Virus record (IMG/VR): IMGVR_UViG_3300010885_026891
Span: 1-40,136 of that record
Origin: a virus
Direction: 5' to 3' (one strand)
Length of the DNA stretch: 40,136 bases
Of this stretch, positions 1 through 40,136 are shown one piece after another. Each line of letters starts with the position of its first letter. The stretch's first letter is position 1. A program made the translations under genes and the position numbers. The notes below the pieces were generated by a model. It did no database searches, was not told the DNA's origin, and saw only the letters and a list, made by a program, of their open reading frames with translations.

Positions 1-13
1 ATGTCGCAAAACC
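1..13. repeat. Terminal direct repeat, left copy
   Basis: The first 13 bases (ATGTCGCAAAACC) are identical to bases 40124-40136. The leftward operon ending at 136 continues logically into the terminase genes at 40057. The simplest reading is a circular or circularly permuted molecule cut open within this sequence, with a short assembly overlap. A true 13-base terminal repeat is less likely but cannot be excluded from sequence alone. Confidence 0.85.
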
Positions 14-21
14 TGCTTTCC

Positions 22-110
22 TTTAACGTTAAAAAGATTCCTTGGCTGGGGGTGGGGTGTGCCTTATTCCTATACACTCTATCGTTAACGCACTAGGCAA
101 GGCTTGCCTA
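22..110. promoter_or_regulatory. Palindrome cluster upstream of the terminase genes
   Basis: Three perfect palindromes lie in the gene-free stretch between the helix-turn-helix gene (ending at 136) and the small terminase (starting at 40057 across the junction). They are TTTAACGTTAAA at 22-33, CGTTAACG at 82-89, and an inverted repeat of 8-base arms around one base at 94-110 (arms TAGGCAAG and CTTGCCTA). The position suits a late-gene operator or a packaging (cos/pac) region. The 94-110 element has no U-tract on either strand, so it does not look like an intrinsic terminator. The function is inferred from position. Confidence 0.5.
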
Positions 111-135
111 TATGTCTCGTTGTGTCCTGTTCCTG

Positions 136-483
136 TCATCGCATCTCCCTTCCCTTAATCCCGAAATTCTCAGACCACTTGCTGATCTCTTTTTCCACTG
201 CTTGCTTTGTAACGCCATGCTCCGTTGCTATTTCTTCCATCGTGATCTCGGATGTCGATAGGCAGTAGGCGATGACTTGCAACATCATCTTTGGGTGCTG
301 CTGCTGCACACAATAGCCCAGCATAATCCAGACAGCGTGAGATATAACGGCCCGTGCCTCCGCTTGCACGTCTGCGGGTAGGTCGTCCAGCTCTCTCTCT
401 ACTTCCTCAAGGTCGAAGTCCGTGATAAGGATCGACTTGCTTTGGCCTTCACTGTCCGTCTCAAAGCCGATGTCGTGGCTCAC
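136..483 (-). CDS. Small helix-turn-helix DNA-binding protein
   Basis: This 115-residue protein is acidic in its N-terminal half. The last third reads as a helix-turn-helix of the sigma-region-4/LuxR kind: EEIATEHGVTKQAVEKEISK at about residues 86-105, near the C-terminus. The GTG start at 483 forms a GTGA overlap with the stop of the upstream gene, which is why I prefer it to a longer upstream reading. It is the last gene before the terminase genes if the genome is circular, a good place for a regulator of late transcription or a packaging-associated protein. The regulatory role is inferred; the fold is visible in the sequence. Confidence 0.65.
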   Translation of the reverse strand: MSHDIGFETDSEGQSKSILITDFDLEEVERELDDLPADVQAEARAVISHAVWIMLGYCVQQQHPKMMLQVIAYCLSTSEITMEEIATEHGVTKQAVEKEISKWSENFGIKGREMR

Positions 484-971
484 AGCTCTACCCCTTGATG
501 GGCGCACAATTCCACGATGCGCTTTAGCAGTCTCTTCACCATTAACGCTTGATGGTCGGCGAGGTTTGGCCACTTGCTTCGCACGCGCTCCAGCTGCACG
601 CAGAGGTTTGCCCCGACGCGGTGTAGCTCCACGAACTCATCCCTAGCGTGCGCTTGCTTGGCTGTAGCTCCAGGCTCAGGGGCAGGCAGCAGGAGCTTCA
701 ATGCCGGCATCTCCAGCTGATCAGGATGTGAGGCGACGTAGCGTTTCGCGCTGTGGTAGTGGATCCGGCTCCGCTCAATCTCTGGATCGATGGTTGCGAT
801 CTGTTGGGGTGAGTAGCCGCTCTCATCAATCAGTCGCCCAACTTTCGCAAATGCAACCAGGGCATTTCCAGTCACGTGCCGCGCTCGAGCTAGGACCGTT
901 TGCGCCTCCTCGTGCGCGCCCTTAATCCTTTCTTCCATGGTTTCCGCCATTTCAGATGTGCTTTTGTCCAT
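480..971 (-). CDS. Unknown protein, 163 aa
   Basis: I do not recognise this protein. It is mostly helical by composition, with many Ala, Arg and Glu residues, and has a proline-rich hinge (LLPAPEPGA) near the middle. The ATG at 971 is preceded by AAAGGAAAC, a usable ribosome-binding site. The open frame continues upstream to 1214, but that extension reads through the antisense of other ORFs and is low in plausibility. It overlaps the next gene by GTGA, so the two are probably coupled. Its start lies just after a 24-base copy of the attC-like repeat (998-1021). Confidence 0.6.
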   Translation of the reverse strand: MDKSTSEMAETMEERIKGAHEEAQTVLARARHVTGNALVAFAKVGRLIDESGYSPQQIATIDPEIERSRIHYHSAKRYVASHPDQLEMPALKLLLPAPEPGATAKQAHARDEFVELHRVGANLCVQLERVRSKWPNLADHQALMVKRLLKRIVELCAHQGVEL

Positions 972-1305
972 GTTTCCTTTCGTTGTTATTGCCCTCCGTC
1001 GCTGAGCTTGGGTCGTTAGGCCGTTTCCACTGCTCGCTATGGAAGCTCCCAAAATAAAACACGTGCTCGATGATGACTCCACGGGGATGCGATTCATCGT
1101 GCTTGCGTATCGTGAGCTTACAGGGCGCGAGGTTCTTCGGGTGGTTCGCGTGTATCTTTCCAACACCAAGGGACGCAAGAAACCGGGCACAAGCGTCACT
1201 ATTACGACCGTCATCCGTTAGCGTGACTGTGTATTTACAACGGCCTAACCATGCGCTGCATCGAACCCGGCCATTAGCCTTTGATTTCAAGGGTGAGTCT
1301 TTCAT
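952..1305 (-). CDS. ORF with attC-derived N-terminus, 117 aa, uncertain
   Basis: This is a leftward ORF whose first roughly 20 codons lie inside the attC-like site at 1243-1335 and whose tail again reads through a copy of the repeat (PNDPSSAT). The ATG overlaps the stop of the upstream ORF as ATGA, like many genuine coupled genes in this genome. The central part (YTVTLTDDGR through FYFGSFHSEQ) has a believable protein composition. However, it has no start codon outside the repeat, and a rightward ORF (1039-1221) uses the same DNA in phase on the other strand. At most one of the two is likely to be real. I lean slightly away from this one on attC orientation and slightly towards it on operon coupling. 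Confidence 0.35.
   Translation of the reverse strand: MKDSPLKSKANGRVRCSAWLGRCKYTVTLTDDGRNSDACARFLASLGVGKIHANHPKNLAPCKLTIRKHDESHPRGVIIEHVFYFGSFHSEQWKRPNDPSSATEGNNNERKHGQKHI
998..1021. repeat. 24-bp direct repeat, copy 1 (attC right half)
   Basis: Identical to 1312-1335. It contains the integron core-site heptamer GTTAGGC at 1015-1021, but no matching left arm lies upstream. It therefore looks like half of an attC site left by cassette insertion or deletion. Confidence 0.85.
1039..1221 (+). CDS. Candidate gene-cassette ORF, 60 aa
   Basis: This ORF begins 18 bases after the core heptamer at 1015-1021 and ends 21 bases before the attC-like site at 1243-1335, which is exactly the layout of an integron gene cassette. 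The product is basic in its second half, with alternating hydrophobic stretches (MRFIVLAYREL, VTITTVI), and matches nothing I know. By hand count about two thirds of its codons begin with a purine, against just over half in the antisense frame, which weakly favours this strand. It points against the leftward transcription of its neighbours, as an imported cassette might. No Shine-Dalgarno sequence is evident. Confidence 0.4.
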   Translation: MEAPKIKHVLDDDSTGMRFIVLAYRELTGREVLRVVRVYLSNTKGRKKPGTSVTITTVIR

Positions 1306-1335
1306 GGCCGGGTCGCTGAGCTTGGGTCGTTAGGC
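1243..1335 (+). mobile_element. attC-like integron recombination site
   Basis: A 93-base imperfect palindrome. It opens with GCCTAAC (1243-1249, matching the R'' consensus RYYYAAC) and closes with GTTAGGC (1329-1335, matching R' GTTRRRY). Between these, 1255-1274 pairs with 1304-1321. The 5' arm carries two extra unpaired bases (G1258 and one A at 1264-1265) and there is one mismatch. Unpaired spacers separate the R and L boxes. Extrahelical bases in the 5' arm are the usual polarity mark of attC sites and point to cassette orientation on the + strand. I see no integron integrase gene in the window. Confidence 0.7.
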
Positions 1336-1580
1336 GATAGCGCGATAAACTCCGCACGTTGCAGGTTTTCTAGCCGGATGATTTTGCTATCCACTAGCCG
1401 TCTTGCCTTCCACGATGCATCGTTTGGAATGTTGCCTGTAAGTTCGCACAGGTGGATTGATCCGGTGCGCAAGCGCAGCAAAAACATCGCCCCATCTGGA
1501 TATGCTCGGAGTTTGTCATGCGGGCGTGGCTTCCAATCCAGATTAGAACGCTTCAAGAAAGACAGTCTGCATTTGTCCAC
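1302..1580 (-). CDS. Unknown protein, 92 aa, C-terminus read from attC
   Basis: The first gene of the leftward arm. The product is basic and unrecognised, with a compact segment (YPDGAMFLLRLRTGSIHLC) that looks like beta strands. It starts at a GTG (1580); no better start lies downstream. The final 11 residues (SPNDPSSATRP) come from the attC-like repeat, so the native C-terminus may have been replaced when the repeat arrived. The stop overlaps the start of the next leftward ORF as ATGA. Confidence 0.5.
   Translation of the reverse strand: MDKCRLSFLKRSNLDWKPRPHDKLRAYPDGAMFLLRLRTGSIHLCELTGNIPNDASWKARRLVDSKIIRLENLQRAEFIALSPNDPSSATRP
1312..1335. repeat. 24-bp direct repeat, copy 2 (attC right half)
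   Basis: A perfect copy of 998-1021, here as the right half of the full attC-like site. The two copies bracket about 314 bases, so recombination between them would remove the segment between cleanly. Confidence 0.85.
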
Positions 1581-1746
1581 GGCCCATGATCATTCACAAA
1601 AAAACGACAAGCGCAATTCTTTTAATATTCAACGACTTACGCAACCCATGAACTGTTTCTTTTCTTTTCTGTTGCGCGAAATAGGAACAACCCCCATAAC
1701 TAGTGCATCAGCAACGGGCCAGTAACCCGGAGCTGAGAAAACTAAA
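1581..1746. promoter_or_regulatory. Divergent control region between the two arms
   Basis: The only place where leftward and rightward transcription diverge. It is 166 bases long, with an A/T-rich part at about 1594-1640 and a pyrimidine-rich run at about 1658-1672. I cannot pick convincing -35/-10 boxes. TTGCGC (1673-1678) followed 18 bases later by ATAACT is the nearest match for a rightward promoter, and it is weak. The promoter role is inferred from gene orientation. Confidence 0.5.
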
Positions 1747-1944
1747 ATGACTCTCACAACCTACGCCAACGGCAGAACGGTCCAGAATAGTAGCGCCGCA
1801 GACGCCTTTGCAGATCTACTAATGGAATTCCCGGAAATGATGATCTACAACGATGGTCAGCGAACTCTCATTTGGGCAGATGAAGCGAGCGCGGAGGACG
1901 ACGATGGTAAAAATGCCGTAGCGCAAATCACCGTCGTTCCTTAA
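1747..1944 (+). CDS. Unknown small acidic protein, 65 aa
   Basis: The first gene of the rightward arm. The protein is short and acidic, with a cluster of Asp and Glu near the C-terminus (EASAEDDDG) and a hydrophobic end. There is no recognisable motif. The ATG has only a distant GGAG about 15 bases upstream. First position after the control region and small acidic character are typical of early phage genes that act on host proteins, but no specific role is supported. Confidence 0.6.
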   Translation: MTLTTYANGRTVQNSSAADAFADLLMEFPEMMIYNDGQRTLIWADEASAEDDDGKNAVAQITVVP

Positions 1945-1966
1945 CCCCTAACCCTTCACACTACCT

Positions 1967-2338
1967 ATGCAAACAAACGAACAAAGCGACCCATACAAAT
2001 ACGAGGGCCAAGATGACGACGGTGAGCCCTGCGGTGGGCCGGTAGTCTGGCCGTCCCACGTAGAGACTGACGAAGAACGCCTCGAAGCCGCGCAAGTCGC
2101 GGCTGTGATCGAAACAGTCACCGCCATCGGCGGGCTGTTCAGGATATGGGACACTGGCACAGAGTCAGTAACAGAGTTCACGCTCACAACGCGATCAAAT
2201 CAAAAAATCGCAGTCACGTCAAACGACGTGTCTAACTACCGATTGTACAAGGAGATGAAACCCATCACGTTGGAACAAGTTCTTTCGACCTGTCATCGGC
2301 ACCAGAACTGGAAGCTGGTCACCTCCCCCGTTGGTTGA
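1967..2338 (+). CDS. Unknown early protein, 123 aa
   Basis: I do not recognise this protein. The first 40 residues are acidic and probably flexible. Residues 40-100 alternate in a beta-like pattern (FRIWDTGTESVTEFTLTT). The start is the only ATG near the beginning. The leader (TAACCCCTAACCCT and then pyrimidine-rich sequence up to CTATG) has no Shine-Dalgarno and resembles the leader of the gene at 2596. Confidence 0.6.
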   Translation: MQTNEQSDPYKYEGQDDDGEPCGGPVVWPSHVETDEERLEAAQVAAVIETVTAIGGLFRIWDTGTESVTEFTLTTRSNQKIAVTSNDVSNYRLYKEMKPITLEQVLSTCHRHQNWKLVTSPVG

Positions 2339-2402
2339 AACCCTGTCCCGGTTCGCCGGGGCAGACTTCAGTCAACACAACCACCCGGAAACCCCTTATC
2401 CT

Positions 2403-2573
2403 ATGTCACCCGCTCTTCTAGCTAAAGTATTCCACTGCTCAGAATCCCAAATCATAGCTCAGCGTCAGAAAAACAGGACTCAACTCCTAGCTATGCGCGA
2501 GAAGGCAATTCGGACCAAAAAGAAAGTAAATGGCTACACTTCCGAACAACTTGAGAAACTAGCCAACAAGTAA
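2403..2573 (+). CDS. Unknown small basic protein, possible helix-turn-helix
   Basis: A 56-residue basic protein from the ATG at 2403. SPALLAKVFHCSESQIIAQR at residues 2-21 could form a helix-turn-helix, and the rest is a Lys/Arg-rich helix ending in SEQLEKLANK. The same frame is open back to a TTG at 2331 that overlaps the preceding stop, which would give 80 residues. I prefer the ATG but the start is unsettled. A DNA- or RNA-binding role is only suggested. Confidence 0.5.
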   Translation: MSPALLAKVFHCSESQIIAQRQKNRTQLLAMREKAIRTKKKVNGYTSEQLEKLANK

Positions 2574-2595
2574 CCCCTAGAACCCTACCAATTGA

Positions 2596-2955
2596 ATGAA
2601 CCACACACCTAAACCACCCCACACTCCCGGACCATGGAATTACCGTGATGGCGTTCAAGCCACATGGGCTGTTTTTGCAGTCTTAGACCACAGCCGCTAC
2701 ATCACACGCTCACTGAATCCTCAACCAATCGCTGAGATACCTCGCCCGGATTACGATGAACGCGGAGTTATTGAGGCTGATGCCAACGCACGCCTCATCG
2801 CCTCCGCTCCTGATCTCCTCTCTGCCTTGGAGCTGGCCCTTGCGACAATCGAACGCCTGGTTCCTTCCCATGTCGGATTTGACAGCACGCGAAAAACTAA
2901 GGACGTGATTTGTGAAGCTATCGAAAAGGCGACAACCCAAAAGGCCACCGAATGA
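2596..2955 (+). CDS. Conserved phage protein of the TPGPW family, 119 aa
   Basis: It has the layout of a very common small phage protein family of unknown function. An N-terminal TPGPW motif (residues 10-14) is followed by a variable region and then ANARLIASAPDLLSALELAL at about residues 72-91, a helix shared by the family. The family usually lies among early genes of siphoviruses, as here. The ATG follows a leader without a Shine-Dalgarno sequence. The stop overlaps the next start as ATGA. The family assignment is from memory of the motif and the function is unknown. Confidence 0.7.
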   Translation: MNHTPKPPHTPGPWNYRDGVQATWAVFAVLDHSRYITRSLNPQPIAEIPRPDYDERGVIEADANARLIASAPDLLSALELALATIERLVPSHVGFDSTRKTKDVICEAIEKATTQKATE

Positions 2956-3143
2956 AACAGATCATCTTTGCCGCCGCAGTGAACTGGGAATATGTCGCCA
3001 CGCACCACAACCGAGAGCGGGATGGGCTAGTGAAACCCGGCCCCTGGTGCAACCGCATCATTCAGCACGCTAGAAGCAATGGTTACAAGGGCAAGATTAC
3101 CTCTGCCGGTGCCTGCCGGATCATTAACGCGCATACCCCATGA
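2952..3143 (+). CDS. Unknown small protein, 63 aa
   Basis: It lies between ATGA overlaps on both sides, which supports it as a real coupled gene. The N-terminus is hydrophobic (IIFAAAV), the remainder is basic, and there are two cysteines. I see no domain. It sits directly upstream of the secreted lysozyme-like gene and is presumably co-translated with it. Confidence 0.55.
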   Translation: MKQIIFAAAVNWEYVATHHNRERDGLVKPGPWCNRIIQHARSNGYKGKITSAGACRIINAHTP

Positions 3144-3484
3144 AAACCTTTACCTTTCTGGCCTTTTTGTTCCTCTCCCTTAGCTGTCACGCCCTGGACG
3201 CCGAGAAGCTCGCCAATGCCATCTACCGTGCCGAAGGCGGAGCCAAGGCCCGCGTTCCCTACGGAATCTTGTCGGTCAAAGTCTCCAGCGAAGCCGAAGC
3301 CCGTCGAGTCTGCTTGAACACGATCAAGAATAATCACACCCGCTGGATCAAGGCTGGAAAGCCTGGTTCCTATCTGTCTTGGTTAGCCAACCGTTATTGC
3401 CCGAAATCCGCCGATCCCGTTGGCCATCGAAATTGGCTTGCTAATGTCTCGCGTATCTATTCCGCATCATCCCCCACAAAATGA
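3140..3484 (+). CDS. Secreted lysozyme/transglycosylase-like endolysin
   Basis: A 114-residue protein with a Sec-type signal peptide (MKTFTFLAFLFLSLSCHA; likely cleavage after residue 18) and a small lysozyme-like domain. AIYRAEGGAK carries the probable catalytic Glu, followed by PYGI. The later segments RVCLNTIKNN and YLSWLANRYCP match the compact SLT-like endolysins of phages and mobile elements as I remember them. It would cleave the glycan strands of peptidoglycan after export to the periplasm. It is ATGA-coupled to both neighbours, among early genes, far from the holin-like genes at 20.4-20.9 kb. Confidence 0.7.
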   Translation: MKTFTFLAFLFLSLSCHALDAEKLANAIYRAEGGAKARVPYGILSVKVSSEAEARRVCLNTIKNNHTRWIKAGKPGSYLSWLANRYCPKSADPVGHRNWLANVSRIYSASSPTK

Positions 3485-3825
3485 AAACCATCGATCCCAC
3501 TATCCATCCCACCGTCTCCCGCATTTTCCGCGATGCTTTGCACTCCCGCATCTTGACCGACGCCGAGATATCTCGGCTCTCTGGACACCTCGCGGAACAG
3601 GCTGTCCGCAGCCACGAAGCCATTGCCGGTAAACTACATTACGAACCCCGCGAAGCGTTTCTTGAGACAGCCTTCATTGCCGCGACGGAGGCTAGCCTTG
3701 CCCTTCCACGTTACGAGGAAGGCCGATTCATCGTCACCCCGCAATTCGAGGAAGCAATGTCACTCGCCGCGACACGTGCGATAGTGGACAAGATCGATGA
3801 GATGGAAAAGGATTCCCGTGTCTAA
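3481..3825 (+). CDS. Unknown helical protein, 114 aa
   Basis: It starts at an ATGA overlap with the lysozyme-like gene. By composition it is alpha-helical and slightly acidic, with no membrane segment and no motif I recognise. Coupling to the lysozyme gene could suggest a helper or inhibitor, but nothing in the sequence supports that specifically. Confidence 0.6.
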   Translation: MKTIDPTIHPTVSRIFRDALHSRILTDAEISRLSGHLAEQAVRSHEAIAGKLHYEPREAFLETAFIAATEASLALPRYEEGRFIVTPQFEEAMSLAATRAIVDKIDEMEKDSRV

Positions 3826-4021
3826 CTTTTTCCACAAAACACTTCGTCGCGATGTCGTGTCGACTAGCACGCGCACATCAACAATCCTGCGAGGTAAAAC
3901 CTATCAGGAATACGCGCACAACTACTCACTGTTGACGTGCGGCCACGAAATAAAGCGAAATCTTAGCCAGAAACTCAGGCTCCGGTTGCGTTGTAAACGG
4001 TGCGAGGAGTCGGCAGGATGA
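3818..4021 (+). CDS. Small zinc-finger-like basic protein, 67 aa
   Basis: Starts at a GTG that overlaps the preceding stop by 8 bases. The protein is strongly basic. Its C-terminal half has Cys-Gly-His (LLTCGHEIKR) and then LRCKRCEE, enough for a single zinc site of two Cys, one His and another Cys. It overlaps the next gene, another zinc-ribbon-like protein, by ATGA. A nucleic-acid-binding role is plausible but unproven. Confidence 0.55.
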   Translation: MSNFFHKTLRRDVVSTSTRTSTILRGKTYQEYAHNYSLLTCGHEIKRNLSQKLRLRLRCKRCEESAG

Positions 4022-4245
4022 AAAAGAAAAGCTATCCCCGATTGCTCCGCAAGTTTTGCGAGTGCGGGAATGTAGCGGGGACGAACCGCGTCGGTGGTGG
4101 CAACATCTGCGACCGCTGCTGGGTGCTGGACGGGAGCCGGAACAAGGATGAGCGCAGTTTGTCCAAGGCGATCAAGGATCGTGAGGCGGAGGCGTTGCGT
4201 GTGAGCGCGAGCCATTGTGCGAGAGTGTTTATTGGTAGGATTTAA
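4018..4245 (+). CDS. Zinc-ribbon-like small protein, 75 aa
   Basis: From the ATG at 4018 (ATGA overlap) the protein begins with a basic stretch. It then has FCECGN at about residues 13-18 and ICDRCW about 15 residues later, which make a CxC...CxxC zinc ribbon, followed by a charged helix. This pattern is frequent in short phage proteins that bind DNA or RNA polymerase, but the function here is unknown. Confidence 0.6.
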   Translation: MKKKSYPRLLRKFCECGNVAGTNRVGGGNICDRCWVLDGSRNKDERSLSKAIKDREAEALRVSASHCARVFIGRI

Positions 4246-4256
4246 AATACATATAT

Positions 4257-4469
4257 ATGAAAACCACACCCCATGGCCCACTGCACCATCTATTCGTTAA
4301 GCAACAGAATGACCGGCTGATCAGCGTGCCACGTGAAAACGGATTGACCAAGGCTCACGAGAAAGAGAGTGACGGGAGAGACTGCCTGTCAGACATGAGC
4401 CTAGCGCGTAACCATCCCGACTTCCTGCGGCGCTCACTGAGGGAGTTTGGATACCAGGGAGAAGAATAG
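4257..4469 (+). CDS. Unknown small protein, 70 aa
   Basis: A short charged protein with no visible motif. The ATG follows an A/T-rich leader (ATACATATAT) with no Shine-Dalgarno. Its C-terminal half (ARNHPDFLRRSLREFGYQGE) is a plausible amphipathic helix. Support is the open frame, tight spacing to the preceding gene, and lack of a competing gene. Confidence 0.45.
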   Translation: MKTTPHGPLHHLFVKQQNDRLISVPRENGLTKAHEKESDGRDCLSDMSLARNHPDFLRRSLREFGYQGEE

Positions 4470-4499
4470 AACAACTTAACCACTACAATAGATAACCTT

Positions 4500-4850
4500 A
4501 TGACTACAACACCTAAACTTTCCACGCTCACAGTTGGCCAGTTGCTCGACGATGCCTTCCTGCTCACACGTTGTCAGTCCACTCGCCACCCTACTAACGT
4601 CGTCGAGATCCGGTTAACGACTCGCAGGCTGGAGGTTGAGACGACGCCGAACGAAAATCTGACTGACAAGGTTGAGAAGCTGGAGCGAGATCTGGAGCAG
4701 GCCGAGAAAGACTGGCAGATCATCGAGAAGGAAGCACTTCTTCTCGAAGAGGAGCGCGACGGACTTTTGAAGGATCACCGGACCCTGGAATTGAAGGTCA
4801 AGGAACTGGAGAAATCACTTTCTAATCTGACAGGCTCTAAAATCTCCTAG
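4500..4850 (+). CDS. Coiled-coil protein, 116 aa
   Basis: The first 50 residues are uncharacterised. Residues 55-110 form a continuous acidic coiled coil rich in Glu, Lys and Leu (KVEKLERDLEQAEKDW and ELKVKELEKSLSNL). Such proteins in phage early regions are often dimeric adaptors. The ATG has no Shine-Dalgarno. It is the last gene before the 450-base gap upstream of the replication gene. Confidence 0.65.
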   Translation: MTTTPKLSTLTVGQLLDDAFLLTRCQSTRHPTNVVEIRLTTRRLEVETTPNENLTDKVEKLERDLEQAEKDWQIIEKEALLLEEERDGLLKDHRTLELKVKELEKSLSNLTGSKIS

Positions 4851-4862
4851 GAGACGCGGGAC

Positions 4863-5042
4863 GTGTGCAACTACGATTCCAACCTCAAGATTCAATGGCA
4901 ACCCCTTCCCGCTCGAAAGAATGACACTCAAGACTGTCTACGTGACTCTACTTTCACCCCAGGGGAAGGATTTACCCTCCCGCCGAGCTTGCGGGTGATC
5001 CGCAAGAGCAGAGGCGGGAAGGGTGAACGAAGTGAATCCTGA
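4863..5042 (+). CDS. Weak ORF, 59 aa
   Basis: A GTG-started frame in the otherwise empty interval. The product is rich in polar residues and basic at the end (RVIRKSRGGKGERSES), with no motif. There is no clear ribosome-binding site. I list it only because the interval is otherwise empty. Confidence 0.2.
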   Translation: MCNYDSNLKIQWQPLPARKNDTQDCLRDSTFTPGEGFTLPPSLRVIRKSRGGKGERSES

Positions 5043-5060
5043 CCTCCAAATGATATATAA

Positions 5061-5094
5061 CTCTTAAACCAAGACTGAAAGGATGGTTTAAGAG
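5061..5094. promoter_or_regulatory. Perfect 11-bp inverted repeat (hairpin)
   Basis: CTCTTAAACCA at 5061-5071 and its exact complement at 5084-5094, separated by 12 bases and preceded by the A/T-rich TGATATATAA. No U-tract follows on either strand, so it is not a simple terminator. An operator or an origin hairpin fits better. Confidence 0.6.
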
Positions 5095-5297
5095 TAAGCA
5101 CTGGACCGGACACCACTTTAGCACCCCATGTTTTTGATCGTTTTTGCCCTTTCTAATGCCGATTTTGACTCCATGATACAACGCAACCAGTAATACACCG
5201 TTTTGGCACCCCTAGAAAACATGAGAGAAACCAATTTCAGTCAGATACTTACGGCGAAACATTGCGTCTTTAATTTTTGCACTTCCTGTTACCTATT

Positions 5298-7115
5298 ATG
5301 CGCTCTATGACCCCCCTTGACCGAGCTTACAAATATGTGGCCAATATGCCGCCAGCAGTCTCAGGTTCTGGAGGCCACAATGCGACCTTCACGGTGGCTA
5401 CGGTTCTGGTTCACGGATTCAGCCTTTCACAGTCCGATGCGATGATGGTCCTGTCGTCCTACAACCGCCGCTGCGACCCGCCGTGGAGCGAAAAGGAGTT
5501 AGCGCACAAACTTGATTCAGCGGCCTCGAGCACGCACGACAAACCCCGTGGATGGTTGTTAGAGGACGAGAAGCCGAAGCTAGTGTTCCGCAAGGTCTCA
5601 ACTACGCCACTGGCGTATAGCCCGAAGGCCGCAAGCCCCGAGTCCACACGCTCATTCCTTGAATCCGTATTCCAGCCTAGCGATGTCGTCTGCATCGTTC
5701 AGACTAGCATCTGCGAAGCTGGGAAACATCGCCCTGACCACGGAGGTTCATTCCTAACCCGCGAGGAGTGGGCCACGAAACACTTCGCTGGAGAGGCTCA
5801 CACGTCCTACTTCCGCGACCTCGACGGCGGAGCCTGGGTCCGAATTAATCCGATGAAGGCGGATGGTGACGGGAGCGACCAGAGCGTGACTAGCTTTCGC
5901 CATGTCCTAGTCGAGGGCGACGAGCTTCCACGGTCGGAGCAGGAGCGAATCCTCCGAGAGAGTGGCCTACCAATCGCTGCCCTCATCGACTCTGGTGGGA
6001 AGTCCATCCACGCATGGGTCAAGGTTGATGCGACCGACTACAACCAGTGGAAGGAGCGTCGGGATATAGTCTACGCTTCGCTTGAGGAACTTAAACCGTG
6101 CGCTCAGAATAAGAATCCTTCTCGCCTGTCCCGTCTCCCTGGTGTCAACCGCGGCGAGTCAACGCAGGCACTCCTAGGCCTATCCCTTGGCGCGAAGACA
6201 TGGGACGACTGGAAAGATTTTCACGAATTGGGCGAGATACCTGAGCCGATTAGCTGGAAGTCCCTCATGGATTTCGACCGGAAGAACGACCCGAATAACC
6301 TAGTCGGTGATCGATTCTTGTGTCGTGGTGGCTCACTCATCATCTCGGGCGAGTCTGGAATCGGGAAGTCCTCGGCCTTGATGCAGCTTGCTCTATTGTG
6401 GGCCAGTGGTAAGGACTTCTTCGGGATAGATCCTCACAAGCCGCGTCGAATCGGCGTCATCCAGGCCGAGAACGACCTCGGGGATCTAGCAGAGGAGTTC
6501 CAGGACATCGTAGCGGGTGCGAATCTCAACGCGACAGACTGCGGGTGTGTCCAGTCCAACCTGTTTTTCTGGCGCGAGGTGATCAAGACCGGTCCGCAGT
6601 TCATCGCGCATTGCCGGCGGTTGATCAAGCGTCACAAGTTGGACTTCCTGATCGCGGACCCGATGTTCGCTTTCTGTGGGGGCGACTTAGCCGACAACTC
6701 TTTCCTCTCGACGTTCTTGAGAAACCAACTCAACCCTGTGATTGAAGAAACTGGCGTTTGCTGGGTCTGGCTGCACCACACAGGGAAGCCCAAGGTCGGC
6801 TCAGGCAATTCTCTCTCCGACTCGAAGTATTCGGCCTACGGTGGGTCTGAGATCATCAACTGGGCGCGTGCTACTATTGCGTTGTCCTCGACCGAGCAGG
6901 CTGGCCAGTTCGTTCTTACGATTCACAAGCGCGGGATGAGGGCAAGGTTGAAGGACGAGTTTGGGATTCGGTCCACAGCTATCCCGGTCCAGCACGCCCA
7001 GGATCGGATCTACTGGGAGCGCGGCCACGTAGTCACCCACAAGGTCGAGTCCGAGAAGTCGAAGTCTAGCGGAAAGTTCAAGATGTCAGGCGGTAAACTG
7101 AGGAGTGTGAAATGA
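5298..7115 (+). CDS. Primase-helicase fusion (PrimPol-like plus RecA-like ATPase)
   Basis: A 605-residue replication protein in three parts. The first 90 residues resemble a primase C-terminal (PriCT) helical module. Residues about 175-310 look like an archaeo-eukaryotic primase fold: a VEGDE acidic motif near 210, SGGKSIHAWV near 231, and NPSRLSRLPG near 273. Residues about 340-580 are a RecA-like hexameric helicase core with Walker A GESGIGKS at 351-358 and a probable Walker B IADPMF. It would prime and unwind the phage origin. The ATG at 5298 is preferred over an upstream TTG. No Shine-Dalgarno is seen. It overlaps the next gene by ATGA. Confidence 0.8.
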   Translation: MRSMTPLDRAYKYVANMPPAVSGSGGHNATFTVATVLVHGFSLSQSDAMMVLSSYNRRCDPPWSEKELAHKLDSAASSTHDKPRGWLLEDEKPKLVFRKVSTTPLAYSPKAASPESTRSFLESVFQPSDVVCIVQTSICEAGKHRPDHGGSFLTREEWATKHFAGEAHTSYFRDLDGGAWVRINPMKADGDGSDQSVTSFRHVLVEGDELPRSEQERILRESGLPIAALIDSGGKSIHAWVKVDATDYNQWKERRDIVYASLEELKPCAQNKNPSRLSRLPGVNRGESTQALLGLSLGAKTWDDWKDFHELGEIPEPISWKSLMDFDRKNDPNNLVGDRFLCRGGSLIISGESGIGKSSALMQLALLWASGKDFFGIDPHKPRRIGVIQAENDLGDLAEEFQDIVAGANLNATDCGCVQSNLFFWREVIKTGPQFIAHCRRLIKRHKLDFLIADPMFAFCGGDLADNSFLSTFLRNQLNPVIEETGVCWVWLHHTGKPKVGSGNSLSDSKYSAYGGSEIINWARATIALSSTEQAGQFVLTIHKRGMRARLKDEFGIRSTAIPVQHAQDRIYWERGHVVTHKVESEKSKSSGKFKMSGGKLRSVK

Positions 7116-7864
7116 GAATACTGATTGCCTGTGAATACAGCGGCGTGGTTCGGGATGCGTTTTCCGCTCTCGGACACGAAGTCTGGTCGTGCGACCTTTT
7201 GCCAACTGAGTCTCCTGGGTTGCACTATCAGGGCGACATTGGGCACTTGCTGGATGGCTGGACTCCAGTGAGACATCAATGCGAATGTGATCCAGAGGGC
7301 GATGGCCTGTGCCGATTAACTGGCGGAGACACATCGGAGTGCAAATGCATTGGTCCAACACAAGACGAAGTGGAATACCTGGAAACAGAGCATGGTCTTT
7401 TTGGAAGGTTAACGAGCAAGCCTAACTGGGACATGATGATCGCATTCCCTCCCTGCACAGACCTATGCGTTAGCGGCGCGAAGCATTTTGCAGCCAAGAG
7501 AGCAGATGGAAGACAGCAGCGCAGTGTCGATTTCTTCATGTCTCTTGCCAATGCTCCGATCCATCGGATTGCGCTTGAGAATCCAGTCGGGATCATGTCA
7601 ACACAATGGAGGAAGCCGGACTGCATCATCCAGCCTTACGAGCACGGGCACGAAGCGACGAAGACAACGTGTCTATGGCTGAAGAATCTTCCCAAGATAA
7701 CTCCAACAAACATCGTAGGAAAAGGTGCTCGGCACGTTACGAAGGGCGGCAACAGCCTGCCTGAATGGTATAACCTGCCACCGTCGAAGGATCGTTGGAA
7801 AATCAGGTCGGCTACCTTCTCTGGAATCGCCGCCGCAATGGCCCAACAATGGGGGACTCTGTGA
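7112..7864 (+). CDS. DNA methyltransferase-like protein with PPC and ENP motifs
   Basis: A 250-residue protein of a phage family related to C5-cytosine methyltransferases. The N-terminus RILIACEYSG is the cofactor-binding strand. FPPCTDLCVSG at about residues 112-122 holds the catalytic-type Cys. LENPVGIMS near residue 153 is the counterpart of the ENV motif. An insertion with four or more cysteines (CECDPEGDGLC and SECKC) at about residues 54-80 may bind zinc. It would modify phage DNA, probably against restriction. The usual conserved RxR motif and target-recognition domain are not evident, so the reaction is uncertain. It overlaps both neighbours. Confidence 0.65.
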   Translation: MRILIACEYSGVVRDAFSALGHEVWSCDLLPTESPGLHYQGDIGHLLDGWTPVRHQCECDPEGDGLCRLTGGDTSECKCIGPTQDEVEYLETEHGLFGRLTSKPNWDMMIAFPPCTDLCVSGAKHFAAKRADGRQQRSVDFFMSLANAPIHRIALENPVGIMSTQWRKPDCIIQPYEHGHEATKTTCLWLKNLPKITPTNIVGKGARHVTKGGNSLPEWYNLPPSKDRWKIRSATFSGIAAAMAQQWGTL

Positions 7865-8217
7865 CCCCGCCCACCCAGCCCTACCGTCTCCACTTCGAGA
7901 AAATGGAGTGGAAGCACAAGTTCCACGTCATTCCTCACATCTGCCGGACTCTCGACATCAATCCTGACAAGGCTGAGTCGGTCTTCCACCAGCTACGGAA
8001 CAAGGGAATCATCATCTACAACAAGCGACGTAACGCATGGCGCGGGACAGCGTATGCGTGGGACACCGATCCCAAGGACGCGGTTGGCCAACTATGGGCC
8101 GAGTCAAAGAGCCTTCGCCGCTACCTGAAGCAACTTCGCAAGAACGATCTCATTCTCCGAGATGAACTTGAAACCTCGAACAAAAGAATCTTAGCCCTAG
8201 AACAGAAACTTGGTTGA
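7849..8217 (+). CDS. Unknown protein with C-terminal coiled coil, 122 aa
   Basis: Starts at ATG 7849 inside the end of the methyltransferase-like gene; a GTG at 7861 forming a GTGA overlap is an equally good start. The N-terminal 75 residues look like a small winged helix (HVIPHICRTLDINPDKAESV, then a basic hairpin with KRRNAWRGTAY). The last 40 residues are a coiled coil (RKNDLILRDELETSNKRILA). A DNA-binding role is likely; nothing more can be said. Confidence 0.55.
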   Translation: MGDSVTPPTQPYRLHFEKMEWKHKFHVIPHICRTLDINPDKAESVFHQLRNKGIIIYNKRRNAWRGTAYAWDTDPKDAVGQLWAESKSLRRYLKQLRKNDLILRDELETSNKRILALEQKLG

Positions 8218-8228
8218 CCTTTTAATAA

Positions 8229-8450
8229 ATGACTGCTACAACTTCAACAGATCGAATGAACCCTCCCCCGACAGCGCACCACCGAGACAAATACCGTTTC
8301 TCCGACATCGTAGCTGGAGAGCCGAGAGTTGGCTGTGACCAGAAGCAAGCCCAGGCCGCGAACGTCTTCTCTAACCAGAACAAGCGCGGGATCAAGCTGT
8401 GCCGCAGAAAGCAGGAGGACGGCAGCTACACGATCTGGAGGTTGTCGTGA
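8229..8450 (+). CDS. Unknown small basic protein, 73 aa
   Basis: The protein has a proline-rich start, then a basic segment (NVFSNQNKRGIKLCRRKQ) and an aromatic end (YTIWRL). This C-terminal pattern resembles small phage DNA-binding proteins, but I cannot name a family. The leader contains no Shine-Dalgarno. The gene carries the ribosome-binding site of the next micro-ORF in its own last codons. Confidence 0.5.
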   Translation: MTATTSTDRMNPPPTAHHRDKYRFSDIVAGEPRVGCDQKQAQAANVFSNQNKRGIKLCRRKQEDGSYTIWRLS

Positions 8451-8527
8451 TCTTCCTGTTAGGCTGCGCCGTCGGGGCCGTAGCCGCAACTTTAGCTCTG
8501 GCCCTTGTCAGAGCGAACGAAGAGTAG
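8447..8527 (+). CDS. 26-residue single-span membrane microprotein
   Basis: A GTG at 8447 overlaps the preceding stop as GTGA and lies 5 bases downstream of a GGAGG sequence (8437-8441), one of the best ribosome-binding sites in this part of the window. The 26-residue product is one hydrophobic helix (IFLLGCAVGAVAATLALALV) ending in RANEE. The combination of optimal site, overlap, and purely hydrophobic product supports a real membrane microprotein. No function can be assigned. Confidence 0.5.
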   Translation: MIFLLGCAVGAVAATLALALVRANEE

Positions 8528-8541
8528 AGGAGATAAACAGA

Positions 8542-8919
8542 ATGAATGCGAATTTCAGTGAATTGAAAGGAAAGACAGTCGTGTCAATCAATGGCATGGT
8601 CAAAGGAAGCGAACTTGTCACGATAATATGCGACGACAGGTCAGAGTATCTGATGCAGCATATTTCTGACTGCTGCGAGGATGTGCGGGTCGAAGATGTC
8701 TGCGGCGATGTCTCGGACCTGATTGGATCAGGTGTGATCCAAGCCGAGGAGAACTCGTCAAGCGACCAATTGGAAGGTAAGCCGATCGACGACAGCTACG
8801 GAACATTCACTTGGACGTTTTACCGCATCGCCACAGCCAAGGGCCAAGTCGTGATCCGATGGCTCGGTGAGTCTAACGGATACTACTCGGAGAGAGTTGA
8901 TTTCAGTCGGTCAAAGTAA
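8542..8919 (+). CDS. DUF7448-like protein, 125 aa
   Basis: The ATG at 8542 follows AGAGGAGATAAACAG, a good ribosome-binding site. The open frame upstream of it is spurious. The sequence has the hallmarks of the DUF7448 family as I recall it: LKGKTVVSINGM at the start, CCEDVRVEDVCGDVSDLIGS in the middle, and TWTFYRIATAKGQVVIRWLG then SNGYYSE near the end. The family occurs widely in phages beside replication and recombination genes and has no known function. The two adjacent Cys and the following Asp-rich stretch could bind metal. Confidence 0.7.
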   Translation: MNANFSELKGKTVVSINGMVKGSELVTIICDDRSEYLMQHISDCCEDVRVEDVCGDVSDLIGSGVIQAEENSSSDQLEGKPIDDSYGTFTWTFYRIATAKGQVVIRWLGESNGYYSERVDFSRSK

Positions 8920-8933
8920 GGAGAGCAGAAACT

Positions 8934-9752
8934 ATGAATGAAACAAACGCGCTAGTCGCGGCGGGGCAACCGTCGCTTGGTATCACGCAATCGGCCTACG
9001 ACAAGATCGAAGATCCGGTTAGCTTCTGCAAATGGATGGGCGGGCTGATCCGCCAGTCAGGCACTTTTGGAACGGCTGACGGTCCTGGCGGTGTAGCCCA
9101 AGGCGAGTTGATCGCCATGCAGTGCTTGGTTGAGAAACTCCCGCCGCTGGAATTTGCCCGCACCTACCACATGATCGAAGGGAAGCAGGTCATGCGGGCC
9201 GATGCCATGCTTGCCAAGTTCCAGATGAGCGGTGGACGGGTGAAGTGGAACAAGCTCACGAATCAGGAGGTTTCAGCGACCTTCATCAGCGGGGATAACT
9301 CTTTGGAGTTCACCGCGACCTACGACGAGTTCGTGAAGAACGGCGTGGCGATGGGAGCAAAGGGAGTAAAGGACAACTGGCGCAAGTTTCCGAAGGCGAT
9401 GCTCCGCGCCCGCGTGATCTCGGACGGCGTCCGGACTCTCAAACCCGAGATCATCTTCGGGTATTACACTCCCGAGGAGGTTGAGGACTTTACTCCACAG
9501 CTAGTGCGACAGGAGCAAGCTGCACCGTCAGGTAAAGTCTGGACACCGAGTCAGAGCGTGACTGATAAGCTTGACGCGAAGTTCGGGAACTCGGCCGACG
9601 CAGTGAACGGGTATCTCGTCGGGAAGGGGATATTGAAGGAAGGCCAGTCGTATAGAGACCTCCGTGGCCAACAAGCTAACACCGTCCTTGAGTCCGCTGA
9701 TGAGATTATTTCCATTGCAAGCGCGATTGAGATTATGGAGGAAACCAAGTGA
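8934..9752 (+). CDS. recT: RecT-family single-strand annealing protein
   Basis: A 272-residue protein preceded by AAGGAG, a strong ribosome-binding site. The core matches the RecT family: an N-terminal region with VSFCKWMGGLIRQSGT, a middle beta region, and near residue 160 the characteristic KAMLRARVISDGVRTLKPEI followed by YYTPEEVED. RecT anneals complementary single strands and partners an exonuclease, here probably the RecE-like protein at 12008. It acts in recombination-dependent replication and genome repair. The stop overlaps the next start as GTGA. Confidence 0.85.
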   Translation: MNETNALVAAGQPSLGITQSAYDKIEDPVSFCKWMGGLIRQSGTFGTADGPGGVAQGELIAMQCLVEKLPPLEFARTYHMIEGKQVMRADAMLAKFQMSGGRVKWNKLTNQEVSATFISGDNSLEFTATYDEFVKNGVAMGAKGVKDNWRKFPKAMLRARVISDGVRTLKPEIIFGYYTPEEVEDFTPQLVRQEQAAPSGKVWTPSQSVTDKLDAKFGNSADAVNGYLVGKGILKEGQSYRDLRGQQANTVLESADEIISIASAIEIMEETK

Positions 9753-10012
9753 GCAAGAATTCAAACGACCCGGCGTTTCCGGTTTGCTACCAGCACAAAG
9801 GAGAAGATGGTGAGCTTGAATCGACGTGCGAACATTGGGGAATCACTATGCGCGACTGGTTTGCGGGACAGGCATTGGTTGGGTTGCTGGCTGCTTACGG
9901 ACCGCACGCAATCATCGACCAAAAAGGTCTGGCAATTTCTCCAACTGTTGCGCCGTGTGCGTTTGCAATTGCCGACGCCATGCTCTCCGCCCGAGAGAAA
10001 GGAACACTGTGA
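9749..10012 (+). CDS. Conserved small phage protein, 87 aa
   Basis: It begins at a GTG overlapping the recT stop. Its motifs NDPAFP (residues 6-11), GITMRDWFAGQALVGLLAAY in the middle, and FAIADAMLSAREK at the end match a widespread short phage protein of unknown function that sits beside recombination genes. The closing overlap with the next gene is GTGA. The family is recognised by pattern only. Confidence 0.7.
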   Translation: MSKNSNDPAFPVCYQHKGEDGELESTCEHWGITMRDWFAGQALVGLLAAYGPHAIIDQKGLAISPTVAPCAFAIADAMLSAREKGTL

Positions 10013-10206
10013 GTGCCGAATCCTCCTACGACGCGCACGACGCCGCCGAGCGTAAAGCTGAGCTTGAGAACGCGGTCTACACAGTCACGAACTCGGAAGG
10101 CCGGGTTAACATGATGCTTGAAGCGTTCGACACACTCGGGGACAGCTACCACCAGATGATCTGCGAGGAGTTGCTGGAGCGGATCAAGAAAATGAAAGGA
10201 GATTAA
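10009..10206 (+). CDS. Unknown small acidic protein, 65 aa
   Basis: GTG start with GTGA overlap. The protein is short, charged and helical, ending in EELLERIKKMKGD. An upstream continuation of the frame overlaps the previous gene and is implausible. The terminal codons contain AAAGGAG, which serves as ribosome-binding site for the next gene. Confidence 0.5.
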   Translation: MSAESSYDAHDAAERKAELENAVYTVTNSEGRVNMMLEAFDTLGDSYHQMICEELLERIKKMKGD

Positions 10207-10209
10207 TCC

Positions 10210-10470
10210 ATGAAAGAAACACCAAAACCTGCTTACATCATCCGCTGTACTCAACTGTCCGTCTCACCTCCTGGAGAGTCCCTGTATTCCGAGCGATGCA
10301 CCATCATCACCATCGTGGATGAGGGGGGCGGGGAGTCTGTTGAGGTGAAACAACAGTCTGGAGAGACAAAAGAAGAAGATCAATCGATCCGCATCGATTC
10401 CACGGAGTGGCTCACGCTGAAAGACGCCATCACAACGATGATAAACGCTTGCAAGCAGGACCAGGAATGA
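10210..10470 (+). CDS. Unknown protein, 86 aa
   Basis: Good ribosome-binding site (AAAGGAG) 8 bases before the ATG. It has an N-terminal beta-like region (PAYIIRCTQLSV, CTIITIVDEGG), an acidic linker, and a C-terminal helix. I do not recognise a family. Confidence 0.55.
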   Translation: MKETPKPAYIIRCTQLSVSPPGESLYSERCTIITIVDEGGGESVEVKQQSGETKEEDQSIRIDSTEWLTLKDAITTMINACKQDQE

Positions 10471-10649
10471 CGCCATGGCCAATCATCCAGAAAAACCGGC
10501 GCAAGGCCCAGCTCTGCACGACCTGCGGCGACAAGGCTGAGGCGAGCCGCTGCGGGATATGCGCACACAAACACCGCGAGACGAACAGGGAACACATGCG
10601 GAGGAAGCGGATGAGGAACTCAACTTTGACAACCAATATAAATGAATGA
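10467..10649 (+). CDS. Zinc-ribbon protein, 60 aa
   Basis: ATGA overlap at its start. LCTTCGDKAEASRCGICAHK at about residues 16-35 forms a CxxC...CxxC zinc ribbon, followed by an Arg-rich helix (RETNREHMRRKRMRN). This architecture indicates nucleic-acid binding. The stop lies inside the start region of the C5 methyltransferase gene, so the two are co-translated. The partner is unknown. Confidence 0.6.
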   Translation: MTPWPIIQKNRRKAQLCTTCGDKAEASRCGICAHKHRETNREHMRRKRMRNSTLTTNINE

Positions 10650-11790
10650 GCTGGCATTATTCGCAGGCGCTGGTGGTGGCATACTCGGCGGCAAACTGCT
10701 TGGATGGAAAACCGTCTGCGCTGTTGAATGGGATGCCTACGCACGGGATGTCCTGGTCGCCAGACAAAACGACGGCTCCTTTGAAGCCTTCCCGATCTGG
10801 GATGACGTTCAATCCTTCGACGGGCGGCCTTGGCGCGGATCTGTTGACGTGGTGTCTGGCGGTTTCCCGTGTCAGGACATCAGCGCCGCCGGCAAGGGAG
10901 CCGGGATCGACGGAGCCCGGTCCGGGATGTGGTTCCACATGGCACGGATCATTGGCGAGGTGGGACCGCGCTACGTCCTCGTGGAAAACTCCCCAATGCT
11001 CACTTCTCGAGGGCTTGGACGAGTTCTCGGCGACTTGGCCGCGCTGGGGTATGATGCGCGATGGGGAGTGCTCGGTGCAGTCGATGCCGGTGCTCCACAC
11101 AAGAGAGACCGAATCTGGATCGTCGGAACTCTGGCCGACGCCGTGTTTGCCAGGGAATGGCGGAAGCCATGGGAAAGCGAAGCTGAAGGAGATGCTTTGG
11201 CCGACGCCCAGATGCCAAATGACAAGGCCGGTGACAATTCGAGAAGGAGGGAACCGTGGGAACTTGGAGGAAGTAGTAGCCGAACGAATGTGGCCCACAC
11301 CGGACACATGCGCGGGCGGGACTGGTCCGAGTCAACTGAAGCGCAACCAGCCACGGCTTCAGGATGCAGTTCTATTTGCGACACCCACCGCACGGGATGG
11401 CAAGGGCCACACGATAACGAAAAATCACCCGGATGGATTCAACAAGAGTCTAGCGAACCAAGTGAAGCTGTGGCCGACGCCAACAGCATCAGAGGACGCC
11501 GCGGGATCAGTGAACGGGAAAATGCAGTTCATGCTGACTCACGCAGCGAAGCTATCGGAGCCAGAACAGACGGCGGTTGGTGGGCAACTGAACCCGACCT
11601 GGGTCGAGTGGCTCATGGGGTGGCCGCTCGGATGGACCGACTGCGCTGCATCGGCAACGGACAAGTTCCAGCAGTGGTCCGCCTCGCATGGCGCGTGCTA
11701 AGTGAAGGCGCTCGGCTTCAAGGAATGTACCCGGCAGCGCGATGTTCCGCTTCGGATTCGGCTGCTATGACGGCTAAACCTTCTATTTAG
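10642..11790 (+). CDS. C5-cytosine DNA methyltransferase
   Basis: A 382-residue Dcm-type enzyme that would methylate cytosine in phage DNA using AdoMet. Motifs in order are FAGAGGG (7-13, cofactor site), GGFPCQDIS (73-81, nucleophile Cys77), VENS (114-117, in place of ENV), the HKRDRIWIVG region (153-162), and GNGQVP (338-343, motif X). Between 165 and 320 is a low-complexity target-recognition segment with repeated ADA triplets. A second long frame (10646-11701) runs through the same DNA. The gene lies four bases upstream of that frame's start and overlaps the zinc-ribbon gene. Confidence 0.85.
   Translation: MNELALFAGAGGGILGGKLLGWKTVCAVEWDAYARDVLVARQNDGSFEAFPIWDDVQSFDGRPWRGSVDVVSGGFPCQDISAAGKGAGIDGARSGMWFHMARIIGEVGPRYVLVENSPMLTSRGLGRVLGDLAALGYDARWGVLGAVDAGAPHKRDRIWIVGTLADAVFAREWRKPWESEAEGDALADAQMPNDKAGDNSRRREPWELGGSSSRTNVAHTGHMRGRDWSESTEAQPATASGCSSICDTHRTGWQGPHDNEKSPGWIQQESSEPSEAVADANSIRGRRGISERENAVHADSRSEAIGARTDGGWWATEPDLGRVAHGVAARMDRLRCIGNGQVPAVVRLAWRVLSEGARLQGMYPAARCSASDSAAMTAKPSI
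10646..11701 (+). CDS. Overprinted frame with WPTP repeats, 351 aa
   Basis: This ORF is nested almost wholly within the C5-methyltransferase gene, in the +1 frame, with its own ATG four bases downstream. Its sequence is not random. It begins MSWHYSQALVVAYSAANC, carries FSATWPRWGMMRDGEC, four WPTP motifs and one FATPTA, and ends QLNPTWVEWLMGWPLGW. I recall the same strings in many deposited phage proteins annotated as methyltransferase-related. Either this is a real overlapping gene or a database family made of mistranslated methyltransferase DNA. The sequence alone cannot decide. Confidence 0.4.
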   Translation: MSWHYSQALVVAYSAANCLDGKPSALLNGMPTHGMSWSPDKTTAPLKPSRSGMTFNPSTGGLGADLLTWCLAVSRVRTSAPPAREPGSTEPGPGCGSTWHGSLARWDRATSSWKTPQCSLLEGLDEFSATWPRWGMMRDGECSVQSMPVLHTRETESGSSELWPTPCLPGNGGSHGKAKLKEMLWPTPRCQMTRPVTIREGGNRGNLEEVVAERMWPTPDTCAGGTGPSQLKRNQPRLQDAVLFATPTARDGKGHTITKNHPDGFNKSLANQVKLWPTPTASEDAAGSVNGKMQFMLTHAAKLSEPEQTAVGGQLNPTWVEWLMGWPLGWTDCAASATDKFQQWSASHGAC

Positions 11791-11793
11791 AAC

Positions 11794-11997
11794 ATGAACC
11801 AATACCACAAGAAAGAAATAAGACCCGGTCGCTGGCACGTAATCGCTCCAGACGGGTTTCCTCTCTACGACGACACACCGCATGGGAAGGACAAGCCGAT
11901 GGTCTTTACCGACGAGGGCAAGGCTGATATGTGCGTGAGCCAGTGCAACGAAGACCTAGAGCAGAACGAGTTTGTTGTCATGAAATCACTCCCATGA
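11794..11997 (+). CDS. Unknown small protein, 67 aa
   Basis: A short charged protein (RPGRWHVIAPDGFPLYDD) with two cysteines near the C-terminus and no recognised family. Its last codons (VMKSLP and stop) are part of a 14-base tandem duplication whose second copy forms the leader of the nuclease gene. Confidence 0.5.
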   Translation: MNQYHKKEIRPGRWHVIAPDGFPLYDDTPHGKDKPMVFTDEGKADMCVSQCNEDLEQNEFVVMKSLP

Positions 11998-12006
11998 AAT
12001 CACTCC
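11979..12006. repeat. 14-bp tandem duplication at a gene junction
   Basis: CATGAAATCACTCC occurs at 11979-11992 and again at 11993-12006, followed by CATGAAAATC. The second copy makes a five-codon mini-frame (ATG at 11994 to TGA at 12009-12011) that overlaps the nuclease start by ATGA. Confidence 0.85.
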
Positions 12007-12007
12007 C

Positions 12008-12799
12008 ATGAAAATCATCCATGATCTTCCCGCCGAGACCTACCACGCGATGCCCGAGCTGTCGAACAGCGGGATGTCGAAGCTGAAGAAAAGCCCAGCT
12101 AACTTCAAGCACTACCTCGACCACGGGTCCGAGAGCACGGACGCGATGGAGTTCGGATCGATGTTCCACATGGCCATCCTTGAGCCGCACCTGTTCAACT
12201 CGACCTACGAGTCGACCAATTGCAACGACAAGCGCACGTCTGCCTACAAGAGCGCGGCGAAGGCGATTGAGGCTGCTGGCAGAATCCCGATTGAGGAGAA
12301 GACAGTCATTCAGTTGATGAAGATGAAGGATGCAATGCAGTCTTCATTCCCAGGATTCATCCCGTTGCGAGATGGCAGGCCAGAGGTGTCCGTGCTCTAC
12401 GAAGACGATGGCGTGCAGTGCAAATGCCGGATCGACTACCTTGGCGATGACGCGATTATTGACCTGAAGACTACGACCGACGCGAGTGCGAACGGATTTC
12501 AAGACTCCGTGTTCAAGTTCGGCTACAACCGACAGCAAGCCCACTACCAGCGTCCGTTCGAGTTGGCTGGGACACCGAAGCGGTTCTACTTCTGGGCCGT
12601 CGAGAAAGAACCGCCCTTCCTCAACGCCATCTACGAACTCGACGAAGCCGCCCTAATCATGGGACGCGCCGAGCGCGAGAAGCTGATGGCCCTTTACAAG
12701 ACCTGCAAAGCCCTCGACAAGTGGCCCGGTCTTCCCACAACAATCCAAACCATTTCCCTGCCCGCTTGGGCATTTAGGGATAAGTCAGACAACCAGTAA
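12008..12799 (+). CDS. RecE-like PDDEXK exonuclease
   Basis: A 263-residue nuclease of the family related to the RecE C-terminal domain. N-terminal LSNSGMSKLKKSPANFKHYL is the family opening. MEFGSMFHMAILEP carries the conserved His. Near residue 145, CRIDYLGDDAIIDLKTT supplies the D...DxK catalytic set, and QQAHYQRPFE follows. It would degrade 5' strands to feed the RecT protein encoded 3 kb upstream. The split of the recE and recT genes by methyltransferase genes is unusual but not unique. Confidence 0.8.
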   Translation: MKIIHDLPAETYHAMPELSNSGMSKLKKSPANFKHYLDHGSESTDAMEFGSMFHMAILEPHLFNSTYESTNCNDKRTSAYKSAAKAIEAAGRIPIEEKTVIQLMKMKDAMQSSFPGFIPLRDGRPEVSVLYEDDGVQCKCRIDYLGDDAIIDLKTTTDASANGFQDSVFKFGYNRQQAHYQRPFELAGTPKRFYFWAVEKEPPFLNAIYELDEAALIMGRAEREKLMALYKTCKALDKWPGLPTTIQTISLPAWAFRDKSDNQ

Positions 12800-12813
12800 A
12801 CAACAGAACCACT

Positions 12814-13221
12814 ATGGCATTCAAGATCGACAGAAAATCAGCGGAACTTCCTCCCCTCGTATCGGCTCCCGGCAAATACCGTTCGGTAGTAACGCACGTC
12901 AAAGGCGAGTTAAAGAACGGGTCCGAGATCGCAGTGATCACGTTCCAGACCGAGAGCGGCGAGAGCCAGATTGAGCGTCTCTACAACAAGCGGCAGAGCG
13001 ACTGGAAGCTCCAGCAGTTGATCGCGGCGACTCCTGAGTTCACGCTGGAAGAGGGAACTGAGATCGACTTCGACCAGAGCGACACGTTCGTCCCGTTCCT
13101 CCAGCAGTTCGTCGGGTTGAAGGTTGGGCTTGATGTCCAGCCTGACACGTTTGTTGGAAGTGATGGCACACCGCGCACGAACCACAAGGTCAAGCGGTTC
13201 ATCAAGCCGGATTCGTTCTGA
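12814..13221 (+). CDS. DUF669-like recombination accessory protein
   Basis: A 135-residue protein with a beta-rich pattern: APGKYRSVVTHV early, then IAVITFQTE, and a closing KRFIKPDSF. This is the layout of the DUF669 family, found next to RecE/RecT or Erf genes and thought to bind single-stranded DNA. Position directly after the nuclease fits. The leader has no Shine-Dalgarno. The assignment is moderate. Confidence 0.55.
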   Translation: MAFKIDRKSAELPPLVSAPGKYRSVVTHVKGELKNGSEIAVITFQTESGESQIERLYNKRQSDWKLQQLIAATPEFTLEEGTEIDFDQSDTFVPFLQQFVGLKVGLDVQPDTFVGSDGTPRTNHKVKRFIKPDSF

Positions 13222-13239
13222 TCACAACGTAAACCACCG

Positions 13240-13350
13240 ATGAAGGTCCGACCCCTGATTCGGTCCAACGATAAGTCCAGCGAGGCTTGGTTAGAGTGCA
13301 AATTTTATGATACCCAAAACAATAATCCATCTCCTGTCTGGCGGACTTGA
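13240..13350 (+). CDS. Weak short ORF, 36 aa
   Basis: A short ATG frame (opening MKVRPLIRSNDKSSEAWLE) in the 85-base gap before queC, overlapping its first 14 codons. There is no ribosome-binding site. It could be a leader peptide, but the evidence is only its presence in the gap. Confidence 0.2.
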   Translation: MKVRPLIRSNDKSSEAWLECKFYDTQNNNPSPVWRT

Positions 13351-13873
13351 CTCCGTGACGATGCTTTACGACCTGAAGGCTCGGGGCCACTCCGTCCACT
13401 GTCTGTTGTTCGACTATCGGCAACGCCACAAGCAGGAACTCCTGTGGGCTAAACAGCACGCGAGCAGATGTGGCGTGCTCTACACGACGATGGACCTTCC
13501 ACAACTTGGCGGACTGACCGAGCAAAGCTGGATCGTCCCCAACCGCAACGCCATTTTTCTGAGCGTGGCCGTGAACGTAGCGTGCAAGGCTGGTGCGGAC
13601 ACTGTGACCATCGGATGCAACGCCGAAGACGCGGGATACTTCCCTGACTGCCGGAAGGCTTTTCTGGACGCGATGAACGCGGCGACCCGTGCCGCAGGCT
13701 ATGACGTGGAAATCTGCGCTCCCTATCTCGACAAGTCGAAGGCGTGGATTGGCGGAATGGCGCAACAGATGGGCGTCCATCCGAACGAAATCTGGACCTG
13801 TTACCACGGTGGAGCAAAACCCTGCGGAGAGTGCCCAGCCTGCAAAAAACTGGAGGTCGCATGTGGACAGTAA
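13307..13873 (+). CDS. queC: 7-cyano-7-deazaguanine synthase (QueC)
   Basis: A 188-residue PP-loop ATPase that converts 7-carboxy-7-deazaguanine with ATP and ammonia to preQ0. The SGGLDS pyrophosphate-binding loop is at residues 11-16. The C-terminal CYHGGAKPCGECPACKKL provides the four-cysteine zinc site of QueC. It is shorter than typical bacterial QueC (about 220-230 residues) but keeps both key motifs. There is no fused glutamine-amidotransferase domain, so the expected product is preQ0. It overlaps queD by 13 bases and precedes the dpdA-like gene. Confidence 0.88.
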   Translation: MIPKTIIHLLSGGLDSVTMLYDLKARGHSVHCLLFDYRQRHKQELLWAKQHASRCGVLYTTMDLPQLGGLTEQSWIVPNRNAIFLSVAVNVACKAGADTVTIGCNAEDAGYFPDCRKAFLDAMNAATRAAGYDVEICAPYLDKSKAWIGGMAQQMGVHPNEIWTCYHGGAKPCGECPACKKLEVACGQ

Positions 13874-14211
13874 GTAAAGAGTTCCACTTCGATTCGGCTC
13901 ACTCACTGCCGCATCTTCCGCCGACGCATAAGTGCCACCACCTGCATGGGCACACCTACAAGGTCGTGGTCCATTGCGCTGGAGACCTGATTGCGGACAA
14001 GTCTTGGGTGGTGGACTACGCCGACATCAAGGCTGTTGTTCAGCCGCTCGTTGAATCTCTCGACCATAAGAACCTGAACGAGATTTTGAACACCCACACC
14101 ACCGCCGAAAACATCGCTTTTTGGTTCTGGTGGAATCTAAGGGACAGGCTTCCGGTCTCGCGGATCGATGTCCATGAAACAACCGGGACTTGCTGCACCT
14201 ACGAACCATGA
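13861..14211 (+). CDS. queD: 6-carboxy-5,6,7,8-tetrahydropterin synthase (QueD)
   Basis: A 116-residue T-fold enzyme that converts dihydroneopterin triphosphate to 6-carboxytetrahydropterin. FDSAHSL gives the first zinc His, and KCHHLHGHTY the catalytic Cys and two more zinc His. VVDYADIK, SLDHKNLNE, TTAENIA and VHETTGT follow in the family order. The ATG at 13861 inside the end of queC gives the usual family length; a longer upstream reading is spurious. The next two steps, QueE and then QueC, need host QueE, as no queE or folE is visible here. Confidence 0.88.
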   Translation: MWTVSKEFHFDSAHSLPHLPPTHKCHHLHGHTYKVVVHCAGDLIADKSWVVDYADIKAVVQPLVESLDHKNLNEILNTHTTAENIAFWFWWNLRDRLPVSRIDVHETTGTCCTYEP

Positions 14212-14888
14212 TGCTGGTGATGGGGCAATCCAACCGGGTATGGCACTACTGGGCAGGCCGGTATCCAGGATCCGTTGGAGTCCTCATCGGGCCAAGTTAT
14301 GGGAAAAAGGTTCCCATCGACCCATGGATGCCGTTCGTGTTGGATAACGACGCCTTCACATCATGGCGAGATAACAAGCCGTGGGATGTGGAAGCGTGGC
14401 GGAAAATGATCCAATGGATTCGGATGACGGGCCAGAAGCCGCTATGGGCCGCGGTTCCCGACGTGGTGGCGGACAGGGAGGCGACGATGATGAACTGGCC
14501 TGTTTATAGGGATGAGATCAAGAGGATTGGCTGGCCTGCCGCGTTTGTGGTGCAGGACGGAATGAAGCCGGAGGATGTTCCTTCTGATGCCGATGTGGTG
14601 TGTGTTGGAGGAACAGACAGATGGAAGATGCCCAACCTTGGAATGTGGACAGCAAACTTCCCGAGGGTCCATTGCCTTCGGGTTAATTCGAAGCAGGACA
14701 TTGAGGCTTGCGAACGGCTTGGGTGTGAATCGGTGGATGGAACGGGATGGTTTCGAGACCCTTCTAGGCCCGACAAAATACCAATGCTGAAGATGTTTAT
14801 CGAAGGGCACCGAAACGGAACGCCCGAATTATTTAAGGCGTTCGATTTGCACTCTAACAACGCACTATCCAAACTTTCCGAGATATGA
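14208..14888 (+). CDS. dpdA: DpdA-like DNA transglycosylase (DpdA2-type)
   Basis: A 226-residue protein related to tRNA-guanine transglycosylase but lacking its zinc site. It matches phage DpdA2-type proteins, which exchange guanine in DNA for a 7-deazaguanine. Visible motifs are FVLDNDAFTSW (LDNDAF at 45-50, where relatives have LDNGAF), AVPDVVADREAT (82-93), FVVQDGM (113-119), VCVGGT (131-136) and SVDGT (175-179, possible nucleophile Asp). Its place directly after queC and queD, with ATGA overlaps on both sides, fits one pathway. The Gly-to-Asp change in LDNDAF is from memory of the family. Confidence 0.8.
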   Translation: MMLVMGQSNRVWHYWAGRYPGSVGVLIGPSYGKKVPIDPWMPFVLDNDAFTSWRDNKPWDVEAWRKMIQWIRMTGQKPLWAAVPDVVADREATMMNWPVYRDEIKRIGWPAAFVVQDGMKPEDVPSDADVVCVGGTDRWKMPNLGMWTANFPRVHCLRVNSKQDIEACERLGCESVDGTGWFRDPSRPDKIPMLKMFIEGHRNGTPELFKAFDLHSNNALSKLSEI

Positions 14889-16396
14889 CACTCCGACCCT
14901 ACCAATCCGATTGCGTCGAGGCGTGCTTCGAGAGCTGGAAGAAGTTCCGAAAACTTCTCGCGGTGCTTCCCACAGCGGCTGGGAAAACAATAGTGTTCTC
15001 GAAGATCGCAGAACGGGCCGCTGGTTGCGTCCTCATCCTCGCCCACCGAGACGAGTTGATTCAACAGGCTATAGATAAGCTAGAGTTTGCAACTGGTATC
15101 AAGGCGGACCGCGAGCAGGCAGAACATCACTCGGAGATCTCGTCCCGAGTCGTCGTGGGATCTATACAGACCATGGCGGCTCGGGGGGGCAGATGGCCCA
15201 CCAATCACTTTTCGACCATCATCATCGATGAGGCGCACCGGACGCTCGGTAATAGCTATCTCAATTTCTTGCATCAACATCCCGGCTCAAAAGTGCTGGG
15301 CGTGACAGCTACACCCGACCGCGCTGATAAACAGGAACTCGGGACATTCTACGAGGACGTGGCCTACGAGGTGAGCTTGGTCGAGATGATCAAGCAAGGC
15401 TACCTATGCAAGATCCGTGTACGGCAAGTCCCGCTTCAGATCGACGTGTCGGGAGTGCGGAAGGAGATGGGTGATTTCAACCAGGATGACATCGACGCGA
15501 TCCTTGCACCGTATCTCCCGCAGATAGCGCAAGCAATTCCGCGAGATAGGAAAACACTTGTTTTCTTGCCATTGGTCAAGACAAGCCGATCTTTTACTTC
15601 CCAATGCATACTAGCAGGACATGACGCGGAGCATATCGATGGTGATTCAAGCGACAGGCGGGACATTCTAAAACGATTTCATGCAAAACAAACAGGCATC
15701 CTCTGCAACTCGTCGCTCCTCACCGAGGGATATGATGAGCCTGGCATTGACTGCGTGGTCTGTCTCCGACCTACAACCAGTCGCGGATTGTATTCCCAGA
15801 TTATCGGACGAGGAACTCGGATTGCTGAAGGAAAGGACCACCTCCTTATTCTTGATTTCCTTTGGCTTACCGGAAAGCTCCCGCTCGTTAGGCCGAGTTC
15901 TCTTGTTACTGGAAGCCGAGAGGTCGGCGAGATCGCAGACAAGCTTGTAGAGGAACAGGGCGAACTAGACATCGAGAAGGCCGTGATCGACGCGACGGCG
16001 ATACGGGAGCAGTCCCTACGCCGGGAGTTGGAACGACAAGCCATAGCAATCAAGTTCACGAAGCGGGCGAAGACAGTCATCGATCCGATAGAGTGGGCAC
16101 TCGACCTTGGCGACACGATGCTGGCTGATTACCAGCCCACGATGGAGTGGCATAGCAAACCCATAACTGATGGCCAACGAGGAGTACTAACCAAGTTCCG
16201 CGTGGATCTTGACCGAGTGACTGGACGTGGGCACGCGAACTCAATCTTGAACAGGATCATGGACCGCTCAAAGCTCAATCTCGCCACGCCGGGGCAGTTG
16301 ATCTGGCTGAAGAAGAAAGGTCATCCAGCCCCCGCGACGTGTAGCTTTGCAGACGCGACGAAGTTCCTAGCCTCAGTTTTCAAACAACGAACATGA
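14885..16396 (+). CDS. SF2 DEAH-box helicase
   Basis: A 503-residue helicase of the UvsW/type III restriction helicase style. LRPYQ at residues 3-7 is the Q-like motif, PTAAGKT (29-35) Walker A, IIIDEAH (112-118) motif II, TATP (141-144) motif III, and QIIGRGTR (305-312) motif VI. The C-terminal 170 residues are unassigned and may bind DNA. It would unwind DNA or branched intermediates during replication or recombination. It is ATGA-coupled to the dpdA-like gene and to the resolvase gene after it. Confidence 0.85.
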   Translation: MTLRPYQSDCVEACFESWKKFRKLLAVLPTAAGKTIVFSKIAERAAGCVLILAHRDELIQQAIDKLEFATGIKADREQAEHHSEISSRVVVGSIQTMAARGGRWPTNHFSTIIIDEAHRTLGNSYLNFLHQHPGSKVLGVTATPDRADKQELGTFYEDVAYEVSLVEMIKQGYLCKIRVRQVPLQIDVSGVRKEMGDFNQDDIDAILAPYLPQIAQAIPRDRKTLVFLPLVKTSRSFTSQCILAGHDAEHIDGDSSDRRDILKRFHAKQTGILCNSSLLTEGYDEPGIDCVVCLRPTTSRGLYSQIIGRGTRIAEGKDHLLILDFLWLTGKLPLVRPSSLVTGSREVGEIADKLVEEQGELDIEKAVIDATAIREQSLRRELERQAIAIKFTKRAKTVIDPIEWALDLGDTMLADYQPTMEWHSKPITDGQRGVLTKFRVDLDRVTGRGHANSILNRIMDRSKLNLATPGQLIWLKKKGHPAPATCSFADATKFLASVFKQRT

Positions 16397-16875
16397 ACAT
16401 CCTCACCCTGGACCTTGCTACACAAACGGGCTGGGCCTGCCACGCCAACGGAATCATTGACTGCGGTTCCGAGTCGTTCCACAGGAACTACGGCAAGAAG
16501 CGCACACCTGACGAGCATATCGGGACGGTCTATTTCAACTTCTACCACTGGCTGCTGAACCGTGTCCGCGACGGGAAGCTTGACAAGATCATCTTCGAAG
16601 AACCGATGGGGAACTTTAAGAACGCGGCTGGCAGGAATGTAGTCGTTGGCCTACGCGGCGTCTTGATGTGCGTTTGTGCGGCCTACGCAGTCCAGATTGA
16701 CTCCATCCCGCAAACAAAGCTCAAGAAGCTCGCCACAGGGAGCGGAGGCGCAAAGAAGGACAAGATGATTGCGTCGGCCAAACTTGCGTTCCCTGATCAC
16801 GACATCATTGACGATAACACGGCGGACGCATTGCTCCTGCTAAAAGTTTCCAAGGAATTAAAGATGTGGAGTTGA
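16393..16875 (+). CDS. RuvC-like Holliday junction resolvase
   Basis: A 160-residue RNase H-fold endonuclease. LTLDLATQTGW at residues 4-14 holds the first catalytic Asp, IIFEEP near residue 66 the Glu, and the C-terminal pair is DNTADALLLL with a preceding Asp (DHDIID). This is the form of phage RuvC-like resolvases. It would cut branched DNA before packaging, consistent with the helicase upstream. ATGA overlap at the start and a 10-base overlap with the next gene. Confidence 0.8.
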   Translation: MNILTLDLATQTGWACHANGIIDCGSESFHRNYGKKRTPDEHIGTVYFNFYHWLLNRVRDGKLDKIIFEEPMGNFKNAAGRNVVVGLRGVLMCVCAAYAVQIDSIPQTKLKKLATGSGGAKKDKMIASAKLAFPDHDIIDDNTADALLLLKVSKELKMWS

Positions 16876-17147
16876 CAATCAACCCAACATTTATTAAAAG
16901 TATAGCACTGCACAATTTGACTGATGAAGAAATCGAAGCCGAATGGAAATACAGGGTCGACAACCGACTTGGCAACTTGTGCCGTGGTAGATTCTTCACT
17001 CCAGCCCAGTTGCGAATCGCAGTTGATGAAGCAAACCACTGGAAATTTGCCGCCATCGAATTCCGAAAGTGCGTGCAATCCGACGATACGTCCCGAGTCC
17101 GATCTAGTGATGTTCACTTGCCAGATGCCTACACAGCTAAGGTCTGA
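16866..17147 (+). CDS. Unknown protein, 93 aa
   Basis: GTG start within the end of the resolvase gene. The protein begins with a beta-like segment and then charged helices (LTDEEIEAEWKYRVDNRLG). I do not recognise a domain. The codons appear coherent through to the stop. Confidence 0.5.
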   Translation: MELTINPTFIKSIALHNLTDEEIEAEWKYRVDNRLGNLCRGRFFTPAQLRIAVDEANHWKFAAIEFRKCVQSDDTSRVRSSDVHLPDAYTAKV

Positions 17148-17232
17148 CATTACCAAGGCTCGTAAGCGCGAGAAGGTGAAGAACGACAGCGTGTGGGCCA
17201 GGGGAGTGTTGAAGCGGGCGACGGCAGTTTAG
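17125..17232 (+). CDS. Small basic protein, 35 aa
   Basis: A short frame from ATG 17125 overlapping the end of the preceding gene. The product (opening MPTQLRSDITKARKREKVKN and ending ARGVLKRATAV) is very basic. It resembles short Arg/Lys helices often encoded in phage early regions. The longer reading from 16924 overlaps the previous gene and looks spurious. Confidence 0.35.
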   Translation: MPTQLRSDITKARKREKVKNDSVWARGVLKRATAV

Positions 17233-17480
17233 GCAACATCAGCCTGTCTTACAGATCGCAACTGTGGGCTTTAAGGATGTGACAGCGGGAAAGACCGCAC
17301 AAATTTCTTCCCCGGCAATCAGTGTAGCACGTTAATAAACTCAATCAGCAGCTTCTGCTGACAAAGATTGGGATTTGAGGCGACCGTTAAGGGCCAGTCC
17401 AACCAAACAATACCAGTTGGGATTGAAACGCCGATTCGTCTGCACCCTTTGTGCAGTGTGACTGTGGGAGGATTCTATTT
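17233..17480. other. Non-coding interval with several hairpins
   Basis: About 250 bases without a gene. It holds a perfect 7-bp stem at 17345-17361 (TCAGCAG / CTGCTGA, 3-base loop), a 6-bp stem at 17440-17456 (CTGCAC / GTGCAG), and a GCGG/CCGC stem at about 17285-17298. None is followed by a U-tract. A leader RNA, attenuator or small RNA is possible; I see no recognisable family. Confidence 0.45.
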
Positions 17481-17485
17481 ATGAC
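17458..17485 (+). promoter_or_regulatory. Duplicated gene leader, copy 1
   Basis: GTGACTGTGGGAGGATTCTA and following bases up to ATGAC match 17771-17798 with 24 of 28 bases. Each copy ends at the start codon of the next gene. The first copy includes GGGAGGA, a ribosome-binding site; in the second this is GGGATGA. Confidence 0.75.
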
Positions 17486-17774
17486 AAACCTAATACTCAT
17501 GGCCGAGATGATGCGGCTCATATCCACATCGCAAACTGCCGGAATGATCATAGCCACTAACAGCGTTCGTTTCGAGACGAACGTGACGACACACACGGAC
17601 TCCGGTACTGCTGCACCAAGCAGCCAGTTCCGTGAACGCTGGATATCCTCAAACGTCTGGAGAATAACAACCCTCGACTTCCTATGGAATAATCGAGTTC
17701 GTCAGGTAGCAGACAGAGAGCTAGTTACAAATCACGTCTGGCATATAAAAGAAAAGTGGGAGGTAGTGAAGTGA
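17481..17774 (+). CDS. Unknown protein, 97 aa
   Basis: The ATG at 17481 follows the GGGAGGA site 7 bases upstream. The open frame extends back to 17451, but the duplicated leader shows where translation begins. The N-terminus is methionine-rich and hydrophobic (MTNLILMAEMMRLISTSQTA); the C-terminus is basic and aromatic. No family recognised. Confidence 0.55.
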   Translation: MTNLILMAEMMRLISTSQTAGMIIATNSVRFETNVTTHTDSGTAAPSSQFRERWISSNVWRITTLDFLWNNRVRQVADRELVTNHVWHIKEKWEVVK

Positions 17775-17798
17775 CTGTGGGATGATTACTTTTATGAC
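17771..17798 (+). promoter_or_regulatory. Duplicated gene leader, copy 2
   Basis: Matches 17458-17485 with four differences over 28 bases. The string overlaps the stop codon of the preceding gene and ends at the ATG at 17794. The parallel with copy 1 supports ATG 17794 over the in-frame ATG at 17782. Confidence 0.7.
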
Positions 17799-18087
17799 AC
17801 CAGAAATCGAAACGAAGGAGTTGGTGGAGTGGCTAAAAAGATTGGCCGGGACAGAAGTTTTGAAAGGCATTCAGTTTATGCTCTTAGAGTCCGCCGCCCG
17901 CCTTACCGAACTGGAGAAGGAACGGGAGCTACTACTCAACGCAATCACCGAAGCTGTGCGGGAGGTGGATAAGTGCCCGGAAGATTCGATTCAGGACATT
18001 TGGAACGAGTCATTGAAAAGTTGGAAGACCGGACTCCGCATGAACCATAGGTTGGAAGTGAACGCCGCAATGGAGGAAACGAAATGA
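17794..18087 (+). CDS. Unknown helical protein, 97 aa
   Basis: Start chosen from the duplicated leader. The protein is helical and charged, with a Leu/Glu-rich coiled-coil segment in the middle (RLTELEKERELLLNAITEAV). It overlaps the next gene by ATGA. No function inferred. Confidence 0.55.
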   Translation: MTPEIETKELVEWLKRLAGTEVLKGIQFMLLESAARLTELEKERELLLNAITEAVREVDKCPEDSIQDIWNESLKSWKTGLRMNHRLEVNAAMEETK

Positions 18088-18422
18088 CCCCAACCCCACG
18101 AACGGACGCGGTGATCTACGAACCAGGGGAGTATTTTTCGGCGAGTGCAGCGGATTATAGACGCCTAGCCCGCCAGCTAGAAACCGAGTTGTCAGAACTA
18201 CGCGAGCAGCTAGAACACGCTCTCAACCCGGTCCACTCCTGCGGTGTAGGCTGCCAGCGGGAGGCGTGTGTAGTGCGAAGGGAGTTGGAAGGGAAACTCC
18301 GCACCGCCCGCGCCGATGCGTTTGTTGAAGCGGCGGTGATCTGTGTGGAAGTGAGATTTTGTGACGCTGGCGTTGCTAAAATTTTCCTTGATAAAGCCGC
18401 AGCCATCAGGAAAGGCAGCTAG
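18084..18422 (+). CDS. Small phage protein of the PRTDA type, 112 aa
   Basis: The last gene of the rightward arm. It starts TPRTDA, followed by DYRRLARQLETELSELREQL, a layout I recall from many short phage proteins with an N-terminal PRTDA and a coiled coil. Four cysteines in the middle (HSCGVGCQREACV) may bind metal. Its stop codon shares the CTAG tetranucleotide with the stop of the converging gene. Confidence 0.6.
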   Translation: MTPTPRTDAVIYEPGEYFSASAADYRRLARQLETELSELREQLEHALNPVHSCGVGCQREACVVRRELEGKLRTARADAFVEAAVICVEVRFCDAGVAKIFLDKAAAIRKGS

Positions 18423-18595
18423 TCATCATCCGGTTCCACGTTGTCTTCAAACTCAATCTGTTCAAGCGCAATGTCCGCTTCCTGAAGTCGTGAAAGAATA
18501 TCCGTGATGAACCTTAAAGCCTGAACGTCGGTCTTGTCTCCAATCTCAATTCGCAACGCGAGCACGGCGCAACGGTCGCGTGAGATGGATTTCAT
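18419..18595 (-). CDS. Unknown small acidic protein, 58 aa
   Basis: The last gene of the leftward arm. Its ATG (18595) overlaps the upstream stop by ATGA. The product has a basic N-terminus (MKSISRDRC), a helix, and a strongly acidic tail (EQIEFEDNVEPDDD). The stop is CTA on the + strand at 18419-18421, inside CTAG. Coupling, codon continuity and the lack of another gene here support it. Confidence 0.6.
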   Translation of the reverse strand: MKSISRDRCAVLALRIEIGDKTDVQALRFITDILSRLQEADIALEQIEFEDNVEPDDD

Positions 18596-18852
18596 ATCTT
18601 GTAGAAAGAAGTGAGACGACGGCCATCTCCTGTTTGAATTAGCAGTTTTACTTTCTCTACCTTGCCTGATGACGCGAGCTTGTTAAGCCTGTCCATAATA
18701 CGCCTAGGAGAGCATCCTGCTTTTTTTGAAAGTTCTTCCGCGCTCTTGAATCCTTTTGGAACATTATCTGATTCATTTGCCATCAAAGAGCTTAACCGAT
18801 CCGCGATCAGATTGGCAGATTCCAACTCTTCGACTCTCTTGGTTTTTCGCAT
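18592..18852 (-). CDS. Winged-helix-like small protein, 86 aa
   Basis: SAEELSKKAGCSPRRIMDRL at about residues 37-56 is a clear helix-turn-helix, and the following KLASSGKVEKVKL and GRRLTSFYKI look like the wing of a winged-helix domain. A DNA-binding role, perhaps transcriptional, is likely. The start overlaps the end of the phosphoesterase gene by 46 bases; the stop is coupled to the 58-residue gene. Confidence 0.65.
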   Translation of the reverse strand: MRKTKRVEELESANLIADRLSSLMANESDNVPKGFKSAEELSKKAGCSPRRIMDRLNKLASSGKVEKVKLLIQTGDGRRLTSFYKI

Positions 18853-19553
18853 AGGTTTGGGTAGAGAAATTCTTCGTCATATTCACCAAATACCATCCCT
18901 GAACTCCACGCCAAGGTGGCCCGCCTCTGGGCTGCGTAGTCCATGTTAGGGATGTCGGCCAGTGTCCCAACGCAGATCCCGGTCGGGTTATCCTCTCGGC
19001 GTCCCTTGGTCAGGCAGACCCGGTGCGTATGCGCGTGGATCACGTTCCCAAGTGCTTCAGCGTGGTCTCGGGTCGCGTTCTCAGAATACATGAACCCATG
19101 GCAGAGCTTGAAGTTTCCTAGGACTCTCCAGCCCCTGAACAGATCCCAATGTTCGACTAACTCTCCCTTGTTTAACGCAACCCGCGTCCTGATTTTGCGA
19201 ATCAACTCTTCAGCGAGATCTCGGACGATTGCGTTCTGGTGACTAGTCATCCTCCACAGTCGCGCTTCATGGTTTCCACAGAAGACTAGATTGGCCCGTA
19301 TCTCCTTTAGAAACGAAAGCCCCGCGTCAATGTCGGGGCCGTTAGGTCGAGATTCATCTGAGGTTCCTTTCGCTCCCGATCTCCAGCAAGCGAGATCCAC
19401 GAAGTCGCCAAGGTGGATTACTTTGTCTGGCTTGAATCGCTGGACGAATCTGACAACTGCGTCGTGATTGATCGGGTCTATCAGGTTTCCGTGGGAGCAA
19501 CCGACTACTACAAACCGTTTACGTTTTCGGCCCTGAGTGATTCGTTTGTTCAT
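18807..19553 (-). CDS. Calcineurin-like metallophosphoesterase
   Basis: A 248-residue protein with the metallophosphoesterase series: GCSHGN (residues 18-23), HLGDFVD (47-53), FCGNHEA, LCHGF and HAHTHRV. In place of the usual first metal Asp in DxH there is a Cys (GCSHG), a variation to note. The enzyme would hydrolyse a phosphoester, possibly of nucleic acid or nucleotide. It lies with late lysis-region genes. The start is the ATG at 19553, overlapping the preceding gene by 35 bases. Confidence 0.75.
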   Translation of the reverse strand: MNKRITQGRKRKRFVVVGCSHGNLIDPINHDAVVRFVQRFKPDKVIHLGDFVDLACWRSGAKGTSDESRPNGPDIDAGLSFLKEIRANLVFCGNHEARLWRMTSHQNAIVRDLAEELIRKIRTRVALNKGELVEHWDLFRGWRVLGNFKLCHGFMYSENATRDHAEALGNVIHAHTHRVCLTKGRREDNPTGICVGTLADIPNMDYAAQRRATLAWSSGMVFGEYDEEFLYPNLCEKPRESKSWNLPI

Positions 19554-19854
19554 TTTGAATCGCCATCTCAGCTATAAGGTTGGCTGCGTAGGCTATACCA
19601 TCTATAATGCTATCCTCTTTGTAGCCGCCTTCAAGCCTTGAGTATTTCACGTCAAACATCGCCGCCGCTCCGATGCGTCTGGCCTCGTTGTGTGACAGCG
19701 AAATGCCGATTGATTTTGCGACCGCGATCAAGGCAAGCCATCGCCCATTCTCCCAAGTATCGGCATACTCACCTCCACGTTGACTAAACACGGCCGCAAC
19801 TTTCTTGAGCGACTCGGTTGCGTTCCGCTCAAACCGCATTTGCTTTTTACTCAT
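19519..19854 (-). CDS. Possible MazG-like nucleotide pyrophosphohydrolase
   Basis: A 111-residue helical protein. RGGEYADTWENGRW at about residues 26-39 and FDVKYSRLEGGYKEDSIIDGIAYAANL towards the end resemble a phage family usually described as MazG-like (all-alpha NTP pyrophosphatase). The EExxE/D-type metal motif is not clearly present, so the enzymatic claim is weak. ATG at 19854. Confidence 0.45.
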   Translation of the reverse strand: MSKKQMRFERNATESLKKVAAVFSQRGGEYADTWENGRWLALIAVAKSIGISLSHNEARRIGAAAMFDVKYSRLEGGYKEDSIIDGIAYAANLIAEMAIQNEQTNHSGPKT

Positions 19855-19885
19855 TCAGCTTGTCTTTGCCAGTAGGGCATGGGCT

Positions 19886-20044
19886 TTAGACCTTTGGCTT
19901 CTCGTAGTCCTCGAGAGGCGTGTTCACCAACTTGAGCAGATCCTGCCAATCCGCGTCCGTCGGTTCGTGCTTGTCCTTCCAATCCGCCCAAATCTTGTAG
20001 GCGGCGGGGATGCCGTATTGAGCGATGAGCTGGACCCAGATCAT
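19886..20044 (-). CDS. Small lysis-cassette protein, 52 aa
   Basis: It starts at an ATGA overlap with the lipoprotein gene. The protein opens MIWVQLIAQYGIPAAYKIWA, then becomes charged, with DADWQDLLKLVNTPLEDYEK. I recall short proteins of this shape next to holins in siphoviruses. No function is known. Support comes from coupling and the family-like sequence. Confidence 0.5.
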   Translation of the reverse strand: MIWVQLIAQYGIPAAYKIWADWKDKHEPTDADWQDLLKLVNTPLEDYEKPKV

Positions 20045-20367
20045 GGTGTGGCCTTTCCGATGAAGGTGTTGATGGTGACGACGAGGGAAGTCGCTGCGGC
20101 CACCAGGTCAGCCGGGGCGGATCTCGACAAGTCGAGCTGGGCCGTGGCGATGGCCGTGTTCATCGCTACCTGATACTTGAGATGGGCGGCCTTGATCTTG
20201 GCGCGTTGGTCCGGGGTAATCTTACCGGCCTGGTAGGCGTCGTGATAGACCTTGAGCGCGGCATCCACCGCCGTGGCCACCGAGCGCAGTGTCTTATAGC
20301 TGGTCGTGCGGCAGGCCACCGCACTTGCTAGGCTTAGGACGAGGAGGAGTAGGAGGAATCGTTTCAT
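20041..20367 (-). CDS. Lipoprotein, possible spanin-like component
   Basis: From the ATG at 20367 the 108-residue protein has MKRFLLLLLVLSLASAVAC, a signal peptide with Cys19 as a likely lipid-modified residue (the AVA before it is an imperfect lipobox). The rest is helical and soluble. A lipoprotein next to holin-like membrane proteins suggests an outer-membrane spanin subunit, but I see no partner inner-membrane spanin. The upstream frame extension is spurious. Implies a Gram-negative host. Confidence 0.55.
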   Translation of the reverse strand: MKRFLLLLLVLSLASAVACRTTSYKTLRSVATAVDAALKVYHDAYQAGKITPDQRAKIKAAHLKYQVAMNTAIATAQLDLSRSAPADLVAAATSLVVTINTFIGKATP

Positions 20368-20666
20368 TTCAGGTTGTCCTTCATGTGGTTCAATGTGGCG
20401 GTTTCTTCGATCGCGTTCGCCGGAGTCTGGCCCTGGGCGACGGAGAGAAGGGCCGTGAGTGTCTGATTGCGGCGCACGCGGTCCTCCCACCAGGACCAGC
20501 CGAAGGAGACGATGATCGTGGCCACGCCGGAAGCGAGCTGGGTGATGTCCACACCCGCGTCCTTGTTCGCGCCTGCGGCAATGGCACCGCCAAATGTGGC
20601 CAAACCATAGCGGATGCCCTTGGCGAAGATTCCCGTGAGCAGATTGATGATGAGTGCTTTGTTCAT
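20364..20666 (-). CDS. Holin-like membrane protein, 100 aa
   Basis: ATG at 20666, coupled by ATGA on both sides. Two hydrophobic segments, LIINLLTGIFAKGIRYGLAT to about residue 30 and ITQLASGVATIIVSFGWSWW (about residues 40-62), are followed by a soluble charged C-terminus. Length, position among a lipoprotein and another small membrane protein, and topology suit a holin, which opens the inner membrane at the end of infection. The assignment is by context. Confidence 0.55.
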   Translation of the reverse strand: MNKALIINLLTGIFAKGIRYGLATFGGAIAAGANKDAGVDITQLASGVATIIVSFGWSWWEDRVRRNQTLTALLSVAQGQTPANAIEETATLNHMKDNLK

Positions 20667-20863
20667 GCTTTGTCCTTGTTCTTCCTGAAGATCGACCACG
20701 CCGTCAGCAGCCCGACGAGGATTCCGATGCACAACGATGAGATCCGCAGCCAAAGTTCGACCTCTTGGATCGTGGAAACGCCTACTGATCCAAGTGTAGC
20801 CGACATCCCAACCGAGCCTTTGAGCAGTTGCGCGGAGTGGTCATCAAAAAAGTTTTTGATCAT
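20663..20863 (-). CDS. Small single-span membrane protein, 66 aa
   Basis: The ATG at 20863 has AAGGA 8 bases upstream. One strong hydrophobic helix (LWLRISSLCIGILVGLLTAW, about residues 38-57) ends in a basic tail (RKNKDKA). It could be a holin, an antiholin, or an inner-membrane spanin-like protein. It is coupled to the holin-like gene that follows. Confidence 0.55.
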   Translation of the reverse strand: MIKNFFDDHSAQLLKGSVGMSATLGSVGVSTIQEVELWLRISSLCIGILVGLLTAWSIFRKNKDKA

Positions 20864-20873
20864 GGGATAATCC

Positions 20874-21218
20874 TTACCGGCCAAGCACGGATTTTAGGAG
20901 CAACCTCACCGCATCAGCCAACTGATCTGGAGTCTGAGTTTTTTCGTCGAGAGCTTTGAGTAGGCTTGTCAGCGCAGCATCGTCGGCATTGATTTTGTTC
21001 TCGGCCAGTTGTGCTTTCGCAGCCTGTTCAGCCAGCACAACAGATTCGTCCACGACAACGTGCTTGTTTGCGGCGGCGTCCCATTTTACCAAGCTAGTCA
21101 TACCATCTGGTCCACCCCAGAACTGTTCTGCTTCTACGATTACCTCGTCATCCGCAAGAGCCTGGTCGGTGAAAGGGACAGAGGATTCGGAGCCGATTTT
21201 GAAGATGCGTTGTGACAT
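20874..21218 (-). CDS. Unknown protein next to the fibre gene, 114 aa
   Basis: ATG at 21218, four bases from the end of the fibre gene. The N-terminus is beta-like, with FWGGPDG; the second half is Ala/Leu-rich and acidic. It follows the fibre gene, where tail-fibre assembly proteins often sit, but no chaperone motif is visible. Confidence 0.55.
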   Translation of the reverse strand: MSQRIFKIGSESSVPFTDQALADDEVIVEAEQFWGGPDGMTSLVKWDAAANKHVVVDESVVLAEQAAKAQLAENKINADDAALTSLLKALDEKTQTPDQLADAVRLLLKSVLGR

Positions 21219-21222
21219 AGTT

Positions 21223-24156
21223 TTAGCGGGAATACTTAGCTCCGTAAACATCGACGTAGGTGCTGACTCCAACGCCGGGAGCGTTGGTCGTGTTTTTGTA
21301 GTAGATTGTGTTGTTAGTGCTCAGAGGATGCCATCCAGAAGCCGCTACAAAGTTTCCAGCGACTGACACGTATCCACCAAAATTTGCAATTACGTTTGTT
21401 CCATCTAGGCTAACTCCAACCGTTAATGGAGCGGCTGCTACTGTAGTATAAGTATACTGGAAGCATGACCACATTTCTGTCGCGGCATACTTTGGGCATA
21501 TTGCATCCGCCGTTAAAACAGTGAGGCTCGTCTGGGTTCCGGCGGATAGGATTCGGTTGAGGATCGTTCCCGGTGTCTGATACATGAACGAAACAGAATT
21601 GGCCGAGTCTTCCCTAGTTCGTGTTGGAGCAATGATCGAACCTGAATCGGTAATGAAATGGCCTATCCATCTGCCCAAAGTTCCGGACGCACGTTGTCGT
21701 GCAGATCCAAAATAATTTGTTGCCGGAGGATTCTCCGCGAAGGCTTCGAGCACGGGGAGCGAGTTGGACACGGAAGCGTAGACAGAATACATGGTTGAGG
21801 CCGCCAGCCCCGAGACGGTGAGTGTGCTTGCTGGTAGGGAGTAGACTTGATTACTGACATTGTGATACCACGATCCAGCGGATACGGCTATTGCTGCATT
21901 GCCTGATTTTGTGACCAGTAGCCCACGGATGAAAGCGGTGTCGACGTTTGGTACCGCACTATCCTCTATTGCACCTGTGCTGGCATTTCGAGTCAGCATA
22001 ATCGACGGGCTGGCGTTAGTTGCATTGCCTAGCAGTGTGACAGTGCTGCTTGCCGTAACATTAGTTGCCCACACACCTCCACTGGCTCTGAAATTGCCAG
22101 CAAAGTAATTTGTTCCATATCTTCCAATAAAAATATTTTGGTTTGTCAAATTGTCGTAGATTCTAAAAGTAGAACCGTATGCATACACATCCCAGCTTTG
22201 GGTTGTAAGAGTTTGATCGGCCAGTCTTAGTGCGGAACCAGCCCCAGCTAGTGTCAAAGTGGGAACCACGCTGTTTGTGATATTTACTCTGCTAAGTCCG
22301 ACAATTGTATTAGTGACAATTAAACTTCCAATGGTAGCAGAACCTGATGCAAGAGTGGTAAAGTTGGTGGAAACACTCGGAACCGCGCTATCCTCAATCG
22401 CACCCGTGGTAGTGTTACGCGAGAGCATGATCGACGGGCTGGAGTTGGTGGCGTTTCCAAGGAGTTTGACCGTGCTACTTGCCGTAACAGTCGGTGCCCA
22501 AACACCTCCAGCAGCTCTAACAGAACCGGAAAAATAGTTCGTGTTCTGAGAAATAATTGCAACGTCTCCAAGAAAAAGATCATCGTAAAGGTGTAAAATT
22601 TGATTGGTGTTATATAGGTATAATGTTTGCCCCGAAGCTGGATCACGATCAACAAACACAAGTCGAGAGCTAGGGTCCACGGTTAGGGTAACATTTGGCG
22701 CACCGATACCACCAGGAGTAAGTGATACCGATCCTGCAACTACTTGGCCTGTCACGCTCAGGCTTCCCAGTGTAGCAGAACCAGCCGCAAGGGTGGTGAG
22801 GTTGGTGGAGGCTGCAAACACGACCTGATTTACTCCATTAGTGGTCAACCTCATTTGCCCACCCGCAATCAATCCATTGGTCATGGCTCCAATGGCCGCG
22901 ATGTTGGTTAAGATAGCGGAGCCGCCTTGACTCGCGTTGAAGAAGTTGCTAGCTGTGGTAAGCTGGTTGCTAACGACGAGCAGTTGTGCGGTGGAGGCAC
23001 TACTCGCTACCGTAGCAGTTTCTACTATATCTCCAGAAGCCGTTTTCCCAAGAAACGAAACAACCGTGCCATTGGTTTTTAACGTATTTGCACTCACCGC
23101 ACCAAAGATCGTGGTCACACCATCACCGATCAGTATTGCGTTTGTAGGGGTGTTTGCGCCTTGAAACTGTGAACGAAGCCAAAGATTACTGGTTGCTGAT
23201 ACAACCATGTCCTCATCTCTAGGCGATTGACCCTCATAGTTTGAAGCAAAGAATGGGTAGTTTGACGAGGAAAGAAACCCAACCGAGTTTCCGCTAACCG
23301 GAGAAACCAAAACATGCCCGCCAAACAAATTTGGAAATGTTATAACACTTGCACTTCCATACAGATAAACATTGGTCAGCTTTAACTGAGATGCAACAAT
23401 CGTCGTCCCACGAAGAGTTGTGTTTGTCAATAGTGCCCCAGATTTGATCGTCAGCGTGGTATTGGTTGCAAACTGGTTTGTGTTGAACGATCCCGTCAGG
23501 TAGTTACTTCCAGCCAACCGTGCTTCACTGATGAAGTTCGACCCACCCGGTCCGGTCATTCCTGCGACGATGTTCGTGACCTGCGCGGATGTCTGTCCGT
23601 TGGTTGGACCACCCACTTGGGCAACCCAAAGACCGGACTGGTAGGACTGGACCTCGGCGGTGGAGACGTTCCAGATGGTCATGCCGTTGCTGACGACGTT
23701 CAGCGCGTCCCTCTGGGCCGTAGACAGGTAAGGAGGGACCACGCCGCCAGAAAGAGCACCGGCAAATCGGACGTTGCCGGACAGGTCGCCGCCTGTGACA
23801 GGAAGAAAAGGAGCGTCAGCAGGCACAACGCCACCATTCGCATCCTTGTAGAGCTGGGTGAGCGCATACGTTCCCGAGGTAGGAACCCAGATGATGAACG
23901 GGTCGCGTGGCGAGATGCGCACGTTGTAGCGTCCGCCAACCAGGTCGGTGGAGAACACGCCGTTGGTGGCGATGACTAGCTTGGAAGAACCAGCCACAAC
24001 CGACCCGCCCGAAGTCCCAGGCAAAGGGCTTGGCGTAAACAGTATATTTGTCGTGGTCGCCGTGCCTGTGATGTTTACTACTAGGCCGGTGACGGTTGTG
24101 GCTGATAAGGAAAACCCCGCCAATAGCAGGGCCACTAGCGGGGCAATGAATTTCAT
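21223..24156 (-). CDS. Large tail fibre or receptor-binding protein with signal peptide
   Basis: A 977-residue protein that starts with a Sec-like signal peptide (MKFIAPLVALLLAGFSLSAT). It continues with an Ig-like module containing VTGLVVNITGTATTTNILF and then a Thr/Asn/Ser-rich shaft. About residues 450-740 contain two diverged tandem units of about 145 residues, each with ASSTVxLLGNATN, PSIMLxRN and TGAIEDSAVP. The C-terminal domain (from about residue 780) may bind the receptor. A signal peptide on a virion protein is odd. The ATG at 24156 is preferred over an upstream TTG. Confidence 0.7.
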   Translation of the reverse strand: MKFIAPLVALLLAGFSLSATTVTGLVVNITGTATTTNILFTPSPLPGTSGGSVVAGSSKLVIATNGVFSTDLVGGRYNVRISPRDPFIIWVPTSGTYALTQLYKDANGGVVPADAPFLPVTGGDLSGNVRFAGALSGGVVPPYLSTAQRDALNVVSNGMTIWNVSTAEVQSYQSGLWVAQVGGPTNGQTSAQVTNIVAGMTGPGGSNFISEARLAGSNYLTGSFNTNQFATNTTLTIKSGALLTNTTLRGTTIVASQLKLTNVYLYGSASVITFPNLFGGHVLVSPVSGNSVGFLSSSNYPFFASNYEGQSPRDEDMVVSATSNLWLRSQFQGANTPTNAILIGDGVTTIFGAVSANTLKTNGTVVSFLGKTASGDIVETATVASSASTAQLLVVSNQLTTASNFFNASQGGSAILTNIAAIGAMTNGLIAGGQMRLTTNGVNQVVFAASTNLTTLAAGSATLGSLSVTGQVVAGSVSLTPGGIGAPNVTLTVDPSSRLVFVDRDPASGQTLYLYNTNQILHLYDDLFLGDVAIISQNTNYFSGSVRAAGGVWAPTVTASSTVKLLGNATNSSPSIMLSRNTTTGAIEDSAVPSVSTNFTTLASGSATIGSLIVTNTIVGLSRVNITNSVVPTLTLAGAGSALRLADQTLTTQSWDVYAYGSTFRIYDNLTNQNIFIGRYGTNYFAGNFRASGGVWATNVTASSTVTLLGNATNASPSIMLTRNASTGAIEDSAVPNVDTAFIRGLLVTKSGNAAIAVSAGSWYHNVSNQVYSLPASTLTVSGLAASTMYSVYASVSNSLPVLEAFAENPPATNYFGSARQRASGTLGRWIGHFITDSGSIIAPTRTREDSANSVSFMYQTPGTILNRILSAGTQTSLTVLTADAICPKYAATEMWSCFQYTYTTVAAAPLTVGVSLDGTNVIANFGGYVSVAGNFVAASGWHPLSTNNTIYYKNTTNAPGVGVSTYVDVYGAKYSR
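21930..22820 (-). repeat. Two diverged tandem units within the fibre gene
   Basis: Unit 1 lies at about 22810-22370 and unit 2 at about 22370-21935. Protein identity is high in ASSTVxLLGNATN and GAIEDSAVP blocks while the DNA has many silent differences, so the duplication is old and maintained at the protein level. Confidence 0.6.
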
Positions 24157-24166
24157 GGTGTTGGAA

Positions 24167-24544
24167 TCAGACTTGGTATGCAAAAACAGTGACTTCCTGA
24201 CCCGACGAGCCGCCTAGAAGGTAGAAGCTTTCTCCAGCCTTGGGATGAATGACGGCAAACTCTCCAGCATCAAGCGAGTCGGTGTAATACTTTGTCCCGG
24301 CTTGGTCGGTCCCTACTTGCACCGTGTAAAGATTATCCGATGAAGCAAGGATGACGATGACCTTGGCCGTGGTGCTGGTAAGCGTGCCAAGCGAAAGTGC
24401 GGCGGCGGAGGTGCCAACGATTTGAGTGGTCGTCAAAACGTCATTGCCTGCGGGAGGTGTCGCAATGGACTTGGACCCAGCGATCTTGCCGCCGGTATCC
24501 ATGGTCGCAGCGATGGAAAAAGAAAGGGAAGCGGTGTTCGCCAT
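24167..24544 (-). CDS. Unknown virion-associated protein, 125 aa
   Basis: ATG at 24544. The protein is Ala/Thr/Ser-rich and beta-like, with EFAVIHPKAGESFYLLGGSS near the C-terminus. The composition is typical of a small structural or decoration protein. It lies between the 67-residue cysteine-rich protein and the fibre protein. No family recognised. Confidence 0.6.
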   Translation of the reverse strand: MANTASLSFSIAATMDTGGKIAGSKSIATPPAGNDVLTTTQIVGTSAAALSLGTLTSTTAKVIVILASSDNLYTVQVGTDQAGTKYYTDSLDAGEFAVIHPKAGESFYLLGGSSGQEVTVFAYQV

Positions 24545-24565
24545 GCCAAGCGGCACGGGGTCAAC

Positions 24566-24769
24566 TTACCACTTGGACATCGGGCAGAAGGGCAGTTTGC
24601 GCCAAGGCTCGCGCCTCATCGTTGACCGCAGGCAAAGTCCTTCATGCGGGCGAATGCAACGGTCCATGGTTCCGAACCAGTCGCAGCCTCGGCAGATGGC
24701 TTGCTTGTCCTCCTCGCTGATGACCTTGGCTGGCAGTCTAGATGTGGATTTGAAGCGCAGCGGTGTCAC
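24566..24769 (-). CDS. Cysteine-rich small protein, 67 aa
   Basis: The GTG at 24769 overlaps the stop of the large upstream gene as GTGA. The motif CRGCDWFGTMDRCIRPHEGL then C, a second Arg-rich block, and FC near the C-terminus give five Cys and a His, enough for one or two zinc sites. I recall similar short proteins between tail genes of siphoviruses. The function is unknown. Confidence 0.6.
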   Translation of the reverse strand: MTPLRFKSTSRLPAKVISEEDKQAICRGCDWFGTMDRCIRPHEGLCLRSTMRREPWRKLPFCPMSKW

Positions 24770-27700
24770 TCAGCGGTTAGAGGGATGGTGACGGCGAAGG
24801 CGTCGTCGGACGTGATGTCGATTTGGACCGTGGTTGAGTTGCCGCCAACGCAGGGAGAGTAGATGCCGGACCCTTGATAGGTCGCGATGCGGGTTGGCGG
24901 CGGGTTGGCTTCCAGTGTCGGTCCAGAGAAGTGGACGCACGACGTGACAACAACGGTAGTTGAAGTGGTGTCCGCGCAGGACGGGATTGCACCATGAGTC
25001 AGCGTCCCAGTCGTGTCGGTCCTCGAGGCCAGCATGATCAGGCCGCTCGCGCTGGTGATCATGTCACGCCACGCCGATGGGATTGCTTCCAGAGATCCAG
25101 CGCCGCCATCGCCCACCTCTAGGAACTCAACATCCTTCGTGCTGTATAATGGGGTGGGACTGGTGCTGTCGAAACCGTTCTGGGCATTGACGGCGAACGA
25201 TGACGGGCCAATGGCGCGCACTCCGGTTTCGGACACGTAGAACTTGGTGGAATTTTCAGGCGCACCGATGGCCGGCCCGTCGTATTGACTCACGGACATG
25301 GCGTCTCCGATTCGTTTGAACGTCTTCCTGTTGCTATTAAGAACCAGTGGCAGCATGACGCGCGCGCTGGTCAGCAGGTTGATCGCGCTGGAAAACTGGT
25401 TGAAGATGTCGGCCTTCATCAACGTGTTCGGGATAGGCCCGAAGCCAGTGGGCCGGTCACTCCTATCAACCAGCGGCATGAAGGTAAAGGAACGCCCACC
25501 GAAAGCCTCGTAGCACATGGCCTCGTAGCTAAAATCAAAGTAGGCCGGGCTTGCCAAAGAACACGCGAGGTCGTTGGTTGTCTGGCCGTCGATGTAGCCC
25601 TCGCACATGGCGCGGATGTAAAGTTCCATCTGCGTGAACTGATCCACGATTACCTTTGTATCTACGCTGTTTTGCTTATCGTTTCCGTCGTCGTAGGGCA
25701 GCGGCACGAGCTTGGTGAGCGTGAACATTGGATAACACGTCCCGCGAACATGGCTCCAGTCGGTCCACACCTCAGTTTCAAGCGCGCCGTCGCCGATCTT
25801 ATCACGGTCGCAGTCAGTCCCGTTGTATTGATGGAAGAGGTATTCCCGAAGCCCGTTCTCGTCGGTCCGGTAAGCCTCGGAACGGATGTCGGTCAATGAC
25901 CACGAACTTGCAACACTGGACACCGAAGCGGGCGCGGTGGACGTGGATTGCATCCGTGTTTTCAACGTCACCTTTACAAGTCCATCGGTGTCGTATTCCG
26001 CCGACTCTATCTCGTAGGGCGCGGCGTATACTTGGCAGGACTTGTAAAAGTTGGAGAGGTCGCCTGAACTGGCCGACCTGTATGCGTTGTTGTTGCTGCC
26101 TCCGGCGTAGCGGTAGCCGGGAGGGGCTTCGGGCGCGAGCGAAAACTTGTCTCCATAATTAAAGTGGGCCACTAGGTCCGCTTTGCCAAGGTCGAATAGC
26201 TGGCGGTTGTAAAACTGGCAGCGTTCAACAAGTGGGAAATAATCCGAGTAGCTGTCAGGTTTCCAGATGCTTGAGTAGTTGTTCTGGTAGGCGCGGAAAT
26301 TCACGCGGAGCAACCATTCATTCGTCCAGCCCTGCGCGGCTGCGGCGGGCGCGATCAGGCTAGCGATGGCTTCCCATGGGTTTGTGGATACGCCGGAGAC
26401 GGTGTTGGTCGGGTTGAACCAGAGGACCGACTTGCCATTGATCACGGCATACTTGCGGAGCAACTGGCGCTTGATAAACCGGACGTGTTTGGAGAGCTGG
26501 CGTGCGGCCTCAAAGACGGCGTTCTGATTCGTGGCATCGTCAGCGGCGGGTAGGAGCGCGGAGCTGCGACCGACCACGCCGCATTTGCTAAAATAATCCT
26601 GACCGAGTTGTTTGCCCTGGCTGAAACTTGTGCCCGTCAGGTCGGATCCTTCGCTGGCCGCACCAAGTCGAGTCAGCAGGTAGGCGTCATGGACTCCCGG
26701 CTTGTAAGCGTAGGTCTCAGCAAGCTCGACACTGAAGCTGCCGGTGCCACGGAATGTAAGCGCGCTGGTGAGCTTGACCGAAACCACTGACCCCGCTGCG
26801 ACGGGCGTGGCGAGTAGCGAGACGATGCGGCCAGCCTGGTCCGCTCCAAGCGTCGCCGACGCGATGACGATTCCGTCCGATAGGATTGAGACAGCGGTGT
26901 CATTGTGGTTGGTGCCGGAGATGTAACAGGACGTGACGACGAATGACGGATTAACCGGGTAATACGACTGCGATGAGGTGTTACACTGGAGCGTGTCACC
27001 GACCGCCTTGGCTGTGGTGGTGGAGAAGAGCGGATAGACCGCCTCGATGATGTTGTCCTCCGCGTTGGCGAGGAAGCCCCTGCAAGGCGCGAGGTGGTAG
27101 TAGGAGGTGAAGAAGTCCTGCCAGTCGGGTGTTCGGGTTCCGATGCGCTGGCTGGCCTGTTCCGGCGTGCCACGGAAGGTTTGCACCCAAGCGTTGAGGA
27201 TGCGCGGGAGATGGTTGCCGAAACGTTTTGTCAGCTTCGCGCCTTCAGTCTTCGGGCCTGCTATCCAAGTAAAGTAAGGCAGGACAGTGACTCCGGACGC
27301 CTCGAAGACGTAGTATGCTTCCGGTCCTTCGACGTAACCAACAATGCACGAATTATAGGTCTTCGTGCTTGCATCGTTCAGGTTGGTGAACTTGATGTCA
27401 TACTTGGGCGTGGCTTGGATGTCCGTGTCGCCATCGCCGCAGTCGCCATTCTGATGGAATAATGGTTGATATCCGCCGTAGCTGTTGCCATGCGGGGACT
27501 GGTTGCTTGACCGGATGTAATAGGCCGTGCGCGCGGCGTCCCATGAGACAGAGGAAATGAGTCCAGTGGCGATGTCCACGGAACCGCGTTGCATCTTGGT
27601 GTTCTCCCAGATGACACCATCGGACGCGGAGGCGAGGACAAGCGGAACGTCGGCCATGCGCGAGACCTCTGGGAACAGTCCTGTGGAATCAGACCCATGG

Positions 27701-28017
27701 ACGAAGACAGGCGCGAGGCTGGAGAGGTTGGCGCCCTCGGGTTCACCAGGAGGCGTGGTGGGCCATTCACCATCGGTAGGAGAGACAGCTTGATACTCGG
27801 TAAAGAATTCTCCGAGCGACGGAAAGAGGTAGCCGGAGGCGTCGGGATTGCGAACCTGTTTGAACAGTGATAGCAGGTAGAACGTGATTCTCCAGTCGCC
27901 GTCGGCTATGCCAGAGCGGAGCCGGTCATTGAAGGCGAGGGCGAGCTTGCGAAGCTGGGTCGAGGTGATGGCCTCGCCAGCCTCGACCGTGGGGGCGCGT
28001 TGGAAGGTGATCGCCAT
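24766..28017 (-). CDS. Large tail structural protein, 1083 aa
   Basis: The largest protein in the window. It starts MAITFQRAPTVEAGEAITST, followed by a segment describing LRSGIADGDWRITFYLLSLF that I recall from virion proteins of uncultured phages. No enzymatic motif is seen. It follows the tail module (tape measure, 251-residue and 65-residue proteins) and precedes the fibre, so it is probably a tail-tip or central-fibre protein. Composition is Tyr/Ser/Asn-rich. The ATG at 28017 is the first. Confidence 0.65.
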   Translation of the reverse strand: MAITFQRAPTVEAGEAITSTQLRKLALAFNDRLRSGIADGDWRITFYLLSLFKQVRNPDASGYLFPSLGEFFTEYQAVSPTDGEWPTTPPGEPEGANLSSLAPVFVHGSDSTGLFPEVSRMADVPLVLASASDGVIWENTKMQRGSVDIATGLISSVSWDAARTAYYIRSSNQSPHGNSYGGYQPLFHQNGDCGDGDTDIQATPKYDIKFTNLNDASTKTYNSCIVGYVEGPEAYYVFEASGVTVLPYFTWIAGPKTEGAKLTKRFGNHLPRILNAWVQTFRGTPEQASQRIGTRTPDWQDFFTSYYHLAPCRGFLANAEDNIIEAVYPLFSTTTAKAVGDTLQCNTSSQSYYPVNPSFVVTSCYISGTNHNDTAVSILSDGIVIASATLGADQAGRIVSLLATPVAAGSVVSVKLTSALTFRGTGSFSVELAETYAYKPGVHDAYLLTRLGAASEGSDLTGTSFSQGKQLGQDYFSKCGVVGRSSALLPAADDATNQNAVFEAARQLSKHVRFIKRQLLRKYAVINGKSVLWFNPTNTVSGVSTNPWEAIASLIAPAAAAQGWTNEWLLRVNFRAYQNNYSSIWKPDSYSDYFPLVERCQFYNRQLFDLGKADLVAHFNYGDKFSLAPEAPPGYRYAGGSNNNAYRSASSGDLSNFYKSCQVYAAPYEIESAEYDTDGLVKVTLKTRMQSTSTAPASVSSVASSWSLTDIRSEAYRTDENGLREYLFHQYNGTDCDRDKIGDGALETEVWTDWSHVRGTCYPMFTLTKLVPLPYDDGNDKQNSVDTKVIVDQFTQMELYIRAMCEGYIDGQTTNDLACSLASPAYFDFSYEAMCYEAFGGRSFTFMPLVDRSDRPTGFGPIPNTLMKADIFNQFSSAINLLTSARVMLPLVLNSNRKTFKRIGDAMSVSQYDGPAIGAPENSTKFYVSETGVRAIGPSSFAVNAQNGFDSTSPTPLYSTKDVEFLEVGDGGAGSLEAIPSAWRDMITSASGLIMLASRTDTTGTLTHGAIPSCADTTSTTVVVTSCVHFSGPTLEANPPPTRIATYQGSGIYSPCVGGNSTTVQIDITSDDAFAVTIPLTAE

Positions 28018-28020
28018 GGA

Positions 28021-28218
28021 TCAACCCCAGCGGGCGTCTTGCGTGGTTCCTGAGCCGAGCAAGTTTTTCTTCACCTCGACCGACGTTCCGCCATGGGTGG
28101 AAACAACATCAGTCGTCGCTGACGGCCTAAGCTGGATGGAATCGATCAACTCTAACAAGCGGTTGTAGTCGTCGCCTGTAACAAGTGAGCCATGAGATTT
28201 GCGAGGAGGAATTGTCAC
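28021..28218 (-). CDS. Small tail-region protein, 65 aa
   Basis: GTG start with a GTGA overlap. It is short, with HGGTSVEVKKNLLGSGTT in the C-terminal part. Position and coupling, three bases from the start of the 1083-residue gene, indicate a structural or assembly role. No family recognised. Confidence 0.55.
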   Translation of the reverse strand: MTIPPRKSHGSLVTGDDYNRLLELIDSIQLRPSATTDVVSTHGGTSVEVKKNLLGSGTTQDARWG

Positions 28219-28970
28219 GACTCAAATTTGTAATAGACCTCAGACCACATGGCATAGACCCAGCCGGTGGTTTCTAGGAGCTTGTTGCCGCCGTCGTAAT
28301 CAGTCCCGAAGTCACGACGACGCCAGCCCCACTTGGTAAACTCGGCAGCTACGGAAGGCTGGTCGGGAAGCGCGGCCTGAACGGTGGCAGGGATTGATTC
28401 GAGCGTGATTAGTGCCGTCGTGGTGTATACCTTAGACACGGCGTCGATCTTTACCCGTGGCGTGTATTTCGGGGAGAAGAACCGACGCCGCAACAGTGAG
28501 AAGTAAGACACTTCGTAGGACGTGAGCCCCATTGCCAACATCCGATAGAACTTCTCGTTGATGTTACCAGTTCCAAGACTGATCGGTAAGTCGGCCCACT
28601 TGGAGCCGTCACGGATGCCTTGATTGAAGACCGCTTGAAACTCAGCCGGATCACCGTAGACCTTCGCCGATTCCGCCACGTCCGGGTGACTGAATCCGTC
28701 GCGTGTGATGTTCTCTGTCTTCCAAGACCATTGGTCTGCCGGTTGCGCGGTGGGGTCGTCTGGATCTCCGGCGAAGGTTGCCTCCAGAACCCAGGCTCCG
28801 CCTCGCTCACCTTCTTCCACGGACCAGCCATCGACCACGAGGGCGTTGCGCTGGGTGCGGATCTCCGCCTTGCGGCCTTCCCATTTTTGGCGGGTGATGA
28901 TGCCGCCTTGATCGGTCCGGCTGTAAAGCCGCTTACCGACTACTAGTGCGCTGCCTTTGAACGTGCTCAT
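28215..28970 (-). CDS. Tail-tip structural protein, 251 aa
   Basis: It follows the tape-measure gene by ATGA coupling, the place of distal tail proteins in siphoviruses. Near the N-terminus is SALVVGKRLYSRTDQGGIIT, and it has a beta-rich pattern with KYTPRVKIDAVSKVYTTTAL in the middle. I assign a tail-tip role by position only. Confidence 0.6.
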   Translation of the reverse strand: MSTFKGSALVVGKRLYSRTDQGGIITRQKWEGRKAEIRTQRNALVVDGWSVEEGERGGAWVLEATFAGDPDDPTAQPADQWSWKTENITRDGFSHPDVAESAKVYGDPAEFQAVFNQGIRDGSKWADLPISLGTGNINEKFYRMLAMGLTSYEVSYFSLLRRRFFSPKYTPRVKIDAVSKVYTTTALITLESIPATVQAALPDQPSVAAEFTKWGWRRRDFGTDYDGGNKLLETTGWVYAMWSEVYYKFES

Positions 28971-30298
28971 TCTTTTACCTGTCGCAGCACGACGCCGCTG
29001 GTGGTCATTACCCGCTGCAATTCTTTAAGGATAGTGAGTCCTTCCATGCTGGCATTGACGCCGTAAGCCGTGCCTGAGGCAGCGCCGCCTATCGCGCCTA
29101 GTGTATCAGACTGCGCCTGTGACACGGCCGCGTTCTGGAAGGAGGCGCTACTGCCCGCTCCGTTGTAGGTAGCCTGTAAATCCGCAGCAGCGGCTCGGAG
29201 CTTTGTGGCCTCTGTATCAGATGCCGCGCCCATGCCTGAAATTTGTTCGGCTGTAAAATTTAGCTCGTTGATCTTATCAAGAATCAATGCCCGCTTCTCC
29301 TCGGTAGTCAGGAGCGCTTCCTGCGCCCGCTGCTGGGCGAAGTATTCCTCAGTCTGAGCCGCGGCAAGATCGGCCTGCTGCTTCACGACAAACGGATCTT
29401 CAACCTTGGGCTTGTTGGACTTTTCGTTAGCCTTGTCGATTGCACCCTGGACGGAATTCGGAGTTTTCTTTTTCCCAAATGAACCAACGGTTGATGTATA
29501 TATATCAGATGCAACACCGGCAGTTATGTGTGCTCCACTGATTTTTTGGCGGTAGTCGAGTGCTATTATGTCCTTCAGGTATCCAAGATTTTTAACTCCC
29601 ATCGTCTCAAGGTTGTTGTCCCCGTAGTCTGTTTTATTTTGAGATGTAAGCGTCGCGGTTGTGAACGCTTTCGCTGCGCCCTTGCTGCCAAAGATGTCGC
29701 CTATCGCCCCGATGGACCCGGCTCGACCAAGTGTAAGCGACTTGGCTCCTATCTTCTCCAGTATCTTGTCCGCCTTGACTGACGGATCAAGGATGTCCTC
29801 CACCGATACACCAAGCCTTTCAAACGAGGCCCGCAGCTTCTCGTTGCCCGCCGCGGCATCGGATCGGCTGGACTCCAGCTTGTTGAACGAAACCTCTACG
29901 TCCTCAATCTTAATGCCCGTGCCAGCCAGTGCGCGCTCGACCCGTAGGATCGCTCCCACGGAAACGTCGAGACGGTCGGCCATGTCGGACACGTTATCCG
30001 CGACGTTCACTACGTCATAGCCGAACTTGAGCGCTGCCGCTCCTAATGCAGCCGGGCCGAACCTCGCCAACAGGCTCCCCTTTAGGGCGTCCTTCAGTCC
30101 GTCAAATCTGCCAGATGGAGCGGTCTTTTTCTCGAACCCGCCAAATGCTTCCATGCCCACCTTTTGTTTGCCGCCAGCATTGGAAACATAACGCTCGGAA
30201 TCCTTGGAGAACTTCTTCGCGGACTGCGTGGCCTTCTTTAGGTTCTCCTCATACGCCGACGTGTCCAGGGAGAGAATGCCCTTGAGGTTAAAGCCCAT
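28967..30298 (-). CDS. Tail tape-measure protein
   Basis: A 443-residue helical protein with the family signature VADNVSDMADRLDVSVGAIL and then a coiled region (IKIEDVEVSFNKLESSRSDA, FERLGVSVEDILDPSVKADK). It lies directly after the tail tube and chaperone. At roughly 1.5 angstrom per residue, it predicts a tail of some 60-70 nm, short for a siphovirus (inference). Start at 30298 overlaps the chaperone gene by 11 bases. Confidence 0.75.
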   Translation of the reverse strand: MGFNLKGILSLDTSAYEENLKKATQSAKKFSKDSERYVSNAGGKQKVGMEAFGGFEKKTAPSGRFDGLKDALKGSLLARFGPAALGAAALKFGYDVVNVADNVSDMADRLDVSVGAILRVERALAGTGIKIEDVEVSFNKLESSRSDAAAGNEKLRASFERLGVSVEDILDPSVKADKILEKIGAKSLTLGRAGSIGAIGDIFGSKGAAKAFTTATLTSQNKTDYGDNNLETMGVKNLGYLKDIIALDYRQKISGAHITAGVASDIYTSTVGSFGKKKTPNSVQGAIDKANEKSNKPKVEDPFVVKQQADLAAAQTEEYFAQQRAQEALLTTEEKRALILDKINELNFTAEQISGMGAASDTEATKLRAAAADLQATYNGAGSSASFQNAAVSQAQSDTLGAIGGAASGTAYGVNASMEGLTILKELQRVMTTSGVVLRQVKE

Positions 30299-30938
30299 CG
30301 TTCCCTCCCGCGTTTCTTAGGTGAGACTCCATCAAATCTTTTCCATCTTGGCTGGCAAAGAAATCATCCCCGGCCTGTTGCGCCGTGGCGTATTTTTCAG
30401 CGTGGTCATCTGGTAACAGACGGACAACGCCTAGCTGCTCATTCAGAACGGTGTAGTCCCACATGGAAACCAGCCATGGACGGTCAAGGAACTCGTCCTC
30501 CGTGATGTGTAGGTGGCGCATAAGCGACACCTTGACCGCTTGGATCTCCGGCACAGAGCTAGGCTCCACTTCCTTCGAGCTGAGAACCTGGAAGCCAGGG
30601 CATGAATTGGACGACTCAACATAGTCGCAGAACTGGACCCATTGAGATGCCCAATCAACCGGTGTTCTCGCCCAAAGCTTCCACCATCGGCCATGGGTTA
30701 TCCTGAAACAGAAACGGTCAAGCAGGCCGGGAAGATTTCCGCCAGTGATGTCATCCAATGCCTCCGCGTAGGTCTGCGAGCAAATCACCACGGACAGCGC
30801 AAGGCTACCAGGCGTGCATTCGATGGGAACGAAACGCCTTAGCAATAGCTTATGGCCGGCTGACAGCGGCCTGAGCTTGACCCCTAGGATTCTCGGAGGC
30901 TCGCTGTAAACCGCCTCAATGAAGGCGGGTGAGTCCAT
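30288..30938 (-). CDS. Tail assembly chaperone, 216 aa
   Basis: It lies between tail tube and tape-measure genes, where the chaperone sits. The N-terminus (FIEAVYSEPPRILGVKLRPL, LLLRRFVPIE) has the beta-strand/helix style of such proteins. No slippage site is proposed; I see no second frame for a longer product. Confidence 0.6.
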   Translation of the reverse strand: MDSPAFIEAVYSEPPRILGVKLRPLSAGHKLLLRRFVPIECTPGSLALSVVICSQTYAEALDDITGGNLPGLLDRFCFRITHGRWWKLWARTPVDWASQWVQFCDYVESSNSCPGFQVLSSKEVEPSSVPEIQAVKVSLMRHLHITEDEFLDRPWLVSMWDYTVLNEQLGVVRLLPDDHAEKYATAQQAGDDFFASQDGKDLMESHLRNAGGNDGL

Positions 30939-30941
30939 GGA

Positions 30942-31382
30942 TTAGCTGACGGCGGCGGTGATGTCGTTGGCTTCGGTGGTGAACAGTTCCAAAGCGATGC
31001 TGGCCAGCCCAGAGTTGGTCCTGCTGACACGGGCGGAGCGGACAAGATACTTGCCGGTGTTGGTGGACTCGTAAGGAGTCGCGGTGTCTCCGGCATCAGC
31101 GCAGGTAACGACGGTTCCAGGGGAGGGGACATACTTCCCGAGATTGGTGTAAGCGGCAGCAATGGTAGCGCCTGTCGGAATTACATTAAGCGAAAGCGTC
31201 TTCTTGAGATTGGAAAAGACAACGCCGGCCGAGTCGTCGCTTTCATCCATCAGCATCGTCTCGTTCGCGTCGCGTGTGAGGTCAATCGACTGGATCTTGC
31301 TCGTTGGTTCCGTGGCGTGGAATCCCGTGAATGTGAAACCTGCCACGCCGAAGACCACGCCGATGCCTTTGATTGTCGCCAT
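30942..31382 (-). CDS. Major tail tube protein
   Basis: A 146-residue beta-rich protein. FHATEPTSKIQSIDLTRDAN and VVFSNLKKTLSLNVIPTGAT resemble siphoviral tail-tube subunits (a beta-sandwich hexamer). Gene order (tail terminator, tube, chaperone, tape measure) supports this. Confidence 0.7.
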   Translation of the reverse strand: MATIKGIGVVFGVAGFTFTGFHATEPTSKIQSIDLTRDANETMLMDESDDSAGVVFSNLKKTLSLNVIPTGATIAAAYTNLGKYVPSPGTVVTCADAGDTATPYESTNTGKYLVRSARVSRTNSGLASIALELFTTEANDITAAVS

Positions 31383-31398
31383 GCTAGGCGACGCGGCG

Positions 31399-31905
31399 TC
31401 AACTTAATGACGAAGGACCGCAGTAGAGCATGAGGTCTGTGGTCTGTGACCAAACATCCTGCGACTGGCTAGCTGCGGCGCTACGATCTCTCCAGCCCAT
31501 GCACGTCAAGCCGATGTCCTGTGAGGTGTCGGACGCGGTAAGAGCCGAGGCTGTCACGTCATCAACCAACGTGTCGGAATGGAGCGCATCGCCCACGGCA
31601 GATGCCAGATCAGCGAAGCCGTTTCTTGTTCCGATCAGTATCCCGTCTGCCGCTTCCGGCGATGCCTTTGACTCTACTGACACCTGCACCCAGTAGTTGC
31701 CGGAATCATATGGCTCCTCCTGGCTCGACACCGCGCTGACAACCACGCAGGGCGCGCTCTTCTCCACGCCAGATGTGCCGATATAGACCCGCTGGCAAGC
31801 CTCGGGGCCACCAAGCGAAATAAGGGCAGCGGACACGCCGGGAGAGGTAAGGATCAATCGCGTTAGCGCCTGCTCTACTTTCAATGAAACGTCGTTGTAG
31901 CTCAT
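31399..31905 (-). CDS. Tail terminator-like protein, 168 aa
   Basis: ATG at 31905 preferred; upstream extension is antisense-like. The mix of helix and strand (VEQALTRLILTSPGVSAALI, APCVVVSAVSSQ, NYWVQVSVESKA) matches tail terminators of the lambda U/gp17 kind, which cap the tail tube. The assignment is by pattern and position. Confidence 0.6.
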   Translation of the reverse strand: MSYNDVSLKVEQALTRLILTSPGVSAALISLGGPEACQRVYIGTSGVEKSAPCVVVSAVSSQEEPYDSGNYWVQVSVESKASPEAADGILIGTRNGFADLASAVGDALHSDTLVDDVTASALTASDTSQDIGLTCMGWRDRSAAASQSQDVWSQTTDLMLYCGPSSLS

Positions 31906-32792
31906 GTCAGTTTTTTGTTTTCCCGTTCGGCCATGGCTTCGAGAGCCTTGCCTAGGTCGTAACTCATCTTGGTGCGTTCCTCGGCAAACGCGGTCGAAAG
32001 AATTCTGCTGGCATTGGCCCATCGGTTCGCGTAGCCGACGTGGTTCTCGAAAATGATCTCAGACTTTCCGTCTCCGATTTTCTTGATGACCGAACCTGGG
32101 GCGTTGTGGTGGCGGGTGATCCATGATGGTGGCGCCTTATCAGCCCGCACTTTTCCTCCTAGCCGAGTCAGCGCCCTATTCCATGCCGCCTTAGCCCAGC
32201 CAATATGAGACTCAAGGAACGCGATGTAGGCTCGGGCCGCGCTCTTACTTACCACTAAACCAGGAACAAGAATTCCATCGGAGGAATGTTTGTAGCGCCT
32301 TGAAACCGTATTGCCGAGAGTGCTGACGAAATCCTTAAACTGTAGTCCGACTGGATTGCCACGTGATCCTCTGTGTTCCGCGTGAAAAGCACGGATTTCC
32401 GCGATGCCCGCGTTTGGCTTGTATTGTTCTCTACGGCAAAAGAAACCCTTACCGTCCGGTCCATTGAATAACCAGAGCCACGCCCGATTCGCCCGCTGTT
32501 TTCCGGACCTCTTCAGTCCTGCGGCGATGTCGCGGTTCACCACCATCAGCACGCCAGCTTTTGCGGCAGTCCCGAACACGTCGCGGCGGATTGCTTTCTT
32601 GCCGGAGTCGAGCTGCTGCTTGAAGTCGCCCGCCATGGCTCCGACGGTGGGAGGGGTTAGGACTATAGCGCGATGGACTATGCGCCTAGCGGATGTAGTC
32701 AATACTTGCTGGGTGCTTTTACCCAACTCGCGGACGTGACGCCGGGCGATGTCCCGATAGTCAATATCTCCAAAGAAAAGAACAGGCTTCAT
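31902..32792 (-). CDS. HK97 gp10-like head-tail protein, 296 aa
   Basis: ATG at 32792; the 8 extra upstream residues are not needed. The segment KSTQQVLTTSARRIVHRAIV near the N-terminus suggests the HK97 gp10/minor tail family, though it is longer than the usual 130-190 residues. It sits between the 104-residue joining protein and the tail terminator. Confidence 0.5.
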   Translation of the reverse strand: MKPVLFFGDIDYRDIARRHVRELGKSTQQVLTTSARRIVHRAIVLTPPTVGAMAGDFKQQLDSGKKAIRRDVFGTAAKAGVLMVVNRDIAAGLKRSGKQRANRAWLWLFNGPDGKGFFCRREQYKPNAGIAEIRAFHAEHRGSRGNPVGLQFKDFVSTLGNTVSRRYKHSSDGILVPGLVVSKSAARAYIAFLESHIGWAKAAWNRALTRLGGKVRADKAPPSWITRHHNAPGSVIKKIGDGKSEIIFENHVGYANRWANASRILSTAFAEERTKMSYDLGKALEAMAERENKKLT

Positions 32793-33103
32793 GCTCCCTT
32801 GCCGTAACGGCTGCACTCCAGCCGGTGGAACGATCCATCCGGTGAGGCGGACACGGAATCGATCACGTATTGTTTATCCTCGTAGGTGACGACGCTCTTC
32901 ACGCGCGGGGGCGTGGCCATCACGTCGGTCTTGACGTAGAGCCTCAATCCCTGATCCATCCCTAGACCGCCCGTCTCCAGATTAGCTGAGAGCGAAGCCA
33001 TGGACGCCACGCACGGGATCTGCGTGCCAGAGAAGGTAAAGTATGAGCCAAGCTCGCGGTGTAATCCTTCCAGCGCGCTGGCGATGTCGGAGGCGAATGG
33101 CAT
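32789..33103 (-). CDS. Head-tail joining protein, 104 aa
   Basis: A short beta-rich protein with MPFASDIASALEGLHRELGS at the start and a C-terminal SPDGSFHRLECSRYGKGA. It is the first gene after the capsid terminator and is ATGA-coupled to the gp10-like gene, which fits a stopper or completion protein. Confidence 0.55.
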   Translation of the reverse strand: MPFASDIASALEGLHRELGSYFTFSGTQIPCVASMASLSANLETGGLGMDQGLRLYVKTDVMATPPRVKSVVTYEDKQYVIDSVSASPDGSFHRLECSRYGKGA

Positions 33104-33141
33104 GAAATAAAAAGGGCCAGCCAGTAGATCCGGCTGGCCCT
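33104..33141 (-). terminator. Intrinsic terminator after the capsid gene
   Basis: On the leftward strand a 10-bp perfect stem (33132-33141 with 33113-33122, AGGGCCAGCC paired to GGCTGGCCCT) with a 9-base loop is followed by TTTTTATTTC. It lies about 25 bases beyond the capsid stop and upstream of the tail genes. It probably limits transcription so that capsid genes outnumber tail genes. Confidence 0.85.
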
Positions 33142-33165
33142 GTTGATTGTTATGAGTGAAGGAAC

Positions 33166-34323
33166 TTAGCCGATAACAACGGCGAGGTGCTCGGGCTTGA
33201 TAACTGAGAAGCCGTAGGCAATAGCGACTTCATACTTCACCATGCGCTGGCCAGGCCACATCGTCAGCTCAAAGCTAATGCCGCTGCGAGGGTCGGTGAT
33301 GACCTGACGATCCGCGGCCAAGTCGCCCGCTTGGAACTTGGGCAAACGAGTGGCGAGCGTAATCGCGTTACGGGCGAGGGCCAAGTTGCGCGTAGAGGTG
33401 GCGAACACCGTGATAGCGCGGGTGGCGACGCCCTGAGCCTTCAAGAGACCGGGAGCGGCGAGGGTGATAGTGTCACCAGAAGCGGGGTTCGCACCGGCGA
33501 AAACAACGGACGCGACGATGTATTTGTTCGTGTCGTTGGCGAAGGTGATGATATCGCCCGCGGCCACGACGCCCGTGCCGGCGGTCGCCAGCGGAATGAC
33601 AGTCTGTCCTACGGTGAAGGCGGCGCTGGTGCTGGTGGCGCTGGCCATGGCTCCGGCAGTCACGGGAAGGATCGCAGCGGATTCTCGGACATCGAAGCCA
33701 TAGATGCGACCAAGGGTGCCCTCACGGAGCAGTCCGCTATCGCCAGCTTCGTTGACCTTGTAAAGGTTAGAGATACCACGGAACGCGGCACCGGCAGTCG
33801 TATCCATCACGATACTGCGGTCAGTCATCGGAGCGCCGTTGTCGTCGAGGATCTTCTTCGCGTTAGCCCAGTCGGCGAGCACGGGAGCAGTGCCGGCAGT
33901 CGCACCGAAAGCGCGGGAAGCGCCAGCGTATGCACCAGTCCAGACAGCCGATTCGATGGCGTTTACATGCGCTCGGAAACACTGCGAGAGCTGATCAACC
34001 ATGATCTTCTCGAGTCGGGGGCCAGTGTTCAGGCCGAACTCTTCCTCAGCGGTCCAGTTGAACCCCTTCACCTTGTAATTCGTGATCGCGAGGGTCTTGC
34101 TGGAGATAGTCTGATCAACAGCTGCGGTGACGGCCATGGACGGCGCAATGTCGCCAATCGCTTCGCCGGACGGAGCGACGGGAGAATATACGGTCTGGCC
34201 CTTGGCGATCACATCGGACGCGGCGTCCAGATTGACAGCCGAGATAATTCCGACAAGTTCTCGGGAAACAATATCCAGCGCCTGATAGGCTGGAGCAATG
34301 AGGTTGGTGAGTGTATTAGCCAT
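33166..34323 (-). CDS. Major capsid protein, 385 aa
   Basis: HK97-fold coat protein of the P22 gp5-like style. Characteristic segments are DRSIVMDTTAGAAFRGISNL near residue 167 and REGTLGRIYGFDVRESAAIL near residue 201. A Gly/Ala/Thr-rich insertion follows (about residues 230-290) and a conserved C-terminal arm. A strong terminator follows. The start has no Shine-Dalgarno (preceding bases CACTGACCCACT), unusual for a highly expressed protein. Confidence 0.75.
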   Translation of the reverse strand: MANTLTNLIAPAYQALDIVSRELVGIISAVNLDAASDVIAKGQTVYSPVAPSGEAIGDIAPSMAVTAAVDQTISSKTLAITNYKVKGFNWTAEEEFGLNTGPRLEKIMVDQLSQCFRAHVNAIESAVWTGAYAGASRAFGATAGTAPVLADWANAKKILDDNGAPMTDRSIVMDTTAGAAFRGISNLYKVNEAGDSGLLREGTLGRIYGFDVRESAAILPVTAGAMASATSTSAAFTVGQTVIPLATAGTGVVAAGDIITFANDTNKYIVASVVFAGANPASGDTITLAAPGLLKAQGVATRAITVFATSTRNLALARNAITLATRLPKFQAGDLAADRQVITDPRSGISFELTMWPGQRMVKYEVAIAYGFSVIKPEHLAVVIG

Positions 34324-34347
34324 AGTGGGTCAGTGTGTGATTTAGGG

Positions 34348-34803
34348 TTAAACGATGCGGCCACCGGTCTTGATGAATCCCATTTGATCGATGGGTGTCA
34401 TCGCGCTGAATTCAGAACGGGTCTTGGTCTTATCTCCAGACTTGGCGCTGTCGCCAGCTTGGAGGACAGGAGGAACACCAAGGCTGGCATTGATCTCTTG
34501 CGCCTTATGGGAACCAGCAGCCTTGACCTTAGCCTCAAAATCAGACGTGGCTTGCGCGATGGCTTGCGCGGCAGCTTTATCAGCCTCCGCCTTGGCGTTG
34601 TCGCGCTCCTCGGAAAGCTTGTCGTTGGCTTCCTTCAACTCCTCAACGCTGGCCTTGAGCGCGGAAATTGCGGAGGTGTTGGCTTCCTGCTCGGCTTTCA
34701 GCGCGAGATCAGCGGATCCTTTAGCTTCGATGGCGGATGCAAGCTGGCCTTGCAAGTCGCCGATAAGCTTCTTCGAGTCTCGAAGAGAAAATAGGTTCAA
34801 CAT
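34348..34803 (-). CDS. Capsid scaffolding protein, 151 aa
   Basis: A charged coiled-coil protein (residues about 10-95, including KASVEELKEANDKLSEERDN), ending in a Gly/Ser-rich stretch and MTPIDQMGFIKTGGRIV. It lies between protease and capsid protein, as scaffolds do. Confidence 0.65.
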   Translation of the reverse strand: MLNLFSLRDSKKLIGDLQGQLASAIEAKGSADLALKAEQEANTSAISALKASVEELKEANDKLSEERDNAKAEADKAAAQAIAQATSDFEAKVKAAGSHKAQEINASLGVPPVLQAGDSAKSGDKTKTRSEFSAMTPIDQMGFIKTGGRIV

Positions 34804-34807
34804 TTAC

Positions 34808-35635
34808 CTAGTCTACCCGAGTCAACTTAGCTTTCATGTAAGAGTTCAGGCTCACCACCACATCATCTACCATCCCGACAGCCATGGCTTCCTCGCCGTC
34901 AAAGGTCTGGCCTTGCATTACATCGTCGGCCACATTGCCAGATCGCCCTTCGTTAACTGCGTCCTTGAATTGCTGATAGGTGCGATCAACCCCGGCTTGG
35001 AACATGGCGCGCTCGTCATCAGAGAGCGGGCGGAAGTCGGATCCTGACAGCTTATACGTGCCGGCGGAGATAGCGTTGACCTTCACGCCTTCGTTCTCCA
35101 ACTGGCGGGAACGGTCTAGGAGCAGGCAATAAACACCAATGGAACCGATGCACGCGCTAGGCGTAGCGATAACGTCGCCGCATTGGCTAGCCATCCAGTA
35201 TGCGGCAGAGCAGCACTCGCCATCGACAAGGGCCGTGATCTTCTTGGTGGCGTTTACGCGGGCGATTAGAGATCCAGCCTCGGGAATGCCAGTGACGGTG
35301 CCGCCCGGAGAATTGAACCAGAGGAAAATTTCCAAGACGGCAGGATCTTGTTCGGCTTCCTCGATCTGTTCGCAGACCTCATCCACGGAGCAACCGCCAC
35401 ACTCCATCTCCATTCCTGAGAGGTGTTTGCCGAGGATACCGAAGACCTTGATCAGCCGGGCGCCGCCGTAGTCCTGGCACATGTCATCCTCCTCGTCTGG
35501 CATGACATCGGAAACCATGTCAGCACGGACGGTCAAGCGTGTCTCTAGCAGGTCAGCGATGGCGTTGAGCCGTTCAGGCCGAATCATCCACGGCTCACGA
35601 TGAACTTTAGAGAGGATGCGCGGAAGGTTTCTCAT
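34808..35635 (-). CDS. S49-type capsid maturation protease
   Basis: A 275-residue SppA-like serine protease. The motif LWFNSPGGTVTGIPEAGSLI is the family oxyanion/turn region. CCSAAYWMASQC carries the nucleophile Ser, and YKLSGSDFRPLS the general-base Lys. It would cut scaffold and capsid during head maturation. The ATG at 35635 has GAGGAA upstream; an in-frame GTG at 35650 would overlap the portal stop. Confidence 0.8.
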   Translation of the reverse strand: MRNLPRILSKVHREPWMIRPERLNAIADLLETRLTVRADMVSDVMPDEEDDMCQDYGGARLIKVFGILGKHLSGMEMECGGCSVDEVCEQIEEAEQDPAVLEIFLWFNSPGGTVTGIPEAGSLIARVNATKKITALVDGECCSAAYWMASQCGDVIATPSACIGSIGVYCLLLDRSRQLENEGVKVNAISAGTYKLSGSDFRPLSDDERAMFQAGVDRTYQQFKDAVNEGRSGNVADDVMQGQTFDGEEAMAVGMVDDVVVSLNSYMKAKLTRVD

Positions 35636-35639
35636 GTGA

Positions 35640-37241
35640 TTATTCCTCACTAGTGGCGGAGGTGTCAGGCGGTGGCTCGGTGAGGGTGAGTGAGGTATTA
35701 TCCGCAGGGTCAGAGATAAGTGAGAGGGCTTGCTGGATGCTGATGCCGTGCTTCGAGGATAGACGGCCGGCGATGGTGAGAATCAGATCAGCCTCGCGCT
35801 CCTTCTCGGCGCGCACTTCGTCTATATCAAATCCGCGAGCGCCGCAGACTTGGCGAGCAGTGCGGACGCCAGCGCGCATTTCACCAAGGGCCACGTCGCT
35901 GCTATACTTCTCATCACTAGTCAGTTCCGCAGCGGTCTGGTAGGTCCATTTGAACCACTCGTCGGAGTAGGGGAGCAACCCGAGCTTGGCGGCTTTACTG
36001 AGCCGGAAACCATCGAAACGGCGGATAGCTGGAAGCAGCAGCATCTCCTGTAATTGCCTGATTCGTCGGTTGATCTTGGCAACAACCACACGACCGTTCT
36101 GTCCGCCCATGCCAGTTGGATTAAGGGAGAAATCATAAGACCATCCCAAGCCAGCGAGACCACGCCGAATCATCTCAGACTCGAACTCTCGTTCGTTTAG
36201 CGTGGGGTTGTTGTTGTCTAGAAACTCAAGGGACGATCCTGTTCCGGCCTTGTAATATCTGTTGGTTACGCCATCCGTGCGCTCAGTGCGATACTGGAGA
36301 AGCGCGTCGGTGTTTCGGTTGGAATCCAATCCAGTATCGTTGTAGATGCCATATCCGCTCTCAAGGGTGGTCCGCGTTTCGTCAACTGTGCCAGTCTCAT
36401 TCTTCTCAATAAGACCGACGGACGCGGCGAGCTTGGCCCGCGCTAGTCGGAGTTCAGAAGATTCTTCAATGTCCTGCCAGAGGAACGTGGAGCAGGCGAG
36501 CTGTGAGAACCCGCGAAGCTGGCCGGAATACTCGGGTATAAAGCTAAGGAAGAGGGACGCGGCAGGGACATCACGGTAGAAGATAGCGGACGCCTCATCC
36601 TGGACACGGTAGCCAATCGCGGACCCGTAGTCGTTAATGATAACGCCATCAATAATCCGAGCTCCGTCGAATGTTCCACCGCTGACTATCTCAAACCCGG
36701 AGCTGTAACCGATGCCCAGCGTCGTCGATCCTCCGTAGGCGATGAACGAGTTTGCAATCCGGTGAGCGGGAACGGTCTGCAACTGAGGATAGCCGTCTGG
36801 CGTCTCAGTTAGAAGAGTGCCGAAGTCACCATCGCGCAAGACCGACAGGACAAGCTGTCGGCGATACTGACTCATGCTGTAATTCCAGCCTGCCACATCG
36901 CACACCTTGTCGTGCTCCATGAGCCATGACTCGGCCGTTGCCCCGTAGCCTTCACGGTCTACACCTGCAAACTGCGGAATGAAGACGGCGCCAGCGAGTA
37001 GTGACATCTCCTCGAGCGCTCCACGGACGACGGGGTTGTTGCTGTAAAGCCCACGCCCAGCAGTCATCATCTCAATGCGGCCGCGATTAGTGACGTTGCG
37101 GTGGACATCCCTATCCAGTCTCGGACTAGCGCGCCGGCCATCGGTGGGGGTGGCAGACTTGATCAGCGAGTTTGAACGGCCCGCCCAATACACGGAGTCT
37201 GTGCCACGGCGGACCGTCACTTTGTAAGCGGGTTCTGCCAT
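35640..37241 (-). CDS. Portal protein (lambda-like family)
   Basis: A 533-residue protein with the lambda gpB layout: RGLYSNNPVVRGALEEMSLL near residue 62, WNYSMSQYRRQLVLSVLRDG around residue 118, then VPAHRI and DGVIINDYGSAIGYR. It forms the dodecameric DNA gate of the capsid. The start ATG at 37241 is one base after the end of the 92-residue gene. Confidence 0.8.
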   Translation of the reverse strand: MAEPAYKVTVRRGTDSVYWAGRSNSLIKSATPTDGRRASPRLDRDVHRNVTNRGRIEMMTAGRGLYSNNPVVRGALEEMSLLAGAVFIPQFAGVDREGYGATAESWLMEHDKVCDVAGWNYSMSQYRRQLVLSVLRDGDFGTLLTETPDGYPQLQTVPAHRIANSFIAYGGSTTLGIGYSSGFEIVSGGTFDGARIIDGVIINDYGSAIGYRVQDEASAIFYRDVPAASLFLSFIPEYSGQLRGFSQLACSTFLWQDIEESSELRLARAKLAASVGLIEKNETGTVDETRTTLESGYGIYNDTGLDSNRNTDALLQYRTERTDGVTNRYYKAGTGSSLEFLDNNNPTLNEREFESEMIRRGLAGLGWSYDFSLNPTGMGGQNGRVVVAKINRRIRQLQEMLLLPAIRRFDGFRLSKAAKLGLLPYSDEWFKWTYQTAAELTSDEKYSSDVALGEMRAGVRTARQVCGARGFDIDEVRAEKEREADLILTIAGRLSSKHGISIQQALSLISDPADNTSLTLTEPPPDTSATSEE

Positions 37242-37242
37242 G

Positions 37243-37521
37243 TCAGTAGATCTTGGGGATGAAGTTGCGCGTCGGTCCGAACGAAACGCGGGTGCGGGTC
37301 ACTGGCACGTCATCGGCGGCGATGGGCCATGCGTCGGGGTTCAGGCGGTTGAGTGCGGAAAGGACGCGCCAGTGCGTCTGTTCTAGGGAATTGACGAGCT
37401 GCTTTGTCGCGGTGACATCGCCAGCGCCGACCGCGATGTTGCGGTTGCCAGCCACGATCTGGGACTCGATGTCCTTTAGATCCTGCTCAAGCTGTTGTTC
37501 GGAACGGGTGTAGAGGCGCAC
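37243..37521 (-). CDS. gpW-like head-tail connector candidate, 92 aa
   Basis: A helical protein at the place where lambda-like phages carry gpW between terminase and portal. It starts at a GTG, and contains RSEQQLEQDLKDIESQIVAG and LVNSLEQTHWRVLSALNRL. The match to gpW is by position and helical content. It overlaps the upstream ORF by 46 bases. Confidence 0.5.
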   Translation of the reverse strand: MRLYTRSEQQLEQDLKDIESQIVAGNRNIAVGAGDVTATKQLVNSLEQTHWRVLSALNRLNPDAWPIAADDVPVTRTRVSFGPTRNFIPKIY

Positions 37522-37772
37522 TTAGAAGTGCGGCCCGCGGCAACTTGGGTCAACCGGCGGAACTCCTGTTCGTCTATCAGCTCTTCTGAAGGGATTTGCA
37601 TCGACATGAAGTAGGGTGACTTGGGTTGCCCCCACACATGGAAGGGAACCACTGTTATTAATTTAAGTGTCCGTCCGGTCATCTCGGACACATGGAAGGC
37701 TTCAAAACATTGGGCGGGTGAAGTCGATGGTAGACGATACACCCTCATCCCGTATGTGATCTCGGTTATCAT
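37476..37772 (-). CDS. Unknown protein between terminase and connector genes, 98 aa
   Basis: Starts at the ATG (37770-37772) immediately after the terminase stop. The N-terminal 70 residues look coherent (ITEITYGMRVYRLPSTSPAQ, KLITVVPFHVWGQPKSPYFM). The end is read through the start region of the next gene. No domain recognised. The 46-base overlap is unusually long for this genome. Confidence 0.5.
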   Translation of the reverse strand: MITEITYGMRVYRLPSTSPAQCFEAFHVSEMTGRTLKLITVVPFHVWGQPKSPYFMSMQIPSEELIDEQEFRRLTQVAAGRTSKCASTPVPNNSLSRI

Positions 37773-39566
37773 TTAATTTACCGGCATGGTCTCTATCTCA
37801 TCAGGCAAGATGCCGAGCATGGTCGCCGCGCCACACTGCATTTTTGCACAGTCGAAGTAGTGGTTGTCTCCACGGTGCAGCCAGATGGGCTTGCCGTTCT
37901 TGACAGTCTTGTATTCACTGGCCATCTGTTTGCGGTAGTCCTTCTCCTCGTCTTCCCGCGCATCGCCTGACGGTTCGACCCACAGGCCGCGTTTGATGAG
38001 GTGATGCACTCGCTCGGACATGACATCGCTAGCGAACAGGATCAGGCAGCGGGCTTTCCTGCGGCCTTGGTGCGCGGTGCCTTCTCCGGGGTCAACCTCG
38101 GTAGGCTCGCTGTAATACTTCTTCACGCGGCGCGGCTTGGGCGTTCCCTTTCCTATCGTGTGCCAGAACATGCAGTCATCTGTGTCCTTGCCCTTCAGCG
38201 CGATCCAACCATTCCTTATGCACATGGCGTAAACGCCGTTATCGCCCATGGCTTCGTAGCCGGAATCAACCAGCACCCAGGACGGAGGCACTTTGAATTC
38301 GAGCTGCTTTTCGATCAATGCGGCCTCGCCATAAACACGCCCACGGAACAGGCGGCGGCTCTCGCCATGACGGCTCCATGCACGGACGGTGACGTAGTAG
38401 AGACCTTCAGCCTGCTTGTCGGCTGTTAAGAATCGCGCAGCTTCTTCGGGCCACTTGTCCGTGGTGATATACTCCACGCGGCGGAAGGCGTGCTCCTCGA
38501 AGTCCAAAGACACGGGCGACTTGTGTTGCGCCATGCGCTTCTGCCAGAAGATAACCTTCAAGCCTGGGTCGCCCTTCTTCTCGGCGTTACACGCTACCAG
38601 CCATTCTTCAACCAGGTTCTCCCATGGCTGATCGATCACGGCGTTGAAGGTGGCCAGCTTCTTCTTGGTGTTCTCGTCGCCTACGCGCACGTATTCGCCG
38701 CCCGCGTTCCAGAAGCGTTTGGTTCGGTGCAGGTCGAGGTGTCCATGGTCGCAGTGCGGGCAATGATAGCGCACGGACGCGAGGCATTTATTAGGCAACC
38801 AGAAGCCACGGGAGTCTTTGTGCTCATCCCACTTCATCCCATAGCGCGTGCCGTCGGGCCGTTCACCGGTCCACCTAGTCGGGAACTTCTTCCCGCAAGA
38901 TTCACAAGGCACGGTCCATTCATTGAACTCAGCACGGTCGCACTCGGTAGGCCAGTCGGGGTTGAGTAGCTCTCCGCCGCCTTGCGATATAGTGACCATC
39001 TTGCTTATTCCGATCTTCTCGAAGTCGCCCATGCGTCCGCGAGCTTCGCCAGCCATGCCGCGTTTCCAGCACCACACCTCGTCCCTAAACATCCACCTGA
39101 TGCCTTTGCTCTGGAGTTTCCGCAGGGCTGGCCCTTTGAAATACACCGGCATATGCGGAAAGATAATCTCGGAGACGCGCTCCTTGTTCCGCTCCGCAGG
39201 CATCATAGCGCGGATGTGGCCGGAGCTTTTCAAGATCGGCCATGCGCGGCCTTCGATATGTTCGCGGCAAAGATCCTCGTCGTGAAAGACACACATGACA
39301 GGGCCAGGATCGTTTACTGTAATCCAAGGGACGCATATGTCAATCAAGAGCGTCTTACCAGAGCGGGGATGGGCCAGCACGATAACCTCGCGCACGTCGT
39401 CGGACTGAATCCATTCCAGCGGCTTGATGAAGTGGCGGCGGCTTTCTATGTCAAACCGCTTTTCACCCGCGAGGATTGGTGGCATCTCAAGCTCTGTTGT
39501 CGCCCATTCCCAGATATGCCTGCGGTCGGGCGGCTGGAATAAAGATGTCCAGTTTCTTTCTATCAC
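37773..39566 (-). CDS. terL: Terminase large subunit (lambda gpA-like)
   Basis: A 597-residue DNA packaging motor. The N-terminal ATPase has Walker A HPRSGKT at 66-72 and a Walker B-like segment in RWMFRDEV. A zinc-like CESCGKKF...YHCPHCDHGHL pair follows, and the nuclease domain has WVLVDSGYEAMG with a catalytic Asp. The GpA/GpA-like family is lambda-type, which cuts at cos, though related phages differ. A GTG start at 39566 overlaps the small subunit stop as GTGA. Confidence 0.85.
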   Translation of the reverse strand: MIERNWTSLFQPPDRRHIWEWATTELEMPPILAGEKRFDIESRRHFIKPLEWIQSDDVREVIVLAHPRSGKTLLIDICVPWITVNDPGPVMCVFHDEDLCREHIEGRAWPILKSSGHIRAMMPAERNKERVSEIIFPHMPVYFKGPALRKLQSKGIRWMFRDEVWCWKRGMAGEARGRMGDFEKIGISKMVTISQGGGELLNPDWPTECDRAEFNEWTVPCESCGKKFPTRWTGERPDGTRYGMKWDEHKDSRGFWLPNKCLASVRYHCPHCDHGHLDLHRTKRFWNAGGEYVRVGDENTKKKLATFNAVIDQPWENLVEEWLVACNAEKKGDPGLKVIFWQKRMAQHKSPVSLDFEEHAFRRVEYITTDKWPEEAARFLTADKQAEGLYYVTVRAWSRHGESRRLFRGRVYGEAALIEKQLEFKVPPSWVLVDSGYEAMGDNGVYAMCIRNGWIALKGKDTDDCMFWHTIGKGTPKPRRVKKYYSEPTEVDPGEGTAHQGRRKARCLILFASDVMSERVHHLIKRGLWVEPSGDAREDEEKDYRKQMASEYKTVKNGKPIWLHRGDNHYFDCAKMQCGAATMLGILPDEIETMPVN

Positions 39567-40057
39567 GTCGCGTCCTGATTATCTTTAGGATGTATTTCCA
39601 ACGGGCCAAACTCCACCGCCATCGCTCCAAAGACTTCGTAAATCCTATCTGCTACACGGCGGCACTCTGCACGGGCGGAAGATACATCGGTTAGCCCAGC
39701 AAGCTTGGCTGGCCACTTGGTCTCTAGTTCTACACGGAACTCATGGAGCCGGTGAGCGCATCGCGTATGGGCAGCGCAGACGGCGGACTTCTCGACCACC
39801 ATATCGGCATTACTATCATTTAGATGCCGAAGCTTTCTTATCTCTTCGACTAGCTTTTGATCCTTTAGGGCAGATGATCCTTTGTTCGCGCTTACCGCAG
39901 ACTGACCTGCAGTCTCAAGACATTTCAGCGACCACTCAGGACGGGCCGAGGTTCCACCCTCAAACGGCACCGCCTTGAGCAGCTTCACAATTGTCCGACG
40001 ATCCATCTTTGTGATCTCGGAAAGCTTTGATACGGAAAATGTTTGATCCTTGCTCAT
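39563..40057 (-). CDS. Terminase small subunit-like protein
   Basis: A 164-residue protein with an N-terminal helix-turn-helix (SVSKLSEITKMDRRTIVKLL) of the Nu1 style, then a charged helical region with two cysteines near CAAHTRCAHRLHEF. Position directly upstream of terL supports a small terminase that recognises the packaging site. ATG at 40057, preceded by a 22-base palindrome. Confidence 0.65.
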   Translation of the reverse strand: MSKDQTFSVSKLSEITKMDRRTIVKLLKAVPFEGGTSARPEWSLKCLETAGQSAVSANKGSSALKDQKLVEEIRKLRHLNDSNADMVVEKSAVCAAHTRCAHRLHEFRVELETKWPAKLAGLTDVSSARAECRRVADRIYEVFGAMAVEFGPLEIHPKDNQDAT

Positions 40058-40079
40058 TTTACTTTATCGATACAGTAAA
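40058..40079. promoter_or_regulatory. 22-bp palindrome at the small terminase start
   Basis: TTTACTTTATCGATACAGTAAA is a near-perfect palindrome (one mismatched pair) directly adjoining the start codon of the small terminase. It covers the ribosome-binding region and suits an operator bound by the phage's helix-turn-helix protein or by terminase itself. Confidence 0.6.
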
Positions 40080-40123
40080 GGCGGAACTTCAGGTATTCAC
40101 AATACGTGGACAAATGTGCATGG

Positions 40124-40136
40124 ATGTCGCAAAACC
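40124..40136. repeat. Terminal direct repeat, right copy
   Basis: Identical to 1-13. The stretch 40080-40136 has no gene. Joined to the left end, it completes a gene-free interval of about 200 bases between the helix-turn-helix gene and the small terminase. Confidence 0.85.

Follow-up and report, generated by a model that had tools for sequence, protein, structure and literature searches.

A phage locus with two overlapping coding frames that probably specify the two subunits of one C5-cytosine methyltransferase

We propose that one phage locus encodes a two-subunit C5-cytosine methyltransferase whose large and small domains share a single stretch of DNA, each in its own frame, and which would work like M.EcoHK31I; we put the probability of this reading at roughly 85%. 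Both frames are selected protein-coding sequence, with the constraint split between them by domain, as the statistics of stops and substitutions show. The DNA analysed, called the window below, is an IMG/VR virus record of 40,136 bases. The initial annotation had pointed to two frames here, both resembling known protein families, with the +1 frame starting four bases after the other and running for 351 residues, and the coordinates and PHROG matches agree with it. The locus is laid out as follows.

10407..10649, + strand: upstream open reading frame, from reading the sequence; its TGA overlaps the beta ATG as ATGA
10642..10650, + strand: dual start ATGAATGAG, with the alpha ATG at 10642, the beta ATG at 10646, and an in-frame TGA immediately before the beta ATG
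10642..11790, + strand: alpha, frame 0, 382 amino acids; catalytic large domain of a C5-cytosine methyltransferase, from profile matches and a dN/dS of 0.14 in codons 3-160
10646..11701, + strand: beta, +1 frame, 351 amino acids; predicted target-recognition cassettes plus motif IX, from start, stop and dN/dS tests

Methyltransferase motifs and WPTP cassettes

The hallmark motifs of PF00145, namely I, IV (PC), VI (EN) and VIII, are all present in alpha, which matches Pfam DNA_methylase at 2e-33, only over residues 4-173, and PHROG 363 at 7e-67. The +1 frame matches PHROG 1008 ("DNA methyltransferase") at 3e-34 and PHROG 26627 at 5e-12, with no match in Pfam or NCBIfam; sequence and profile searches of the PDB with beta gave no usable match. 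The motifs are distributed over the two frames in this way.

10660..10680, + strand: alpha motif I (FAGAGGG)
10858..10884, + strand: alpha motif IV with the catalytic Cys (GGFPCQDIS)
10984..10995, + strand: alpha motif VI (ENSP)
11089..11124, + strand: alpha motif VIII (GAPHKRDRIWIV)
11588..11635, + strand: beta motif IX (LNPTWVEWLMGWPLGW; alpha reads EPDLGRVAHGVAARMD), near-invariant in the beta alignment
11653..11691, + strand: alpha motif X (GNGQVPAVVRLAW)

The segment LNPxWVEWLMGWPxGW of beta has both the form and the place of motif IX. Its strict pattern was found in 168 of 227 betas and in none of the alphas; several of the 59 betas without it carry variants (e.g., FEEWMMGWP) or are shortened. 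Frame 0 had been described as a complete C5 methyltransferase, a description that does not hold, since alpha is devoid of motif IX and free of amino-acid constraint across the target-recognition region. On their sequences, the two frames bear complementary motifs of one enzyme, a point absent from the initial annotation.

Between motifs VIII and IX, beta carries an array of five cassettes. As had been noticed, the string TGGCCGACGCC occurs at 11132, 11198 and 11471, and reads as WPTP in the +1 frame and as (L/V)ADA in frame 0. Single cassettes of the window reappear in other betas in different orders, and the individual recurrences are given with each cassette.

11132..11197, + strand: beta WPTP cassette 1; recurs in locus L031, 82%
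11198..11290, + strand: beta WPTP cassette 2; recurs at other positions in L041, L217, L015 and L139
11291..11377, + strand: beta WPTP cassette 3; 85% identical in the beta frame of L081, where the alpha reading is divergent
11378..11470, + strand: beta cassette 4 (ATPTARDGKG...); recurs in L009, 79%
11471..11587, + strand: beta WPTP cassette 5; recurs in L265, whose alpha frame has stops across the cassette

In single-chain relatives, the cassettes and motif IX are held within the methyltransferase chain. One of them, L281, matches both PHROG 363 and PHROG 1008, and its model (pTM 0.70, with low confidence in the cassette region) aligns over its whole length with M.HhaI (Z 22.3, rmsd 3.6, 237 aligned; Foldseek 2e-14). 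Given this end-to-end fit, the cassettes and motif IX would be placed, by chain order, at the small target-reading domain. The AlphaFold model of beta alone was poor (pLDDT 53) and was used only for the helix at motif IX. The position of the cassettes in the single-chain relatives, together with their exchange, suggests that the cassettes each recognise a site on the DNA.

Selection on both frames

Since a search with the +1 protein selects loci by the very frame under test, GTDB genomes and IMG/VR were queried with an alignment limited to alpha residues 1-161. The 147 distinct genes analysed comprise the GTDB and IMG/VR sets picked by the alpha N-terminus, alpha-selected IMG/VR loci, phage records and the window; beta-selected loci were excluded, and a small bias remains in that the phage records came via a beta search. 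The expected number of stops was obtained by resampling synonymous alpha codons according to local codon usage. On this basis, about 7 stops per gene, 1,026 in all, are expected in the +1 frame, and 2 were observed. The frame is open from end to end in 145 of the 147 genes, as against 0.66 expected, and low-GC loci also keep it open. In the same genes, the -1 frame has 2,313 stops compared with 2,037 expected. Among complete alphas with motif X selected by the alpha N-terminus, stops are absent from the +1 frame as far as motif X in 68/68 from GTDB and 65/65 from IMG/VR. Conversely, given the beta proteins, 502 stops are expected in the alpha frame of the middle region and 42 are found; thus, alpha too is held open, and hence both frames are.

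A few loci depart from this pattern. In L044 and L084, which are on one contig, codon 114 of beta is a stop, and at the same place alpha has lost the Glu of its ENSP motif; the gene is probably inactivated, and a single base change may have broken both frames together. L107 belongs to a more distant family and has its +1 frame closed at the N-terminus. In L359, from a prophage of E. coli strain PCP07014, stops in both frames are almost co-located, and the gene is annotated as a pseudogene.

Amino-acid constraint was estimated by scoring pairwise differences as silent or non-silent in each frame, in the style of overlapping-gene dN/dS, with our own script and Jukes-Cantor correction; the doubly silent class was left out because it is small and saturated. 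Intervals come from a bootstrap over independent pairs, each gene being used once. In codons 3-160, dN/dS is 0.14 [0.13-0.15] for alpha and 0.56 [0.50-0.63] for beta, and in the middle region it is 1.00 [0.75-1.26] for alpha and 0.09 [0.07-0.11] for beta. In the C-terminal region of motifs IX and X, the two values are close, 0.27 [0.23-0.32] for alpha and 0.24 [0.20-0.28] for beta. For comparison, the -1 frame treated as a mock gene scores about 1.15. Therefore, with its dN/dS of 1.00, alpha shows no amino-acid constraint on a target-recognition region between motifs VIII and IX. The constraint on the beta N-terminus is modest: conservation of residues 1-160 is 0.595, compared with 0.400 forced by alpha alone (n=190), and it is highest at MSW..S.ALV, SRLSRF (46-51), LL (66-67), W113, P132 and G135.

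A repeat maintained at the DNA level instead of the protein level was considered for the middle region and rejected, since the differences there fall mostly at beta-silent sites. All 633 matching segments in this region are in the same phase. A test of selection in each frame had been suggested with the initial annotation; run here, it gave the opposite of the outcome named there as refuting, constraint being present in the second frame and stops being rare.

The beginning of beta is also under selection. Its initiation codon is ATG in 238 of 261 loci and GTG in 9, and the Asn at alpha codon 2 is written AAT, the spelling that creates the beta ATG, in 131 of 131 homologues where 60 would be expected. 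Thus, of the explanations first offered for the locus, overprinting is the one upheld, the +1 frame being under selection for its start, for the absence of stops and for its amino-acid sequence. A Shine-Dalgarno-like motif lies upstream of alpha in 160 of about 260 loci, and its end, where present, is mostly 4-5 nt before the alpha start and hence 8-9 nt from the beta start. The window itself has no obvious motif of this kind upstream of the dual start. The ATGA overlap of the upstream open reading frame with the beta start could, as read from the DNA, reflect coupling by reinitiation. The usual alpha start codon is missing from 36 loci, nearly all of which have an alternative in-frame candidate upstream. 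In L175, L128, L141 and L254, an M(S/T)W..S.ALV-like beta start is seen by eye a few codons upstream, where the alpha reading is different.

Alternative readings and a proposed mechanism

Could frame 0 be the only gene, with the WPTP frame a shadow produced by composition or codon bias and PHROG 1008 misannotated? Most records checked do annotate frame 0 only, and the lack of a Pfam or NCBIfam match for beta points the same way. However, the near absence of +1 stops extends to low-GC loci, beta is most constrained where alpha is free, and beta goes on alone past the end of alpha, so we regard a shadow frame as extremely improbable. The related suspicion of misannotation survives only in that each checked record covers one frame and overlooks the second; both frames are coding. 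In 13 phage regions that were read, Vibrio phage 1.291.O and Pseudomonas phage phPA-G annotate beta only, as a hypothetical protein, and the other window-type records annotate alpha only.

Instead, ribosomes translating alpha might undergo a programmed frameshift near motif VIII and run on into the WPTP region, producing a fused chain, which would be the complete enzyme in split-type loci. In L263, L265, L172 and a number of actinophage-like loci, a shift of +1 close to the alpha end would indeed join motifs I-VIII to the cassettes, IX and X. Such a product would call for neither a selected start codon nor an open frame before the shift, whereas beta keeps its ATG four nucleotides into alpha, with the AAT codon and some 160 stop-free N-terminal +1 codons, all left unexplained by frameshifting. 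In addition, motif X of the window type is back in frame 0, and a second shift would be required. A frameshift product, also raised in the initial annotation, is accordingly disfavoured, and we consider it very unlikely. It is also unlikely, in our estimation, that alpha alone is the methyltransferase and beta an unrelated overprinted protein, for example a regulator or an anti-restriction factor. The roughly 160 N-terminal residues of beta, with conserved positions of their own and no known counterpart found here, would suit such a protein. On the other hand, alpha is without motif IX and unconstrained in its middle, the cassettes and IX sit in the methyltransferase chain of single-chain relatives, and motif X moves into beta in the split forms.

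We therefore return to the two-subunit methyltransferase. Alpha, with motifs I, IV, VI, VIII and X, would be the large domain that binds AdoMet and carries out catalysis, and beta the small domain, made up of the WPTP target-recognition cassette array and motif IX. Ribosomes loaded at one site would start at either of the two AUGs, 4 nt apart, and so yield both chains from one message, and these would assemble into one enzyme, a heterodimer. The enzyme would methylate cytosine in targets set by the beta cassettes, which would be exchanged between phages, and the phage would probably methylate its own DNA against host restriction.

Known systems, relatives and significance

How does this arrangement compare with methyltransferases already described? 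In M.EcoHK31I, the small gene sits within the large gene, in another frame. L361, from Lacticaseibacillus phage R23.9, has beta-like WPTP and motif IX sequence only in its second half, with the N-terminal part of its +1 frame closed, and this half-length stretch is nearer to the M.EcoHK31I arrangement. According to PMC3404938, citing Lee, Kam and Shaw (1995), the large polypeptide of M.EcoHK31I (YGGCCR) contains motifs I-VIII and X and the predicted target-recognition domain, and the small one contains IX. Set against that description, the window is similar in having I-VIII and X on the large chain and IX on a second chain, but its target-recognition constraint falls on beta instead of the large chain. 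Partly because of this difference, the window locus is not classed as a member of the M.EcoHK31I type. A further difference is that beta of the window begins 4 nt downstream of the alpha start, spans almost the whole of alpha with its 351 aa and bears the cassette array. M.AquI, another split C5-methyltransferase, has I-VIII on one chain and IX-X on the other (PMC3404938). The same division, with X in beta, is seen in L263, L265, L172 and the split actinophage-like loci, whereas motif X of the window is in alpha.

The homologues themselves show several arrangements. In L263, L265 and L172, alpha goes no further than motif VIII, and the cassettes, IX and X are in beta. Loci related to gp70 of Mycobacterium phage ShiLan (L096), which are actinophage-like, include some that are split with X in beta and some that are entirely in frame 0. 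ShiLan gp70 and L281 have WPTP/LPTP cassettes, IX and X in the same order as the window; unlike in the window, all are in one frame with I-VIII, although several loci of this type leave the first cassettes in the +1 frame. In the single-chain loci L279, L282, L284, L285, L288, L292 and L296, the frame-0 cassettes are preceded by one or two LPTP cassettes in the +1 frame, which may be left over from an ancestor of the overlapping type. Multispecific single-chain C5-methyltransferases with several target-recognition modules are encoded by the Bacillus phages SPR, phi3T and rho11. There, the modules are in one chain, whereas the putative modules of the window are in a second frame.

Some genes look rearranged. 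Near the 3' end of L269 and L213, IX-like sequence is in alpha and motif X is in a third frame, as if frames had been swapped by indels. The gene of Klebsiella phage BUCT711 (L360) looks chimeric, its first ~80 codons being close to Salmonella phage S9-5 and the remainder divergent; the annotated CDS begins mid-gene.

The window contains other genes that may bear on DNA modification. A second methyltransferase-like gene lies a few genes upstream, at 7112-7864 on the + strand (PHROG 757, 2e-66), and a QueC-like queuosine biosynthesis match is found at 13307-13873, also + (PHROG 1550, 9e-49). The latter may hint at 7-deazaguanine DNA modification in the same phage.

A search of IMG/VR with the +1 protein gave at least 597 related stretches, and the same double gene appears to be present in hundreds of loci, as a lower bound, from viruses and bacteria. 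We searched the literature, in open-licence papers only, and found no report of this overlapping phage methyltransferase class. It is tempting to propose, tentatively and at somewhat less than even odds, a large class of phage genes that place the two structural domains of one enzyme in separate frames of the same DNA along nearly the whole length. Such genes would derive from, or interconvert with, single chains by paired indels; a shared start region would set the ratio of the chains, exchangeable cassettes would be kept in one frame, and the ~160-residue beta N-terminus, overprinted on the catalytic domain, would have a function of its own.

What is clear is a long same-strand overlap, supported statistically in 145 of 147 homologues, in phages and prophages of several phyla, and, on the reading preferred here, it would divide one enzyme by domain between two frames. 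Since annotation usually drops one of the frames, methyltransferases cloned or predicted from such loci would be left without either their specificity part or their engine. The system makes testable the constraint on overlapping genes, the control of chain ratio by adjacent starts, and the evolution of specificity by exchange of cassettes in a second frame.
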